Program-made: the position numbers and the translations under genes | Part shown: piece by piece, positions 1 through 64,000 of the stretch | Layout of the letters: the number at the start of each line of letters is the position of its first letter | Position numbering within the stretch: the first letter of the stretch is position 1 | Assembly (NCBI RefSeq): GCF_014191715.1 | Contig: NZ_JACHWY010000001.1 | Location: 868,001 to 932,000 of the forward strand | Origin: Litorivivens lipolytica | Lineage (GTDB): Bacteria; Pseudomonadota; Gammaproteobacteria; Pseudomonadales; Spongiibacteraceae | DNA length: 64,000 nucleotides | Reading direction: 5' to 3' | Notes under the pieces: generated by a model | Told to the model about the DNA's origin: nothing | Database searches by the model: none | The model's input: the letters and a program-made list of their open reading frames with translations, nothing else

Positions 1-1673
1 TGGCACAGCCAGTTTTCATCGTCACGCTCGGTGTAATCTTCACGGGCGTGGGCACCGCGGCTTTCCTTGCGCTCTTCAGCGGCAATCGCCGTGGCTTCGG
101 CCACTTCAAACAGGTTGTGCAGCTCCAACGCCTCGATGCGAGCGGTGTTGAAGGCCATGCTCTTGTCTTCGAGGTGGGCGTTATCGATACGCTCACGCAG
201 CTCGGCCAGTTTCTTGATGCCTTCCTGCATGAATTTCTCGTTGCGGAATACGCCGAAGTGGTTCTGCATGGTGTTTTGCAGTTCCTTGCGCAGGGCTGCC
301 ACACTTTCGCCGCCAGTGGTGTTATCCAGGGCGTGAATGCGAGAAGCGGCTGCATCGATATCGGTCTCTGTAGCGTCGCGCATTTCGATGCCTTCGCGCA
401 GAGCCTTCTCGATGTAGAGGCCAGAGGCGCGGCCAAAGACCACCAGATCGAGCAGCGAGTTGCCGCCCAGACGGTTGGCGCCGTGAACAGACACACAGGC
501 AACCTCACCACAGGCATACAGACCCGGGATAACTTTGTCATTGCCGTTCTCGTCCAGAGTCAGGGCCTGACCGTGGATGTTGGTCGGGATACCACCCATC
601 ATGTAGTGACAGGTCGGTACAACCGGAATCGGCTCTTTGACCGGATCGGCGTGAGCAAAGGTGCGGCTCAGCTCGCAGATACCGGGCAGACGGCTTTCCA
701 GAACTTCTTCACCCAGGTGATCAAGCTTCAGATAAACGTGGTCGCCTTCGGGGCCACAGCCGCGGCCGTCGAGGATTTCAAGAACCATAGAGCGGGCAAC
801 AACATCACGGCCCGCCAGATCTTTGGCGTTGGGCGCGTAGCGCTCCATGAAACGCTCGCCGTCTTTGTTGACCAGATAACCACCCTCACCGCGGCAGCCT
901 TCTGTTACCAGAACGCCCGCGCCGGCAATACCGGTCGGGTGGAACTGCCACATTTCGATGTCCTGCACCGGGAAGCCGGCACGCAGGGCCATACCGATAC
1001 CGTCACCGGTATTGATGTGAGCGTTGGTCGTAGAGGCGTAGATGCGGCCTGCACCACCGGTGGCGAATACCGTGGCTTTCGATTTAACGTAAACCACTTC
1101 GCCGGTTTCAATACAGATAGCGATAACACCGACAACCGCACCGTCCTGGTTCTTGACGATATCGGTGGCGTACCACTCATTAAAGAAGACCGTGTTGTTC
1201 TTAAGGTTACCCTGATACAGGGTGTGCAGCAGCGCGTGACCAGTACGGTCAGCCGCCGCGCAGGTACGGGCAGCCTGACCACCCTCACCGTATTCCTTGG
1301 ACTGACCACCGAACGGACGCTGGTAAATCCGGCCTTCTTCGGTACGGGAGAACGGCAGGCCCATGTGGTCCAGCTCAAATACCGCTTCGGGGCCCACAGA
1401 ACACATATACTCGATCGCGTCCTGGTCACCGATGTAATCAGAACCTTTAACAGTGTCATACATGTGCCACTGCCACTGGTCATTGGGATCAGCACTGGCG
1501 ATGGCGCAGGTGATACCACCCTGAGCAGACACCGTGTGCGAACGGGTCGGGAAAACCTTAGAGATTACCGCAGTCTTGTAACCGGACTGGGCCAGCTGCA
1601 GGGCCGCGCGCATACCGGCGCCGCCGCCACCGACGATAACGCCGTCGAAAGAAATTGTACGAATCTTACTCAT
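1..1673 (-). CDS. sdhA: Succinate dehydrogenase flavoprotein subunit (3' end outside window)
   Basis: Catalytic FAD subunit of complex II, oxidising succinate to fumarate on the cytoplasmic face of the inner membrane. The reverse-strand reading starts [20 protein letters not shown], the Rossmann FAD-binding glycine motif, followed about 30 residues later by a SHTVSAQGG segment containing the histidine that carries covalent FAD in this family. About 557 codons are visible and the frame stays open to the window edge; the family is about 590 residues, so only the C-terminus is missing. It lies 3 bases downstream of sdhD in the usual sdhC-D-A-B order; sdhB is presumably beyond the edge. Confidence 0.96.
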
Positions 1674-1676
1674 TGA

Positions 1677-2048
1677 TCAGCTCCACAGAATCCGCAAACC
1701 CCAGATGAGGTAGGTAAACAGCACGACCGCGCATACCGCCTGAAAGGCCAGACGAATTACGGTGCCTTTGGTGCCCATCAGGCGCTCGGTGAAGTAGTCT
1801 GTGGAGATGGCCCACATACCGATCCAGCCGTGTGCTACCAGGGACAACAGGGTTGCTGTGGTCAGTACCTGCATACAGATACCGTCGAAAAATGCCTTCC
1901 AGCTTTCGTAGGTCAGTTCGCCGCCGAAACCCAGCTTGCAAACCATCACCAGCGCAAAAGCCAGCATGATAACGCCGCTGACACGCTGCACGAGCCAGTC
2001 GGACAGGCCGCTACGGCCGAAACTTGTCACTGCCTTTACCATACCCAC
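1677..2048 (-). CDS. sdhD: Succinate dehydrogenase membrane anchor subunit D
   Basis: A 123-residue hydrophobic protein with three predicted membrane spans (roughly residues 20-42, 60-82 and 95-118). With SdhC it anchors the catalytic SdhAB dimer, binds haem b and forms the ubiquinone site. The segment LVAHGWIGMWAISTDYF matches the conserved second-helix region of SdhD, where the His and the Asp-Tyr pair lie in the haem and quinone environment. It overlaps sdhC by 13 bases and is followed after 3 bases by sdhA, so the genes are translationally coupled. Confidence 0.93.
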   Translation of the reverse strand: MGMVKAVTSFGRSGLSDWLVQRVSGVIMLAFALVMVCKLGFGGELTYESWKAFFDGICMQVLTTATLLSLVAHGWIGMWAISTDYFTERLMGTKGTVIRLAFQAVCAVVLFTYLIWGLRILWS

Positions 2049-2410
2049 AACCCCGCAATAACGATCAGAACCGCAGAGACGACAAAAACGATCTGGGCGC
2101 CACGGATACCACCCTCCATCGTTTCACCGATACCGGCGTCCATAATCAGGTGCTTGATACCTGCTACAGAGTGATAACTGATACCCGCCAGAGTACCCCA
2201 GACCAAAAGCTTGCCAATAAAGGAGTTCAGACACTCCTGCGCAGCGGCAAAGCCTTCAGGCCCACTCAGACTCTGACCCAACAGAGCAAAGAGAATGGCA
2301 ACGGCGAAGAATATGAAAGCACCACTCGCACGGTGCAGGATGGAAGCTATAGCGGTGATTGGCAGCGCTATCGTCCCAATATCGAGGTTTACGGGTCGTT
2401 TATCGGTCAC
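2036..2410 (-). CDS. sdhC: Succinate dehydrogenase cytochrome b556 subunit
   Basis: A 124-residue three-helix membrane subunit of complex II. The N-terminal motif SILHRASGAFIFF corresponds to the SdhC signature (S-x-x-H-R-x-S-G) lining the quinone site, and YHSVAGIKHLIMD contains the histidine that ligates haem b. First gene of the leftward sdhCDA(B) operon. A good sigma-70 promoter lies about 165 bases upstream, leaving a long leader that contains a perfect 16-bp palindrome. Confidence 0.95.
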   Translation of the reverse strand: MTDKRPVNLDIGTIALPITAIASILHRASGAFIFFAVAILFALLGQSLSGPEGFAAAQECLNSFIGKLLVWGTLAGISYHSVAGIKHLIMDAGIGETMEGGIRGAQIVFVVSAVLIVIAGLWVW

Positions 2411-2531
2411 GGTAATTCACACTTTTTCTGGCCCGGCTTGCGCGGGCGATTAAAAGGATGTGGAGCATGTCTCCGACCAATGCGTACGGCGAAAAGGCCT
2501 GACTGGAGCACGGCACTGCCGGAAAGGCGAA

Positions 2532-2547
2532 ACACTATATATAGTGT
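2532..2547. promoter_or_regulatory. Perfect 16-bp palindrome in the sdhC leader
   Basis: The sequence ACACTATATATAGTGT is a perfect inverted repeat. It lies about 25-40 bases downstream of the predicted sdhC transcription start, a position suited to a repressor operator or roadblock. No regulator can be assigned from sequence alone. Confidence 0.45.
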
Positions 2548-2576
2548 GAATACCGTGCATATCGGAAACGCCGCGC

Positions 2577-2605
2577 ATTATAGGGCCATCACCGGGCAAT
2601 TACAA
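2577..2605 (-). promoter_or_regulatory. Predicted sigma-70 promoter of sdhCDAB
   Basis: Reading the reverse strand, TTGTAA (2605-2600) and a consensus TATAAT (2582-2577) are separated by 17 bases. This is the best promoter in the 482-base sdhC/gltA gap and predicts a start near 2570. No gene was seen in this gap. Between about 2610 and 2800 nothing else was recognised. Confidence 0.6.
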
Positions 2606-2809
2606 ACCAACTTACCCGCTTTACGGCAGTGCAAAAAAATGTGTTTTCAAGTGCTTAGCGCCCGGCACGCACCAGAAAAAGGCATTTCAATGCATACATT
2701 CCGCCCTGTGTGCGCCATTTGAATGCAGCAGATAAAAAGACACCCAGAAACGCTTAATTTTTAAACAGTTTCACCCCGCTCCAACGCTAAAACGCCGAAG
2801 TATGCAACG

Positions 2810-2837
2810 TTGACAAAACGATTCGAGGCTCTATATT
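2810..2837 (+). promoter_or_regulatory. Predicted sigma-70 promoter of gltA
   Basis: A consensus TTGACA (2810-2815) and TATATT (2832-2837) with a 16-base spacer lie 56 bases before the gltA start codon. An AGGAG ribosome binding site follows at about 2879-2883. Confidence 0.6.
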
Positions 2838-2892
2838 TGTCGCTCCGGTTAAAGGACGTTCAAAAGACATTACCCTACAGGAGCTCGTCGTA

Positions 2893-4173
<1,281 letters not shown>

Positions 4174-4192
4174 GCCACAGCGTTAGACAAAG

Positions 4193-4220
4193 AAAAGGCC
4201 GCATTTTGCGGCCTTTTTTG
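4193..4220 (+). terminator. Rho-independent terminator of gltA
   Basis: A stem AAAGGCCGCA / TGCGGCCTTT around a 3-4 base loop is followed by a T run, starting about 20 bases after the gltA stop. It separates gltA from the convergent gene that follows. Confidence 0.85.
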
Positions 4221-4240
4221 TATCTACGGTACTCGACAAC

Positions 4241-4678
4241 TCAGTCGTAAGCCGCACTCATATCCGGCACAAACATTTCCATACCGTCAGGGCATGACAC
4301 GCAGCTTTCATCCCAGAATGCTCGCGCCGTTTTTATTTTACCTTCATCGTTTAATACAAAATGATCGGTAACCAGGAGGTTCAGCCCCTTGTTCTCAGCG
4401 GGCACCCTCACCTGCATCACAAAGCGCAAAATACCCTCGTTGCCGCAGGCAATAATCTGCTCAGGCACCGGCGTCAATGTCCGGGCCGAGTCCTGAGGAT
4501 AGGCAAAATCCCAGAACTGGGAAATTCCGTCGTGGCCGAGAAATGCAGGCGCCCCCACCGGATCTTCCCAACTGCAATCATCGGCAAAAATGGACAGCAA
4601 CAGGGCCTTGTCGCCAGTTTTCCAAGCTTGGACATAGTGATTGATGACAGCGCGTACCTGTTCGGGTGATGCAGGCAT
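4241..4678 (-). CDS. SnoaL-like / NTF2-fold protein
   Basis: A 145-residue protein of the nuclear-transport-factor-2 fold, a superfamily that includes ketosteroid isomerase, SnoaL cyclases and limonene epoxide hydrolase. The N-terminal helix pair (VRAVINHYVQAWKTGD) and the strand pattern FADDCSWEDPVG are typical. The ATG at 4678 is chosen over the TTG two codons upstream because GAGGA lies about 8 bases before it. It is last in the leftward gene run, 89 bases after fbiC, so it may be co-transcribed with the F420 operon. Its substrate cannot be told from sequence; a link with F420 chemistry is only contextual. Confidence 0.75.
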   Translation of the reverse strand: MPASPEQVRAVINHYVQAWKTGDKALLLSIFADDCSWEDPVGAPAFLGHDGISQFWDFAYPQDSARTLTPVPEQIIACGNEGILRFVMQVRVPAENKGLNLLVTDHFVLNDEGKIKTARAFWDESCVSCPDGMEMFVPDMSAAYD

Positions 4679-4767
4679 GACCAAATCCTCTTTGTGTTGT
4701 TATATCGAAGGAAAGTCTAAGCCGCCCCGCCACCTCGGCGCCTGACCCAAAGAGGTGATTTCTGGGC

Positions 4768-7251
4768 TCAGGCCGAGGCAATCAGATCGTCAGTGTTTTT
4801 CACCAGCGGTTTGCGTCCGCCCTTGCGCTCATACTTCTGAGCCGGGGTGTTGACCACCTCAAGCAGCGCACCGGCGGCGCGAGCAGCCTGTTCACGTTCC
4901 TCAGGGACCCGCTCATACAGCGTTGTACGCTGCACGGGCTCTCGATCCATAGCGCGAATCAGCGTATCCATCTGCTGGGGCGAGGTTTCCTGCCCGTGGG
5001 TTGCACCTGCCGCGCGGGTAATGGTCTCGTTCATCAGCGTGCCGCCGACGTCATTGACGCCAGCATTCAGGCAAGCTTCAACGCCGTTGTGGCCCAGTTT
5101 CACCCAGGACGCCTGAATATTGTCTATCAAACCATTGAATACCAGCCGCGCGACCGAATGCATCAACACAGATTCGCGAAAAGTGGGGCCTTTGCGTGCC
5201 CTGCCCTTCAGGTAAACCGGCGCCTCAGACGCCACAAACGGCAACGGCACAAACTCGGTAAAACCGCCCGTGCGGGCTTGTAACGAACGCACCCGCAGAA
5301 GGTGCCGCGCCCAGTGCTCCAGTCGGTCCACGTGCCCGAACATTATGGTCGCGGTCGTGCGCAAGCCGACCCCGTGCGCTGTTTCCATGACATTGAGCCA
5401 TTGCTCGGTATTGATCTTGTCGGGGCAGATGATATCCCGAACTTCATCGTCCAGAATTTCAGCGGCCGTGCCAGGCAAGGTGTTAAGGCCGGCAGCCTTG
5501 AGCTTTCGCAAATACGGCTCAATGGCCATATCCAAGGTCGCGGCGCCCTGCCAAACTTCTAACGGCGAAAATGCGTGAATATGCATATCCGACGCCGCCT
5601 CGCGAACCGTAGCGAGAATATCGAGATAGGTTTGACCTGTGTAATCCGGGTGAATACCGCCCTGCATACAGACTTCCGTCGCGCCACGCGACCAGGCTTC
5701 ACTGCAGCGCCGGGCAATTTCGTCCGGGCTTAGGTCATAGGGTCGCCCACGCAGATTTTCGCTGAGCTTGCCTTTGGAAAAAGCACAGAACTGACATTTG
5801 AAATAACAGATATTGGTGTAATTGATATTGCGATTAACTACATAGCTAACGCTGTCGCCACAGCGCTTTTTACGTAGTTCATCGGCGGCACGGGTAACTG
5901 CAGCAAAGTCTGGTCCACGACTCTGAAACAGGCGAACAACCTCAGCCTCGCTCAAGGCTTCGCCGGCGGCTGACCGCTTTAGTATGCCGCGAATATCGGC
6001 AGAAACGGCCGCTTCGCTAACCGCAGTATTCAGCCACTGAAGATCCTGTTGCGGCAATTCTGCATGTTGCCCGGTCAGCCAAGTGTCAGTACGAGGAAAG
6101 CCTTCCGAATCAATTTTATTCAGCACACGCTCGTGCAGACTTTCATCGAGCCAGCGCACAGGATCAATGGCGTAGCCGGGATAAATGGTCAGCCGTTCCT
6201 GCAGGAATTTACCGGCGACCGCTGTCTCTCGGGCGAGCTCTTCCAGATGGGGCCAAGGCGCCTCGGGATTCACAAAATCCGGGGTCAGCGGCGATACCCC
6301 ACCCCAATCATTAATGCCCGCTGCAACGATTTTTTCCAGCACGCCCGGACTGAGATTGGGCGGCGCCTGAATACTCATCTCCGCGCCAAAGATCAATCGG
6401 CAGACTGCGATGGTCCACAGCAATTCGTGCAGATCGGGCTCGGGAGCTGACGCCATTTTGGTGTCCGGCTTGGCGCGAAAGTTCTGCACGATAATTTCTT
6501 GCAGATGACCAAATTCCTCATGCACGTCTCTCAGCGCCAGCAGGGATTCAACCCGCTCTCGACGGGTTTCGCCAATACCAATCAGCACACCCGAGGTGAA
6601 AGGCACCTGTGCTTCTCCGGCCAGGCGCAGGGTTTGCAGACGAACCGCCGGATCTTTGTCGGGTGAACCGTAGTGCGGCATTCCCTTTTCTGTCAGCCGC
6701 TCAGATGCGGATTCCAGCATAATACCCATTGATGCCGATACCGGGCGCAACATGGCGATTTCATCGGCGGTCATGCAGCCCGCATTGACATGCGGCAGCA
6801 GGCTGGTTTCTTCGAGAATACGTTTTGATACGTGCGCCACGTATTCCAGCGTGGTCGCAAAGCCCATTTCCGCAAGGGCTTCACGCGCGGCCTTGTAACG
6901 TAATTCCGGTTTCTCACCGAGGGTCAGCAGCGCTTCCTTGCAGCCCATTTTTTCGGCTTCACGCACGGAATCGAGCACCTGCTCGACGCTCATATAAGGC
7001 GATTCAATACGCTTTGGCGTTTTGGCAAAGGTGCAGTAATGGCAGACATCGCGGCAAAGGTGGGTTAACGGAATAAAGACCTTGCGCGAGTAAGTCACCA
7101 CATTGCGAAAACCGCTGTCGCGCAGCTCACCCGCTACGGCAAGCAGGTCGTCGTCATGCTTCTCATCCAGTTCAGCCAGCGCCAGTACTTCTTCCGCGCT
7201 GAGCTGCTGATGGCTGCCCGCCTTGGCGGCAATAGTGTGCCAGTCACTCAT
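4768..7251 (-). CDS. fbiC: F0 synthase (CofG-CofH fusion)
   Basis: Makes 7,8-didemethyl-8-hydroxy-5-deazariboflavin (F0), the redox chromophore of coenzyme F420, from tyrosine and 5-amino-6-ribitylaminouracil. At 827 residues it has both radical-SAM halves in one chain, as in actinobacterial FbiC. The CofG-like N-terminal half has the CxxxCxxC cluster motif at Cys66, Cys70 and Cys73 (CRDVCHYC). The CofH-like C-terminal half has a second at Cys482, Cys486 and Cys489 (CYFKCQFC). Archaea and cyanobacteria usually encode the halves separately. Its start overlaps the cofC stop by 4 bases (ATGA), showing tight coupling. Confidence 0.96.
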   Translation of the reverse strand: MSDWHTIAAKAGSHQQLSAEEVLALAELDEKHDDDLLAVAGELRDSGFRNVVTYSRKVFIPLTHLCRDVCHYCTFAKTPKRIESPYMSVEQVLDSVREAEKMGCKEALLTLGEKPELRYKAAREALAEMGFATTLEYVAHVSKRILEETSLLPHVNAGCMTADEIAMLRPVSASMGIMLESASERLTEKGMPHYGSPDKDPAVRLQTLRLAGEAQVPFTSGVLIGIGETRRERVESLLALRDVHEEFGHLQEIIVQNFRAKPDTKMASAPEPDLHELLWTIAVCRLIFGAEMSIQAPPNLSPGVLEKIVAAGINDWGGVSPLTPDFVNPEAPWPHLEELARETAVAGKFLQERLTIYPGYAIDPVRWLDESLHERVLNKIDSEGFPRTDTWLTGQHAELPQQDLQWLNTAVSEAAVSADIRGILKRSAAGEALSEAEVVRLFQSRGPDFAAVTRAADELRKKRCGDSVSYVVNRNINYTNICYFKCQFCAFSKGKLSENLRGRPYDLSPDEIARRCSEAWSRGATEVCMQGGIHPDYTGQTYLDILATVREAASDMHIHAFSPLEVWQGAATLDMAIEPYLRKLKAAGLNTLPGTAAEILDDEVRDIICPDKINTEQWLNVMETAHGVGLRTTATIMFGHVDRLEHWARHLLRVRSLQARTGGFTEFVPLPFVASEAPVYLKGRARKGPTFRESVLMHSVARLVFNGLIDNIQASWVKLGHNGVEACLNAGVNDVGGTLMNETITRAAGATHGQETSPQQMDTLIRAMDREPVQRTTLYERVPEEREQAARAAGALLEVVNTPAQKYERKGGRKPLVKNTDDLIASA

Positions 7252-7973
7252 GAATCCGAGACCACATCCATTTTGATAAATGCACTGTTTGCTTCTTTTG
7301 ATGTCAGCGCTCTGATGCGCTGATCAAGACCGTTTTCTCGCAGGTAATGTAGGGTTTTCGGTGCACGACTGCCCCAATCACAACTGACCAGCTCCGCCAG
7401 ATCATCACCGTCATCGATATCGCGACTCAAACCCTGCCGCTCCAACGTCATCAGCGACAGCCCCTTTTGCTGAGCCTGCGCGCGATGGTGATGGCAGGAC
7501 TCGGAACCATAAGCAAAAGTCAGACTGCCCGGCGGGCTGGTAATGAGCACATTGGAACCGTCGCAGTGGCGATCGGTGACCAGCGTTACCCGCGCGCCAT
7601 GACCTCGCGCATGCTCTGCGAGAACTTCCTGCCACTCTTCAACACTGGCCAGGGGCAGATCACCATGGGCGACCATGCAATGGTCAACTTGTCCGGCTAC
7701 AGAGCGCACCGCCGCATTGATCACAGAGTTCAGCCCCGGTGGTGCCAGCGCCCTCTCGCTCCAGCATTCAATGTTGTAGTGCTCCGCCAACAGGTTGGCC
7801 GCGGGATCGTCAGACAGCAGAATAATCCGCTCCAAGCCCTCTACCTGTGTCAGCACATCCAGCACATCTTCCACCATCGCCTGAAACAGGCAACGCCGCT
7901 CAGAAGGACTGAGAAAGCCAGACAGGCGCTGTTTGGCCTGCACGAAATCTTTTAAAGGAATAAATACCCACAT
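7248..7973 (-). CDS. cofC: Phospholactate/phosphoenolpyruvate guanylyltransferase
   Basis: Activates a three-carbon phosphoacid (2-phospholactate in archaea, phosphoenolpyruvate in mycobacteria, 3-phosphoglycerate in one described proteobacterium) with GTP for transfer to F0. The 241-residue protein opens with VFIPLKDFVQAKQRLSGFLS, the nucleotide-binding loop of the CofC/FbiD family, and contains SDDP and AHGDLPL segments typical of this MobA-like nucleotidyltransferase fold. The substrate cannot be decided by eye. It sits between cofD and fbiC; no strong ribosome binding site was seen, so it probably depends on coupling to cofD. Confidence 0.9.
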   Translation of the reverse strand: MWVFIPLKDFVQAKQRLSGFLSPSERRCLFQAMVEDVLDVLTQVEGLERIILLSDDPAANLLAEHYNIECWSERALAPPGLNSVINAAVRSVAGQVDHCMVAHGDLPLASVEEWQEVLAEHARGHGARVTLVTDRHCDGSNVLITSPPGSLTFAYGSESCHHHRAQAQQKGLSLMTLERQGLSRDIDDGDDLAELVSCDWGSRAPKTLHYLRENGLDQRIRALTSKEANSAFIKMDVVSDS

Positions 7974-7984
7974 GGTGAATCACA

Positions 7985-8932
7985 CTAATCAAGCTGTCGG
8001 GCAAAGTCGATAGCCGCTTGGGCCAGATCCACCTTGCTTTCCAGGTCACTCATCAGGGTTGGCAATACCCGGGTTTTGGTTTCAATGGTGTCCACCAGCT
8101 CCCGGTCAACCACATCAATCATCAGCCCATCCAGCAGTTCACCATACCACTGAGCCACGGCGGTCGCGGTCGCAGGCATATTCAGCTCTTTCATCATTTT
8201 CGCCGCCGGGCCTTTTACCGCCAGCCCACCCACTATGGGCGAAACCGCGACCACCGGCGCAGTGGCCGCCTGAATCGCCGCGCGAACCCCCCGTAGCTGG
8301 AGAATGGGATCGACCGACACAAAAGGATTGGAGGGGCACACAATAATCGCTTCGAGGTCGGGGGCGGCGAGCCAATCCATTAATTCTGGCAGGGGCTGGG
8401 CCAATTCGATGCCGTCGAAGCGAAAGGCCGACACCGCAGGTGCACACTGCTCTCGAACAAAGTATTCCTGAAAGGCCAGCTCGCCCTGCTCGGTGGTGAT
8501 CATGGTACTGACCCGATCATTGGTCATCGGCACGAGACGATGCTGAATGCCAAGCGCGGCGCAAAGCTCCCGGGTAACTTGGGATAAAGACGCACCTTCG
8601 CGCAAGCGCACGCTGCGCTGCAAATGCGTTGCAATATCCCGATCACCCAGCTTGAACCAATCTGCCCCGCCCAATTGCTGCAGCGCATCCATCGCCTGCC
8701 AGCTCTCACCGGCCAGACCCCACCCCCGCTGCGGGTCATTTAAATCCGCGAGGGCATACATAACGGAATCTAAATCCGGTGAAATCGATAACCCAAGATG
8801 GTTAAAGTCATCACCGGTATTGGCAACAATCAATAACTGGTCAGGCGCTAGACATTCGATCAAGCCGCGCGCCAGCTTGGCGCCGCCTACGCCCCCGGTC
8901 AGAGCCACCACCTTCCCCGTCAAAGCGCTCAT
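7985..8932 (-). CDS. cofD: F420-0 synthase (2-phospho-L-lactate transferase)
   Basis: Transfers the activated phospho-three-carbon unit made by CofC onto F0, giving F420-0 or its dehydro form. The 315-residue protein has the family N-terminal motif ALTGGVGGAKLARGL followed by VANTGDDF, which binds the phosphate and F0, and SPDLDSVMYALADL. The C-terminal VSPIVGGLAVKGPAAKMMKEL is also diagnostic. Start lies one base before the cofE stop, so translation is coupled. Confidence 0.95.
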   Translation of the reverse strand: MSALTGKVVALTGGVGGAKLARGLIECLAPDQLLIVANTGDDFNHLGLSISPDLDSVMYALADLNDPQRGWGLAGESWQAMDALQQLGGADWFKLGDRDIATHLQRSVRLREGASLSQVTRELCAALGIQHRLVPMTNDRVSTMITTEQGELAFQEYFVREQCAPAVSAFRFDGIELAQPLPELMDWLAAPDLEAIIVCPSNPFVSVDPILQLRGVRAAIQAATAPVVAVSPIVGGLAVKGPAAKMMKELNMPATATAVAQWYGELLDGLMIDVVDRELVDTIETKTRVLPTLMSDLESKVDLAQAAIDFARQLD

Positions 8933-8933
8933 C

Positions 8934-9701
8934 TCAGCGGAACATGTCCTGCGCTTTGGGACGAATCAGGGTTTCGCACCCCTGCTCGGAAGCGCGCAGT
9001 TGCGCCCCTCGAATCAGCACGACCGGAGCACCTTCGTCGGCCTGCCCCATCAGAAAGGAAGCCGCTGCCGCCAATTCATCCGCGACACCGATCTGGGTGA
9101 TTTCCAGCGGGCGCCCGAACAGATCCTTGTCGCCAATACGACTGACCAGGGCCTCAAAACCGGCACTGCCCAGAGCAAAGCCACAGGTACCATTGCGCCA
9201 GGCACGACCAGCGCTGTCGTTGATAAGGATATTCAATGTTACGCCGAGCCTTTCGCGCAGCGCGTCTCGCAGTGTACGTGCCGAGGCATTGGAATCTTCT
9301 GGCAGGAGCAAGACCCGCGGATTATCAGGGTCGGAGTGAATATTCGAGGCATCGATGCCGGCATTGGCATGTACATAGCCTTCCCGGTGCTCAACGATAA
9401 TCGCACCCGGTCGATGCCGCACCACCTCTTTGGATTCGCGCAGGATCAACTCAACCTGACGCGGATCCTTGTCCGTTTTTTCAGCGAGCGCGATCGCTTC
9501 TTCAGAAGGCTCCACCTCATTGAACCAGACGTAGCGATTCTCCGCTTTGGAGACAATCTTCTGGGCCAGCGCCAACACATCGCCATCTTGCAAAACGATA
9601 TCGGCGCGCTCACAGCATTCAACAATTAAAGCAGCCAAATCGTCGCCGGGCTCCACTAAGGGAAAGCCCGGCAACACGGTCAGGTTCAGCGAACTGCTCA
9701 C
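8934..9701 (-). CDS. cofE: Coenzyme F420-0:L-glutamate ligase (no FbiB C-terminal domain)
   Basis: GTP-dependent ligase adding the glutamate tail to F420-0. The 255-residue length equals archaeal CofE and the N-terminal half of FbiB. Family signatures include GDVLALAQKIVSKAE, the ANAGIDASN motif and INDSAGRAWRNGTCGFALG. The roughly 200-residue nitroreductase-like domain that reduces dehydro-F420-0 in actinobacterial FbiB is absent. The GTG start overlaps the npdG stop by 4 bases (GTGA). Confidence 0.95.
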   Translation of the reverse strand: MSSSLNLTVLPGFPLVEPGDDLAALIVECCERADIVLQDGDVLALAQKIVSKAENRYVWFNEVEPSEEAIALAEKTDKDPRQVELILRESKEVVRHRPGAIIVEHREGYVHANAGIDASNIHSDPDNPRVLLLPEDSNASARTLRDALRERLGVTLNILINDSAGRAWRNGTCGFALGSAGFEALVSRIGDKDLFGRPLEITQIGVADELAAAASFLMGQADEGAPVVLIRGAQLRASEQGCETLIRPKAQDMFR

Positions 9702-10375
9702 TCAGCCAGGCCGGTCAGTTTAATGCCGGCGTGACACTGATACTGCTTGTTCACGAAAATCAGTACAGAGGTCATCGCTTCCACCGCCGCGGCATTGGCG
9801 ATACTGCCCGCATGAAAACCACGCATACCCGCGGCTTCCACCAGCTCAATCACCTTGGCGCGGGCATCTTTCTTGTCGCCGCACACCAACACGTCACAAT
9901 CGAGCCCTTTGCCTTCCTGCAGGTGATGAGCCGCCACATTCTGGAAGGCCGATACCACCTGGGTATCTTCACCCAAGAGGTTCTGGGCAATCTGTCCGGC
10001 ACTGCCCGCTTCCGGCAGTTGTACGCGAGCGACTTTCGGCGGCACCAGCGGCACGGTTACGTCGATCAGAATCTTGCCTTTCAGGGCTGGCTTGACCAGC
10101 TCGAGTGTGCTGGAGTGATGGGCGAAGGGAACTGTCATGGCGACGATATCCGCCGCTTCTGCTGCAGCCAGATTTCCCATGGCTTCCACAGTGACCTGGG
10201 CGATACCGCGATCCGCCATAACCTGCTGCAGATCAGCCACGGCTGCTTCGGCCTTGTCCTGCGTGCGGGAGCCGATAATCACACGATAGCCTGCCTCCGC
10301 CCAGCGCCGGGCAAGCCCCGTCCCCAGATCACCCGTGCCACCCAGAATTGCCAATACCGGTTTTGAATCGCTCAT
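9698..10375 (-). CDS. npdG: NADPH:F420 oxidoreductase
   Basis: Transfers hydride between NADP(H) and F420. The 225-residue protein opens with LAILGGTGDLGTGLARRWAEAG, the NADP-binding glycine motif of the NpdG/Fno family, followed by VIIGSR, which recognises the NADP phosphate. Start at 10375 is chosen, not the in-frame upstream extension, because AGGAAGG lies just before it and the family begins at this point. It is first in the F420 operon, so cofactor synthesis and its reduction by NADPH are likely co-expressed. Confidence 0.93.
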   Translation of the reverse strand: MSDSKPVLAILGGTGDLGTGLARRWAEAGYRVIIGSRTQDKAEAAVADLQQVMADRGIAQVTVEAMGNLAAAEAADIVAMTVPFAHHSSTLELVKPALKGKILIDVTVPLVPPKVARVQLPEAGSAGQIAQNLLGEDTQVVSAFQNVAAHHLQEGKGLDCDVLVCGDKKDARAKVIELVEAAGMRGFHAGSIANAAAVEAMTSVLIFVNKQYQCHAGIKLTGLAE

Positions 10376-10677
10376 TACTGCCCTTCCTGTGTCATCTAGA
10401 ATTCTTTTCTTTGCCACGCGTTCGCACCGAGCTGTGGCGAAAGCCGGGCTGCATTCTCTCAAAAGGTTACTCGGCCATCCAGCACCTAAAATGACGAGAA
10501 ATTTAGCGAAACCAACCGAACTGCCCGCAATGACCGCTTTCGTTAGCCAATATGCCCCGTTTGGACGATACAATCTTTTCCATCGGCGGCTAGGCTTGCC
10601 CAGCGCTGAACTCGGGCTTTTTTTTGCCCGTTGATCATGGCGTTATACTGACCTCGAATTTCTGCAGGGATTGATAC
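10376..10677. other. Divergent intergenic region, npdG / SDR
   Basis: A gap of about 300 bases between the divergent npdG and short-chain dehydrogenase genes. It must hold the promoters of both, including that of the F420 operon, but no convincing -35/-10 pair was found. It contains an inverted repeat CGGGC-T9-GCCCG near 10613-10634. An ORF in this gap that reads into npdG from upstream is considered an artefact. Confidence 0.5.
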
Positions 10678-11457
10678 ATGGATAATCGACTCGACTTCTC
10701 CGGCAAAGTGGTAATCGTCACGGGAGGCGGCAAAGGCGTTGGCCGAGGAATCAGCGAGCGTTTTCTGAGCTGTGGCGCCCATGTGGTTATCTGCGGGCGC
10801 TCTGAACCGGATGCCCTGCCCACAGCCGGCGGCCGCAGCGCACAGTTTTTGCCCTGCGATGTCAAAGACTTCGATCAAATTCAGGACTTCGTAAATCAGG
10901 TTGCCGAGGAACACGGTCGCATCGATGTCCTCGTCAACAATGCCGGCGGCGCCCCCTTTGCCGACGCCGCCACCGCCTCGCCGCGTTTTTCCGAATCCAT
11001 TATCCGCCTGAACCTGCTGGCCCCGTTGAACTTTGGTCAATGCGTCAATGCTGTGATGCAGCAGCAGGAAACCGGCGGTTCCATTATCAATATCGCCAGC
11101 GTCTCAGCGGTACGCCCTTCGCCAGGCACAGCGGCCTACGGCGCCGCCAAGGCAGGCCTAGTCAATCTGTGCACGTCGCTCGCGGTTGAGTGGGCTCCCA
11201 AGGTGCGCGTGAATGCGATTATCGGCGGTTTGATCCGTACCGAGCAGTCCCACCTACACTATGGTGATGAAGCGGGTATCGAGGCGGTCGGCGCGACCAT
11301 TCCGCTGGGACGCATGGCAGTACCGGAAGACATTGGTGACGCCTGCCTGTTCCTGGGCAGCGACCTGTCATCCTATGTTAGCGGCACTACCGTGACTGTT
11401 CACGGCGGCGGTGAGAAACCGGCCTTTTTGGACGCGGCGAACACCGACGGCAAATAA
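10678..11457 (+). CDS. Short-chain dehydrogenase/reductase (SDR family)
   Basis: A 259-residue classical SDR. It has the Rossmann cofactor motif TGGGKGVGRG at about residues 15-24, the NNAGG motif, a catalytic serine in NIASVSA and the YxxxK pair in AAYGAAKAG. The C-terminus is also typical (FLGSDLSSYVSGTTVTVHGG). An AGGGA ribosome binding site lies 7 bases before the ATG. It is divergent from the F420 operon; classical SDRs use NAD(P)H, so a direct F420 role is not implied. The substrate is unknown, possibly a hydroxyacyl-CoA or steroid-like alcohol. Confidence 0.85.
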   Translation: MDNRLDFSGKVVIVTGGGKGVGRGISERFLSCGAHVVICGRSEPDALPTAGGRSAQFLPCDVKDFDQIQDFVNQVAEEHGRIDVLVNNAGGAPFADAATASPRFSESIIRLNLLAPLNFGQCVNAVMQQQETGGSIINIASVSAVRPSPGTAAYGAAKAGLVNLCTSLAVEWAPKVRVNAIIGGLIRTEQSHLHYGDEAGIEAVGATIPLGRMAVPEDIGDACLFLGSDLSSYVSGTTVTVHGGGEKPAFLDAANTDGK

Positions 11458-11463
11458 TCGATC

Positions 11464-11484
11464 ATCGCGGGTGACGACCGCGAT
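11464..11484. terminator. Possible bidirectional terminator hairpin
   Basis: A perfect 7-bp stem ATCGCGG / CCGCGAT with a 7-base loop lies between the convergent SDR and pyruvate kinase genes. There is no strong T run on either side, so the call is tentative. Confidence 0.35.
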
Positions 11485-11489
11485 AGTGT

Positions 11490-12920
11490 TCAGACCGTAA
11501 TTATTTTAAGGGTGTTGGTATATCCGCCTACGCCCACATTATCGCCGTGGGTAAAGACTACGGTATCGCCACTGTTCACCAGGCCCTTGTCGCGCAGGTG
11601 GGCGATAACCCCCTCAATCATTTCTTCCTTGGCGAAGGTAGACGTGTCCAGATAGACCGGTCTAACACCGCGATAGAGGCAGACCCGGTTGCAGGTGGTC
11701 TGATGACTGCTCACTGCAAATATCGGCAGCCCTGAACTGATCCGGGACATCAGCAGCGGCGTGCGCCCCGATTCGGTCAGCGCGATCAAGGCTTTCACAC
11801 CCTGCAAATGGTTCGCGGAATACATCGCGCCCATGGCGATGGCTTCTTCGGCGCTGGTAAATTCGCGATCCATGCGATGACCGGAACGGCGAATCGATGG
11901 CGACTGCTCGGCTCCGACGCAAGTGCTGGCCATGGCTTCAACGGTCTCGACAGGATATTCCCCTGCCGCCGTTTCCGCCGATAGCATCACGGCATCGGTG
12001 CCATCCAGCACCGCATTCGCCACATCAAAAACCTCGGCGCGGGTCGGCAGCGGGTTGGAAATCATGGATTCCATCATCTGGGTCGCGGTTATCACCACCC
12101 GGTTGAGCTGCCGCGCCCGCTTGATCATCAACTTCTGGTAAGCGATCAGATTGGCATCGCCAATCTCTACACCTAGATCGCCGCGGGCCACCATGATGCC
12201 GTCACAGGCTTCAATCAACGCGTCGAGCGTTGCGTTGTCAGCCACCGCTTCCGCACGTTCAACCTTGCCAATGACCTCCGCAATACAGCCCGCCTTGTTG
12301 AGTTCCCGCCGGGCATATTCAATATCCGCCGCATTGCTGGGAAAGGAAATGGCGACATAGTCCAGCGCCAGTTCTGCAGCGACCTTGACGTCCTCCAGAT
12401 CCTTGCTGGTCAAGGCCGGTGCCGACAAGCCACCGCCAAGTTTATTGATCCCCTTCCGCGATTTCAGGCGGCCACTGCTTTCAGAACGGGTATAAACCTT
12501 CGAGCCCTCAACCGATTCCACCACCAGCCGAAAACGACCATCGTCCAGCAGTAAAATATCGCCGGCCTCTACGCTTTCGGCCAGCGGCTGGTAGTCGACA
12601 CCGATATGCCCCTCATTACCTTCGCTGTCGGCCATCGCCGTATCAAGAATCAGCTTCTGGCCCTTTTTCAGCTGAATGCTGTCGCCGGGCAGTTTGCGCA
12701 GGCGAATCTTCGGCCCCTGCAAATCACCTAACAGCGCCACGTGCTGCCCGGCCTGTTCGGCCAACTCGCGAATGCGGAGCGCGCGCTGGCGCTGCTCGTC
12801 GGCATTGCCGTGGGAAAAGTTGAGGCGAAACACATTTACACCGGCTCGGATCAACGCTTGAAGAATGTCCGGACTGTCGGAGGCGGGACCCACGGTAGCG
12901 ACAATTTTAGTTCTGCGCAT
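11490..12920 (-). CDS. pyk: Pyruvate kinase
   Basis: Final glycolytic step, phosphoenolpyruvate plus ADP to pyruvate plus ATP. The 476-residue protein resembles E. coli PykA more than PykF: RRTKIVATVGPAS and NVFRLNFSHG at the N-terminus, LGDLQGPKIR, the active-site block IIVARGDLGVEIG-like segment (IMVARGDLGVEIG), and TATQMMESMI. The catalytic lysine is in VIGKVERAEAV. It stands alone and is convergent with the SDR gene. Confidence 0.96.
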   Translation of the reverse strand: MRRTKIVATVGPASDSPDILQALIRAGVNVFRLNFSHGNADEQRQRALRIRELAEQAGQHVALLGDLQGPKIRLRKLPGDSIQLKKGQKLILDTAMADSEGNEGHIGVDYQPLAESVEAGDILLLDDGRFRLVVESVEGSKVYTRSESSGRLKSRKGINKLGGGLSAPALTSKDLEDVKVAAELALDYVAISFPSNAADIEYARRELNKAGCIAEVIGKVERAEAVADNATLDALIEACDGIMVARGDLGVEIGDANLIAYQKLMIKRARQLNRVVITATQMMESMISNPLPTRAEVFDVANAVLDGTDAVMLSAETAAGEYPVETVEAMASTCVGAEQSPSIRRSGHRMDREFTSAEEAIAMGAMYSANHLQGVKALIALTESGRTPLLMSRISSGLPIFAVSSHQTTCNRVCLYRGVRPVYLDTSTFAKEEMIEGVIAHLRDKGLVNSGDTVVFTHGDNVGVGGYTNTLKIITV

Positions 12921-13072
12921 AAGGTTGTTTGCTTATCTCTGCTCTTTTACATGTGCGTTCATTATCACTGAGTTTTCATTAAAAATCAGTGGCACGCGCT
13001 CAATACCTTTTGTTTTGGTAATTCAATCCACCGGCGGCTGTTGCTATGCTCGTTTCAGCTTCCGGAGGCTCC

Positions 13073-15040
13073 ATGAATCATATGACACTGAATACCCAAG
13101 CTCTGCTGACCCTGTTGCTGTGCTGTCTGCTCAGCGGCTGCTGGGCCAGTACCTCGCCTGAACCCGCAGCGCACAGCGCGGCAGAAGGATTGACTGCCGA
13201 ATGGCCGACCTATGGCGGTCCGGGCAGCGACCGATTCAGCCCACTCAACGAGATTAATATCGAAAACGTGCAGGATCTCGAAATTGCCTGGCGCCATGAT
13301 TCCGGCGACAAGAGCGATGGCAGCGGAGACTGGTCGTTTACCAGCCTGCAGGTCACGCCCATCGCAGTCAACGACACCCTGTATTACTGCACCCCCTTTG
13401 GTCGCGTATTCGCACTCAATCCGGCTACCGGTGAAGAACGCTGGGTGTTCGACCCGGAAATAAAGAACACCTCCGGTGGCTACTATCCTGCCCTCTGTCG
13501 CGGCGTCAGCTACTGGGAAGGCGATGCTCAGGACAGTTGTGATAAGCGCATTGTCTACGGCACCCGCGATGCTGAATTGATCGCGCTCGATGCCGACACC
13601 GGGCAACCCTGCCCGGGCTTTGGCAAGGCTGGCCGAGTTGCGCTGCGCGAAGGTATTTCTGAGCACGAGACCTGGGAGTACTACCCAACCTCGCCGCCGG
13701 TGATTATCGACGACAAAGCCGTCATCGGCGCGCTGGTGGTGGATAACCTGCGAACCGGTGCGCCCTCGGGCGTGGTTCGCGCCTTTGATATCCGCACTGG
13801 CGAACTGGCCTGGGCCTGGGACCCGGTCAGCGAGGATTACAAAGCCCGACATCAAGACCAGCATGGCGCCACTCGCTACCACCAGGGCACCCCCAATGTT
13901 TGGGCCCCGATGTCGGCGGATCACGACCTGAATCTGGTGCTGATTCCGACCGGCAATCCGTCACCCGACTTGTACGGTGGCGAGCGCGACGGCATCGACG
14001 AATATGGATCATCAGTCGTTGCTCTGGATGCCCGCAGCGGTCGCTACCGCTGGCATTTTCAAACCGTCCATCACGACGTCTGGGATTTTGACGTGGCCGC
14101 ACAGCCCACACTGTTTCAAATACCCGGTGTAGGTCAGGGGCGACGTGGTATTGCACAGGGCACTAAAACCGGCATGGTCTTTCTGCTCGACCGGGAAACC
14201 GGCAAACCACTCTACCCCGTTGAAGAGCGCCCGGTTCCACAGAACGGCGTGCCAGGTGAGAAGCTGTCGCCGACACAACCCTTTGCCACCCATCCAGCGC
14301 CGCTGCACTTCACCGCACCGCTGACAGAGGAGAATGTGGAAGGGCTGTTTGGCTTCGGTAAAAGCGCCTGTCAGGAGCTGATCAGGCAATACCGCTCTGA
14401 AGGCATATTCACGCCCCCTTCGCTGGAGGGCTCAGTGCTGTATCCCGCCAATATGGGCGGCATTAACTGGGGCAGCGTCGCCATCAATCCGGGCAATGGC
14501 CTGATGTTCGTCAACCAGATGCACTTCGCCACCGTGGTCCAACTGATTCCGCGACAAGAGTACGACGCCGAACCGAGGGACGGTGTTTACCCACTGGAAT
14601 ACTTTGAGATGAAAGGCACCCCCTACGGCGCACTCCGCACGCCGCTGGTATCCAACTGGGGCGCACCCTGTGTGCCCAAACCCTGGGGCAGTTTTACCGC
14701 TGTCGACCTGAAAAGCGGCGAAATAAAATGGCGAATCCCGCTCGGCACAACGCGGGATTTAGCGCCCTTTCCTCTCTGGTTTAATACTGGTGTTCCCAAT
14801 GTCGGAGGTGCTCTGGCCACCGCCGGTGATCTGGTATTTATCGGCGCGACGACCGACCGCTACCTTCGCGCCTTCGACCAACACACGGGGGAGGAAGTCT
14901 GGCGTCAGAGTCTACCCTTTACCGCCAATGCCACCCCGATGACCTACCAGATAAACGGCCGGCAATATCTGGTGGTTGCGGCAGGTGGTCACGGCTGGTC
15001 TGAGCCAGGCGATGCGCTGATCGCCTTTGCGTTGCCGTAA
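13073..15040 (+). CDS. PQQ-dependent dehydrogenase, lipoprotein, Gcd-like
   Basis: A 655-residue quinoprotein of the eight-bladed propeller family, most like the periplasmic domain of membrane glucose/quinate dehydrogenases: WPTYGGPGSDRFSPLNEIN, SFTSLQVTPIAVNDTLYYC and repeated tryptophan-docking motifs (TGEERWVFDP, TGELAWAWDP, TGEEVWRQSL). The start at 13073 is preceded by GGAGG. The N-terminus is a lipoprotein signal with lipobox LSGC, so it is anchored by lipid rather than by the five-helix domain of Gcd, and no CxxCH haem motif is present. It probably oxidises a sugar or polyol and reduces quinone or another carrier. Substrate unknown. Confidence 0.87.
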   Translation: MNHMTLNTQALLTLLLCCLLSGCWASTSPEPAAHSAAEGLTAEWPTYGGPGSDRFSPLNEINIENVQDLEIAWRHDSGDKSDGSGDWSFTSLQVTPIAVNDTLYYCTPFGRVFALNPATGEERWVFDPEIKNTSGGYYPALCRGVSYWEGDAQDSCDKRIVYGTRDAELIALDADTGQPCPGFGKAGRVALREGISEHETWEYYPTSPPVIIDDKAVIGALVVDNLRTGAPSGVVRAFDIRTGELAWAWDPVSEDYKARHQDQHGATRYHQGTPNVWAPMSADHDLNLVLIPTGNPSPDLYGGERDGIDEYGSSVVALDARSGRYRWHFQTVHHDVWDFDVAAQPTLFQIPGVGQGRRGIAQGTKTGMVFLLDRETGKPLYPVEERPVPQNGVPGEKLSPTQPFATHPAPLHFTAPLTEENVEGLFGFGKSACQELIRQYRSEGIFTPPSLEGSVLYPANMGGINWGSVAINPGNGLMFVNQMHFATVVQLIPRQEYDAEPRDGVYPLEYFEMKGTPYGALRTPLVSNWGAPCVPKPWGSFTAVDLKSGEIKWRIPLGTTRDLAPFPLWFNTGVPNVGGALATAGDLVFIGATTDRYLRAFDQHTGEEVWRQSLPFTANATPMTYQINGRQYLVVAAGGHGWSEPGDALIAFALP

Positions 15041-15061
15041 CCCGCACATTCTGGAGTCTTT

Positions 15062-15691
15062 ATGGCCAAGGTCTATTCGTTGGAAGGGGTTATCCCCGTG
15101 GTTCACCCCAGCAGTTTCGTTCACCCCGAAGCTGTGCTTATTGGCGATGTCAGGATTGGCAAGCATTGCTTTATCGGACCCTTCGCCTGCCTGCGTGGTG
15201 ACTTTGGCACGGTAGAAGTCCATGACGGCGCAAATATTCAGGATCACTGCATGCTGCACTCCTTCCCGGAGAAGTCCGTCGTTGTCGAAAGCTACGGCCA
15301 TATCGGCCACGGCGCCGTATTGCACGGTTGCCGAGTCGGCCGGAATGCCCTGGTCGGTATCAATGCGACCGTAATGGATGATGTCACCGTGGGTGAAGAA
15401 GCCTTTGTCGGTGGCAATGCCTTTGTGAAAGCGGGTTTCACCATCCCGCGTCGCAGTCTGGTATCCGGTGTCCCCGCCCGGATTATCCGCGAACTTTCAG
15501 ACGACGAAGTCCACTGGAAGACAGACGGCACCGAGGTCTACAAGGAGCTGGTGTTACGCTATCGGAAAAGCTTTACCCCAGCAGAACCGCTGACCGAACT
15601 GGAAGAGAATCGACCGCGACTACAGTGTGATCGCAGCACCTCGATCGCACTCCACGAGCGCAAGGCCAACACGCAACCGAAGGAGGAATAA
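15062..15691 (+). CDS. paaY: PaaY-like gamma-carbonic-anhydrase-fold hexapeptide protein
   Basis: A 209-residue left-handed beta-helix protein close to PaaY of phenylacetate degradation, which in studied bacteria is a thioesterase/housekeeping protein. Matching blocks are SFVHPEAVLIGDVRIG, RGDFGTVEVHDGANIQDHC, YGHIGHGAVLHGCRVGRNALVGINATVMDDV and SGVPARIIRELSDDE, including the three metal-binding histidines. It lies 21 bases after the PQQ dehydrogenase, and no other paa gene is in the window. Membership in the family is clear; the pathway role here is inferred only. Confidence 0.82.
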   Translation: MAKVYSLEGVIPVVHPSSFVHPEAVLIGDVRIGKHCFIGPFACLRGDFGTVEVHDGANIQDHCMLHSFPEKSVVVESYGHIGHGAVLHGCRVGRNALVGINATVMDDVTVGEEAFVGGNAFVKAGFTIPRRSLVSGVPARIIRELSDDEVHWKTDGTEVYKELVLRYRKSFTPAEPLTELEENRPRLQCDRSTSIALHERKANTQPKEE

Positions 15692-15696
15692 CCCAC

Positions 15697-16074
15697 ATGG
15701 ATAGAGAAGAGTCTCTGAACGTATTTGGCGAACCCTTGCTTCCTTGCAGCACCGACCCGGTCACAGGTTTTTTTCGCGATGGCTGCTGCAACACCAGCGA
15801 GCTTGACGTGGGCTCCCATACCGTCTGCGTCGAAGTCAGCCAAGACTTTCTCGAGTATTCGCGCTTTCGTGGGAACGATTTGTCCACGCCGGCGCCGGAT
15901 TTCGGCTTCCCCGGCTTAAACCCCGGCGATCGCTGGTGTCTGTGCGCAGCCCGCTGGCTGGAAGCCTATCAACAAGACATGGCCCCACGAGTTTATTTAA
16001 CCCGCACCCACCAAAAAGCGCTGGAAACGGTGCCGCTATCGATTTTGAGACAATTTGCCGCTGACCTGAATTGA
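15697..16074 (+). CDS. DUF2237 family protein
   Basis: A 125-residue protein of the DUF2237 family, recognisable by CSTDPVTGFFRDGCCNT, DVGSHTVCVEVSQDFLEYSRFRGNDLSTP and NPGDRWCLCAARWLEA, with five conserved cysteines that may bind metal. No function is established for the family. AGGAGG lies about 8 bases before the ATG, inside the end of the PaaY-like gene, so both are probably one transcript. Confidence 0.9.
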   Translation: MDREESLNVFGEPLLPCSTDPVTGFFRDGCCNTSELDVGSHTVCVEVSQDFLEYSRFRGNDLSTPAPDFGFPGLNPGDRWCLCAARWLEAYQQDMAPRVYLTRTHQKALETVPLSILRQFAADLN

Positions 16075-16168
16075 TACTCTAACTCGCCGCTTGCGGCGAT
16101 GGAGCCCTTCTCGGTCAATGCTATAGTCCAGCCATCACGATATTGTTCTGGAAGGGAGATTGCGATAC

Positions 16169-17722
16169 ATGTCTGAATTGGGATTCTGGGCCTTCGCCCA
16201 AAAAGATCCTTCTCCGTTGGCGCTAGTAGCACCCGATGGCAACAAGTACACACGGGGCGACCTGCTAGCCAAAGCCAATCAGGTAGTGCACGGCCTGCGC
16301 GAGCTTGGTCTGGAGCGCGGCGATGCGGTCGCCATGATGTTGCCCAACTGCGTAGAGTTCTATTACATCTATCTGGCGGCCACCCAGGCGGGCTTCTACA
16401 TGGTGCCCATCAACTGGCACCTCGCCGGACCTGAAGTCGCCTACATTCTGGAAGACTGTGAAGCAAAAGCCTTCGTCAGTGATCAACGCGTTGCCAAAGC
16501 CGCCAGCACTGCTGCCGAGGCTGCGGGTTTCGACACCAGCCGCGCCTTTGCCGTAGGCGACATTCCCGGGTTCCGTTCGTTTGATGAGCTGGTGAACGGT
16601 CAGCCCGACACCCTGCCTGAAAACCGTAGCGCCGGTCAGATCATGAATTACACCTCAGGCACGACCGGTAAACCCAAGGGCGTAAAACGCCCCCTGCCCG
16701 ACATGGCGCCGGAAGACCTCTACGGCATGATGGCCATGTTCCTCATGCTGTTCGGCATTCAACCCGAAGACAACAATGTGCACTTCTGCGGCTCCCCGCT
16801 CTACCACACCGCAGTGCTGCAGTTTTCAGGCAACTCATTGCATATGGGGCACGCCGTGGTACTCGTTGAAAAATGGGACCCTGAGCAAACCCTGAAGCTA
16901 ATTGAAGAGTACAAGGTTACTACCAGCCATATGGTACCGACCCAGTTTATCCGCATGCTGAAGTTGCCCGAAGAGGTACGCAGCCGATACGACGTCTCTT
17001 CGACGCGCCACATGATTCACGCTGCTGCACCCTGTCCACCCGATATCAAGCGCCAAATGCTCGACTGGTGGGGCAACAGTATTTACGAATACTACGCCGG
17101 TACCGAAGGCGGCGGCACACTGTGCACGCCGGAAGGCTGGCTGGCACATCCGGGCTCGGTGGGCTCGGCCTGGTACGGCAGTGAAGTCAAAATATACGAC
17201 GACGAAGGCAATGAGCTAGGCCCCAACCAGACGGGTACCATCTACATGAAGCTGATGGACAATAGCGATTTCGAATACAAAGGCGACACTGAAAAGACCA
17301 AAAAGAATCGCATCGGTAACTTTTTCACCCTCGGCGATATCGGTCACCTCGACGAAGACGGTTACCTCTACCTGAGCGATCGCAAAATCGACATGATTAT
17401 TTCCGGTGGTGCCAACATCTATCCCGCCGAAATCGAGAACGTGTTGATCCTGCATGACAAGGTCAACGACTGCGCCGTCTTTGGTGTTCCCAACGAAGAC
17501 TGGGGCGAAGAAATCAAAGCCGTGGTGCAGCCGATTGAGGGTGTTGAACCTTCAGACGCGTTGACGGAGGAGCTGATGACGTTTCTCGAAGAGCGTCTCG
17601 CCCGAATGAAACTGCCTCGCAGTATAGATTACCAGGCCGAACTGCCGCGCGACCCGAATGGCAAGCTCTACAAGCGTCGCCTGCGCGATCCGTACTGGGA
17701 AGGTCATACCCGGAAGGTATAA
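16169..17722 (+). CDS. AMP-forming acyl-CoA synthetase
   Basis: Activates a carboxylic acid to its CoA thioester through an acyl-AMP. The 517-residue protein has the P-loop-like motif YTSGTTGKPKGV, the A5-type motif YEYYAGTEGGG, the A7/A8 hinge TLGDIGHLDEDGYLYLSDRKIDMIISGG and a C-terminal DPNGKLYKRRLR with the catalytic lysine. Start at 16169 is preferred to a TTG three codons upstream because GGAAGGGAG sits at a good distance. FadD-like in type; chain-length preference cannot be read. Confidence 0.92.
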   Translation: MSELGFWAFAQKDPSPLALVAPDGNKYTRGDLLAKANQVVHGLRELGLERGDAVAMMLPNCVEFYYIYLAATQAGFYMVPINWHLAGPEVAYILEDCEAKAFVSDQRVAKAASTAAEAAGFDTSRAFAVGDIPGFRSFDELVNGQPDTLPENRSAGQIMNYTSGTTGKPKGVKRPLPDMAPEDLYGMMAMFLMLFGIQPEDNNVHFCGSPLYHTAVLQFSGNSLHMGHAVVLVEKWDPEQTLKLIEEYKVTTSHMVPTQFIRMLKLPEEVRSRYDVSSTRHMIHAAAPCPPDIKRQMLDWWGNSIYEYYAGTEGGGTLCTPEGWLAHPGSVGSAWYGSEVKIYDDEGNELGPNQTGTIYMKLMDNSDFEYKGDTEKTKKNRIGNFFTLGDIGHLDEDGYLYLSDRKIDMIISGGANIYPAEIENVLILHDKVNDCAVFGVPNEDWGEEIKAVVQPIEGVEPSDALTEELMTFLEERLARMKLPRSIDYQAELPRDPNGKLYKRRLRDPYWEGHTRKV

Positions 17723-17725
17723 AGC

Positions 17726-17757
17726 AACAGCCCGGCATTTGCCGGGCTGTTTGTTTT
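17726..17757 (+). terminator. Rho-independent terminator
   Basis: A stem CAGCCCGGCA / TGCCGGGCTG with a short loop is followed by TTTGTTTT just after the acyl-CoA synthetase stop. It also marks the end of the convergent gene. Confidence 0.85.
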
Positions 17758-18512
17758 CAGGGTTCGAGCCAGGGACTGATGCCCATTCCCTCAATATAAA
17801 TTCTACGGCTGATTTCACCGTTGCTCAGTACAAAGCGTCTAAAGGAGCGCCCCTCTTCCGTTGCAATAAATCGCGGCGACAGCAAGGCGGCACCGCGACC
17901 GATGTCGGCAAAGGTATGAGCGATGACGAGCTTGTTCTTCAACTGTGGGGACAACCGCTGAATGGCGACCGGCGCGCTCGATAAAGCATCGATCTTCCCT
18001 TCCAGCAAAGCCATCGTCGCAGCGATATGATTGCGAAATGGCACCAGTGTGGCACTGGCAGGAACAACCGAATGGAACTCCATGTCAGCAGCGCGAATGC
18101 CCGGAATCACGCCGACACGACCGATCTTTGTTAAAGGCTGCCCCATCAGCGTATAGAGGTGAATCGGCTGCTCGGTAATGGCCACCAAGCGATAGCCGCA
18201 GTCGCGCTCGATTTCACGCATTGCGGCACTGTAGCTGCCCATAATCACATCGTAGTGCTGTTGCAGACAGCGCCGACCCAGCAACTCAAAGTTATTGCTG
18301 TAATAGATCGAGTAGCCCCGCTCTATCTGCCTGAAGGCTTCGTCAAAGAAGGGTTTAAAGTGAGTTGCAGTGTGACGCGAGCCGAAAATGGACTGAACCC
18401 AAAGTTGCACCGGCTCCTGAGCCTGAACAGGCGTCACGGCGAACTGGCAGGCCAACACCAAGCCGCAGAAAATCCGCCGAAAATGCCCCCAGTTGCAGTC
18501 TGACAACACCAA
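17757..18512 (-). CDS. Periplasmic substrate-binding protein, PhnD-like
   Basis: A 251-residue protein with an N-terminal signal peptide ending near TPVQAQ and the domain of ABC phosphate/phosphonate binding proteins (PhnD family): HFKPFFDEAFRQIERGY, YDVIMGSYSAAMREI and GRAALLSP-like strands. No ABC permease or ATPase gene is adjacent, so it may act as a stand-alone sensor or orphan binding protein. No ATG is available: the frame closes a few codons upstream and the start is probably TTG (18512) or GTG (18509), so the exact N-terminus is uncertain. Confidence 0.72.
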   Translation of the reverse strand: MVLSDCNWGHFRRIFCGLVLACQFAVTPVQAQEPVQLWVQSIFGSRHTATHFKPFFDEAFRQIERGYSIYYSNNFELLGRRCLQQHYDVIMGSYSAAMREIERDCGYRLVAITEQPIHLYTLMGQPLTKIGRVGVIPGIRAADMEFHSVVPASATLVPFRNHIAATMALLEGKIDALSSAPVAIQRLSPQLKNKLVIAHTFADIGRGAALLSPRFIATEEGRSFRRFVLSNGEISRRIYIEGMGISPWLEP

Positions 18513-18607
18513 TGTCGCACGATCTCAGGCTAGTTAAAGTCATACCAGTATAGGCCCTGCAGAGCCGCTGGCCATACTGGTAAACCGAGACACGCAAAAT
18601 ACGGGAT

Positions 18608-19567
18608 TCAGCCCGCTTCGTCAGCTTTTCTCAATTGGCGGGCTGGTGGCGGCGCGCCGATATGGGCTTCCTTGCGCTGCTTGGCGAGTTCAACCTGCTT
18701 CTGGCGCTCACGGAACCGCTTTTTCTGGTCGTCTGTCAGCTCGTCGAAGCAGTGCGGACAGGCAACGCCCTTCTCATAAAATTCACTCTGCTTGTCTTCG
18801 TCACTGATCGGGCGACGACAGCCGTGGCATTGATCGAAGCTACCGGCCGAAAGATCGTGCTTCACCGTCACCCGGTTATCAAACACAAAGCACTCGCCTT
18901 GCCACAAGCTCTGCTCTTCCGGCACTTCTTCGAGATACTTCAGAATGCCGCCTTCGAGATGGTAAACCTCTTCAAAGCCCTGCTGCTTCATATACGACGA
19001 CGCTTTCTCACAGCGGATACCACCGGTGCAGAACATGGCGACCTTTTTGTGTTTCCCGGGGTCGACGTTTTGGCTCACGTAGTCCGGAAACTCGCGAAAG
19101 GTTTTGGTGTGGGGATCAACCGCGCCCTTGAAGGTACCAATTTCGACCTCGTAATCATTGCGGGTATCGATCAGCAGAACCTCGGGGTCGGAGATCAGCG
19201 CGTTCCAGTCCGAGGGTTTAACATAGGTGCCAACCACATCGTTGGGATCAATCCCCTCAACGCCCATGGTGACAATCTCTTTTTTGAGTTTGACCTTCAT
19301 GCGGTAAAACGGCTGCGCGCTGTCGTAGGATTCCTTCCAGGACAAAGCGGCCATACGCTCATCGGAGCGCAGCCATGCGATTACCGCATCAATCCCTTCG
19401 CGGGAACCGGCGATGGTGCCGTTAATGCCCTCATGAGCCAGCAGCAAGGTTCCTCGAACACCGTGCCGAGTGCAAACCTCCAGCAAGGGTTCGCGCAACG
19501 CTTCAAAATCATCCAGCGTGACAAAGCGGTAGAGGGCCGCCACAACCACAGACTTGTCGTCAGACAT
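18608..19567 (-). CDS. trhO: tRNA uridine-34 hydroxylase, rhodanese family (TrhO)
   Basis: Oxygen-dependent hydroxylation of U34 in tRNA anticodons, the first step of cmo5U/mo5U formation. The 319-residue protein has the N-terminal acylphosphatase-like domain ([14 protein letters not shown]), the rhodanese domain with active-site loop [12 protein letters not shown] and a C-terminal cysteine-rich region (CHGCRRPIS...CPHC) as in YceA/TrhO. The start at 19567 is taken where the family begins. It lies 5 bases after bolA. Confidence 0.93.
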
Positions 19568-19572
19568 CTCGG

Positions 19573-19902
19573 TCACTGCCCCTTTCCCTCGCGCTTGCTG
19601 CCACCGAGGCAGTCCGGTGAATCCGGCGACTGTTCGGCTCTCTCCTGCCACTCCTGCGGAGAATAGGTATGCAGGGCCAGGGCGTGCACCGGACCAGCCA
19701 GCTCATCTTTCAGAACGCCATAAACGGCCTGATGGCGGGCGACTTTACGCATACCCTCAAACTGCTCGGCCACGGCAACCACCTTGAAATGGGTTTCCGA
19801 ATTGGGCGGCACCGAATGCATATGGCTTTCGTTGACCACCTGCAGGTGGCTGGGTGCCAGTGCCTGAGTGAGTTTCTGTTCGATGGTCTGTTGTACTTGC
19901 AT
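19573..19902 (-). CDS. bolA: BolA family protein
   Basis: A 109-residue BolA-fold protein; BolA acts as a morphogene/transcriptional regulator and works with monothiol glutaredoxins in Fe-S cluster handling. The signature [16 protein letters not shown] and [17 protein letters not shown] match E. coli BolA well, including the conserved histidine in the C-terminal helix region. It is immediately upstream of trhO in a two-gene leftward unit. Confidence 0.92.
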
Positions 19903-20057
19903 GTCACGCTACAGCTCAAAAAATGGGCCCACATTATACCGGTTTGGCGCGGCTGCTGTCCTGCCCGCTGCCCTCGCCTCACATTCACCCACCGACTAAC
20001 TGAATAGTAATTCACTATCCGGGCGGATAGTGAGAAGCTTCAGATTACCCTTGTGAC

Positions 20058-20065
20058 AAGAAAAA
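20058..20065 (+). promoter_or_regulatory. Candidate Hfq/Crc (AAnAAnAA) site at the alcohol dehydrogenase start
   Basis: AAGAAAAA lies 8 bases before the ATG at 20074, in place of a normal Shine-Dalgarno sequence. This is the A-rich motif class bound by Hfq-Crc for translational repression in Pseudomonas. It gains meaning from the crcZ-like RNA found downstream of cbrB in this window. Confidence 0.35.
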
Positions 20066-20073
20066 CTGAAATC

Positions 20074-22221
20074 ATGCGACCGATCATTGGATTAGCCCTC
20101 ATAGCCTCCGTTTTACAGGCCTTCGCCGGCCCGGTATCGCCCGAACGCTTGCTCAACGCCGAAGCCGACAATGCAAATTGGCTCAGTCACGGTCGCAGCT
20201 ACCGAGAACAGCGCTACTCCCCGCTGGATCAGATCAATAGCGCTAACGCCGAACAGCTTGGGCTGGCCTGGTATTTTGAAACGGACACCCATCTAGGGCT
20301 TGAGACGACGCCACTGGTCATCGATGGCGTACTGTATTTTACCGGGGCCTGGAGCACTGCCTACGCGGTTGATGCCCGGACCGGTGCATTGCTTTGGAAA
20401 TACGACCCCGAAGTACCGAGAGAGAAAAGCATTACCGCCTGCTGTGGTGTAGTTAATCGCGGTCTGGCCGCCTGGGAAGACAAACTGTATCTGGGAACGG
20501 TTGACGGTCGCCTGATCGCCATCGATCAGGAAAGTGGAAAGCCAGTATGGAGCACCCGCACCACCGACCCGACAAAAGCCTATTCCATTACCGGCGCACC
20601 GCGCGTTGCCAAGGGCCTCGTCTTTATCGGTAACGGCGGCAGCGAATTCGGTACCCGCGGTTATGTCAGTGCCTACGACGCCAACACCGGCGAAATGCGC
20701 TGGCGCTGGCACACCATTCCCGGCAACCCGGCCGAGGGCTTTGAGAATGAGGCCATGGAGAAAGCCGCAGCAACCTGGAACGGCGAATGGTGGCAGTATG
20801 GCGGCGGCGGCACGGTGTGGGATGCCATTGTCTACGATCCGGAACTTGACCAACTTTACCTCGGTGTCGGGAACGGCGCCCCTCACAACCGACGCATCCG
20901 CAGCCCCGGTGGCGGCGACAACCTCTACCTCAGCTCCGTGGTTGCGCTTGACCCCGATACCGGCGACTACCTCTGGCACTATCAGGAAGTTCCCGCTGAC
21001 AACTGGGATTACACTGCCTCACAACAGATCACTCTGGCCGATATCACCTGGCAGGGAGAAGCGCGCAAAGTCATCGTGCACGCCCCCAAAGCGGGTTTCG
21101 TTTACCTGATCGACCGGCACGATGGCACACTGCTTTCCGCAGAGCCCTTCACCACGGTAACCTGGGCCAGCCACTACGATATGAGCACCGGTCGCCCGGT
21201 GGAGGTCGAGGGTCAGGACTACGACGGCGAACCAGCGATGGTTTATCCGTCTGCCATCGGCGGCCACAACTGGCAACCCATGGCCTACAACCCTGAATCC
21301 AAAATGCTGTACATCCCCGAGCTGGACATGGGCATGCTGTTCGATGAGATCAAGGCCCCGGACTACAAACACCTAAAGCGGCATTTCAACACTGGCTACA
21401 AACTCAGTCAGGATGCCCTGCCGCAACCGGTTACTCAGGGGATTCTGAAACATTTCCCCAAATCCCATCTGCTCGCCTGGGATGTGGAAAAAGCCGAGAT
21501 TGCCTGGAAGCTGCCCCACCCCTATATCCACAATGGCGGCGTCTTGGCTACCGGCGGCAATCTGGTCTTTCAGGGCACCTCCGACGGCCGCTTTCTGGCT
21601 GTGAGTGCAGACAAAGGGGAAATCCTCTGGTCCTTTGACGCCCAGAACAGCATTTTGCCGGGCCCTGTAACCTACACGGTCGATGGCGAGCAATATGTTG
21701 CCGTGGGCGTGGGTCGCGGCGGCGCCCTTACCATGAACACCGGCAAGAGCTACCCCACCGAAAACCCCAACAACCGCATCATGGCCTTCAAACTCCAAGG
21801 CTCGGCAACGCTGCCTCCAGCACCCGAGCCAGAACGCCCTCTACCGCCTCCGCGCACGCAGGCCAGTGAGGCTGAGATCGAGGAAGGTCGCAAGCTGTTT
21901 GATCGCTTCTGTGCGCGCTGCCACGGCGCAACGGCGGTGGGCGACGGCTCAATTCCCGATATGCGCTACCTTGCCCCCATCTGGCATGAAAACTTCGAGG
22001 CGGTGGTGTTAAACGGGCTGATGGAGCAGGCCGGCATGCCGCGCTTTGACGATGTGCTTAACGCCAAACAGGTGGCCAACATTCATGCCTACGTGATTGA
22101 ACGGGCGCACGAGGATCACGCCCTGCGCCAGCAGACTGGCTGGTGGGCGGAGCTGAAGGCCAAGGCTACGGATCTGACAACGCGGGTGATGGCCTGGTTT
22201 ATTCGTCTCACCACCAGTTGA
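20074..22221 (+). CDS. Quinohaemoprotein alcohol dehydrogenase (PQQ + cytochrome c)
   Basis: A 715-residue type II PQQ alcohol dehydrogenase. After a signal peptide ending near AFAGPV comes the PQQ propeller with vicinal cysteines Cys123-Cys124 (TACCGVVNRG), characteristic of PQQ alcohol dehydrogenases, and docking motifs such as TGALLWKYDP. The C-terminal cytochrome c domain has a CARCH haem site at Cys613-Cys616-His617 and a methionine ligand candidate in AGMPRFDD. It oxidises alcohols in the periplasm and passes electrons to the haem. A GTG at 20053 is an alternative start. Pqq biosynthesis genes are not in the window. Confidence 0.93.
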   Translation: MRPIIGLALIASVLQAFAGPVSPERLLNAEADNANWLSHGRSYREQRYSPLDQINSANAEQLGLAWYFETDTHLGLETTPLVIDGVLYFTGAWSTAYAVDARTGALLWKYDPEVPREKSITACCGVVNRGLAAWEDKLYLGTVDGRLIAIDQESGKPVWSTRTTDPTKAYSITGAPRVAKGLVFIGNGGSEFGTRGYVSAYDANTGEMRWRWHTIPGNPAEGFENEAMEKAAATWNGEWWQYGGGGTVWDAIVYDPELDQLYLGVGNGAPHNRRIRSPGGGDNLYLSSVVALDPDTGDYLWHYQEVPADNWDYTASQQITLADITWQGEARKVIVHAPKAGFVYLIDRHDGTLLSAEPFTTVTWASHYDMSTGRPVEVEGQDYDGEPAMVYPSAIGGHNWQPMAYNPESKMLYIPELDMGMLFDEIKAPDYKHLKRHFNTGYKLSQDALPQPVTQGILKHFPKSHLLAWDVEKAEIAWKLPHPYIHNGGVLATGGNLVFQGTSDGRFLAVSADKGEILWSFDAQNSILPGPVTYTVDGEQYVAVGVGRGGALTMNTGKSYPTENPNNRIMAFKLQGSATLPPAPEPERPLPPPRTQASEAEIEEGRKLFDRFCARCHGATAVGDGSIPDMRYLAPIWHENFEAVVLNGLMEQAGMPRFDDVLNAKQVANIHAYVIERAHEDHALRQQTGWWAELKAKATDLTTRVMAWFIRLTTS

Positions 22222-22336
22222 GCAAGGCCTCGCGACTTAAAAGAAGTTAATCTGAATTTCACGACCAGACGGTTGCAGACCAACTGGTCGGTTTGTACAC
22301 TGCTGCCAACCTTTCACGACTTATGGGGAGTCGTCT

Positions 22337-24904
22337 GTGCAGCAGTTGCTGTTTCGCCTGAATCATCTCTTCGAGCGCCTGCCCGGCGCCCTTCTACCCT
22401 ACCGCTGGCTGAGCCTGATCCTCTTTGTTGCAATCGCAACACTGATGATGACCGGGCTGGTTCGCCACTTTGCGGTCAACATGTCACCGGAAGTCTGGTT
22501 TGAAGATGAAGCGGGGCCGCTGGAAATCCGCAATGCCTTCAGGCGTCAGTTTGGCAGCGATGAAAGCGTGTTTATCGTCTACCGACCTCAGTCAGGCGAT
22601 GTGTTTTCGGAAGAGGCCCTGCGCACCCTCGAAAAACTGCATACCACGCTGACCCAACTAAGCGAGGGGGCCGATGCCGGAGAACTCGGGCGCATCGTCG
22701 ATATCGACAGCCTTTACAACGCCCGCTATCAGATCGCTCAAGGCGACACCCTGATCTCAAAAAAGCTTATTGGCGCTGACTTCCCTGAAACAGAGAGTGA
22801 ACGAGAACGCCGTCGCGCCATCGCCGAAAGTCAGGACAGCTTTGAGCGGATGTTCTACTCCGACGATTTTCAGTACGGGGGCATCCGGATCAAAACGGAT
22901 TTTGGTGTGGTGCCCGTTGAAAGTGAGCTGAGCGAAAGCGCCACACAAACCGACAACCTGTTAGCCGATGATGGTTTCGGCTTTGGCCTGGAAACCTCCC
23001 TGGAGGTTGATGCCAGCGCCGAGGTTGCTGAAGTCGAATTTGCCAGCGTACAGCTCGACGAGTACGCGCGTTTTATGAACGCGGTTCGAGAGATTACTCA
23101 AGACCCCGCATTTTCAGACTTCGAATTTCATTACGTGGGCAATCCCGCGACCATGGATTTCGTGATGAACGCCGTGATCGAGGCTGGCGGTTTGCTAACC
23201 GCCATGGTGGCGTTGGTCGTGATTTTGCTTTGGGTGCTATTCCGCTCTCTCAGCGCGGTAATCTGGCCCCTGCTCATCGTCTACACCTCAGCGATCTGGG
23301 CCATCGGCACCGGGGCATGGCTCGGCATGACCTACACCACCATGCTGGCATTGACCTTTATGCTGGTACTGGCCGTCGGCATTGCCAGCTGCATTCACGT
23401 ACTGAGTGCCTATACCCTATTCACCCGCGAGGGCAAGGATCACCACCGGGCGCTCGCGCTGGCCTATCGCAAAACCGGCATTCCGATTTTGTTGACCTCC
23501 GTTACCACCATGATCGGCATGCTGGCACTGACCTTGACCGACATGCCCATCATCACAACCTTCGGTATCACGTCCGCGCTGGCGGTAGGTTTTTCCTTTC
23601 TGCTGATTTTCCTGTTTTTGCCCATCTTGCTGGATATCTGGCACCCGAAAATCCAGACGGAAGGTAAATCTGAGAGCGACGGCAAAAAGCCTCTGATTGA
23701 CCTGCAACCCATGCTGGCCTGGATTGCCGACTTTACCGAACGACGTGCCAAAGCCATTGTAGTCAGCTATGTCGCCGTATTCGCCCTGCTTATTTACGGC
23801 GCCTTTGGTCTCAGCATCGACACGAATTTTTCCAAGCTCGCCCGCGAAGGTACTCCCTTGCAGAGCGCGTTAGAGCTGGTCGACAAAGACATGATGGGCG
23901 GCATGGATCTAGAGGTTTTCCTCGACTTTAATCAGGCAGATGCCCTGCAGGACCCAGCGGTACTCAAAGCCATTAACGAGCTTCAGAACCTGATCTCCGA
24001 AAAGCATCAGGGCAAGGTCATCAAAACCTTTTCGCTGGCCGATATTGTCGAAGACACGAATCAGGTAATGAATGGCGACGACCCGGCCTACCATCGTCTG
24101 CCGGACGATCCGCGCATGACCGCGCAATTATTGTATCTGTTCAACAACGCCAACCCTGACGATCGGCGCGATATGGTCAGCGACGATTACAGCAAGAGTC
24201 ATATCTCCTTCATGTTGAAAAACGGTGGCACCAACGAGTACACCCCGTTTTTCAATCAGCTGGATCGAGATATCGAACAGATTTTTGCGCCACTGCGCAG
24301 CACCTACCCGGACATGAGTCTTGAAGTCACCGGCACCTTTCACATGATGATGAACCTAATGGATCATGTGGCTTGGACACAGGTGAAGAGCTTCAGCTTT
24401 GCTCTTTTCATCATCACCCTGTTGATGATGGTAACTCTAGGCTCCTATCAAGCCGGCCTAATCTCGATGATCCCCAACTTGTTGCCTGCGGTGTTTACCT
24501 TTGGAGTGATGGGCGCTTTGGGCATTCCGCTTGACACTGACACCCTGATTGTTGCGCCTATTATTATTGGGATTGCGGTCGACGACACCATTCACTTCCT
24601 CACCCACTACCGCTACACCTGGATTGAACACGGCGATGTCGGCATTGCCGTGCGCAAGACGCTGCGCGAAGTGGGTCAGGCGGTTGCCTTTACCAGTCTG
24701 ATTCTCGGCCTCGGTTTTGGCGTACTCGGTTTTGCCGGCTACCTCGGTCTGGCCAAGCCCGGCATCTTTGGCGGCCTGGCGATTCTGGTTGCCCTGTTGT
24801 CAGATTTACTGTTCCTGCCTGCCCTGATGCACTGGCTCAAACCGGATATGGGACGGCGCAAGGTTTTGGAAAATAACGCACCTGCTCCAAGCAAACTCAC
24901 TTAA
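22337..24904 (+). CDS. RND superfamily exporter (MMPL/HAE3 type)
   Basis: An 855-residue inner-membrane transporter with two repeats, each a first helix, a large periplasmic loop and a bundle of five helices. Proton-relay-region sequences are LVLAVGIASCIHVLSAYTLF in repeat 1 and IIIGIAVDDTIHFLTHYRY in repeat 2. Proteins of this COG1033-like group export lipids or hydrophobic compounds. The start is GTG with GGGGAG 6 bases upstream. It is followed by a LolA-like periplasmic protein and an outer-membrane barrel, which suggests an inner-to-outer-membrane lipid or hydrophobic-compound route. Confidence 0.9.
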   Translation: MQQLLFRLNHLFERLPGALLPYRWLSLILFVAIATLMMTGLVRHFAVNMSPEVWFEDEAGPLEIRNAFRRQFGSDESVFIVYRPQSGDVFSEEALRTLEKLHTTLTQLSEGADAGELGRIVDIDSLYNARYQIAQGDTLISKKLIGADFPETESERERRRAIAESQDSFERMFYSDDFQYGGIRIKTDFGVVPVESELSESATQTDNLLADDGFGFGLETSLEVDASAEVAEVEFASVQLDEYARFMNAVREITQDPAFSDFEFHYVGNPATMDFVMNAVIEAGGLLTAMVALVVILLWVLFRSLSAVIWPLLIVYTSAIWAIGTGAWLGMTYTTMLALTFMLVLAVGIASCIHVLSAYTLFTREGKDHHRALALAYRKTGIPILLTSVTTMIGMLALTLTDMPIITTFGITSALAVGFSFLLIFLFLPILLDIWHPKIQTEGKSESDGKKPLIDLQPMLAWIADFTERRAKAIVVSYVAVFALLIYGAFGLSIDTNFSKLAREGTPLQSALELVDKDMMGGMDLEVFLDFNQADALQDPAVLKAINELQNLISEKHQGKVIKTFSLADIVEDTNQVMNGDDPAYHRLPDDPRMTAQLLYLFNNANPDDRRDMVSDDYSKSHISFMLKNGGTNEYTPFFNQLDRDIEQIFAPLRSTYPDMSLEVTGTFHMMMNLMDHVAWTQVKSFSFALFIITLLMMVTLGSYQAGLISMIPNLLPAVFTFGVMGALGIPLDTDTLIVAPIIIGIAVDDTIHFLTHYRYTWIEHGDVGIAVRKTLREVGQAVAFTSLILGLGFGVLGFAGYLGLAKPGIFGGLAILVALLSDLLFLPALMHWLKPDMGRRKVLENNAPAPSKLT

Positions 24905-24918
24905 AAGAGGCTGTTCGA

Positions 24919-25803
24919 ATGTTGAATACCCGAAAACTGATTGCCGCGCTGACCCTTGGTGTTGTCGCCGCAAGTGCGATGGCGAACGATGACAAGGCGC
25001 AATCTATTATGAAAAAGATGGATGCCCTGCAGCGCGAGATCGCTGACGGCAATCTTACCCGCTCCCAGCTTTCTACCTGCAAGTTCGGCCAGAAGAACAA
25101 ACAGATTACCTGTGTCGAAACGCCCCGAGTAAAAGTGCTTGAATCCGTATCAAAACAATACGGTTCGGAAAAGAAAGACAGCAAGGGTATTTCCATCTTG
25201 CTGGAACCAGCCAGTGAGCGCGGCATCGGCATGCTGACCTACAGCTACGACGACCCGGACAAAGATATGGAAACCTGGCTTTATCTGTCGGCGCTGGGCA
25301 AGGTAAAACGCATGGCCAGTGGTACCGGTGAGGATCGCGAACCGGTTTCCGTCTTTGGCTCGGAGTTCACCACCGAGGATATGGAAACTGGAACCGTTGA
25401 CGAGTACACCTACAAAATTCTGCAGGAAGGTCCGTTTGGTGGCCGCGAGGTCTGGGTCATTGAAGCGATCCCCAAACCCATCCGCGCTCCCAAAACCGAC
25501 TACAGCAAACTGCTCTACTGGGTGGACAAAGAGCGCTACACCATTCTCAAAGCCCAGACTTACGACAAGCGTGGCAAGCCCTTCAAACAGATCGCCTTTG
25601 CCGATATTCAGCAGATCGAGGGCCATTGGATCGCTCGAGATATTACGCTGATCAACCTGCAGTCGCAGCGCCTATCGAATATGAAAAGCGAAGCCATCGC
25701 GCTGAACGTTGAGGTCGAGGACGAGTTTCTGACCCAGCGTACACTGACTGACTTTGCGTACCGTGAAAAAACGCTGGAAGCCCTGCGCAAGCACTTCAAA
25801 TAA
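24919..25803 (+). CDS. LolA-like outer-membrane lipoprotein-sorting protein
   Basis: A 294-residue periplasmic protein with a signal peptide cleaved near ASAMAN. The fold is that of the LolA-like/LppX group often found next to RND exporters: a half-barrel with MLTYSYDDPDKDMETWLYLSALGKVKRMASG, GSEFTTEDME and TDYSKLLYWVDKERYTILKAQTYDKRGK. It likely shuttles a hydrophobic ligand across the periplasm. It begins 14 bases after the transporter and its stop codon overlaps the next start. Confidence 0.85.
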   Translation: MLNTRKLIAALTLGVVAASAMANDDKAQSIMKKMDALQREIADGNLTRSQLSTCKFGQKNKQITCVETPRVKVLESVSKQYGSEKKDSKGISILLEPASERGIGMLTYSYDDPDKDMETWLYLSALGKVKRMASGTGEDREPVSVFGSEFTTEDMETGTVDEYTYKILQEGPFGGREVWVIEAIPKPIRAPKTDYSKLLYWVDKERYTILKAQTYDKRGKPFKQIAFADIQQIEGHWIARDITLINLQSQRLSNMKSEAIALNVEVEDEFLTQRTLTDFAYREKTLEALRKHFK

Positions 25804-27143
25804 TGAAAACGCATCACGCCCTGCTTGCTTTGTCACTGGCTAGCTCACTAGTCATTGCACCGACCATCGCCGCTGAGGATTTTCTCAGCGGTGACGGATT
25901 TTCCTTTGACTCCTCTGAAATCGAAGTCAGTGAGCCCCACTGGACCGACGGCTTCAAGACCACACTTGAACACAGCCACACCCAGATTCCCGGTGATCCC
26001 AACCGATCGCAAAGCAGCGTTCAGCTGGTTTACGAGGGTAATCTGGCCGAGGGCTGGTACCTCAAGCTGGATACGCGCTATCGCTATTTTTATGAAGACG
26101 ACGATCTGGCCGAACGACGCGGCGGCGCCTACGGCAAAAACAAATGGCAGCGCGCGTGGCTTCAGTACAGCAAGGCCTCCTGCACCGCCACCGCTGGCCG
26201 CCAGACTCTGATCTGGGGCACCGTTGAAGGCACTTTTGTCACCGACATAGTCACCCCCTTTGATTACACGGAACAACTGCTGACCGATTACGGCAATGTG
26301 CGTTTGCCACAGGATATGCTGGTCGGCGAGTGTTTTTTGCCAGTGGGGCAATTACAGGCCTTTTACACACCGGAAGCCCGCACCGATATATTTCAGCACC
26401 ACCGTTTAAGGGTGGAGTTCGCCCCCGGCTTCCCGCCGGCGGATTTAAGTATTGAAGCCGGCGAAGAATTTGGTCTGCGCTACAAATGGCACGGCAGTAA
26501 AGTCGACCTGAGTGTGATGGCAGCACGGCTCTACGACAATACCGTCACACCCGTATACTTTGGGCCCTCAATGGACAGTACCAACAGTGGCGGCTCACCG
26601 CTGGCAGCCCTGCTGGGTCCGGCGATTCTGGCAGTAACCGGCACACCGGACTTTGGGCTACGCCCGGAATTGGCGCGTTTTGATCTGGTAGGCATGGCCA
26701 CCTCAATCGCGCTCGGTCGTTTACTTCTTAAAGCTGAAGTCGCCCACCGCGATCATCAACTTGTTGCCATCAGCGGCGAACATACCGAGCGAGTCGACGC
26801 GGCCTTTGGCTTTGAATACACCACCAGCGGCAACCACCTGTTTAATGCCGGCATCTGGGGCACTCACTACTCCAATGATTCCGTTGAAGATGATGACACC
26901 CAAATCTTCACCGTCGGCTGGCGCAAAACCTACCTCAACGACGATCTCACCATGAGCCTGTTGGGCAACTGGTCGTCCAGTCCGCGTTTCGCCGGTGCAA
27001 CTGTACTTGCGGAGTACCAGTGGAATGATTACTGGAATACCGCGCTGGCCCTGAGCGTCGCCGACCTGAGTGAATTGGAGTTTGATATTCCAATACTGCC
27101 CGCCGAAGAATCCGCCACCGTGAGTATCAAATATGAATTCTGA
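25803..27143 (+). CDS. Outer-membrane beta-barrel protein (DUF1302-like)
   Basis: A 446-residue protein with a signal peptide ending near TIAAED, alternating amphipathic strands and a C-terminal phenylalanine (SIKYEF) required for BAM-dependent insertion. The segment GRQTLIWGTVEGTFVTDIVTPFD resembles the DUF1302 group. It starts on the last base of the LolA-like gene and overlaps the TetR gene by 11 bases, so transporter, carrier, barrel and regulator form one tightly packed operon. Confidence 0.8.
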   Translation: MKTHHALLALSLASSLVIAPTIAAEDFLSGDGFSFDSSEIEVSEPHWTDGFKTTLEHSHTQIPGDPNRSQSSVQLVYEGNLAEGWYLKLDTRYRYFYEDDDLAERRGGAYGKNKWQRAWLQYSKASCTATAGRQTLIWGTVEGTFVTDIVTPFDYTEQLLTDYGNVRLPQDMLVGECFLPVGQLQAFYTPEARTDIFQHHRLRVEFAPGFPPADLSIEAGEEFGLRYKWHGSKVDLSVMAARLYDNTVTPVYFGPSMDSTNSGGSPLAALLGPAILAVTGTPDFGLRPELARFDLVGMATSIALGRLLLKAEVAHRDHQLVAISGEHTERVDAAFGFEYTTSGNHLFNAGIWGTHYSNDSVEDDDTQIFTVGWRKTYLNDDLTMSLLGNWSSSPRFAGATVLAEYQWNDYWNTALALSVADLSELEFDIPILPAEESATVSIKYEF

Positions 27144-27720
27144 TGAGCGTCGCCAGAAAATCATTGATGCCGCAATCACCGTGCTGCTCGACAAAGGTGT
27201 TGCGGCGAGCCGAATGAATGATTTTGTTGAAGCGTCTGGGCTCAGCAAGGGCGGCGTTTACCATCACTTTGACAGCAAGGAAGATCTTTTAATTGGGGTG
27301 CTAAACAGTTTTCTGGAAAACAATCTGGACCGCCTACACCTGTCGATCAATCCCAGAGAGTCTGCTTACACACAACTCAAGGATATTCTTCACAACCACG
27401 AAGAACTGATGCTGGAATTGGGAAAATACAACCAGCTCTTTCTCGATTTCTTCTCACAAGCGGCCTACCTGCCCCGCTTCCGCGAATTGATGCGGCAGCA
27501 CTATCAGCTGTTTCATGGCACGCTGACCGAGCTGGTTAGCATGGGCATTGCCTCTGGTGAATTTGAGAAAGACACCGATCCCGATGCCATCGCCTCAGGC
27601 CTGATGGGTATTTTTGACGGCATCGGGATTGCTCTGCTGATCGTCCCTGAAAAAATAGCCTTTCCCCGTTACGCCATCGACAGCGCGCTGGCCTTGGTCC
27701 GTGGAATTCGCAAGATTTAG
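27133..27720 (+). CDS. TetR/AcrR family regulator
   Basis: A 195-residue repressor-type protein. The N-terminal helix-turn-helix is typical: RRQKIIDAAITVLLDKGV, then ASGLSKGGVYHHFDSKEDLL. The C-terminal ligand domain is variable. Fourth gene of the exporter operon, so it probably senses a substrate of the RND system and controls this operon, the convergent second exporter, or both. Its end overlaps the convergent RND gene by 4 bases. Confidence 0.9.
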   Translation: MNSDERRQKIIDAAITVLLDKGVAASRMNDFVEASGLSKGGVYHHFDSKEDLLIGVLNSFLENNLDRLHLSINPRESAYTQLKDILHNHEELMLELGKYNQLFLDFFSQAAYLPRFRELMRQHYQLFHGTLTELVSMGIASGEFEKDTDPDAIASGLMGIFDGIGIALLIVPEKIAFPRYAIDSALALVRGIRKI

Positions 27721-30131
27721 CTTAGTTCTGCTCCTCTCGCTCGCTCCGGCCCAAACGGTTTAGTCAGCAAAATCAGCGCCGGCATAAACAGCAAATCCGC
27801 TACCAGCGCCACCAGAATGGCCGCGCCCAGCAAAATGCCGAAACTGCTGATCACCGCCATACTCGACAGCAGATAGCAGGAGAAGGCGCCGATCAAAATA
27901 ATCGTCGTCACCAGCAACGCTGGCCCCACATCATTCAAGGCCAGTTTGACTGACTCGGCGTAGTTGCCGGTTTTGAGGAAATGCCGCCGCAGGTTAATGA
28001 CCAGATGGATGGTGTCATCCACCGCAATCCCGATGGCAATGGTCGCCAGCAGCAACTTGACGTAATCGAGATGTATGCCAAGCCAGCCCATCACCCCCAT
28101 CACCACAATCACCGGCGCCATATTGGGAATCATCGCCAGCAAGGCCACTTTGATTGAGCCGAAGGCAATACAAAGAATAATCGCCACGCCGACAAAAATA
28201 AGACTGTAACCGATCAACTGAGTGCGACTGATATATTCCGCCATCACCACCCACATCAAGCCAACCCCGGTTTTCTTCAGCTCCGCGTTCGGTACAGGGT
28301 TCTTTTCAAGGTAGTCATCAATATCCGCCAGCAGTTTTTTCAGGTTGGCGGCCTGAGTCATTTCCACCCGCAGTTCCACCACGGCCTTGGAATAGTCCCG
28401 GGAAACGTAGTCGTACACTTCCTTACCGCCCGAGAGCTCATATACGAAAAAGTACTGGGAGATCAGGGTGTCGTTGTCAGACAGGCGATACCACTCCGGG
28501 TTATCGCCATGAAAACTGCGGTTGATGTCTTTCTGCAGGTCCGCTACCGAAAAGGAGTTCTTTACGTAAGGCTGAGCTTCACTAAAGGTCTGAAGGCCTT
28601 CCAGGGCTTTCAAAAATTCGGCGTTTTTGACGCCATCGGACTGTTTGGTGTCAAAGATATAAACCACACTCAGAATGCCACCCATTACATCTTCGACAAT
28701 CTCTGTGTGCTGGCGCCATTCAACATGGGGTTTGAATTCTTCGAGGAAGTTAAAGTCCACCTTCAGCATCGCAACACCGGCCAGACTCCCCGCCAGAATC
28801 AGGCCGCCGCCCCAGACCAGCCGGCGCGGATAGCGCACACACCATTCGCCACAGCGCTCGGCCACCTTCAATACAAAGGGCTGCACGTAGGGTTTGCCGC
28901 TCTGTTTATGCTCGCGGCCACTGCCGAGAAAAACCACCAGCAAGGTTGTGGACAAGACAAAGGTGCACATCACGCCGATGGCTGCGTACATGGCCATCTC
29001 GCTGAGGGCCTTCATCTCAGATACCGACATCACCAAAAAGCCCATCGCGGTTGTAACCGCAGCCATCAAACAGGCACCGCCCACTTTTCCTATGGCACCC
29101 TGCACCGCCACAGCGCGCGAGTCGCCTCGGGCCAGGCGCCGCTGATACTCAAGAATGATATGTACCGACTGGGCAACGCCGACGCCGGCGATCAGCGTGG
29201 GAACAATGCCAAAGAACATTCCCAGCACCCAGCCAAACAGACCCATAAAGCCGGTCACCAGCAGCAAACTCAGAATAACCACCGCCAGTGGCCCGAACAT
29301 GCCAAGCAGGCTGGCGCGGAACAAAATTAGGGAAAACACCGCCAGCAGTAGCAGTGTCAGCGGAATGCCGACCGAGGAATCCTCCATAAACACGATGTTA
29401 TAGGCGGCGTTCATCGCTACATCACCGGTCTGGTAGAACTCGATGCCGTCAAATTCCGGGCTCGCCAGAATCTCCCGGATGGCGGCGTCACTGACCTGAG
29501 GGTAGAGGTTGTCAAGGGCGGAGCCGCGCGCCGGGTCGAGCATGATCTCCGTCATGGGATCAACACTGCTCTTTTCCATCTCCAGAATGATGGCCGCGTA
29601 CTCGCCGGTTTTATCAATCAGGAAATCCACATAGAGCGGCCGGCTCATCACCAGATCACGAAGTTCCAGCAGTTCTCCCTGGGATTGGGGCACTCGGCGC
29701 ATCAGCTTCCTGACACTGATGGTGTCTTCGTCTGCGCGGATAAACTCGGTATTGGTCAGGCTGGTGACCTCATGAACAAAGGGCACTTCATCTTCCAGGC
29801 GCTCGGTAAGCCGGTGAATTTTCTGCACCGCCTCCAGATCAAAAGGGCCGTGCTCGGCACCGGGCACCCGATACAGGATGTAGCCGATCTCGTCGGAGCG
29901 GAACTGCTCTAGATAATCCATGTAGGCGATATAGCTTGGGTCACCCCGATCAAAGTAGGCGTCCAGACTGTTGTCGCTGACTACCTTGCTGGAAAAATAC
30001 AGCGAACCACCCAGCAGCATCAGGCAGAACAGCCCCACGACCCAGCGGTGGCTGATAGCCCAGGCGGCGAGCCCTTCAAAGGCTCGATCAATGCGATCGA
30101 CCAACTTCGCGGGCGCAGAATTTTCTGACAT
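27717..30131 (-). CDS. Second RND superfamily exporter (MMPL type)
   Basis: An 804-residue protein of the same COG1033-like exporter group as the one 5 kb upstream, with GVGVAQSVHIILEYQRRLARGDS in repeat 1 and IAIGIAVDDTIHLVINLRRHF in repeat 2. It has about twelve membrane helices and two large periplasmic loops (about residues 60-240 and 470-620). It is transcribed toward the TetR gene and overlaps its end, so expression of one strand may affect the other. Confidence 0.88.
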   Translation of the reverse strand: MSENSAPAKLVDRIDRAFEGLAAWAISHRWVVGLFCLMLLGGSLYFSSKVVSDNSLDAYFDRGDPSYIAYMDYLEQFRSDEIGYILYRVPGAEHGPFDLEAVQKIHRLTERLEDEVPFVHEVTSLTNTEFIRADEDTISVRKLMRRVPQSQGELLELRDLVMSRPLYVDFLIDKTGEYAAIILEMEKSSVDPMTEIMLDPARGSALDNLYPQVSDAAIREILASPEFDGIEFYQTGDVAMNAAYNIVFMEDSSVGIPLTLLLLAVFSLILFRASLLGMFGPLAVVILSLLLVTGFMGLFGWVLGMFFGIVPTLIAGVGVAQSVHIILEYQRRLARGDSRAVAVQGAIGKVGGACLMAAVTTAMGFLVMSVSEMKALSEMAMYAAIGVMCTFVLSTTLLVVFLGSGREHKQSGKPYVQPFVLKVAERCGEWCVRYPRRLVWGGGLILAGSLAGVAMLKVDFNFLEEFKPHVEWRQHTEIVEDVMGGILSVVYIFDTKQSDGVKNAEFLKALEGLQTFSEAQPYVKNSFSVADLQKDINRSFHGDNPEWYRLSDNDTLISQYFFVYELSGGKEVYDYVSRDYSKAVVELRVEMTQAANLKKLLADIDDYLEKNPVPNAELKKTGVGLMWVVMAEYISRTQLIGYSLIFVGVAIILCIAFGSIKVALLAMIPNMAPVIVVMGVMGWLGIHLDYVKLLLATIAIGIAVDDTIHLVINLRRHFLKTGNYAESVKLALNDVGPALLVTTIILIGAFSCYLLSSMAVISSFGILLGAAILVALVADLLFMPALILLTKPFGPERARGAELS

Positions 30132-30350
30132 GGGCGGTATTTCCTTGTTATCGTTATGCGATGTTCAGTGTGCCCCAAACTGTACCGCGATTGCCTACAA
30201 AAAGTTAATGATTGTCGCTACTTAGCCGCAGTGCTGGCTTGGCCGAAATGACAAGCACTGATAGCACATTCCACTATATCCCCCTCGCAACCCTTTCGGT
30301 ATCATGTCCAGACCCTAGGCTGACTATCGAAGATTGAGACCCTAATACTG

Positions 30351-31511
30351 ATGTCTGAGCAAAAGCCCCCTATTCTCTGGCCGCAAACCCTGATGTTTGC
30401 GATCACCTTTGCCGTCGCTGCCATCGGCGTACCTTGGTACGGTTTTACCGTTGGCTTCCACTGGACCCAGTGGCTTGCCTTCGTCGTAATCCTCGGCGCC
30501 AACGGCATGTCGATCACCGCCGGTTACCACCGCCTGTGGGCCCACAACGCCTACAAGGCCCACTGGTCACTGCGCCTGTTTTACGCCCTGTTCGGTGCCG
30601 CCGCCTTCCAGAACAGCATTCTGATCTGGGCCTCTGGCCACCGTCGTCACCACCGTCATGTGGATGACATCGATCACGATCCCTATTCCGCCAAAAAAGG
30701 CCTGTGGTTCTCCCACATGGGCTGGATGATTCGCGACTATGAAGCGGGCCGTGACGATTTCTCCAACGCCCCGGATCTGATGCGCGACAAGATCGTGATG
30801 TGGCAGCACAACCACTACATGAAGATCGCCCTGTTTATGAACGTTGCCCCCGCTGCCTTCGCTGGCTGGCTCTGTGGCGATGTCTGGGCGGGCATTCTGC
30901 TGGCGGGCTTTCTGCGCCTGGTGGTCAGCCACCACACCACCTTTTTCATCAACTCGCTGGCCCACTTCTGGGGTCGCCAGCCCTACACTGATGAGAATAG
31001 TGCCCGTGACAACGATATTCTGGCGCTGTTTACCTACGGTGAGGGCTACCACAACTACCACCACATTTTTCAGAATGACTACCGTAACGGCATTCGTTGG
31101 TGGCACTTTGATCCCACTAAGTGGCTGATCAAAACCTGTTCGTGGCTGGGGCTGACCTGGGATCTGAAAAAGGTACCGGACTTCAAGATTCAGCGTGCCA
31201 TTGTCGCCATGCAGTTCCGCAAGGCCGAAGAAAAGCTGAAACAAGCCAAGGCCGTGGACGTGGGCGCAGTAACGGCCTTCCTGGAGCAGGAATACCAGCA
31301 GTTCTCTGCCAGCCTGCAGGAATTTAAGGAGCTGAGCCAGAAAACCTATGCCGACAAGGTGCAGCAGCTGGCGGAAAGCAAGGAGCGCTTACAGCAGAAA
31401 TGGGAAGAAGTCTCCCTGAAGAGCCGCTGCAAGGAACTGGAGTACAACTTGAAGATGCAGGCCCGCAGACTGCGGGTGCTGACTCTGGAGCTTCAGGCTG
31501 CTACAGCCTGA
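30351..31511 (+). CDS. Delta-9-type acyl-CoA desaturase with C-terminal helical extension
   Basis: A 386-residue membrane fatty acid desaturase that introduces a cis double bond using O2 and a di-iron centre. The three histidine boxes are HRLWAH (residues 60-65), HRRHH (97-101) and HNYHH (234-238). Membrane helices flank the boxes. Residues from about 280 to 386 form a charged, glutamine- and glutamate-rich, probably coiled-coil tail absent from short bacterial desaturases. It may be an interaction domain. It stands alone, with a terminator after it. Confidence 0.93.
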   Translation: MSEQKPPILWPQTLMFAITFAVAAIGVPWYGFTVGFHWTQWLAFVVILGANGMSITAGYHRLWAHNAYKAHWSLRLFYALFGAAAFQNSILIWASGHRRHHRHVDDIDHDPYSAKKGLWFSHMGWMIRDYEAGRDDFSNAPDLMRDKIVMWQHNHYMKIALFMNVAPAAFAGWLCGDVWAGILLAGFLRLVVSHHTTFFINSLAHFWGRQPYTDENSARDNDILALFTYGEGYHNYHHIFQNDYRNGIRWWHFDPTKWLIKTCSWLGLTWDLKKVPDFKIQRAIVAMQFRKAEEKLKQAKAVDVGAVTAFLEQEYQQFSASLQEFKELSQKTYADKVQQLAESKERLQQKWEEVSLKSRCKELEYNLKMQARRLRVLTLELQAATA

Positions 31512-31528
31512 GGGACTTCAAGCTAACG

Positions 31529-31559
31529 AGAAAGGCTGCCTTAGGGTGGCCTTTTTTTA
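31529..31559 (+). terminator. Rho-independent terminator of the desaturase gene
   Basis: AAAGGCTGCC pairs with GGTGGCCTTT (two G-T wobbles) around a TTAG loop, followed by a T run, about 20 bases after the stop codon. Confidence 0.8.
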
Positions 31560-31588
31560 TGGCTCTGTTCCGTCTTGAAATAGGTTGG

Positions 31589-31685
31589 CCCCTCACCCCA
31601 ACCCTCTCCCAAAGGGAAAGGGAGCAAGCGCAGGAACCAAGAACTTAGGTACCCTCTCCCACCGGGAGAGGGACAGGGTGAGGGG
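31589..31685. repeat. REP-like intergenic inverted-repeat element
   Basis: A roughly 97-base element with outer inverted ends CCCCTCACCC...GGGTGAGGGG and inner repeats ACCCTCTCCC...GGGAGAGGG on both sides. The CCTCACCCC-AACCCTCTCCC pattern is a common dispersed intergenic repeat of proteobacteria. It lies between the convergent desaturase and antiporter genes and ends just before the last codon of the antiporter operon. Only this copy was noticed in the window. Confidence 0.75.
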
Positions 31686-31689
31686 ATAT

Positions 31690-33393
31690 TCAGGCAGTCC
31701 AGAAGTAACTAAACACCACATAGAAGCCCAGCAACACCGAGACCCACACCACCATCGCACCGGTGGACAGGTTCGACGAGAAGACGCCATTGGGGCCAAG
31801 GGTATGACTGGCTTTTGCCACCACACCATCCAGGGTACGCAAGGCAACGCCGCGCACCGCCTTATCGGCTGCCCACACACCGTTCAGCACAGCCGTGGTC
31901 ATTCGCGGCAGCAGGCGGCGATAGACCCAGTCAAAATCCAGATTGGTGGATTTGATCTCTTCCGGGTACCAGCCCTTGCGCATCAGTACCGCGAAGGCCA
32001 GCGCTGCAAACAGCAGGAGCTGCAGCTGAGTAATCACGTGGGCTGCGGTGTAGGAATGGTAGTCTACCGGGAACGGCAGAATGGCGTAGAGCGGATCGGG
32101 GTAAACGCCGATCGCAATACACAGGAAGGCAGTGATACCCATCGCCAGCAGCATATTCCAGGGCGCTTCCTTAACCCGATGACCGGCGTCATGGAAAAAG
32201 AAGGTAAAGAACGGCACCTTGATGCCTGAGTGATCCAATACCCCCGCCGAGGCAAACAGCAGCACCGTCCAGACGATCCACTCGCCCTCATAAGCCACGG
32301 CGGTAAGGATCATCGACTTGGTGACAAAGCCTGAGAACAGCGGGAAAGCGGATATCGACATCGCACCAATAATGCAAAACACCGTGGTCCAGGGCATGGA
32401 TTTATAAAGCCCACCCAATTCGCTGGCCTTCACGGTACCGACGCGATACAGCACCGCACCCATCGACATGAACAGGAGCGCTTTATAGAGAATATGGGCA
32501 AACGCGTGCGCCGCGGCACCGTTGATGGCCAGCTCGGTACCAATACCGACACCCACCACCATAAAGCCCAACTGGTTGTTCAGACTGTAGGAAAGCACCC
32601 GACGCAGGTCGTTTTCAATCACCGCAAAGAAGATCGGGAAGGCGGTCATAATCGCGCCAATGGTTATCAGCAGATCTTCACCGGCATAGCCACGCGCCAG
32701 CGAATAAACCGCCAGCTTGGTAGTAAAAGCCGACAAGACGACTGTGCCCGTTGGGGTCGCGTGAGGATAGGCATCCTGTAGCCAGTTGTGCAGGAACGGG
32801 AACGCACACTTAATGCCAAAGGCGATAAAGATCAGCCAGCCCGCAACGCCTTCCAGACCAATATGATCGAACGCAATGCTGCCGGTTTGCTGGTGCATCA
32901 CCAACGCACCGCACATTAAGAGCAAACCGGAGATCACTTGAATAATCAGGTAGCGGAAACCGACTTTGGTCGCGGTGGGATTACGTGAGGCCCAGACCAG
33001 CAGGACCGATGACAGAGCCGTCAGCTCCCAGTAGAGGAAGAGCGTCAGTAGATCACCGGCCAGCACCGCACCAATGGCAGCGCCCGCGTAAACAAGTGCC
33101 GCAACCTGCTGTACCCGATCCTGCACATGCCAGGCGTAAATACCTGCCAGAATCGCCGCGATATGAAAGATCACCGCCCATACAAAACTGAGGCCGTCGA
33201 TACGTCGGGTAACCAGCTCCATACCGAATACGGTGAACTGCCCAGCCGCTCCCTCAGGCAAGGAAATCAGCAAAGCCAGCGTCGCCACCGGCACAACAAC
33301 AGCCCACACACCTAAAGCGCGCTTGGGAATCACCAGCGCCACCAGACCTGCCAGCATCATTAGCAGCGCGGGATTGAGCAATACCTCACTCAT
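31690..33393 (-). CDS. Mrp-type cation/proton antiporter, third D-like subunit
   Basis: A 567-residue polytopic protein of the NuoL/M/N/MrpD family. The conserved glutamate of helix 5 is in LFLYWELTALSS, the helix 7 lysine in FGIKCAFPFLHNWLQDAYPHATPTGTVVLSAFTTKLAVY, and the broken-helix proton channel is evident. A C-terminal extension of about 100 residues beyond the core is present. Last gene of the antiporter operon. ATG at 33393 is chosen since GAGG lies 9 bases upstream; an ATG at 33408 is possible. Confidence 0.88.
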   Translation of the reverse strand: MSEVLLNPALLMMLAGLVALVIPKRALGVWAVVVPVATLALLISLPEGAAGQFTVFGMELVTRRIDGLSFVWAVIFHIAAILAGIYAWHVQDRVQQVAALVYAGAAIGAVLAGDLLTLFLYWELTALSSVLLVWASRNPTATKVGFRYLIIQVISGLLLMCGALVMHQQTGSIAFDHIGLEGVAGWLIFIAFGIKCAFPFLHNWLQDAYPHATPTGTVVLSAFTTKLAVYSLARGYAGEDLLITIGAIMTAFPIFFAVIENDLRRVLSYSLNNQLGFMVVGVGIGTELAINGAAAHAFAHILYKALLFMSMGAVLYRVGTVKASELGGLYKSMPWTTVFCIIGAMSISAFPLFSGFVTKSMILTAVAYEGEWIVWTVLLFASAGVLDHSGIKVPFFTFFFHDAGHRVKEAPWNMLLAMGITAFLCIAIGVYPDPLYAILPFPVDYHSYTAAHVITQLQLLLFAALAFAVLMRKGWYPEEIKSTNLDFDWVYRRLLPRMTTAVLNGVWAADKAVRGVALRTLDGVVAKASHTLGPNGVFSSNLSTGAMVVWVSVLLGFYVVFSYFWTA

Positions 33394-33646
33394 TGTAATA
33401 GTCCTCATCGCGCTTGATCACACGGCGCAGCCCCTTGGCGGAAAATACGATGACGCAATAAGCGGCAAAGCCAAAGATTGCGTAGAAGGCAAAGCTTCCA
33501 TCAAAACCAAAATAGGGATGCTTGTGATAAAAAAATTCGGCCACCACTAAAGCACCGCAGGCAATCCACAAGGCCCTGACAATTTTGGTGACGTTTTCCG
33601 GGCGGTCCAACCAGCGTTGCCGCTCATCGCGTTGTTCAGATGCCAT
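33386..33646 (-). CDS. Small two-helix membrane protein in Mrp operon
   Basis: An 86-residue protein with a charged N-terminal stretch, two likely membrane helices (about residues 24-40 and 50-68) and a charged tail. It overlaps the start of the third D-like subunit and abuts the second, so it belongs to the antiporter operon. I do not recognise a family. It could be an accessory subunit of the complex. Confidence 0.7.
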   Translation of the reverse strand: MASEQRDERQRWLDRPENVTKIVRALWIACGALVVAEFFYHKHPYFGFDGSFAFYAIFGFAAYCVIVFSAKGLRRVIKRDEDYYNE

Positions 33647-35094
33647 CAGGTGAGCCTCGCGGAGCGAATAAATTCATAAATATCGCTGCCGTAGATAAAC
33701 AGCGCGATACACATCAGAGCCGTAATCGTCATCGCCAGCACCGAGCTGCTACGTGCTTCCTGCAGCGTGGCACCCTCCGGAGCCGGTTTCAGGAAGGCGC
33801 GAGCCGGGATTTCCAGCAGATACACAATATTCAACAAGGAACTGATCGACAGCACAGCCAGCATAATCATGTAGCCGCTATCCAGTGCGCCCATCATCAG
33901 AAACCATTTACTCCAAACACCACCCAGTGGCGGCAGGCCAATGATCGATAAGGCGCCCAGCGTAAAGGCAATAAAGGTGATCGGCATCACCCGGCCCATG
34001 CCATCAAACTCGCTGATCTGACTTTTATGGTGAGCCACATAGAGCGCACCCGCACAAAAGAACAGGGTGATCTTGCCGAAGGCGTGCATCACAATATGCA
34101 GCAAACTGCCCGCGACCGCAGCCTCGCTGGCCAGAAACGCGCCCAAGGTGATGTAACCCAATTGCGAGACGGTGGAGTAAGCCAAGCGCGATTTGAAATT
34201 GTCCTGGCGCATGGCAACAAGCGAAGCCAACAAGATCGAGGCGCCTGCGAGATATACCAGAAACGGCGTAATCGGCAGTTTGGCAACCGTATCGATACCG
34301 AAGATATACACCACCACAGTAACGACCGAGAACACCCCGGCCTTCACCACCGCTACCGCATGCAGTAAGGCTGAGACAGGCGTTGGCGCAACCATCGCCG
34401 CCGGCAGCCAGCGGTGAAACGGCATCAGTGCAGCCTTACCAATACCAAAGGCAAACAGCACGAGCAGCACCGACAAGGCGATGGGCGAAACCTCTTCACC
34501 GAAGACACCCCCCGGCTGGAAGTCGAGATTCCCGGCAAAGAACCAGGTACCAATCATCGCCGGGATGAAAAACACAATGGAAGTGCCAAGCAGCAAGCTC
34601 AGGTAGGTGCGACCGCCCTTCAGCGCCTTTTCAGTACCCGCATGAGTGACCAATGGATAAGTACTGAAGGTCACGATCTCGTAGAACACAAACAGAGTAA
34701 ACAGGTTGCCCGAATAGGCCAGCCCCATCACCGCCGAAATGGCTATCGCGAAAAACACATAAAAGCGCGCCTGGTTGTCTTCATCGTGGCCACGCATATA
34801 GCCAATGGCGTAGAGGGTGGTGATTGGCCACAAAAAGCTGGCGACCAAACCAAACACCAAACCAAGCGGCTGCAGCTCCAGACTGATTGCCAGGCGCGGC
34901 AGAATCTCCACCAAAACTACACCGCCCTCGCCCAGGCTAAAGAGGCAAAGATTGACAATAAACAGCGCAGCCCCGGTCAGCAGGGAAATGGCTTCGCGCA
35001 GATTCGGCTGGTTTCGCGCCAGTAAAATACCCGGCACCGCCAGCAGCGGCAGCACCAGCGCAAGTAACAGAAGTTGAGTCGCTGACTGCATCAT
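33646..35094 (-). CDS. mnhD: Mrp-type antiporter subunit D (second copy)
   Basis: A 482-residue proton-channel subunit of the MrpD/NuoM family. It has the helix 5 glutamate (LFVFYEIVTFSTYPLV), the helix 7 lysine (GIGKAALMPFHRWLPAAMVAPTPVSALLHAVAVVKAG) and about 14 membrane helices. With the other D-like subunits it would couple proton movement to Na+ or K+ export. Its ATG overlaps the upstream D gene by 4 bases. Confidence 0.9.
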   Translation of the reverse strand: MMQSATQLLLLALVLPLLAVPGILLARNQPNLREAISLLTGAALFIVNLCLFSLGEGGVVLVEILPRLAISLELQPLGLVFGLVASFLWPITTLYAIGYMRGHDEDNQARFYVFFAIAISAVMGLAYSGNLFTLFVFYEIVTFSTYPLVTHAGTEKALKGGRTYLSLLLGTSIVFFIPAMIGTWFFAGNLDFQPGGVFGEEVSPIALSVLLVLFAFGIGKAALMPFHRWLPAAMVAPTPVSALLHAVAVVKAGVFSVVTVVVYIFGIDTVAKLPITPFLVYLAGASILLASLVAMRQDNFKSRLAYSTVSQLGYITLGAFLASEAAVAGSLLHIVMHAFGKITLFFCAGALYVAHHKSQISEFDGMGRVMPITFIAFTLGALSIIGLPPLGGVWSKWFLMMGALDSGYMIMLAVLSISSLLNIVYLLEIPARAFLKPAPEGATLQEARSSSVLAMTITALMCIALFIYGSDIYEFIRSARLT

Positions 35095-36563
35095 GGGCGA
35101 CTCCCCATCAGAAAGTTAACGGCTTGTTCAGAACCACCCACCGTAAGACTCGTATCAATACCGAAATAAAGATTGGCCAGTGCCATCGCCCACAGCGGAA
35201 GCAGCAGCATCAGCGGCGCTTCACTGACCGCCGCGCCGTCACGTGGCTGGAAGTAAGCCACTTCGACAATGCGCCATACATAGAACAGGGCGATAAAGGA
35301 ACCGATCAGCACCAGCGCCACCAGCGGCCACAGGCCCGACTCCATCGCCGCCAACACCAGATACCATTTGCTGACAAAGCCCGCTGTCAGAGGCACACCA
35401 ATCAAACTCAGCGCCCCGATCACCATACCGCCCATGGTCCAGGGCATGGCGCGACCGAGACCGCGGAAATCTTCCAGTCGGCTGCCACCAACCCGGCACA
35501 CCACTGCCGCCACTGCGATAAACAGTGCGGCCTTGATCAGACCGTGGTTAAACAGGTGCAGCAGCGCCGCCTGCAAACCCAGTGCATTGCCAAGACCCAC
35601 GCCGATCACCAGATAACCGATCTGACCGACGCTGGAAAGCGCAAAAACGCGTTTGACGTTGTTCTGTCGAATAGCCGCCAGTGAGGCCAGTATTACCGCG
35701 ATCGCACCCAGCAGCAGGAAGAGCTTGCCCACCGGGAACAGTGCATTGACCGCGTCCTGACCCAGCACCTCAAAGTACATGCGGATAAACAGATAGAGCG
35801 CCACTTTAGTCGCTGACGCCGCAAGAAAAGCCGTAGCCATCGACGGCGCCTGACTGTAGGCGTCAGGCAACCAGCCATGAAGCGGAAACAAGGCCAGCTT
35901 CATCGCAATACCAATCACGACAAAGGCAAAGGCCGCCGCCACTAGGCGCTGTTCTTCCAGCCCGGGCAGAAGCTGGGCCATGTCGGCCATATTCAACGTT
36001 CCCGTCAGGCTATAAAGAAAACCGATACCGATCAGGTAAAAGGTCGCACCGATGGTGCCGACAATCAGGTATTGATAGGCCGCAAACAAGGCGCGGCGAT
36101 CTCGCCCCAGTGCTACCAGTGCATAAGTGGCCAAAGAGGAGATTTCTAGAAATACAAACACATTAAAGGCATCGCCGGTGGCGACTATGCCCTGCAGCCC
36201 TGCAAAACAGAGCAGGAACAACACGTAAAAAGGCGAGTGCCGGGGCTCGGGCAACTCAGCGGTCAGGCTGCTGTTGGCCCCGATGATCACCGCAGCGGCC
36301 ACTAGGTTAATGAGCAGCAGCACGAAGGACGACAGCGCATCAATGCGGTACTCGATTCCCCACGGCGCTTCCCAACCGCCCAGTGCATAACTGATCGGAC
36401 CACTCGCCTCAACCTGCATAAACAGGGCAATACTGATACCCAGTGATAGGAGGCAGGCCAGACAGGCGAAAAGCCAGGCCGCGCGGGCCCGCTCAAGAAT
36501 CAGACAGGTTGGCGCCGCCAGTAGCGGAACAACAACCTGGAGAACGGCAAGATGACTCAGCAC
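35091..36563 (-). CDS. mnhD: Mrp-type antiporter subunit D (first copy)
   Basis: A 490-residue member of the MrpD family with VFVFLEISSLATYALVALG (helix 5 glutamate), MKLALFPLHGWLPDAYSQAPSMATAFLAASATKVALY (helix 7 lysine and following segment) and a second lysine in LIKAALFIAVAAVV. It directly follows the C subunit, the canonical place of MrpD, overlapping it by 7 bases. Probably the true MrpD of this complex. Confidence 0.92.
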   Translation of the reverse strand: MLSHLAVLQVVVPLLAAPTCLILERARAAWLFACLACLLSLGISIALFMQVEASGPISYALGGWEAPWGIEYRIDALSSFVLLLINLVAAAVIIGANSSLTAELPEPRHSPFYVLFLLCFAGLQGIVATGDAFNVFVFLEISSLATYALVALGRDRRALFAAYQYLIVGTIGATFYLIGIGFLYSLTGTLNMADMAQLLPGLEEQRLVAAAFAFVVIGIAMKLALFPLHGWLPDAYSQAPSMATAFLAASATKVALYLFIRMYFEVLGQDAVNALFPVGKLFLLLGAIAVILASLAAIRQNNVKRVFALSSVGQIGYLVIGVGLGNALGLQAALLHLFNHGLIKAALFIAVAAVVCRVGGSRLEDFRGLGRAMPWTMGGMVIGALSLIGVPLTAGFVSKWYLVLAAMESGLWPLVALVLIGSFIALFYVWRIVEVAYFQPRDGAAVSEAPLMLLLPLWAMALANLYFGIDTSLTVGGSEQAVNFLMGSRP

Positions 36564-36904
36564 GACTTATCCTGTTCCAGTATGACATCTTCCTCGACGC
36601 TTCCATAAGCGCGCTTGATCCGCAGCACCAGCGCCAAGGCCAGTGACATGGTCGCAATGCCCACCACAATCGCGGTGAGAATCAACACCTGCGGCAAGGG
36701 GTTGGAATACAGCTCCGCGCCGTCTATGACGATGGGCGCGGTTCCACCACTTACCTTGGCCGTGCTGATATAAAAAATGAACACAGAGGTCTGAAAAATA
36801 TTCAGGCCAATCAGTTTTTTGACCAGATTCCCCTGTGCCATGACGATGTAAAGCCCCATCACCATCAACAGCACCACGATCAGATAGTTATAGTAATCAG
36901 CCAT
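36557..36904 (-). CDS. mnhC: Mrp-type antiporter subunit C (NuoK-like)
   Basis: A 115-residue, three-helix NuoK homologue. The segment LVKKLIGLNIFQTSVFIFYI and the following NPLPQVLILTAIVVGIATMSLALALVLRI are typical of MrpC, including the PQ-L-LTAIVVG motif. Begins at the final base of the MrpB fusion and overlaps the next D subunit. Confidence 0.93.
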   Translation of the reverse strand: MADYYNYLIVVLLMVMGLYIVMAQGNLVKKLIGLNIFQTSVFIFYISTAKVSGGTAPIVIDGAELYSNPLPQVLILTAIVVGIATMSLALALVLRIKRAYGSVEEDVILEQDKSC

Positions 36905-37893
36905 TACTCCTCCAGCTCATCGCGGCTGCGAGTGGCACGGGTGAAGGCAAAAAAGATCAGCACCATGGCCGACGCCACGGTGATGCCTACACCCAATTCA
37001 ATCAGAATAATACCGATATGCTGTCCAGTTACCGGATCGCTCGCCAGCATCGAGTAGTTGAGGTACTCGCCACCAACGACGAGATTCGCCAAACCGACGC
37101 TGCCGTATATCAAGACACCCAAGGCAACAAGCCAGCGCAATACACCGAGGGGCACCACCCGCTGGGCGTTGCTGAGGCCAAACAGCATCGCGTAGAGAAT
37201 AATGCCGACTGCAAATATAACCCCGGCCTGAAAGCCACCGCCCGGCCCGTACTCGCCGTGAAACTGCACATAGAGGCCGAACAACAGAATCAGGGGGATC
37301 AGCATTTTGCCGACCACGCGCAGCACTTTGTGCTCAGCCATCAGCGCCTGTGTCGACTGTTGGGGCGTTTTGGGTCGACCACCCAGCAAAATCACAACCA
37401 CACCGACCGCTGCGGTGAAAATAACCACAACCTCACCGAGCGTATCGAATCCCCGATAGCTGGCAAGCACGCTGGTCACCATATTCGGGATACCGATTTC
37501 AGCGGGTGAATCCTGAATATAACGCTGCGCAACGTGGCCGTGTGAAGGCGCATCGACGGCGCCGAAGGGCGGCATCTGCAACACCGCCGCAAACAAGGCG
37601 CCTGCCAGTACCACCATCACGAACAGAGGAAGATAACGGACACGACGACGTTCGGCTTCGTAGCGTCCAACACTGGTCAAAACGGTCAGCATCAGCAAGG
37701 GAAAGATGCCGGCGCCAACCGCCGCTTCCGTGAACGCCACATCGGCAGCGTCCATCAATATGAAGAAGCTGGCAGACAAGAGACCGTAGATGCCTGACAG
37801 CATCACAGTGGCAAACAGATCTCGCGCGCGCACCATGGCCAGCGCCACAATAACCAGCAGGGTTAAAACCGCTATATCGAGCAGAGTACTAAT
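36904..37893 (-). CDS. mnhB: MrpA C-terminal domain fused to MrpB (MbhD-MbhE-MnhB)
   Basis: A membrane protein of 314-329 residues joining three modules usually divided between MrpA and MrpB. First is an MbhD/DUF4040-type domain (VRARDLFATVMLSGIYGLL, DAADVAFTEAAVGAG). Next comes an MbhE-like segment (DSPAEIGIPNMVTSVLASYRGFDTLGEVVVIFTAAVGVVVIL), then an MnhB domain (LYVQFHGEYGPGGGFQAGVI). A GTG at 37848 would cut away half of the first helix. An ATT at 37893, preceded at 8 bases by CGGGAG, gives a complete 329-residue protein, so I place the start there. Confidence 0.82.
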   Translation of the reverse strand: MSTLLDIAVLTLLVIVALAMVRARDLFATVMLSGIYGLLSASFFILMDAADVAFTEAAVGAGIFPLLMLTVLTSVGRYEAERRRVRYLPLFVMVVLAGALFAAVLQMPPFGAVDAPSHGHVAQRYIQDSPAEIGIPNMVTSVLASYRGFDTLGEVVVIFTAAVGVVVILLGGRPKTPQQSTQALMAEHKVLRVVGKMLIPLILLFGLYVQFHGEYGPGGGFQAGVIFAVGIILYAMLFGLSNAQRVVPLGVLRWLVALGVLIYGSVGLANLVVGGEYLNYSMLASDPVTGQHIGIILIELGVGITVASAMVLIFFAFTRATRSRDELEE

Positions 37894-37908
37894 GACGATA
37901 ACTCCCGA

Positions 37909-38232
37909 CTAATGACGCTCGTTATTCGAATCGTCGCCCAGGGGGCGCAGGCCACCGTGCAGGGCCGACTTCGCCAGGGCATGACTGGCCGTGGGGCCGG
38001 TAATCATGACAAACAATAGAATCAGTAAAAGCTTGAACAGCGGCAGCCCCCAGCCGGAGTGCAGCATTAAACCGAGAACAATCAAAGTGACTGCCATGGT
38101 TTCAGTCACCCCGGCCGCATGCATCCGGGTAAAAAAGTCCGGAAAGCGCAACACACCCAAACCGCCAGAGAAAATCAAAAAGGCGCCGAGCAACAGACAC
38201 AGAGAACTTAGCAAGGTTATCAGCTCAGGCAT
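37909..38232 (-). CDS. mnhG: Mrp-type antiporter subunit G
   Basis: A 107-residue, three-helix MrpG/PhaG protein with GGLGVLRFPDFFTRMHAAGVTETMA, the family signature, and FVMITGPTASHALAKSA near the C-terminus. The start at 38232 (MPELITL) is chosen; it overlaps the F subunit by 8 bases. Confidence 0.93.
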   Translation of the reverse strand: MPELITLLSSLCLLLGAFLIFSGGLGVLRFPDFFTRMHAAGVTETMAVTLIVLGLMLHSGWGLPLFKLLLILLFVMITGPTASHALAKSALHGGLRPLGDDSNNERH

Positions 38233-38509
38233 CTTTACCCACCTTGTCGTTGACCTTGCTTGATCCGTATTCAAAAAAGCGTAGTACTGCAATCACACTG
38301 ATAAAGTTAATCAGCGCATAGATCAGGGCAACATCGAGAAAATCAGGCCGCCCGGCGATATAACTCACCACAGCGATCAGCAAAACCGTTTTGGTACCAA
38401 ACAGGTTAACCGCCAGAATACGGTCATAAATTGTGGGGCCAAGAAAGGCGCGAGCAATAGCCATAGCCATTACAACAATCAGAGCAAGTGCGACTACCGT
38501 CAGAATCAT
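38225..38509 (-). CDS. mnhF: Mrp-type antiporter subunit F
   Basis: A 94-residue, three-helix MrpF protein: ARAFLGPTIYDRILAVNLFGTKTVLLIAVVSYIAGRPDFLDVALIYALINFISVIAVLRF, containing the conserved DR and DxALxYA-FxS motifs (quoted in part). It lies 5 bases after the E subunit. Confidence 0.93.
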   Translation of the reverse strand: MILTVVALALIVVMAMAIARAFLGPTIYDRILAVNLFGTKTVLLIAVVSYIAGRPDFLDVALIYALINFISVIAVLRFFEYGSSKVNDKVGKDA

Positions 38510-38514
38510 GCGCG

Positions 38515-38988
38515 CTATCGCTCCAGGTTGCTTACACGGCGATCCATCTCGCCGGCTCGTAAATCGTCCAGCCCCTCACGACTCAGCGCATGCACATAAA
38601 CCCGGTCATCTTCCAGATCCATCGCCACGGTGCCCGGCGTGAGAGTTATCGAGTTCGCATAGATCACGCGACCAATATCGCTGGTCTGGCTCAAGGGCAG
38701 CCACGCAGTACAGGGCGAAATGCTGCCTTTACCGGACCAGACACGTTTAACCACATCAATATTGCTGACAATCAACTGTCCCACCAACCACAGGTAATAG
38801 CTTGGCAGCTTGAGATTGAACAGGTGAAGAGGGTGAGACTCGTGGTCAACGACATCCATACGGTGCGTCAGGTAGACCACAAAAATAGCGGATACCAAGC
38901 CGAAACTCAGCAACAGGGGTTTGTAATAACCGGAGTTGATCAGCCAGAAGCTGGCGAGCAACAGAAAAACGCTGACGGTATGCTTCAT
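38515..38988 (-). CDS. mnhE: Mrp-type antiporter subunit E
   Basis: A 157-residue MrpE protein with two or three N-terminal helices and a cytoplasmic domain. LPSYYLWLVGQLIVSNIDVVKRVW and YANSITLTPGTVAMDLEDDRVYVHAL contain the family motif SITLTPGT. First gene of the leftward operon E-F-G-(A tail/B)-C-D-D-small-D. Its promoter should lie in the 182 bases upstream, where only a weak TTGACG element was seen on this strand. Confidence 0.93.
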   Translation of the reverse strand: MKHTVSVFLLLASFWLINSGYYKPLLLSFGLVSAIFVVYLTHRMDVVDHESHPLHLFNLKLPSYYLWLVGQLIVSNIDVVKRVWSGKGSISPCTAWLPLSQTSDIGRVIYANSITLTPGTVAMDLEDDRVYVHALSREGLDDLRAGEMDRRVSNLER

Positions 38989-39170
38989 ATTGGTATTACC
39001 GCTCCGAAAAAGCTGATAGCCACTTTAGCGATTTCTGTGCCGACTGTGTACCGTCAAACTAACGATATCACTCATTGCGACTACCCCAAAAGGGGATTCA
39101 TTCTGCGGAGCGGAGGCATTCCTGTCAACCAGATGCGCTGTCCGCCAACGACATTTTGAACAGCCCGGCG

Positions 39171-40274
39171 CTAGGGCTTCTGCTCCTCGCCGGACTCAAC
39201 GTCTACTGGATCCGCCAGCGCCAAATTAGGCTCGTCCGAAACGGCAATAGTACCGGCGCCGCGCGGAGGCAGCAGCACCATTGCATTGCGATGAGAGACT
39301 TTCTCAGCAGTCTCTGCATCCAGCTTCTGCAACAACACTTCATATCCCGCAAGGTTTCTGCCCAAGCCCTTAAACTTGCCGACCTTGTCACTGCCCAGCA
39401 AAAAGCGATCAGGAAACTCTTCAATCAGCTTGAGCCAGTGCTTATCAACCTTCCCTTGATCCTTGAACAAATAATGATCGCGCACACTCCAGGTCAGATC
39501 GATATGGAGATTGTCATAGCGCTTGAGCAGATAACGCAGAATATCCGGCAAGTTGGCAATCGGCTTCTGTAAGGCCTCTACCGATTCACTGGTACCCGCA
39601 TGCGCCAACACGAATTTCGTAGACGGGTTATATTTAAGTGCATTTTCCAGCTCGCCCTGATAGATGGGCTCGTCCTCCCGCAAGGAAGACAAATTACTGT
39701 GCAGCAACACCGGAAGTTGATGTCGCGCAGCCACCTTGTAAACCTTCATTAATGCCGGGTGATCAGCTCGTGCGGTTTCGCCATTGGTCAATGCAGTCAA
39801 GGCATCGTGACGCGTCAGAATTTCACCAATCCCTTGCCACAAGCCTGGATACCGGGCAATCAACATCTCGACCTGCCCTGCCGCATTCATATCGGTCGGA
39901 TTAAAACCGCTGATAAACGGTGCAAATCGCTCACGCTGCGCTTCTGGCAAATCCATCAAATCGCGAGCGAGAATATCATCGGTCCCACTGTAGTAATACA
40001 ACGGCGATTCATCGCCGAGATAATAGCGTGGCCGTTTGGGCGCACTGGCATCCCACTTCTTAATCACGGGCAAGCCAAAGATCCAGGCCTTATCGACGCC
40101 CGCCTCATCCATGGCTTCGAGCAGCTCGCGGGTGCCGCCGGTTTCCTGCATGAAATTTACGTAGTGAAGATGGGCATCAACCCGCACCAGCCGTGACGGT
40201 GGTTCCGCTTTCGCAGGAACCGATACGGCGGCCGCTAGAAAAAATGAAACTATATATGACTTCTTTGAACGCAT
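39171..40274 (-). CDS. Secreted amidohydrolase-family protein
   Basis: A 367-residue protein with an N-terminal signal peptide (cleavage near PAKAEP), so probably periplasmic. The TIM-barrel metal-hydrolase pattern is visible: VDAHLHY near residue 33, PVLLHSNLSS, FVLAHAGTSES and FLLGSDKVG, matching the amidohydrolase 2 group. The tail after about residue 335 is acidic and probably disordered. No functional neighbour: it stands between the antiporter operon and an aminotransferase. Substrate unknown. Confidence 0.82.
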   Translation of the reverse strand: MRSKKSYIVSFFLAAAVSVPAKAEPPSRLVRVDAHLHYVNFMQETGGTRELLEAMDEAGVDKAWIFGLPVIKKWDASAPKRPRYYLGDESPLYYYSGTDDILARDLMDLPEAQRERFAPFISGFNPTDMNAAGQVEMLIARYPGLWQGIGEILTRHDALTALTNGETARADHPALMKVYKVAARHQLPVLLHSNLSSLREDEPIYQGELENALKYNPSTKFVLAHAGTSESVEALQKPIANLPDILRYLLKRYDNLHIDLTWSVRDHYLFKDQGKVDKHWLKLIEEFPDRFLLGSDKVGKFKGLGRNLAGYEVLLQKLDAETAEKVSHRNAMVLLPPRGAGTIAVSDEPNLALADPVDVESGEEQKP

Positions 40275-40401
40275 GACACTCCTCCAGTGCGCTCAAAGAC
40301 TGGCGATTCCGTTGTCAGGTTCCCGCTCCAGAGGAGCAATGGTAATTGTTTACAGCCCCAACCGTTGAAGTACTCCGTAGTGTCCAGAAAGCGCGACAGT
40401 T

Positions 40402-41565
40402 TTATCCGCCAAACAACTTTCTCAGCCGTAAAACGGCCTCTTCCAAACGCTCCATCGACGTGGTGTAGGCAAAGCGAACGTGCTCATCTGAGCGGTAGCG
40501 CCCGAAATCTGCGCCCGGGGTAATCGATATCCCATGCTCCTCGAGCAGGGTTCTGCAGAACTCGGCACTGTTTTGCCCAAAGGATTCAATACCGGCATAC
40601 AGATACAAGGCACCCGCTGGCGTGGTCGGCAGGGTAAAGCCGAGCCGGCGAAGCTCCGGCAGCAGAAAATCCCGACGCCGCTTAAATTCATCGCGACGGC
40701 TATCGAGAATGGCACGAGTTTCCGGCTCAAAAGCCGCCAGGGCACCGAATTGGCCCATGGTCGACATGGAAATAAACAGGTTTTGCGCCATGCGCTCCAG
40801 ATGGGGAATCGCATCTTCCGGCGCAACCAGCCAGCCCAGGCGCCAGCCGGTCATACCGAAATACTTAGAGAAACTATTGATCACAAAGGCCCGATCGGTG
40901 ATCGACAGGATACTGGCCGCCTTTTCGTTGTAATCGAGGCCATGGTAAATCTCGTCGACAATCAGATGCCCCTTGTTGTGTTCACATAGCGCATGCAGCT
41001 CGCGCAATTCATCGGCGCTTAGAATTTCGCCCGTCGGATTGGCCGGCGAAGCGACGATCGCGCCGACGGTATTATCGCGCCAAGCCGCTTCGGCCTTGGC
41101 AGCGGTCAGCTGATAGCGATCTTCCGGACCGACCGGGACCAATTGCCCCTCTCCTTCAACCAAGCGAAAGAAATTGCGGTTGCAGGGATAACCGGGGTCT
41201 GTCATCAAAATCCCGTCGCCCGGATTCAACAGCAAGCCGGAAATCAACAGCAGCGCGCCTGAGGCACCCGGCGTGACCATAATCCGCTCTGGCGAAATAT
41301 CAAGACAGTAATCTGTTTTGTAGTAGCGGGAGATCGCCTCGCGCAGTTGCGGCAAGCCCGCCGCCTGACTGTAGTGGGTCTCGCCGCGAGCCAAGGCTTC
41401 CTGCGCCGCGCGTACAATCGGTTCTGCCGTCGAAAAATCCGGCTCCCCGGCCTCCAGTCGCACAATATCCCGCCCCTGAGCAGCCAACTGCTTGGCGCGG
41501 GTCAGCACCTCCACGACACGAAAGGGCTCGATATCATTCAGGCGGCTGGCATAGGGTCTGACCAA
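40402..41565 (-). CDS. PLP-dependent class I/II aminotransferase
   Basis: A 387-residue fold-type I aminotransferase. LEAGEPDFSTAEPI, PGASGALLLISGLLLNPGD, ASPANPTGEILS, IVDEIYHGLDY, and NSFSKYFGMTGWRLGW, whose lysine forms the Schiff base with PLP, are all present; the C-terminal arginine is in EHVRFAYTTS. Similar proteins are annotated as aspartate- or tyrosine-type aminotransferases; substrate cannot be decided. Divergent from dksA. Confidence 0.92.
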   Translation of the reverse strand: MVRPYASRLNDIEPFRVVEVLTRAKQLAAQGRDIVRLEAGEPDFSTAEPIVRAAQEALARGETHYSQAAGLPQLREAISRYYKTDYCLDISPERIMVTPGASGALLLISGLLLNPGDGILMTDPGYPCNRNFFRLVEGEGQLVPVGPEDRYQLTAAKAEAAWRDNTVGAIVASPANPTGEILSADELRELHALCEHNKGHLIVDEIYHGLDYNEKAASILSITDRAFVINSFSKYFGMTGWRLGWLVAPEDAIPHLERMAQNLFISMSTMGQFGALAAFEPETRAILDSRRDEFKRRRDFLLPELRRLGFTLPTTPAGALYLYAGIESFGQNSAEFCRTLLEEHGISITPGADFGRYRSDEHVRFAYTTSMERLEEAVLRLRKLFGG

Positions 41566-41796
41566 GGTGTTACCTCCGGAAAAAGCCTTATGTTACCAGT
41601 CGTAGCCTTTGTCGCCACCGTCTAAACAGGCCAGAAGAGGCTATACTTAACCACTCGGCACGGTTTACTCCGACAGCCTTTTTGTTATGGCGCGCGTCCG
41701 AGTAATCTGGTAGCTTTGCCGCTTTAGCGCCGGGGGTGGCAGGTTTAAAGGCCTTGCTACGGCGCACTTCCAGTCGTTGATGGAGACATTGAATCA

Positions 41797-42234
41797 ATGC
41801 CAGCAAAGCAAAAAGAAGCGGGAGTGTTCAAAAACTTTGAGCCCTACAAACCGAAAAAGGGCGAAGAGTACATGAACGATAAGCAGGTGGAGCACTTCCG
41901 CAACATTCTGCTCAAATGGAAAGCTGAACTCATGGAAGAGGTTGACCGCACGGTAACCCACATGAAGGATGAGGCTGCCAACTTCCCTGATCCGGCGGAC
42001 CGAGCGACTCAAGAAGAGGAATTCAGCCTCGAGCTGCGTACCCGCGACCGCGAGCGCAAGCTGATCAAGAAAATCGAATCGACCCTGAACCGTCTCGACA
42101 ACGACGATTACGGTTATTGCGATACCTGCGGTGTGGAAATCGGCATCAAGCGTCTTGAAGCTCGTCCTACCGCCAACCAGTGTATTGACTGCAAGACGCT
42201 GGACGAAATCAAGGAAAAGCAGGAACACGGTTGA
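41797..42234 (+). CDS. dksA: RNA polymerase-binding regulator DksA
   Basis: Binds the RNA polymerase secondary channel and works with ppGpp in the stringent response. The 145-residue protein has the coiled coil with the acidic tip [26 protein letters not shown] (D-x-x-D-A in PADRAT) and the C-terminal zinc finger CDTCGVEIG...CIDC with four cysteines. GGAG lies before the ATG. First gene of a block that matches the Pseudomonas dksA-gluQ-cbrAB order. Confidence 0.97.
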
Positions 42235-42269
42235 TCCTGCCCGGGCGGCTGCGGCCGCCCAACCACCTC

Positions 42270-43160
42270 ATGCCTTCCGCTGAACATCCCTATATCGGTC
42301 GTTTTGCCCCCTCGCCAACCGGTCCACTCCATATTGGCTCCCTGATTGGCGCGCTCGCAAGCTTTCTAGACGCCAGAGCTAACCACGGGCAATGGCTGCT
42401 GCGCATGGAAAACATTGATCCGCCCAGAGAAATAGCCGGTTCTGACGAACGTATTCTGAATACCCTGCGCAGACACGGTTTGCATTGGGACGGCCCCATG
42501 CTGGAACAGTCGACTCGTTCGAAAGCCTACGACGCCGCCCTGCAAACACTACTGGACGCTGGCCTGGCCTTTCGGTGCAGCTGCTCGCGGCGACAGCTTG
42601 CTGAGTTTGAAGGGATTCACCGAGGTCATTGCGTAGCCGAGGTCAATCCGAATGACTGCGCCATTCGGCTCGCCGTGCCCGACGAGCTCTGGCAGGCGCA
42701 CGATCGTCTGCAGACACCGATTCAACAGAACCTTGCCCGCGACGTCGGAGACTTTATTCTGAAACGACGCGATGGTTACTACGCCTACCAACTGGCCGTG
42801 GTGGTCGATGATGCGTTTCAGGGTATTACCCACGTTGTGCGCGGTTCCGATCTGTGGGTCTCCACACCGCGCCAACGATTTCTGCAACAACAGCTTGGCT
42901 TTTCCAGCCCGAGCTACCTGCACTTCCCGGTGATTATCGGCAGTGACGGCCACAAACTCAGCAAACAGACCTTTGCCGCTGCGGTTGATGACAGCCGCGC
43001 CTGCGACAACCTCCTGCTAGCCCTGCGCTTTCTGAACCAGCCTTTGCCCACTGGCCCTAACACCGCCAGTGTCGAGGCCATTCTGGAGCACGCCATTCAG
43101 CACTGGGACACCCGATATCTACCCCCGTTCATGGGGCAGCCAGAATCCAACTTTTACTGA
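42270..43160 (+). CDS. gluQ: Glutamyl-Q tRNA(Asp) synthetase
   Basis: Attaches glutamate to the queuosine base of tRNA-Asp. The 296-residue protein is a truncated GluRS: FAPSPTGPLHIGSLIGAL has the HIGH-like motif, SDGHKLSKQT the KMSKS-like motif, and the anticodon-binding domain is absent. CSCSRRQLAEFEGIHRGHC holds the zinc-site cysteines. The family N-terminus fits the ATG at 42270. A TTG at 42231, overlapping the dksA stop and preceded by AGGA, is a possible alternative start. Confidence 0.93.
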   Translation: MPSAEHPYIGRFAPSPTGPLHIGSLIGALASFLDARANHGQWLLRMENIDPPREIAGSDERILNTLRRHGLHWDGPMLEQSTRSKAYDAALQTLLDAGLAFRCSCSRRQLAEFEGIHRGHCVAEVNPNDCAIRLAVPDELWQAHDRLQTPIQQNLARDVGDFILKRRDGYYAYQLAVVVDDAFQGITHVVRGSDLWVSTPRQRFLQQQLGFSSPSYLHFPVIIGSDGHKLSKQTFAAAVDDSRACDNLLLALRFLNQPLPTGPNTASVEAILEHAIQHWDTRYLPPFMGQPESNFY

Positions 43161-43234
43161 AGCGTACTCATCTGGCGTTTTACTTTCACAAATAGCCTCT
43201 ATTACCATTGGGCTTCAGTCCGAGAGGCCCGGCA

Positions 43235-43411
43235 ATGCTGATACATTCATCCCTGATCCTGCTGTTTTCAGTGTTTTTCCTGTTCACGCCCTCGCTCGAA
43301 CAGTGGCTGCTCAACGACAGTATCGCTTGGTACCGACCTCACCTGATCTGGCTGGGCGTTGTGGTTTTTGTGTTTATCAGCCAGCAGGATCTCACTCAGG
43401 ATGAACGCTGA
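43235..43411 (+). CDS. Small membrane protein upstream of cbrA (CbrX-like)
   Basis: A 58-residue hydrophobic protein with two likely membrane helices (LILLFSVFFLF and HLIWLGVVVFVFI). It overlaps the cbrA start by 11 bases. In Pseudomonas a small overlapping membrane ORF, cbrX, occupies this position and is translationally coupled to cbrA, so this is probably its counterpart by position; sequence identity could not be checked. Confidence 0.7.
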   Translation: MLIHSSLILLFSVFFLFTPSLEQWLLNDSIAWYRPHLIWLGVVVFVFISQQDLTQDER

Positions 43412-46397
43412 TTTCATCACCCTCTTTCTGCTGGGTTCGGTCTATCTGATTATTCTGTTCGCCATTGCCTACGCGGCCGAACAGCGCGTGCTGGCCGATT
43501 GGCTAAACCGCCACCCCGCCACCTATGTGCTGTCGCTCGGCGTTTTTGTCAGCGCCTATGGTATCTACGGCGTGGTCGATCAGGCCCAGGACGCCGGCTA
43601 CAGTTACATGAATTACTACCTCGGCACCGCGACGGCTTTCATCGTCTACCCGCTCCTGATTGCCCCGCTGATGCGAATCTGTCAAAGCTATCGACTGGGC
43701 TCGCTGGCTGACTTGCTGACCTTCCGCTTTCGCAGCCAGGTCGCCGGCTCGGTCGTCACCCTGTTTATGCTAGTGGCCATGCTGCCGCTGATGACCCTGC
43801 AAATTCAGGCGGTTTCCGAATCCATGCAGGTCTTGAGTGGTCGCCCGGAAAACCTGGCAGACAGCCGACAACAGCGCGACCTGCTGGCCTTTCTATTCTG
43901 CGTCGTGATTATCGTCTTCGCGATCCTGTTTGGTTCGCGTCACCTCAACTCCCGCGAGAGTCACCGGGGGCTGGTTACTGCCATTGCCTTTGAATCCGTG
44001 GTCAAGCTGGTCGCACTGAGCCTTACCGGCATTTTCAGCGTCATCTATGTCTTCGGCAGCTTTGAAAATATGCAGAGCTGGCTAGCCGGGCAGGAAGATT
44101 TGATCAGCGCACTTAATCAACCAGCGGGTGGCGATACCACCCGGATGGCGCTGGTTATGTTTTTTGCCAGCGCAGTGTGTCTGCCCCACGTATTCCACCT
44201 GGTGTTTGCCGAAAACCCCAATGCCAGGAATCTGCGAATTGCCAGCTGGGCAGTGCCGCTCTATTTACTGCTGATCAGCCTGCCAGTCTTTCCGATACTC
44301 TGGGCGGGCGAAGCTCAGGGCACCGGAGCACCGGCGCAGTATTATTCTCTGATTATCGGTAAGGAAAGCGGCCACAACTGGCTTTCCTACGTCACGTTTA
44401 TTGGCGGGCTATCGGCGGCCAGCGGCGTCATCATTGTCGCCACCCTCGCACTGGCCAACATGTCGCTGAACCACCTGATCCTCCCACTGTATCAACCGGA
44501 CAACAAAGTCGATATCTACCACTGGCTGCTGCGAACCCGCCAGCTGCTCATCGCCGTCATTATCGCCGCCGGCTTCCTGTTTTACTTTGCCACCCCCGAT
44601 AGCAACACCCTCAGCCAGCTCGCCATTGCCGCGGTGTCCGGCTGCGTGCAGTTTTTCCCCGGCGCCCTCGCCATCCTTTACTGGCCTCACGCCAATAGCT
44701 ACGGCTTTATCAGCGGTCTGGCTGCCGGCTTTGCGGTCTGGGCGCTCGGGTCTTTGGCCACACTGGTAGATCTGGTGGACTCCAGCCTACTACTGTCATT
44801 TTATGTGGGCAGCCTGCCGGAAGAATCGAACTGGGTGGCGGTAGTCGCACTGTCGCTGACCGCAAACGCGCTGGTATTTATCGCCGTTTCCCTGCTGACC
44901 AATACCCGCGACGAAGAACGCATCGCCGCCGAAGTGTGCACGCTGGACGACCTGAATCGCCCAGTCCGCCAGATTCTGGATTTACGCGATGCCGCCGAAA
45001 TGCAGCAAAGACTTGCCTACGCGCTGGGTGACAATGTGGCCCACCGGGAAGTCGCCCGAGCGCTGGAAGAACTGCAACTCAATCCCGACGAACGCCGACC
45101 CTACGCCCTGCGTCGGCTACGTGACCGGATTGAAATCAATCTGTCAGCCCTGATGGGCCCGGGCGTGGCAAAATCACTGGTGGATCAGCAACTGCCCTAC
45201 GCTTCTGACCCCAGCGCCAGCAGCGAAGACATCACCTTTATCGAAAGCCGGCTGGAACTTTATAACGCCCACCTTACAGGGCTAGCCGCTGACCTGAACA
45301 ACCTGCGCCGCTATCACCGCCAGACACTGGATGAACTGCCTATTGGTCTCTGCTCGCTGGGCAGCGACGGTGAAATACTGATGTGGAACCGGGCCATGAG
45401 CGACATTTCCGGTATCGCCAGTGACGATATCACCGGCTCACGCCTGACGGATCTCGCCGACGACTGGCAAACGCTGCTGCAAGAGTTTCAGGCGAGCAGC
45501 GATTTGCACTGGCGCAAGCACACTCTGGAAACAGACCAGCACGCCCGCATACTCAATCTGCACAAAGCCGCGGTAGACCCGCTGGCCCGCAGTGAGCAGG
45601 TGATTATTGTCGAAGATGTGACCGACACCCACCTGATGGAAAACAAACTCACCCATCAGGAGCGACTCGCCTCCATAGGTCGCCTGGCCGCCGGGGTCGC
45701 GCACGAAATCGGCAACCCGGTCACCGGCATTGCCTGTCTCGCACAGAATCTGCTTTATGATTCCGAGGAGCCCGAGGTACTGGAAAGTGCCGACCAGATC
45801 ATCAAGCAGACCCAGCGCATCACCGGCATCGTGCAGAGTTTGGTGAACTTCGCTCATCAGGGCCGCGACAACCAGAGCACACAGATAGAAGCGGTGGATA
45901 TCCGGCACTGCATCAACGAGGCCATTCAGCTGCTGTCGCTGGACCGGGAAGCCACACAGGTTGAATTCAGCAACCGTTGTCCAAACGGCGCGCTGGCCGC
46001 AGCCGAAACCCAGCGCCTGATTCAGGTTCTGATCAACCTGCTGGCCAATGCCCGCGATGCCAGTGACCCGGGCGGTGTGATTGTGGTCGATGCGGAGCCC
46101 GTAACACCCACGCCCGAACAAGCGGCTGATACAATTGCGCCTTCCGCTATCAAGCTGTCGGTCTGCGACAACGGCAGCGGCATCCCCGCCCACGCTCTGG
46201 AAAAAATCTTCGAGCCTTTCTTTACTACCAAAGAGCCGGGAAAAGGTACCGGGCTGGGCCTGGCGCTGGTCTACAACATTATTGAAGATCTGAACGGCGA
46301 CATCAGCATCGAAAGCCCCGTTGCCGATACCGGCCGCGGTACCTGTGTGCATATTACCCTCCCCGCCTATCAAACCGGCGGCGCATCTCCTGTCTAA
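43401..46397 (+). CDS. cbrA: Sensor kinase CbrA with SLC5-type transporter domain
   Basis: A 998-residue hybrid of sodium:solute symporter and histidine kinase. About thirteen membrane helices (residues 1-500) form the SLC5-like domain. They are followed by a linker, a PAS domain (about 640-730, [20 protein letters not shown]), a HisKA domain with phospho-acceptor His768 ([20 protein letters not shown]) and an HATPase domain ([42 protein letters not shown]). CbrA governs carbon/nitrogen balance and catabolite repression relief with CbrB. ATG at 43401 is chosen over the upstream in-frame extension. Confidence 0.95.
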
Positions 46398-46537
46398 CAG
46401 AAAGGCAATATCGCGGGGCTGGCAAAAGCCCCGTTGAAACGGTATGTTTAAATGTTACGAACGCGTGGGCAGATCGGTAACAGTTTGCCCGCAAGCCGCG
46501 CCCGGCTCTACGATTCAGCCCGATTTGCGAGTGTGAA

Positions 46538-47971
46538 ATGAGTGACATCCTGATAGTCGAAGACGAAGACGTAATCCGCAAAGCCCTGCGACGCTTGCTG
46601 GAACGCAACGATTACGCCGTACAGGAAGCCTCCTCAGTTGCCGAGGCCCAGCAGAATTTCACGCTCGATGATTTCGACCTGATCATCTCCGACCTGCGCC
46701 TGCCCGGCGCCCCCGGCACCGAATTGATCCAGCTCACCGAATCGCCGGTACTGATCATGACCAGCTACGCCAGCCTGCGCTCGGCGGTGGATTCGATGAA
46801 ACAGGGTGCGGTGGATTACGTGGCCAAACCCTTTGACCACGATGAAATGCTGGAAGCGGTTAAGCGCAATATCGAAGCTCACTCCGACGCCGCAGAAGCC
46901 AATGGCAGCCGCACCCGTCGCAAAGGGCTTCGCGGTCAACCCCAGCTGGGCGAGATGATCGGTAGCTGTAAAACCATGGCTACCCTGTACGAGCGCATTA
47001 AAAAGGTGGGGCCCACCGAAGCCACCGTGTTAATTCACGGCGAGACCGGCACCGGCAAGGAGCTGGTTGCCAAGGCTATTCACAACCGCAGCAGCCGTGC
47101 CGACAAGCCCATTATCTCGGTGAACTGTGCGGCCATTCCGGAAACCCTGATTGAGTCGGAGCTGTTCGGTTACGAGAAAGGAGCCTTTACCGGCGCCAAC
47201 GCGAGCCGTATCGGCCTGATCGAAGCTGCTGATGGCGGCACACTCTTCCTCGACGAAATCGGCGAACTGCCCATGGAAGCTCAGGCCCGCCTGCTGCGCT
47301 TTATCCAGGAAAACGAAATCCGTCGCATTGGTTCGGTCAATGCCCGCACCGTCGACGTTCGCCTGATCTGCGCCACCCACCGCGACCTGAAGTCCATGGC
47401 CCGCGACCATGAGTTTCGGGAAGACCTTTATTACCGGATCGGCGTTGTCAGGCTGGAGCTGCCGCCCCTCCGGGAGCGCGGCAAGGATATCCTCGAAATT
47501 GCCGAAGCGATATTGAAGCGCTGCTGCGAACGCCTCGACAAGGGCGACATGCACTTTTCGCCCAAGGCCATTCAGGCCATCACCACCTATATCTGGCCGG
47601 GCAATATTCGCGAGTTGGAAAACGCAGTGGAACGTGCGGTGATCCTCAGCGACGGAGAGGAAATCGACAACGATCTACTCGATATTGATCTGGAACTGGT
47701 CGATGTCAGCCAGATGCGCAGCAGCAAACCCAAACCTGCCTCTGGCAGCAAACCCCGCCGCGAGGCAGAGCCCAGCAAACCCAAAAGCAGCAATCTGGAC
47801 CCCAGCGAAGACCTGTCACTGGAAGACTACTTCCAGCGCTTTGTTCTGGAGCACCAGGATTCCATGAGCGAGACCGAGCTGGCCCAGAAACTGGGGGTTA
47901 GCCGCAAGTGTTTGTGGGAACGCCGGCAACGCTTGGGCATTCCGCGAAAGAAAAGTTCTAAATCCGCATAA
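46538..47971 (+). CDS. cbrB: Sigma-54-dependent response regulator CbrB
   Basis: NtrC-family activator, 477 residues. The receiver domain has phospho-acceptor Asp52 (LIISDLRLP). The AAA+ domain has Walker A GETGTGKE, the sigma-54 contact loop GAFTGA (within FGYEKGAFTGANAS) and Walker B GGTLFLDEIGELP. The C-terminal Fis-like helix-turn-helix is ETELAQKLGVSRKCLWERRQRLG. Between them lies a proline/serine/lysine-rich linker (about residues 385-425). It is 140 bases after cbrA and is expected to activate the sigma-54 promoter downstream of its own gene. Confidence 0.96.
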   Translation: MSDILIVEDEDVIRKALRRLLERNDYAVQEASSVAEAQQNFTLDDFDLIISDLRLPGAPGTELIQLTESPVLIMTSYASLRSAVDSMKQGAVDYVAKPFDHDEMLEAVKRNIEAHSDAAEANGSRTRRKGLRGQPQLGEMIGSCKTMATLYERIKKVGPTEATVLIHGETGTGKELVAKAIHNRSSRADKPIISVNCAAIPETLIESELFGYEKGAFTGANASRIGLIEAADGGTLFLDEIGELPMEAQARLLRFIQENEIRRIGSVNARTVDVRLICATHRDLKSMARDHEFREDLYYRIGVVRLELPPLRERGKDILEIAEAILKRCCERLDKGDMHFSPKAIQAITTYIWPGNIRELENAVERAVILSDGEEIDNDLLDIDLELVDVSQMRSSKPKPASGSKPRREAEPSKPKSSNLDPSEDLSLEDYFQRFVLEHQDSMSETELAQKLGVSRKCLWERRQRLGIPRKKSSKSA

Positions 47972-48046
47972 CGCAGTGCGAAAACGCGCCAACTCGGAAA
48001 TTAGTTCCCTGAAACGCCACTTTTTCACAAAACACGTCAAAATCGG

Positions 48047-48072
48047 CGTTACCCAAAATGGTAAAAGTAACA
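48047..48072 (+). promoter_or_regulatory. Predicted CbrB upstream activating sequence
   Basis: CGTTAC (48047-48052) and GTAACA (48067-48072) form an inverted repeat with exactly 14 bases between. This is the TGTTAC-N14-GTAACA pattern described for CbrB at Pseudomonas crcZ, with one mismatch. A further GTAACA half-site lies 22 bases downstream at 48089-48094. The site is centred about 137 bases upstream of the predicted transcript start, a normal enhancer distance. Confidence 0.65.
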
Positions 48073-48169
48073 GCCATCGGGCAGAACAGTAACAATACGC
48101 ACTAATACTTAGTGAAAGCTAGTACCGAATAATTAGATTAAACAATTGTTTTTAAAGGATATTTAAAAG

Positions 48170-48186
48170 TTGGCACAGTAGGTGCT
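48170..48186 (+). promoter_or_regulatory. Sigma-54 (-24/-12) promoter downstream of cbrB
   Basis: TTGGCAC (48170-48176), five bases, then GTGCT (48182-48186). The invariant GG and GC doublets are 10 bases apart as required for RpoN promoters. It predicts a transcript start near 48197. An AT-rich tract including the palindrome AAACAATTGTTT (48140-48151) lies between promoter and activator site and could bind IHF. Confidence 0.8.
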
Positions 48187-48196
48187 ATAAGTACTC

Positions 48197-48305
48197 GCAA
48201 ATAACAATAATACTGAAAAAAAATAATAATAAGAGCAGAAAAACTAATAAAAACAATTGCATAGAGACCTGGATGGGGAAGACGCTGTTTTCCCCTTCTT
48301 CATTT
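48197..48305 (+). ncRNA. CrcZ-like Hfq/Crc decoy small RNA (predicted)
   Basis: The 478-base cbrB-pcnB gap has no credible ORF. The predicted transcript opens with about 60 A-rich bases holding repeated AAnAAnAA motifs: AACAATAA (48203-48210), two overlapping AATAATAA (48222-48232), AATAAAAA (48246-48253) and AAAAACAA (48249-48256). It closes with a hairpin GGGGAA / TTCCCC (48275-48295) followed by a pyrimidine-rich stretch. In Pseudomonas, CrcZ is encoded at this place, driven by CbrB and RpoN, and sequesters Hfq to relieve catabolite repression. Here the RNA would be about 100 nt rather than about 400. Exact ends are uncertain. Confidence 0.68.
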
Positions 48306-48449
48306 CTGGCCCCCGTAAAATTACCTACTCTTCTTCTGCCTCGAATGACCGAGCCGCGCCCCACAACAATGAAATGCTGCGTAGAAAATGTTCTATGCTA
48401 GAATGCGCCGCTTACTGATTCGCCCGTTTTAACAACTGAATGGATCTAA

Positions 48450-49811
48450 GTGGCTAATCTCTGGACAAAAATTACTTCTGCCGTGACACGCAAACCCAGC
48501 GCGGAAAAACTTCCCCGGGTGCTCAGCCGTGACGAACACGTGGTTTCCCGCAAGCAGATCAGCGACAACGCGCTTAAAGTGATGCACCGCCTGCGCAGCG
48601 GTGGCTTTGACGCATTTCTCGTAGGCGGCGGCGTTCGCGACCTGATGCTGGGCAAGCAGCCCAAGGACTTTGACATTGCCACTGATGCGACACCGGAAGA
48701 AGTTCGCCAGCTGTTTCGCAACAGCCGCATCATCGGCCGCCGTTTCAAGATCGTTCACGTACGCTTTGGGCGCGAAATTATCGAAGTCACTACCTATCGC
48801 GGCAGCCACGAAGACGGCAATGCCAAATCCGCGGTTGCGGGCGAAAGTGGCATGCTGCTGCGCGACAACGTTTACGGCACTCTCGAAGAAGACGCCATAC
48901 GCCGGGACTTCACCGTTAACGCGCTCTACTATTGCAGCGATAAGTTCACCGTACACGATTATGTAGGCGGCCTGAGCGATCTGGAAAAACGCGAGGTACG
49001 CATTATCGGCGATGCCTCCAGCCGCTATCAGGAAGACCCGGTGCGCATGCTGCGCGCGGTTCGCTTTGCGGCAAAGCTCGACTTTACACTCGAGAAACGC
49101 ACCGCTGCCCCATTGCAGCAGCTGGCGCCGCTGTTGGAACAAATACCGGCCGCGCGCCTGTTCGACGAAGTGCTGAAACTCTTTATGGAAGGCCAGGCAC
49201 TGCGCGTCTACGCCCTGCTCAAGCACTACAACTTGTTCCGCCCCCTGTTCCCCGCGACCCAGGCCGTGCTCGACAGCGGCGACAGCAGTGCGTCCGCCCT
49301 GATTGAGCAAGGTCTGATCAATACCGATACCCGCATTGGCCAGAACAAACCCGTCACGCCCGCCTTTATCTTTGCCATTATGCTGTGGCCGGTGGTACGT
49401 CGGGAAATGGCGCAGCTTCAGGCAGAAGGCATGCCTGAAATCCCTGCTCTGCATCAGGCGGCCCAGAACGTCGTGTCTGCCCAGCAGGCGCACACCTCGA
49501 TTCCCAAGCGCTTCTCCATGCCCATGCGCGACATCTGGGAACTGCAACTGAGATTGCCCCGCCGCACCGGGCGCCGAGCACAGGAACTGCTGGAACACCG
49601 CTATTTCCGTGCCGGCTATGATTTCCTGTTGCTGCGCGAGCAGTCGGGTGAAATCCCGGAAGAGTTGGGCCCCTGGTGGACAGCTTTTCAGGAAGCCGAC
49701 GAAAGCGCCCGCGACGGTATGCAGAAAAAGGTGGCGGGCGATCGCTCATCGCGCGGTAACGGCCGCCGCCGTCGCAAGCCGCGTCACCGGAAGTCGCCGC
49801 GACCGTCCTGA
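48450..49811 (+). CDS. pcnB: Poly(A) polymerase I
   Basis: Adds poly(A) tails to RNA 3' ends, promoting decay. The 453-residue protein has SRKQISDNALKVMHRLRSGGFDAFLVGGGVRDLMLG and PKDFDIATDATPEEV, the nucleotidyltransferase GG and DxD-type metal motifs, then RRFKIVHVRFG and RRDFTVNALYY. The C-terminus is strongly basic (RRRRKPRHRKSPR), as usual for PcnB. The start is GTG; the match to E. coli PcnB from the SRK-ISENALKVM region supports it. Next gene starts within its stop codon. Confidence 0.95.
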   Translation: MANLWTKITSAVTRKPSAEKLPRVLSRDEHVVSRKQISDNALKVMHRLRSGGFDAFLVGGGVRDLMLGKQPKDFDIATDATPEEVRQLFRNSRIIGRRFKIVHVRFGREIIEVTTYRGSHEDGNAKSAVAGESGMLLRDNVYGTLEEDAIRRDFTVNALYYCSDKFTVHDYVGGLSDLEKREVRIIGDASSRYQEDPVRMLRAVRFAAKLDFTLEKRTAAPLQQLAPLLEQIPAARLFDEVLKLFMEGQALRVYALLKHYNLFRPLFPATQAVLDSGDSSASALIEQGLINTDTRIGQNKPVTPAFIFAIMLWPVVRREMAQLQAEGMPEIPALHQAAQNVVSAQQAHTSIPKRFSMPMRDIWELQLRLPRRTGRRAQELLEHRYFRAGYDFLLLREQSGEIPEELGPWWTAFQEADESARDGMQKKVAGDRSSRGNGRRRRKPRHRKSPRPS

Positions 49812-50305
49812 TGCATACCTGCCATATTGGCCTCGGCAGTAATCTTGACGAGCCTCTTCATCAATTGAAGCGCGCATTGGCCGCCCTCGGCGATCACCCG
49901 TCGATTGAGGTACGCAAGGTATCCAGCTTTTACGGCAGCAAAGCGGTCGGCCCCGGCGAGCAACCCGACTTTGTGAATGCGGTGGTCGAGCTTGCAACCT
50001 CGCTGGAGCCCATCCCCCTGCTGCATACCCTGCAGTCCATCGAACAGCAACACGGGCGGGTACGCACCATCCGCTGGGGTGCTCGCACGCTCGATCTGGA
50101 TATTCTTCTCTATGACCAGCTCGAGCTCGACTCCGCCGAACTCACCATTCCTCACCCCCGCCTGCAGGATCGGCCCTTTGTTGTTGTTCCGCTTGAAGAA
50201 ATTGCCCCCGATCTGGCGCTGCCGGATGGAACTTGCGTGGCGAGCCTATTAGACTACGCGAGCCGCAACGATGTCTGGCGGCTGCCTTTACGGGATGGAG
50301 TGTAG
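49811..50305 (+). CDS. folK: 2-amino-4-hydroxy-6-hydroxymethyldihydropteridine pyrophosphokinase
   Basis: Pyrophosphorylates the pterin alcohol in folate synthesis. The 164-residue protein has HIGLGSNLDEP, the FVNAVVEL segment, RWGARTLDLDILLYD, the HPPK signature with the metal-binding DLD, and PHPRLQDRPFVVVPLEEIAP. Overlaps the pcnB stop (TGATG) and abuts the next gene. Confidence 0.96.
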   Translation: MHTCHIGLGSNLDEPLHQLKRALAALGDHPSIEVRKVSSFYGSKAVGPGEQPDFVNAVVELATSLEPIPLLHTLQSIEQQHGRVRTIRWGARTLDLDILLYDQLELDSAELTIPHPRLQDRPFVVVPLEEIAPDLALPDGTCVASLLDYASRNDVWRLPLRDGV

Positions 50306-50956
50306 ATGACAGAAAATACCGAGCTTCCGGACTTTATTGCGATCGAAGGCCCGATCGGTGTGGGCAAAACCACGCTTACCCAGAAGCTGGCAGATCATTT
50401 CGGCTACCACACGATGCTGGAACGAGCCGATGAGAACCCCTTTCTCGAGCGCTTTTATAAAAATCGCCGTCAATCCGCCCTGGCAACTCAGCTGTTCTTC
50501 TTGTTTCAGCGCGCCGAACAGCTCGATGAGATCAAACAAGCGGACCTGTTTGCGCCACGCCGGGTCGCTGATTTTCTGATGCAGAAAGACCGGCTGTTTG
50601 CCCGCGCCAACCTGGATACCGAAGAGATGGCGCTCTACGACAAGGTCTACGAACAGATGACCCTTGATGCGCCGGTTCCCGATCTGGTTATCTATCTGCA
50701 GGCGCCGGCTGATGTCTTGATGAATCGCATTCAGAACCGCGGCATTCGTTACGAACAGCGGGTTGAACGCACGTATCTCGAAACCATCAACGAGATTTAC
50801 AGCGAGTTCTTCCACTACTACGATGCCTCACCGCTGCTGATCATTAACGCGGAAGAAATCGACTTTGCCAATAACGAACGTGATTTCCGGCAACTTGTCG
50901 ACTATATTCCGCGCATTCGCAGTGGCCGCCATTATTTCAACCCGAGCCTGGTGTAA
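50306..50956 (+). CDS. Deoxynucleoside kinase family protein
   Basis: A 216-residue P-loop kinase: IAIEGPIGVGKTTLTQKLA at residues 11-29, ADENPFLERFYKN and an R-x-x-x-LID-equivalent region (RIQNRGIRYEQRVERTYLETIN). It resembles bacterial deoxyadenosine/deoxyguanosine kinases that phosphorylate deoxynucleosides for salvage. This gene is regularly found between folK and panB in gammaproteobacteria. It begins directly after the folK stop. Confidence 0.88.
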   Translation: MTENTELPDFIAIEGPIGVGKTTLTQKLADHFGYHTMLERADENPFLERFYKNRRQSALATQLFFLFQRAEQLDEIKQADLFAPRRVADFLMQKDRLFARANLDTEEMALYDKVYEQMTLDAPVPDLVIYLQAPADVLMNRIQNRGIRYEQRVERTYLETINEIYSEFFHYYDASPLLIINAEEIDFANNERDFRQLVDYIPRIRSGRHYFNPSLV

Positions 50957-50968
50957 CGGGAGTCGCCC

Positions 50969-51760
50969 ATGAACAAAATCAGCCCTCAGTCCCTTGCGGC
51001 CAAAAAAGCCAAGGGCGAGAAATTCGCCGTATTGACTGCCTACGATGCGACCTTCGCCCGGGTTGTCGACGAAGCCGGCATCGATGTAATTCTGGTCGGC
51101 GATTCACTGGGCAATGTCCTTCAGGGCCATACCAGCACCCTGCCCGTCAGCGTCGAGGACATGTGCTACCACACCGCCTGCGTGGATCGCGGCACCGAAA
51201 AGGCCCTCATTGTTGCCGACCTGCCCTTTGGCAGCTACAACACCATCGACGATACCCTGAGCAATGCCACCGCATTGATGCAGTCCGGCGCCCATATGGT
51301 CAAACTCGAAGGTGGTCAATGGCTGTGCGAGAGCATCCGCCTGCTGACCGAGCGCGGCATCCCCGTCTGTGGCCATCTGGGTCTGACCCCGCAATCGGTC
51401 AACACCCTGGGTGGCTTCAAGGTGCAGGGCCGGGATGAGGCCGGAGCCCGACGTATCATTACCGATGCCAAGGCGCTGGAAGACGCCGGCGCCAGCCTGC
51501 TGGTAGTGGAATGTGTACCAACCGAGCTCGGACAGCGCCTCAGCGAAGCCCTGACCATCCCGGTGATCGGCATTGGCGCAGGCCCACAGACCGACGCCCA
51601 GGTACTGGTTCTTCACGACTTACTGGGCATCTCGCGGCGAATTCCGAAGTTTGTTAAAAACTTCCTTGCAGACGCCCCGGACATCGCTACCGCCTTAGAA
51701 AACTACCGGGTTGCGGTAGAACAGGGTGAGTTTCCCGGCCCCGAGCACAGCTTCGACTGA
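50969..51760 (+). CDS. panB: 3-methyl-2-oxobutanoate hydroxymethyltransferase
   Basis: First step of pantothenate synthesis, making ketopantoate from ketoisovalerate and methylene-THF. The 263-residue protein has [36 protein letters not shown] with the metal-binding aspartates, [16 protein letters not shown] and [19 protein letters not shown] (fragments of these quoted). It is 12 bases after the kinase and ends at a strong hairpin. Confidence 0.97.
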
Positions 51761-51768
51761 CCTTTTCC

Positions 51769-51799
51769 GCTGAAAGCCCCGAATGACGGGGCTTTCAGC
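51769..51799 (+). terminator. Strong hairpin after panB
   Basis: A perfect 13-bp stem GCTGAAAGCCCCG / CGGGGCTTTCAGC with a 5-base loop starts 8 bases after the panB stop. The following sequence is only moderately T-rich, so termination may be partial. It separates panB from panC, which are adjacent without such a gap in many relatives. Confidence 0.65.
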
Positions 51800-51805
51800 A
51801 CCTTC

Positions 51806-52040
51806 TGTTACGTTATATTGCCGCTTCTTTTGGTAACACAATCATTGTTTTTTTGTTACCGAAAAGCATTGAACCCCTCTAATGATTGGGGCATACTTGC
51901 CCGCCACTGTCCCATGTACACTTTGTAAACACTTGTGACAGTGGCTTCCGGCAACAGTGGAAGATGGGCGCCAGCCCGCAGCGAAAGCGGACTGACATCA
52001 CAGCAACCTGCATCTGCATATCAGCGATGGCACGAGTAGG
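51806..52040 (+). promoter_or_regulatory. Structured panB-panC intergenic region with TGTTAC half-sites
   Basis: This gap has three TGTTAC/GTAACA half-sites (51806-51811, 51833-51838, 51854-51859), the outer two of the last pair extending to GGTAACA / TGTTACC. Downstream is a perfect 9-bp inverted repeat GCCACTGTC (51903-51911) / GACAGTGGC (51937-51945). Smaller hairpins follow (CTTCC/GGAAG, GGGC/GCCC, CCGC/GCGG) up to the panC ribosome binding site. It could be a regulated promoter plus leader RNA for panCD. No known riboswitch was recognised. Confidence 0.4.
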
Positions 52041-52052
52041 AAGTTGGGTGGT

Positions 52053-52937
52053 ATGAAAACCTTCAGTACAACAGCGCGGCTGAGAGAAGCCCTGGCAAGC
52101 GAGCGACGCAACGGTCGCCGCATTGCGTTCGTGCCCACGATGGGCAACCTGCATGACGGCCATCTGCAACTGGTCCGTCGCGCCCGTGATCTGGGCGATA
52201 TCGTCGTGGTCAGCATTTTCGTTAATCCGCTGCAGTTCGGCGCCAACGAAGATCTCGACAAATACCCCCGCACCCTCGCCGCCGACAAGGAAAAGCTGTT
52301 TGCGGAAGGCGTGCAGTACCTGTTCCATCCCGGTGTCGCCGAAATGTACCCCAATGGTATGGGTGTGCAGTCTATCGTTTCGGTTCCCGGTGTGTCCGAG
52401 CGCCATTGCGGCGCCAGCCGTCCCGGCCATTTTGATGGCGTTTCTACCGTCGTCACCAAGCTGTTCCAAATCGTGCAGCCCGACGTCGCTGTATTCGGCA
52501 AGAAAGATTTCCAGCAACTGGCCGTCATCAAGAAGATGGTCGCAGACCTGTGCATGCCGATTGAAATAGAAGGCGTGAACACAGCCCGCGATGAAGATGG
52601 CTTGGCCATGAGCTCACGCAACGGATTTTTATCCCGTGCCGAGCGCGAACTGGCTCCCTTCCTGCACAAAACCCTGCAGGAATGCCGCGATGCCATCGCC
52701 TGTGGCTTTGATAGCTATGATGAGCTGGAGCGTCACGCTCGTCTGGCCTTGCTGGATGCGGGCTTTGAACCCGATTATTTCTCGATCTGCGATGCCCAGA
52801 CCCTGGACAAGGTGACTCTGGCCACCGAAGAAATTGTTATACTGGCAGCCGCTCGACTGGGAGCAACCCGGCTGATCGATAATGTCACCCTGAACTTCAA
52901 TCCCAGCGCCGACTGGGGTATGCTTGCCGCCCAATAA
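52053..52937 (+). CDS. panC: Pantothenate synthetase
   Basis: Joins pantoate and beta-alanine with ATP. The 294-residue protein has VPTMGNLHDGHLQLVRRAR with the HxGH motif, VSIFVNPLQFG, KKDFQQLAVIKKMV and a KMSKS-like GLAMSSRNGFLS. The ATG at 52053 is selected because AGGAAG lies 9 bases upstream; an in-frame TTG three codons earlier lacks that spacing. Its partner panB is 290 bases upstream across a structured gap. Confidence 0.96.
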   Translation: MKTFSTTARLREALASERRNGRRIAFVPTMGNLHDGHLQLVRRARDLGDIVVVSIFVNPLQFGANEDLDKYPRTLAADKEKLFAEGVQYLFHPGVAEMYPNGMGVQSIVSVPGVSERHCGASRPGHFDGVSTVVTKLFQIVQPDVAVFGKKDFQQLAVIKKMVADLCMPIEIEGVNTARDEDGLAMSSRNGFLSRAERELAPFLHKTLQECRDAIACGFDSYDELERHARLALLDAGFEPDYFSICDAQTLDKVTLATEEIVILAAARLGATRLIDNVTLNFNPSADWGMLAAQ

Positions 52938-52994
52938 TTTGGGTCGGTTCATTCAGGCGCACGTTAAGGCAAGAGAGACAGAAAGGAACAGCGT

Positions 52995-53375
52995 ATGCAG
53001 TCCACCATGCTGAAAGCCAAACTTCACAAAGCACGTGTTACTCACGCGGTGCTCAACTACGAAGGCTCCTGCGCCATCGACGGCAAACTATTGGACCTGG
53101 CCGGTCTACGTGAATACGAGCAGATCGATATTTACAACGTCACCAATGGCGAGCGTTTCACCACCTACATCATCCGTGGTGAAGACAACAGCGGCATTAT
53201 CTCCGTCAATGGCGCAGCGGCTCACAAGGCCGGCGTTGGCGACACGATCATTATCTGCGCCTACGGCAGCTACTCCGAGGCCGAGCTGATCAACTTCAAG
53301 CCGCGCCTGATCTACATGAATCCGGACAACACAGTCAGCCACAGCAGCAATGCTATTCCGGTTCAGGTTGCCTGA
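52995..53375 (+). CDS. panD: Aspartate 1-decarboxylase
   Basis: Makes beta-alanine from aspartate for pantothenate. The 126-residue proenzyme has the self-cleavage site Gly-Ser in NYEGSCAID (serine 25 becomes the pyruvoyl group), [17 protein letters not shown] and [16 protein letters not shown]. Follows panC after 57 bases and is closed by a terminator. Confidence 0.97.
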
Positions 53376-53394
53376 CTCCCATCAACGCAATCGC

Positions 53395-53424
53395 AAAAAA
53401 GAGGCCCTAGAGCCTCTTTTTTTA
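53395..53424 (+). terminator. Rho-independent terminator of panCD
   Basis: A stem AGAGGC / GCCTCT with a 6-base loop, preceded by an A run and followed by a T run, about 20 bases after panD. It may serve the convergent gene as well. Confidence 0.85.
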
Positions 53425-53456
53425 TGTCCGCTATTTCTTCGTATAGCGTTCTATCG

Positions 53457-54596
53457 CTACAAACCCAAATCCCGCGCAATCAGGTTGCGTTGAATTTCCG
53501 GTGTGCCGCCGGCGTACATGGCCAGAAAGCTCTCTCGCATACGGCGCGGCATGGCGGTTTCGCTCAGATAGGCCTTCGCCCCGAGTAAACGCATGCCGTA
53601 GGTGATGATCTCGTGGGCACCCTCGGCGGCAAACACCTTCGCCATACTGATTTCCCTAACCGCCGGGCGCCCTGCCTGCAGCTTGCGGGCCGCAGAATAG
53701 GTCAGCAGGTTCATGGCTTCCAATCGAGTCGCCATATCGGCAATTTGATGCTGCACCGCTTGAAACTGCCCCACCGGCTGACCGAACTGCTTGCGGTGCT
53801 TCACGTGCTCCAGCACCTCATCCAGACTGGCCTGGGCTGCACCAATACAGCAGGCAGCGACGCTGAGCCGCTCCAGACCACCGCCGAGCATCAGCGTCGA
53901 CCACCCGGCATTTTCCTCGCCCAGTCTGGCGCTCGTGGGCACGGTTACATTGCGGTACTCGACCTGACAGGACGCCACATCGTTACCGGCAATTTTGTCG
54001 AGCGGCGCAATACTAAGCCCCTCACTCGCGGTTGGTACGATAAACAGACTGACCGAACGGCTGGCCTTGCCTTCACTGTCCGTGCGCACGGCCGTCAGGA
54101 TATAGTCCGCAACATCAGCGCCAGTGGTGTAGAGCTTGGTGCCATTGATTCGATAACCTTCGCTGTCAGCGGTCGCGCTGGCCTGAATACCAGCCGCATC
54201 GGACCCGGCATTGGGTTCAGTGAGGGCAAAACTGAATTTCAGACGCCCTTCGGCAATCCCTTTCACATACGTTTCCTGCTGCTCCGGGCTGCCGGCCATG
54301 GCCATCAGCGCTGCACAGATACCATTGATAAACAGGATATTGGTCGCGCTCATACTGTGCCGGGCCAGGATTTCATTGATCATGCACAACTCAACCAGCG
54401 TGCCGTCACTGCCACCCAGTGCCTTCGGCAGGCAGTGTGATAGCAGGCCGCTGGAGGCCATGGCCTGATGCAGGGCTTCGGGATAAACCGGGTTTCGATC
54501 CAGCTCGAATTCCTGCTCGGGCGGGCAATAGATGGCACAGAATTGCTCCACCCTCTCCTTGAATTCGGGAAAATCCAGCTCAGCCTGTAGATCCAT
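53457..54596 (-). CDS. Acyl-CoA dehydrogenase family protein
   Basis: A 379-residue flavoprotein that would introduce an alpha-beta double bond into an acyl-CoA. FSFALTEPNAGSDAAGIQASA is the FAD-contact signature, and the C-terminal signature region QFGQPVGQFQAVQHQIADMATRLEA is also present. The C-terminal MYAGGTPEIQRNLIARDLGL is typical. Stands alone, divergent from the imuA cassette; in Pseudomonas pgi occupies this position after panD, so synteny ends here. Substrate unknown. Confidence 0.9.
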   Translation of the reverse strand: MDLQAELDFPEFKERVEQFCAIYCPPEQEFELDRNPVYPEALHQAMASSGLLSHCLPKALGGSDGTLVELCMINEILARHSMSATNILFINGICAALMAMAGSPEQQETYVKGIAEGRLKFSFALTEPNAGSDAAGIQASATADSEGYRINGTKLYTTGADVADYILTAVRTDSEGKASRSVSLFIVPTASEGLSIAPLDKIAGNDVASCQVEYRNVTVPTSARLGEENAGWSTLMLGGGLERLSVAACCIGAAQASLDEVLEHVKHRKQFGQPVGQFQAVQHQIADMATRLEAMNLLTYSAARKLQAGRPAVREISMAKVFAAEGAHEIITYGMRLLGAKAYLSETAMPRRMRESFLAMYAGGTPEIQRNLIARDLGL

Positions 54597-54699
54597 AAGC
54601 CCTCGCTATATCCGTTAGCCTATCAATGTTGTCGGTTAATACATCAAAGTAGCATCAGCCCCCCTACTTGAAAAGCTCCCAATCTCCTGCCACCATAAA

Positions 54700-54715
54700 C
54701 TGTATATTTATACAG
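54700..54715 (+). promoter_or_regulatory. LexA (SOS) box upstream of imuA
   Basis: CTGTATATTTATACAG differs from the consensus CTGTATATATATACAG at one central base and keeps both CTG and CAG ends. It lies 12 bases before the imuA start, so LexA binding would block the promoter. Confidence 0.92.
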
Positions 54716-54727
54716 CTATCAATTCCT

Positions 54728-55480
54728 ATGGCTCGACTCAATGATCTGCTGAACAATCCGCAGTTATGGCGGAGCTCTCGCCGTAACCTGGCTGCCGAAG
54801 GCGATGCACTCAGCACGGGGCATCGCGCTCTGGATAAGGCCCTGCACAGCGGCGGCTGGCCCCGGGGTGGCAGTACCGAGCTGCTGTGTAACCACAGTGG
54901 CATTGGGGAGTTGAGCCTGCTGACCCCTGCACTTTCCGAACTCAGCCAACAGCAGACCATTGCCTGGTTGAATCCGCCCTTTCAGCCCAGCGCCCCCGCT
55001 CTTCAGCAGGCAGGCTTCTGCCTGAAGCACTGTCTGTTCATCGAAACGGGCAACCTGCGCGACCAACTCTGGGCCTGCGAAGAATTGCTGCGCTCTGCCA
55101 CCTGTGCCGCCGTAATAAACTGGACCGGCAAGCAGCGGCTGAGCGACCGGGATTTGCGCCGCCTGCAACTGGCTGCCAGAGACAACCACTGCTGGCATAT
55201 ACATTTTCGCAGTGATCACTGCCACCGGCAGAGCTCTCCCGCCCCCCTGCGTATCGCCCTGCGCGCTCAGGAATCCGGGCTGGCGCTGGAGCTGTTCAAA
55301 CAGAGTGGCGGGCCTTCCGGACAACAATTGCTGCTGCCCCGCGCGGAATTTCTATTGCATCAACAGCAGGCGGCCAGCGACTGGCCCACTCCTCGTCCCC
55401 GCCCATTGCGGCGCCGTCGCCTGCGGCTGGCCCGTCCTTTATCAACCACAAAACCTGCCTCCTCTCTGGAAATCCACTGA
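54728..55480 (+). CDS. imuA: SOS mutagenesis protein ImuA
   Basis: A 250-residue RecA/SulA-like protein of the imuA-imuB-dnaE2 translesion synthesis cassette. Visible features are GHRALDKALHSGGWPRGGSTELLC, GELSLLTPALSELSQQQTIAWLNPP and a basic C-terminus (RPRPLRRRRLRLARP). The start at 54728 places the LexA box just upstream; an in-frame extension from 54668 would place the box inside the coding region and is rejected. Overlaps imuB (TGATG). Confidence 0.92.
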   Translation: MARLNDLLNNPQLWRSSRRNLAAEGDALSTGHRALDKALHSGGWPRGGSTELLCNHSGIGELSLLTPALSELSQQQTIAWLNPPFQPSAPALQQAGFCLKHCLFIETGNLRDQLWACEELLRSATCAAVINWTGKQRLSDRDLRRLQLAARDNHCWHIHFRSDHCHRQSSPAPLRIALRAQESGLALELFKQSGGPSGQQLLLPRAEFLLHQQQAASDWPTPRPRPLRRRRLRLARPLSTTKPASSLEIH

Positions 55481-56928
55481 TGTGGTTGTGCATTCGCTTT
55501 CCCCGGCTACTGCTGGACCAGCCTCTACCACCGGAGCCTCCGCTGAGCGGCCCTCAGGCACTGCTACGCAACAACCAGATTGAAGAAGTAAACCGTTCCG
55601 CCGCCGCTGCGGGCGTTCAGGCGGGGCAATCCCTGAGCACCGCCCGCAGCCTCTGCCCCGAGTTGCAATGCCGGACACCTGATCCGGAACGCATGCAGCA
55701 GCGGCTGTCGCAACTGGCCTTCTGGGGCTACCGCTTTACCCCGGAAGTCAGCCTTGCGGCACCCGACTGTCTGCTACTGAATATTCGCGGCTCACTAAAA
55801 CTGTTTGCGGGTTTCCATCCGTTGTACCGCCGTCTGCGCAGCGGCTTTCGAAAGCGCCGGATTGCCGCCCGTTATGGCCTCGGCCATACCCCCCTAGCAG
55901 CCACCCTGCTGAGTCACCATGTCCATGAACTGACAGATTTGCTGGACAACAACGGGCAGCTCAATGAAAGCGCCGTGATTGCCCTACTGGATCAGTTACC
56001 CAGCCAATTTCTGCCCATTGAACCTAAACAACAGGAACGCTTATTAACGCTGGGCCTTAACACACTCAAGGACGTACGCAACCTGCCCAGCACAGCCCTG
56101 AGCCGCCGCTTTGGCAAACAGTTCGGTCAGCTGTTGGCACGGCTCTATGGTGAACAGGCAGACCCGCGCCCTTACTTTCAACCGCCGGATACTTTTTTCA
56201 GTGAGCGTCAGTTCAATGGCGAACTGACCCGCAGCGAGGAGCTGCGCTTTCCACTGGCCGGGCTATTGGATGAACTCGGTCATTTTCTGCAGCTCAAGCA
56301 ATGGGTTTGCCGCGAACTGCGCTGGCATTTCTGCTACTGCGACGGCCAACACGATGAACTGCAATTGCCGGTTTCTCACGCACATTTTGACCGCCGCCAG
56401 TTGCTGACACTGGTCTTGCTGAAGCTCGAACACTACAGCCTGCGCGGCCCGGTGGATTCCCTTGCCCTGCACTGCGCGCGTTTTGAAACCGTGCAGCAGC
56501 GCAGCCATGAGCTCTTTCCCCAAGCCAGCCTGTTTGATCACGAGCGCCACGCTCGCTATCTGGCTCTGCTGGACAAGCTAAAAGCCCGACTCGGTAATAG
56601 CGCACTGTGGCAGCCAGTCCTGTCCAGCCGCCATCTGCCGGAACAGAGCACAACACGCAGCAGCACCGCCAAGCCCGCCGACACGATTTTTCCACAACGA
56701 CCACTCTGGTTACTCCCGCACCCCCTTCGCCTGCAGGAACAACAGCAGCAACCCTACTGGCAAGGACCATTGACCTTGTTGCAAGGGCCGGAGCGTCTGG
56801 ACAACCTATGGTGGCAACAGCGACAAGTGCGCGACTACTACATTGCTCGCACCAATCATAATGCCCTGTGCTGGGTTTACCGGGATTGCCTGCAGCAACG
56901 CTGGTATCTGCACGGCTGGTTTTCCTGA
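55480..56928 (+). CDS. imuB: Y-family polymerase-like protein ImuB
   Basis: A 482-residue Y-family DNA-polymerase-fold protein that acts as the adaptor of the ImuA-ImuB-DnaE2 mutasome by binding the beta clamp. The catalytic acidic residues of active Y-family enzymes are missing: the N-terminal MWLCIRFPRLLLDQP has no paired aspartates, and LNIRGSLKLFAGF has no Asp/Glu at the usual place. This is normal for ImuB, which is non-catalytic. Ends directly at the dnaE2 start. Confidence 0.93.
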   Translation: MWLCIRFPRLLLDQPLPPEPPLSGPQALLRNNQIEEVNRSAAAAGVQAGQSLSTARSLCPELQCRTPDPERMQQRLSQLAFWGYRFTPEVSLAAPDCLLLNIRGSLKLFAGFHPLYRRLRSGFRKRRIAARYGLGHTPLAATLLSHHVHELTDLLDNNGQLNESAVIALLDQLPSQFLPIEPKQQERLLTLGLNTLKDVRNLPSTALSRRFGKQFGQLLARLYGEQADPRPYFQPPDTFFSERQFNGELTRSEELRFPLAGLLDELGHFLQLKQWVCRELRWHFCYCDGQHDELQLPVSHAHFDRRQLLTLVLLKLEHYSLRGPVDSLALHCARFETVQQRSHELFPQASLFDHERHARYLALLDKLKARLGNSALWQPVLSSRHLPEQSTTRSSTAKPADTIFPQRPLWLLPHPLRLQEQQQQPYWQGPLTLLQGPERLDNLWWQQRQVRDYYIARTNHNALCWVYRDCLQQRWYLHGWFS

Positions 56929-59900
56929 ATGAAAGAGAGAAGCCAGAAACTACCGGCCTACGCCGAGCTGCACTGCCTCAGCAATTTTTCCTTTCTGCGC
57001 GGCGCCTCCCACCCCGGCGAGCTGGTCGAGCAAGCCGCCGCACTCGGTTACCGGGCGCTGGCACTGACCGATGAATGCAGCCTTGCCGGTGTGGTACGCG
57101 CCCATATCGCCGCCAAACAGTGCGGCATCAAACTGATTATCGGCGCGGAATTCCATCTCGACGAAGGCCTGTATCTGGCGCTGCTGGCACCGGACAAACG
57201 CGCCTATTCTGAACTGTCAGCCCTGATCAGCCGGGCGCGCCTGAACAGCCCAAAGGGCGAATACCAAATCAATTTGAAAGCCCTGACACACACTACCCGC
57301 CACTGCCTCGCACTGTGGCTGCCACCTTTTGAGCAAGGCGCTTTAGAGCAAGTTCGCCATTACGGCGATCATTTAAAGACCTTGTTCGACTCCCGCCTGT
57401 GGCTCGGTTTTCAGCGACTGCATCGCCAGGGCGAGCAGCTGTTTTACGAGCGTGTACTGGCACTGGCCGAGCAATTCGACTTACCCATAGTGGCCTGCGG
57501 CAGCGTGCTGATGCATCAGCGAGAACGCAAACCCCTGCAGGATACGCTGACCGCGATTCGCTTGAATAAGCCCATACAGAGTCTCGGCACAGAGCTGCTC
57601 GCCAACAGCGAACACTATCTGCGTGAGCGCTCCTGTCTCGTCAGGCTGTATCCCCCCGACTTGCTCAGCGAGACCCTGCGCATCGCCGAGCGCTGTCATT
57701 TTTCACTCGACGAATTGCGTTACCAGTACCCGGATGAAGTGGTACCAGAAGGTCGCAGCGCCACCGATTTTCTGCGCGAATTGAGTGAAGCCGGTGCCCG
57801 CCAACGCTGGCCCGACGGTGTGCCCGAAACAGTCACTCGCCTACTCGAACACGAACTGCAGTTGATCTCGGAACTGCGCTACGAGCACTATTTTCTGACG
57901 GTTTACGACATTGTTCAGTTTGCCCGCAGCCAGAATATTCTGTGTCAGGGGCGTGGCTCCGCCGCCAACTCCGCGGTGTGCTATTGCCTGTTTATTACCG
58001 AGGTTGACCCTTCTCGCGGCCAGCTTTTATTCGAGCGATTTATGTCACGAGAGCGCGATGAAGCACCGGACATCGACGTGGATTTTGAACACGAGCGCCG
58101 CGAAGAAGTCATTCAATACATCTACCGAAAATACGGTCGCGATCGCGCTGCACTGGCCGCCACCGTCATCACCTACCAGATGCGCAGTGCCGTGCGCGAT
58201 GTGGGTAAGGCCCTCGGTTTTGACGAGACACTGATTAGCCAACTCAGCAAATCGCTCGCCTGGTGGGACAAGCGCGACGCCCTGTTGCAACGGCTACAGG
58301 AGTTAGGCTTACAAGGGCAGACGGCAAACCTGTTTTACTCACTGGTGCAGCAGATTTACGGTTTTCCGCGCCACCTGTCCCAACACGTGGGCGGCTTTGT
58401 CATCAGTCGCGATCCACTCGCCACACTGGTACCGCTGGAAAATGCCGCCATGGCGGAGCGCACTATCATTCAATGGGATAAAGAAGATCTCGAAGCCATG
58501 CACCTGATGAAGGTGGATGTGCTGGCACTCGGTATGCTCAGCAGCATTCGCAAAAGTCTGGCAATGCTCAGTCAGCAACAGGGGCACCCTTTCACCCTGC
58601 AGGATATTCCGGCCGAGGATCAGGCGACCTACGATATGCTCTGCCAGGCCGACAGCGTGGGCGTATTCCAGATTGAATCCCGCGCCCAGATGACCATGCT
58701 GCCGCGACTGGCACCGCGCTGTTTTTACGATCTCGTGATCCAGATTGCCATCGTCCGGCCCGGCCCGATTCAGGGCGATATGGTGAATCCTTATCTGCTC
58801 CGGCGGCAGGGACTGGAAAAAGTGGTTTATGAAAACGAAGGCATCAAAAAAGTGCTGGGGCGCACACTGGGCGTACCCATCTTTCAGGAACAGGTAATTC
58901 AGCTCGCCATGGTCGCGGCCGGTTTCAGTGGCGGCGAAGCAGATCAGCTGCGCCGGGCCATGGCCAGCTGGGGGCGCAACGGCCAACTACTGATTTTCCG
59001 TGACAAGCTGATCGAAGGCATGAAAAAAAACGGCTACAGCGAAGCCTTCTCCGAGCGTCTGTTCAATCAGATGAAAGGCTTTGGTGCCTACGGCTTCCCC
59101 GAATCTCACTCTGCCAGTTTTGCTCTGCTCGCCTACGCCTCGGCCTGGCTCAAGTGTCATCACCCCGCCGCGTTTTTTGCCGGTTTGCTGAACAGCCAGC
59201 CCATGGGTTTTTACAGCCCCTCGCAGCTCATTCAGGATGCCCGCCGCCACGGTGTGACCGTGCTGCCCTACTGCGTCAATCACAGCCACTGGGATTACAC
59301 GCTGGAAAACCTGCACACGGCCAAGCCGCAACTGCGCATGGGACTGCGTCAGGTTAAGGGCTTTAACCAGATCGCTGCGCAACGCATTGTCGACAACCGG
59401 CAATCAAAGCCCTATGCCTCGCTGGCAGATTTTCTGGCGCGCGTACCCCTGAACAAACTGGAGCGCAATGCCCTGACCCGGGCCGATGTGTTTGCCAGCT
59501 TTAAACTTCACCGCCACCAGAGTCAGTGGCAGGTCAGCGCCAGCGAACAGAACGACGCTTTTCTGCCCGCCGCGCAGGATCTCGACGACGGCGTGACCTT
59601 ACCCGCGCCCTCTGAGATTGCCGAGGTCCGCGCCGACTACAGTTTCAGCCGACTCAGTCTACGCCGCCATCCTCTGGCCCTGCTGCGCGAGCGGCCCCGC
59701 TTCAAAGGCTGCCGTCAGGCTAAGGAATTGCCTTATATCGATAACGGCCGCTTTATTCGCCTGGCCGGACTGGTGACCTGCCGGCAGCGGCCCGGTACCG
59801 CTTCTGGCGTGTTGTTTCTAACGCTGGAAGATGAAACCGGCAACAGCAATATTGTGGTCTGGAAGCAGGTGCAAGTTCAGTGTCGGCAAGCCATTCTCGG

Positions 59901-60057
59901 CGGCCGATTGGTGATTGTGAAAGGACTGGTGCAGCGATCTGCCCCGCCAAAGCGGGAAGGTTTTAGTACGCCCCCGGTGATTCATGTGGTGGCACTGCAT
60001 ATTGAAGACGCCACCAGCGAGCTGGCGCTCGAGGTGGCGTCACACGACTTTCACTAA
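56929..60057 (+). CDS. dnaE2: Error-prone DNA polymerase DnaE2
   Basis: A 1042-residue C-family polymerase responsible for damage-induced mutagenesis. The N-terminal PHP domain begins YAELHCLSNFSFLRGASHPGELVEQA, the palm region has GRGSAANSAVCYCL and EAPDIDVDFEHERREEVIQYIY with the catalytic aspartates, and FGAYGFPESHSASFALLAYASAWLK and a C-terminal OB fold (RLAGLVTCRQRPGTASG) follow. It lacks the extended tau-binding C-terminus of DnaE1. It starts on the base after the imuB stop. Confidence 0.96.
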   Translation: MKERSQKLPAYAELHCLSNFSFLRGASHPGELVEQAAALGYRALALTDECSLAGVVRAHIAAKQCGIKLIIGAEFHLDEGLYLALLAPDKRAYSELSALISRARLNSPKGEYQINLKALTHTTRHCLALWLPPFEQGALEQVRHYGDHLKTLFDSRLWLGFQRLHRQGEQLFYERVLALAEQFDLPIVACGSVLMHQRERKPLQDTLTAIRLNKPIQSLGTELLANSEHYLRERSCLVRLYPPDLLSETLRIAERCHFSLDELRYQYPDEVVPEGRSATDFLRELSEAGARQRWPDGVPETVTRLLEHELQLISELRYEHYFLTVYDIVQFARSQNILCQGRGSAANSAVCYCLFITEVDPSRGQLLFERFMSRERDEAPDIDVDFEHERREEVIQYIYRKYGRDRAALAATVITYQMRSAVRDVGKALGFDETLISQLSKSLAWWDKRDALLQRLQELGLQGQTANLFYSLVQQIYGFPRHLSQHVGGFVISRDPLATLVPLENAAMAERTIIQWDKEDLEAMHLMKVDVLALGMLSSIRKSLAMLSQQQGHPFTLQDIPAEDQATYDMLCQADSVGVFQIESRAQMTMLPRLAPRCFYDLVIQIAIVRPGPIQGDMVNPYLLRRQGLEKVVYENEGIKKVLGRTLGVPIFQEQVIQLAMVAAGFSGGEADQLRRAMASWGRNGQLLIFRDKLIEGMKKNGYSEAFSERLFNQMKGFGAYGFPESHSASFALLAYASAWLKCHHPAAFFAGLLNSQPMGFYSPSQLIQDARRHGVTVLPYCVNHSHWDYTLENLHTAKPQLRMGLRQVKGFNQIAAQRIVDNRQSKPYASLADFLARVPLNKLERNALTRADVFASFKLHRHQSQWQVSASEQNDAFLPAAQDLDDGVTLPAPSEIAEVRADYSFSRLSLRRHPLALLRERPRFKGCRQAKELPYIDNGRFIRLAGLVTCRQRPGTASGVLFLTLEDETGNSNIVVWKQVQVQCRQAILGGRLVIVKGLVQRSAPPKREGFSTPPVIHVVALHIEDATSELALEVASHDFH

Positions 60058-60082
60058 ATACGAGCGATTAAATCCGCCACGA

Positions 60083-61153
60083 CTAGGAAAGTTTCAGTTG
60101 GCTGGTGCCCGGCACAATCGCCACATCCAGTGCCGACAGTACGCCGGCAGGCGCCTTGCATACCGCCGGAATCGCATTCACCAGCCGGTTGGCAGCGGTC
60201 GCATTGCCACCCGCTGCCGCGCCTGAATCCACGTGATCAGTCGCGTGCACCGTAATATCCAGATCCGGGTTACCCTTCACCAGAACCCGGTGACAACCCC
60301 CTTCCGTTAGCGGCTGCGGCCAGTCTGGGGCGCAATCTGCGTCAATGCGGGTGATATGCTCAGCCACTATCAACGGGCGGCCATTTTTCATACCCATCAC
60401 TTCAAAACGGAAGGCACCTTGCCCGCCCTTCTCGAAACTGCCCATACCGGCGACTTCAACGGTTTTCTCAAGCGGACGACGCTCCACCATCGTGGTGATC
60501 TCATCCAGCTCGACGTTCAGGCCCTTAGCCACCAATCGCACCATCGGCTCCCAAATCTTCAGTAACACCTCGCTGTGCAGCATCAGCGGCAGCTCATCCA
60601 TCGACTGACCAAAGCCGATCACATAGCGCACGATATCCGGCGCATCGTAGAGGGCGTAGTTGAAAATTTCCTGACAGCGAATTTGTTCAATGCCCGCAAC
60701 CACACCACTGGCAAACAGTGGCAAGGCATCCATCGCCCAGCCCGGATCGATCCCGGACACCAGCAAAGAGGCGTTGCCACGCTCACAAGCGGCATTCACT
60801 TTTTCCAGCACATCCGCCGGAGCCAGGGCGGGATGCAGAAAATCATAGAACGAGGTACTGACCACATCACAGCCCGCCTCCAGACAGTTCAACAGATCCG
60901 CCATGGCCTCGTCCGGGCGAATATCCGCCGACGCTGTGTACACCACCACATCCGGTTTGCCCGCCAACACCGCAGCGGCATCACGGGTTGCAATAACCCC
61001 GGTCGGAGCAACGCCTGCCAATTCCCCGGCATCACGGCCGTCTTTGGCCTCACTGGATACAATCACGCCGGTCAGCGTCAATTCCGCATGATCCAGAACC
61101 GCACGAATCGCCGGGCGCCCGACATTGCCTGTACCCCAGACTGCAACTTTCAT
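60083..61153 (-). CDS. Dihydrodipicolinate-reductase-like NAD(P)H oxidoreductase
   Basis: A 356-residue protein with an N-terminal Rossmann motif VAVWGTGNVGRPAIRAVL and a DapB-like C-terminal domain. It resembles a family annotated as NAD(P)H-dependent amine dehydrogenase or dihydrodipicolinate reductase N-terminal domain proteins, common in actinobacteria; it is longer than DapB (about 270). VYTASADIRPDEAMADLLNCLEAGCDVVS fits the DapB fold. The true substrate is unknown. It is convergent with dnaE2, 25 bases away. Confidence 0.78.
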   Translation of the reverse strand: MKVAVWGTGNVGRPAIRAVLDHAELTLTGVIVSSEAKDGRDAGELAGVAPTGVIATRDAAAVLAGKPDVVVYTASADIRPDEAMADLLNCLEAGCDVVSTSFYDFLHPALAPADVLEKVNAACERGNASLLVSGIDPGWAMDALPLFASGVVAGIEQIRCQEIFNYALYDAPDIVRYVIGFGQSMDELPLMLHSEVLLKIWEPMVRLVAKGLNVELDEITTMVERRPLEKTVEVAGMGSFEKGGQGAFRFEVMGMKNGRPLIVAEHITRIDADCAPDWPQPLTEGGCHRVLVKGNPDLDITVHATDHVDSGAAAGGNATAANRLVNAIPAVCKAPAGVLSALDVAIVPGTSQLKLS

Positions 61154-61243
61154 ACTGCCACTCCTGATCGTTGTTAGTGTTATCGCTCTCCATCATAGAG
61201 TGGCAGAGATGCCTCAGACATTACAGGCGATTTACCTGAACCG

Positions 61244-62815
61244 TCAGAATTGGCTGAAACTGGACTGGACACCAATCCCCACGACCAGATCATCGCCCAG
61301 ATCCGCCTCAAACTCGGTTTCTGAGCGGTACATCAGGTGAAAGGGAAAACTGAACAACCCCCGACGGTAAGTGAGTGTAACTCGGGATACATCATGATCC
61401 GCCCGCAGCAAATCGCGATCGTAACGATAGTAGTCCATACCGGCATCGAGTCTGAGCGAGGACTTGCTCTCCCGGTCCGAACTCGGCATTTGAATCAGCT
61501 CGGTGCCCACAGACCAGCCAAAGCGTTGGTAATTGCCGCCCTCAAGCCGGAACACATCGTCGTCGCCCACGATCTGCTGCTGGAGCAGTGGCGGCGTCAG
61601 TGCGCTGCCCGCCGACGCCAGCTCCGGCAGCTCTACCCTCAGGATGGCAAGATCACTTTCCTCAAAATACAGCGCCAATCCTAAACCATGTCGCATGGCC
61701 CAGCTTTGCAGCATATCGTCCATCGCCTGCGGGCAGTCATCACCGCCAAGATGCTTGTCACAGCGCGAGGTCCAGCGCAGAAAATTGACGTTGTTGAACA
61801 GGCCCGAACTCAATTTGATTTTGTAAGTGCGGCTGTCGGCTCCCACCAGATCATCGCGATGCAGACGGCGGTAACCCAGAATCAACTGTGGCTGATTATG
61901 TACCAGTCGCCAGAAATCATTCAGTCCGCTTTGGGCAATGCGCGCCTGCGCCTGCTGACTCTCTTTGCGATACTGATAAACGGCGCAATCGACGGCGGCA
62001 ATATCCGATTCAGAGAACGCCGCGTCCGCTACAATTTTGGTCGCGGCCTCCTGAAAACGGCGGCTGAGCGCGTCTTGTCCCGGCGGCGCATCGGCCATCA
62101 ACTGCCAGGCCAGCGCCGACTGATCCCGGCCATGATCCATTGGGTCACGCCCCAACCAGCGACCCAACACACTGACATCCGCGCTCAGATAGTAGTCATC
62201 GCCCAGATCCAGTCGTGCCTCCTGCTCCCGAAACCCAGCTAACTGTCCCCGCTCAAGCAGGGTCTTTTCAAGCAGCGGATTCAGTTCCGCATCGGGATTG
62301 CTGTAGCCACCGAGTTTTACCCGCAGCCCCAGAAAACGCGGCAGAACCACCGATAAACCCAGTGTTTGAGGCTCATTCAATCCACCGCTGGCCTCCAGCA
62401 AGGTTGGCACCAGTGTATTGGTGAAATCGTCAGCCACACCCGCGAGCGCTGGCAAGGGCGAGGTCGATACCACTGCCTTCACTCTATCCAGAGTCTGCTT
62501 CAATAAAGCCTGTTGAAGATCGCCGCCAGCAGCGAATCTGTCTTGCGCGGATTTAACACGATCATCTCGCTGCTCAACTGAAGCACCGCTCACAACCGCA
62601 CTACCGTGTGCCTGAAGGCAGCGCAAACGATCAATAGTCGCCTTGGACTCAGTTAAACAGTACTGCAAACGCGGGTTGGGGCCGGCCAATCGGCAATCAG
62701 CCCGGTGGGGTTCGAGAAATTGTCGCGCCGCATCAGCAGAGCTGAACGACGCATTTGCGGGCAGCACAATATAGGCCAGCGCCTGCACGGCTAGAAACCG
62801 TAGTAGATTGTTCAT
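61244..62815 (-). CDS. Secreted protein of unknown function, probable outer-membrane barrel
   Basis: I do not recognise the family. A 523-residue protein with a signal peptide (cleavage near PANASF), a cysteine-containing N-terminal third, and a C-terminal part rich in alternating strands ending in phenylalanine (QSSFSQF). Segments such as SLRLDAGMDYYRYDR, RVTLTYRRGLFSFPFHLMYRSETEFEADLGDDLVVGIG look like beta-barrel strands. AGGAG lies before the ATG. It follows the 128-residue gene by 10 bases and probably shares its transcript. Confidence 0.65.
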   Translation of the reverse strand: MNNLLRFLAVQALAYIVLPANASFSSADAARQFLEPHRADCRLAGPNPRLQYCLTESKATIDRLRCLQAHGSAVVSGASVEQRDDRVKSAQDRFAAGGDLQQALLKQTLDRVKAVVSTSPLPALAGVADDFTNTLVPTLLEASGGLNEPQTLGLSVVLPRFLGLRVKLGGYSNPDAELNPLLEKTLLERGQLAGFREQEARLDLGDDYYLSADVSVLGRWLGRDPMDHGRDQSALAWQLMADAPPGQDALSRRFQEAATKIVADAAFSESDIAAVDCAVYQYRKESQQAQARIAQSGLNDFWRLVHNQPQLILGYRRLHRDDLVGADSRTYKIKLSSGLFNNVNFLRWTSRCDKHLGGDDCPQAMDDMLQSWAMRHGLGLALYFEESDLAILRVELPELASAGSALTPPLLQQQIVGDDDVFRLEGGNYQRFGWSVGTELIQMPSSDRESKSSLRLDAGMDYYRYDRDLLRADHDVSRVTLTYRRGLFSFPFHLMYRSETEFEADLGDDLVVGIGVQSSFSQF

Positions 62816-62825
62816 AAGCCTCTCC

Positions 62826-63212
62826 TTAGGCGTAAGCGAGCATAAGCGACAGCGGCTGGCTGCTCACATTCTTCGGCACCTTTTCGTAAAACGGTTCGCC
62901 CAGCGCGTGATTATTTAGAGCCAGAAGATTTATCTCGATATGCATATCCTGATTGGACGCGGGAATCGCCGTAAAATCACACCACAGGGTGGCGGTCACC
63001 GGCAGCGACAGGGTTTCAAAACAACCAGCTGCGCCGCCGGTCTGTTCAATGAGATGCTGGTAATCCCACTCATTACAGCTAATGGTGCCCAGAGTCGGGC
63101 CGTCCTCACCTTGCCGCCGCTCCCAGATTCGCAGTCGCAGTCGATATTGCTGACCGCTGTTCAACCCAATCCAGCAGGGCTTTTGTGGTTCATGATTACT
63201 ATAGACAGCCAT
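62826..63212 (-). CDS. Hypothetical protein, 128 residues
   Basis: Family not recognised. The protein has no signal peptide, three cysteines and a mostly beta-strand character (SGQQYRLRLRIWERRQG, LSLPVTATLWCDFTAIPAS). A good GGAGG ribosome binding site precedes the ATG. First of a two-gene leftward unit with the 523-residue envelope protein, and divergent from an OmpA-like gene. Confidence 0.6.
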   Translation of the reverse strand: MAVYSNHEPQKPCWIGLNSGQQYRLRLRIWERRQGEDGPTLGTISCNEWDYQHLIEQTGGAAGCFETLSLPVTATLWCDFTAIPASNQDMHIEINLLALNNHALGEPFYEKVPKNVSSQPLSLMLAYA

Positions 63213-63338
63213 GATAATCCTCCGTGACAGACTTTATTATTGTCTCCTTGAAGCACGCCGCTGAAAGCAAGATTGCAGATGCAAGACAGGGCCTCACGCG
63301 GTATGCTTGACCCCATAATAACCGCTCGAATATGACAG

Positions 63339-64000
63339 GTGTTACCCGAATTGGAGAACTGGGCCCACAACGCTCTGGCTGTACTGCTGATCACGCTTTT
63401 CAGCTGCGCCCCATCCCTCGCACAGCCGCCTGTTACCGATATGGTCGGCAGTGGTGAAAATTTGCTTTCACCCGGCAGCGGTGATCCCGGTCAGGGCGCT
63501 GATGTTTTTGGTATTACCGACCTGATCGGCAGCGAAACTGGAGACTCCAATTCCGGACTCAGCGCCGATAACGGCTGCGAGGGTTTTCAGTGTGACCAGA
63601 CGACGCTGTTTGAACTACCGGGGCTCGAGTCTGAAGAAAGCCGTGAGAACGCCGAAACCGGCGAGTGTCGCGACAGCGACAAAGATGGCGTCTGTGACAC
63701 TCGCGATGCCTGTCTAGGCTCCCCCGCCTCAGCACCGGTTCTGGACAATGGCTGCGGCCTGCAACCCGGCAACCCCATTATTCTTAGCGGCGTTCGTTTT
63801 GCCTCCGGCAGCGCACAGTTGAACACGGCGGCCAAAAGCTCACTGAGTTCAATTATCAGTTTGATCAAATCCAGCGAGGCGCCACACATTGTTGTCGAAG
63901 GTCATACTGATGACAACGGCAGCGAGGAAGCCAACCTCGCTCTATCAGAAGCGCGGGCAAAAGCGGTCTACCAGTATTTGATCAGCAACGGCATAGCGGA
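63339..64000 (+). CDS. OmpA-family envelope protein (3' end outside window)
   Basis: The frame is open from 63336 to the window edge (about 220 codons). A signal sequence (ALAVLLITLFSCAPSLAQ) has a plausible lipobox LFSC or a type I cleavage site. A low-complexity Gly/Asp/Ser-rich region, a thrombospondin-type-3-like calcium-binding stretch (DSDKDGVCDTRDACLGSP) and an OmpA C-terminal peptidoglycan-binding domain follow, with FASGSAQLN, VVEGHTDDNGSEEANLALSEARA. The start is GTG 63339 or TTG 63351; neither has a clear ribosome binding site. Confidence 0.82.
   Translation, partial: MLPELENWAHNALAVLLITLFSCAPSLAQPPVTDMVGSGENLLSPGSGDPGQGADVFGITDLIGSETGDSNSGLSADNGCEGFQCDQTTLFELPGLESEESRENAETGECRDSDKDGVCDTRDACLGSPASAPVLDNGCGLQPGNPIILSGVRFASGSAQLNTAAKSSLSSIISLIKSSEAPHIVVEGHTDDNGSEEANLALSEARAKAVYQYLISNGIA

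Follow-up and report, generated by a model that had tools for sequence, protein, structure and literature searches.

Gene Organization of the cbrB-pcnB Locus

As listed in Table 1, the genes for a sensor kinase, an NtrC-type response regulator, and a poly(A) polymerase lie in a row in the window (the whole stretch of Litorivivens lipolytica DNA analyzed, 64,000 nucleotides). The order cbrA-cbrB-gap-pcnB is common to the window and the Pseudomonas loci, and both CbrA and CbrB align to their counterparts in these loci over most of their lengths. The CbrA alignments begin at query residues 6-34, and the true start of cbrA is probably an ATG further inside the listed ORF. Pfam detected the kinase domains of CbrA and the receiver and sigma-54 interaction domains of CbrB, and Pfam gave no transporter domain for CbrA at 1e-3. 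The gap from the end of cbrB (47971) to the listed start of pcnB (48450) is 478 bases long and holds a crcZ-like unit on the plus strand. Thus, the unit has the position that marks the CrcZ-type decoy RNAs, as the initial annotation had claimed.

Table 1. Features of the crcZ-like locus and its flanking genes in the window.
Feature	Position	Strand	Basis or remark
cbrA, sensor kinase	43359..46397	+	Listed ORF; 841-886 bits against the gene preceding cbrB in Pseudomonas-group loci
cbrB, NtrC-type response regulator	46538..47971	+	62-65% identity to CbrB of Pseudomonas-group loci
CbrB subsite F1, GTTAC	48048..48052	+	Consensus match; C instead of the first consensus T
CbrB subsite R1, GTAACA	48067..48072	+	Consensus match
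CbrB subsite R2, GTAACA	48089..48094	+	Consensus match
-24/-12 sigma-54 promoter, TGGCACAGTAGGTGCT	48171..48186	+	Kept in 21/21 family genomes
Predicted short CrcZ-like RNA	48197..48305	+	About 100-109 nt; start by promoter spacing, end by hairpin/tail
A-rich block 1, four ARN triplets	48200..48211	+	Sequence, alignment
A-rich block 2, nine ARN triplets	48216..48242	+	Sequence, alignment
A-rich block 3, four ARN triplets	48246..48257	+	Sequence, alignment
Conserved 3′ element, GACCTGGATGGGG	48266..48278	+	At the crcZ site of 27/57 relatives
Terminator-like hairpin	48275..48295	+	T-rich, C-interrupted tail to 48305
pcnB, poly(A) polymerase	48450..49811	+	NCBIfam TIGR01942, 550 bits against a cut-off of 305.65

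CbrB Site and Sigma-54 Promoter

The CbrB site has been dissected in P. putida (PMC6296734), and its published consensus is TGTTAC-N12-14-GTAACA-N15-19-GTAACA (PMC8871633). In the window, the three subsites are arranged as F1-N14-R1-N16-R2 upstream of the promoter and fit this consensus except for one mismatch in F1. The GTTAC-N14-GTAAC palindrome had already been read as a CbrB site; the third subsite, R2, was overlooked then and makes the reading stronger. The pattern GTTAC-N11-15-GTAAC-N15-21-GTAAC has a single occurrence in the 3,489,636-base genome, and it lies at the cbrB-pcnB gap. The correctly spaced sigma-54 promoter was also found as described, and its spacing predicts G48197 as the transcription start, in agreement with the initial annotation. 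The corresponding sigma factor, RpoN, is encoded in the genome.

Predicted RNA and Its Relation to CrcZ

The A-rich transcript of about 100 nt had been credited with at least four AAnAAnAA motifs. In the sequence of the predicted non-coding RNA, there are eight overlapping matches, which are spread over three runs of ARN triplets. Dinucleotide shuffles of the A-rich part gave 2.69 ± 1.75 matches; since 12 of the 1000 shuffles reached eight, the count is partly explained by A-richness alone. Folding of the window RNA alone gave a single weak helix besides the terminal hairpin (-15.9 kcal/mol, z -1.85).

P. aeruginosa CrcZ, a 407-nt RNA with six A-rich stretches, titrates Hfq, and the 151 nt at its 5′ end, which hold three such stretches, produced three shifted Hfq bands (PMC4063720). 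The window RNA has three stretches and about a quarter of the full CrcZ length. It resembles the 5′ part (151 nt) of P. aeruginosa CrcZ joined to a terminator. It shares with the CrcZ of Pseudomonas and Azotobacter (RF01675) the cbrB-pcnB position, the three-part CbrB site, the sigma-54 promoter, a first AAN block at most about 5 nt from the predicted start, the A-rich stretches, and a GGGG..CCCC hairpin near the end. However, its length of about 100 nt and its three blocks differ from the roughly 400 nt and about six A-rich stretches of RF01675. In a low-threshold scan, it scored 21.3 bits (E 0.00094) against RF01675, whose gathering threshold is 95 bits, and no Rfam family matched the window at the gathering score. 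Thus, the window RNA is CrcZ-like but is not a member by the Rfam definition. The same scan gave a CRISPR-DR11 match on the minus strand (E 0.69), which was set aside as chance.

The Rfam CrcZ model recognized four Pseudomonas-group loci at 272-349 bits, with hits of 392-402 nt, and detected none of eight loci outside the group at the gathering score. The model at this score therefore overlooks these relatives. Another Rfam family, sRNA P36, was matched directly 3′ of cbrB in two loci (L079, 6483-6543; L083, 6411-6473). In L079, the match overlaps the three-part CbrB site upstream of the crcZ promoter, and P36 may partly represent promoter DNA instead of RNA.

Conservation in Spongiibacteraceae

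The family was represented by 21 Spongiibacteraceae genomes, the L. lipolytica genome included. Among them are Spongiibacter thalassae and Neomelitea salexigens, both of which belong to Spongiibacter (Spongiibacteraceae, Cellvibrionales) in the NCBI taxonomy. All 21 genomes conserve the locus layout and have the three-part site without a mismatch to GTTAC/GTAAC/GTAAC. F1 always starts 122-123 nt 5′ of the sigma-54 box, which is followed by 6-10 AAnAAnAA motifs. Between F1 and R1, three genomes have N14; the remaining 18 have N15, which exceeds the published range by one. In the aligned RNAs, the AA of the AAN triplets is nearly fixed, while the N is variable. The motif counts lie above those of dinucleotide shuffles, being equaled by 0 to 37 of 1000 shuffles. 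In every genome, the closing hairpin, which the initial annotation had also described, has its end 98-103 nt past the predicted start. These DNA elements and their conservation are established at the level of the sequence.

With about a quarter of the P. aeruginosa CrcZ length and a weak Rfam score, the RNA could be taken for a functionless, decayed remnant of a long CrcZ behind a live promoter. This is extremely unlikely, because decay would not preserve the length, the blocks, the 3′ element, and the hairpin, as is seen throughout the 21 family genomes and in related genera.

Distribution in Pseudomonadales

Is the unit common outside the family? From 57 relatives in the order, one cbrB locus each was obtained for 54, and 53 were assessed. 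Three genomes without a clear cbrB orthologue (G038, G043, and G055; best E 4.1e-87, 2.8e-85, and 3.3e-84) and one whose contig ends at cbrB (G046) were left out. A strict test, which required a strict sigma-54 box and at least three AAnAAnAA motifs within the next 200 nt, was passed by 42 of the 53 genomes and by none of 5300 dinucleotide shuffles. An additional F-R pair at the right distance, with one mismatch allowed, was present in 34/53 genomes, and all three subsites with at most one mismatch in 30/53; the shuffles gave 0/5300 at both levels. Outside the family, the three levels were reached by 21, 13, and 9 of 32 genomes. The proposal of a CrcZ-type RNA thus withstands the comparison with relatives.

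The strict test was failed by 11 of the 53 genomes (G021, G024, G026, G027, G028, G029, G033, G037, G045, G050, and G054). G021 offers only 365 nt before the contig end, and parts of the unit are present in G028, G033, and G050. Among the named loci, those of Dasania, Halioglobus, Pseudohaliea, Gilvimarinus, Marinobacter, and Pseudomonas have the promoter and the A-motifs. The Alcanivorax locus (L093) has the A-motifs but no sigma-54 box by the pattern used.

The three-part CbrB-site pattern was found in 82/293 genomes of the order. In a class-wide sample, it was found in 19/274 genomes; four of the sampled genomes belong to the order, two of which match, and the 17/270 matches outside the order were read as chance. 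A reversed-pattern control of this survey was set aside, as the reversed pattern has a different base make-up and its counts were not small. CrcY and CrcX are CbrB-controlled decoy RNAs that represent extra copies (PMC6296734). The window RNA is predicted to be of the same CbrB-controlled kind, but the Litorivivens genome has only one three-part CbrB site. Two three-part sites were found in nine of ten sampled genomes of the group f47, the tenth genome being 64% complete.

Tandem doubling of the unit was seen in Dasania (L068) and in another locus (L058, genome G048); the latter has two complete units in one gap. It should be considered whether the transcript from the sigma-54 promoter serves mainly as a 5′ leader of pcnB under CbrB control, with the hairpin as attenuator and with an Hfq site in the A-rich stretch that acts on pcnB. 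The RNA and pcnB share a strand, with pcnB 145 nt downstream, and the C-interrupted T-tract after the hairpin makes read-through possible. However, each of the tandem units has its own terminal hairpin, the hairpin is kept throughout the family, and three loci (L035, L048, and L086) have the unit but no pcnB match in the stretch examined. A main role as a pcnB leader is therefore very unlikely.

Short and Long Forms

The predicted length is about 75-140 nt in the clade of the window and 257-465 nt in the loci labeled long, which include Pseudomonas, Marinobacter, and Gilvimarinus. The labels were set by hand (23 short and 16 long, with 11 of the 50 tree rows unlabeled), and two loci, L076 and L083, were labeled long by the A-motif span and Rfam hits. 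In a quick tree of the 50 CbrB sequences, the clade that includes the window has 21 rows (SH-aLRT 93), of which 20 are labeled short and one is unlabeled. The labels need at least four changes on this quick tree, which has long branches. Thus, the "minimal" form of the initial annotation holds as to the length of about 100 nt, but it is typical of a clade and not of this genome alone, and it is CrcZ-like with a score far below the Rfam threshold. The units of Halioglobus, Pseudohaliea, and Dasania have the same place, promoter type, and AAN blocks and are short like that of the window, with the 3′ element in common. Those of Marinobacter and Gilvimarinus agree in place, promoter type, and AAN blocks but are long (about 366-399 nt).

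Conserved 3′ Element

The 3′ element reads GACCTGG(A/G)TGGGG or GGCCTGGATGGGG and is followed by the hairpin. At the crcZ site, it was found in all 21 family genomes and in G023, G030, G032, G048 (twice), G049, and G050; it is also present in Dasania, Halioglobus, Pseudohaliea, and the locus L071. All 24 modules compared fold to a stem of at least seven pairs, and the inner pairs differ in type (A-U, G-U, and G-C). Since the stems stay paired despite the varied pair types, a transcribed RNA is supported. Copies of the element away from the crcZ site were followed by a hairpin in none of the ten examined. In Halioglobus (L069) and L071, a second AAN block with the 3′ element and hairpin lies about 140-190 nt past the first 3′ element. 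No sigma-54 box was matched by the pattern at this second block, which may belong to a second RNA or to a longer transcript.

Its recurrence at the crcZ site of 27/57 relatives, with the ACCUGG part outside the stem, would suit an Hfq-dependent sRNA that acts mainly by base pairing, whose working part is GACCUGGRUGGGG and whose A-blocks merely load Hfq. However, the element GACCTGGRTGGGG with its hairpin was not found in the inspected loci of Pseudomonas, where CrcZ is a decoy, nor in those of Marinobacter, Gilvimarinus, and Marinagarivorans. Among the short forms, L031 and L066 also lack it (L043 and L050 were left out of this check). Moreover, three AAN blocks exceed the need for loading, and the element is in part the GGGG arm of the hairpin. 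Base pairing as the main function is accordingly very unlikely. The element is one of the features in which the window RNA differs from the Pseudomonas CrcZ loci inspected.

Protein Partners

The decoy reading implies hfq and crc in the genome. Hfq is encoded (81 amino acids); within the first 71 residues, it departs from P. aeruginosa Hfq at three positions, and Y25, by which its distal face was judged, is retained. For Crc, a candidate of 260 amino acids (L149/L154) was found. Among PDB entries, P. aeruginosa Crc matches it best (230.9 bits), with 107/257 residues identical. PDB chains labeled as nucleases score up to 218.9 bits (2myi, a Pseudomonas Crc) and 204.7 bits, and with 190 bits the candidate is also above the cut-off (99) of the NCBIfam exodeoxyribonuclease III model. 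The score alone is therefore not decisive, because nuclease-labeled chains are near and the ExoIII model is passed too.

At the nuclease site, Q-E is altered to Q-N and GDxN to GNWN in the candidate. Its gene is divergent from pyrE, an arrangement shared by the homologous genes of Spongiibacter thalassae (G019) and of G040, a genome whose CbrB groups with Stutzerimonas. The altered nuclease site and the pyrE neighbor favor Crc, and the protein is taken to be a probable Crc. As for the RNA-contact and dimer residues named for P. aeruginosa Crc (PMC6422490), the candidate keeps K135, K139, R140, R141, E142, and R196 and is changed at R138, K155, M156, W161, R162, E193, and R230, with R229 replaced by K. 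Thus, the search for crc yielded a Crc-like protein whose best PDB match is Crc, although the ExoIII model fits it as well. A separate ExoIII is encoded elsewhere in the genome. Another protein, L147, was the first candidate and was rejected; its best PDB matches are nucleases (303 bits), and Crc scores 104.5. Besides L147 and L149/L154, a third protein, L148, was among the matches. Three matches to the Crc candidate each were found in G019, G004, and G006, and in many other genomes of the family there is a second one, with 41-45% identity.

Proposed Function

In Pseudomonas, CrcZ sequesters the Hfq/Crc repressor once preferred carbon sources are exhausted. It is very likely that the window contains a crcZ locus in a short, clade-typical form, whose RNA of about 100 nt would act as an Hfq/Crc decoy. 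The CrcZ-type reading of the initial annotation is supported by the place, the CbrB site, the promoter, the AAN blocks, and the terminator, and also by the genes for a Crc-like protein, Hfq, RpoN, CbrA, and CbrB. By analogy with Pseudomonas, when preferred carbon is low, CbrA would activate CbrB, which would bind F1-R1-R2 and activate transcription by RpoN polymerase at the -24/-12 promoter. This would yield a terminated non-coding RNA, the 5′ two-thirds of which would be single-stranded AAN repeats in three blocks. Each A-block might take an Hfq hexamer by its distal face, together with Crc, and the RNA might thereby draw Hfq/Crc off catabolic mRNAs, so that repression would end. Up to three Hfq hexamers per RNA would be expected; the nine ARN triplets of block 2 would suffice for all six sites of a hexamer, and the four triplets each of blocks 1 and 3 for only part of them. 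A sponge or beads-on-a-string model has been proposed for Hfq/Crc (PMC6422490).

The short RNA might further be regarded as an RNA family in its own right, as yet unnamed and belonging to a marine clade (Spongiibacteraceae, Halioglobus, Pseudohaliea, Dasania, and their kin). Such an RNA would combine a compact three-site Hfq/Crc sponge with a 3′ module (GACCUGGRUGGGG and the hairpin) that has a second job, for instance mRNA pairing or the anchoring of Hfq or a nuclease. Its capacity would be raised by tandem repeats and not by lengthening as in Pseudomonas. This extension of the decoy reading is tentative and, on balance, rather doubtful.

A 2018 paper (PMC6296734) and a 2022 review (PMC8871633) describe CbrAB as exclusive or unique to Pseudomonads or Pseudomonadaceae. 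The cbrAB genes with a CbrB/RpoN-type sRNA unit were found here outside Pseudomonadaceae, in Spongiibacter, Dasania, Halioglobus, Pseudohaliea, Gilvimarinus, and Marinobacter. In open-licence full texts, no description of a short CrcZ form was found, and no paper on CrcZ with Marinobacter or Cellvibrio; subscription papers mostly lie outside that scope, so an earlier description is possible. For CrcZ with several marine taxa, there was none among the matches listed from the same texts. CrcZ does occur together with Halomonas in these texts, and in one paper that names CbrAB and Gammaproteobacteria, CbrAB figures only in planned work and in the reference list. Judged by sequence, the mechanism is a known one, and what appears new is its form and range, namely, a short, clade-typical CrcZ-like decoy RNA outside the Pseudomonas family. 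If confirmed, carbon-use control by decoy RNA would be more widespread than stated, and studies of how Hfq and Crc assemble, in stoichiometry and structure, would gain a minimal substrate in a natural three-block RNA of about 100 nt.

Candidate Regulon

The published criterion for a CA motif is its presence from -50 to +50 at the gene start (PMC3480352). It was applied to 407 genes in 464 kb (20 stretches and the window, about 13% of the genome), the starts being chosen by a simple rule. AAnAAnAA was found at 19/407 genes, compared with 13.3 ± 3.0 in shuffles, the highest of 60 shuffles being 22, which is no clear enrichment. In an interval chosen post hoc, after the positions had been seen, from -40 to -12, there were 12 genes, compared with 5.38 ± 2.05, and none of 200 shuffles was as high. 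This enrichment is only a hint of a working regulon. A Pfam scan covered 18 of the 19 genes. It showed among the 12 two TonB receptors, an AMP-binding enzyme, a PQQ dehydrogenase, and a glucose/sorbosone dehydrogenase, as well as FlgH, a gyrase-B-like protein, PgpA, a secretion ATPase, and others. In a gene for a PQQ-dependent dehydrogenase, which lies in the window at 20074-22221 on the plus strand, AAnAAnAA starts 16 nt 5′ of the chosen start codon. This placement makes the gene a candidate target of Hfq/Crc.
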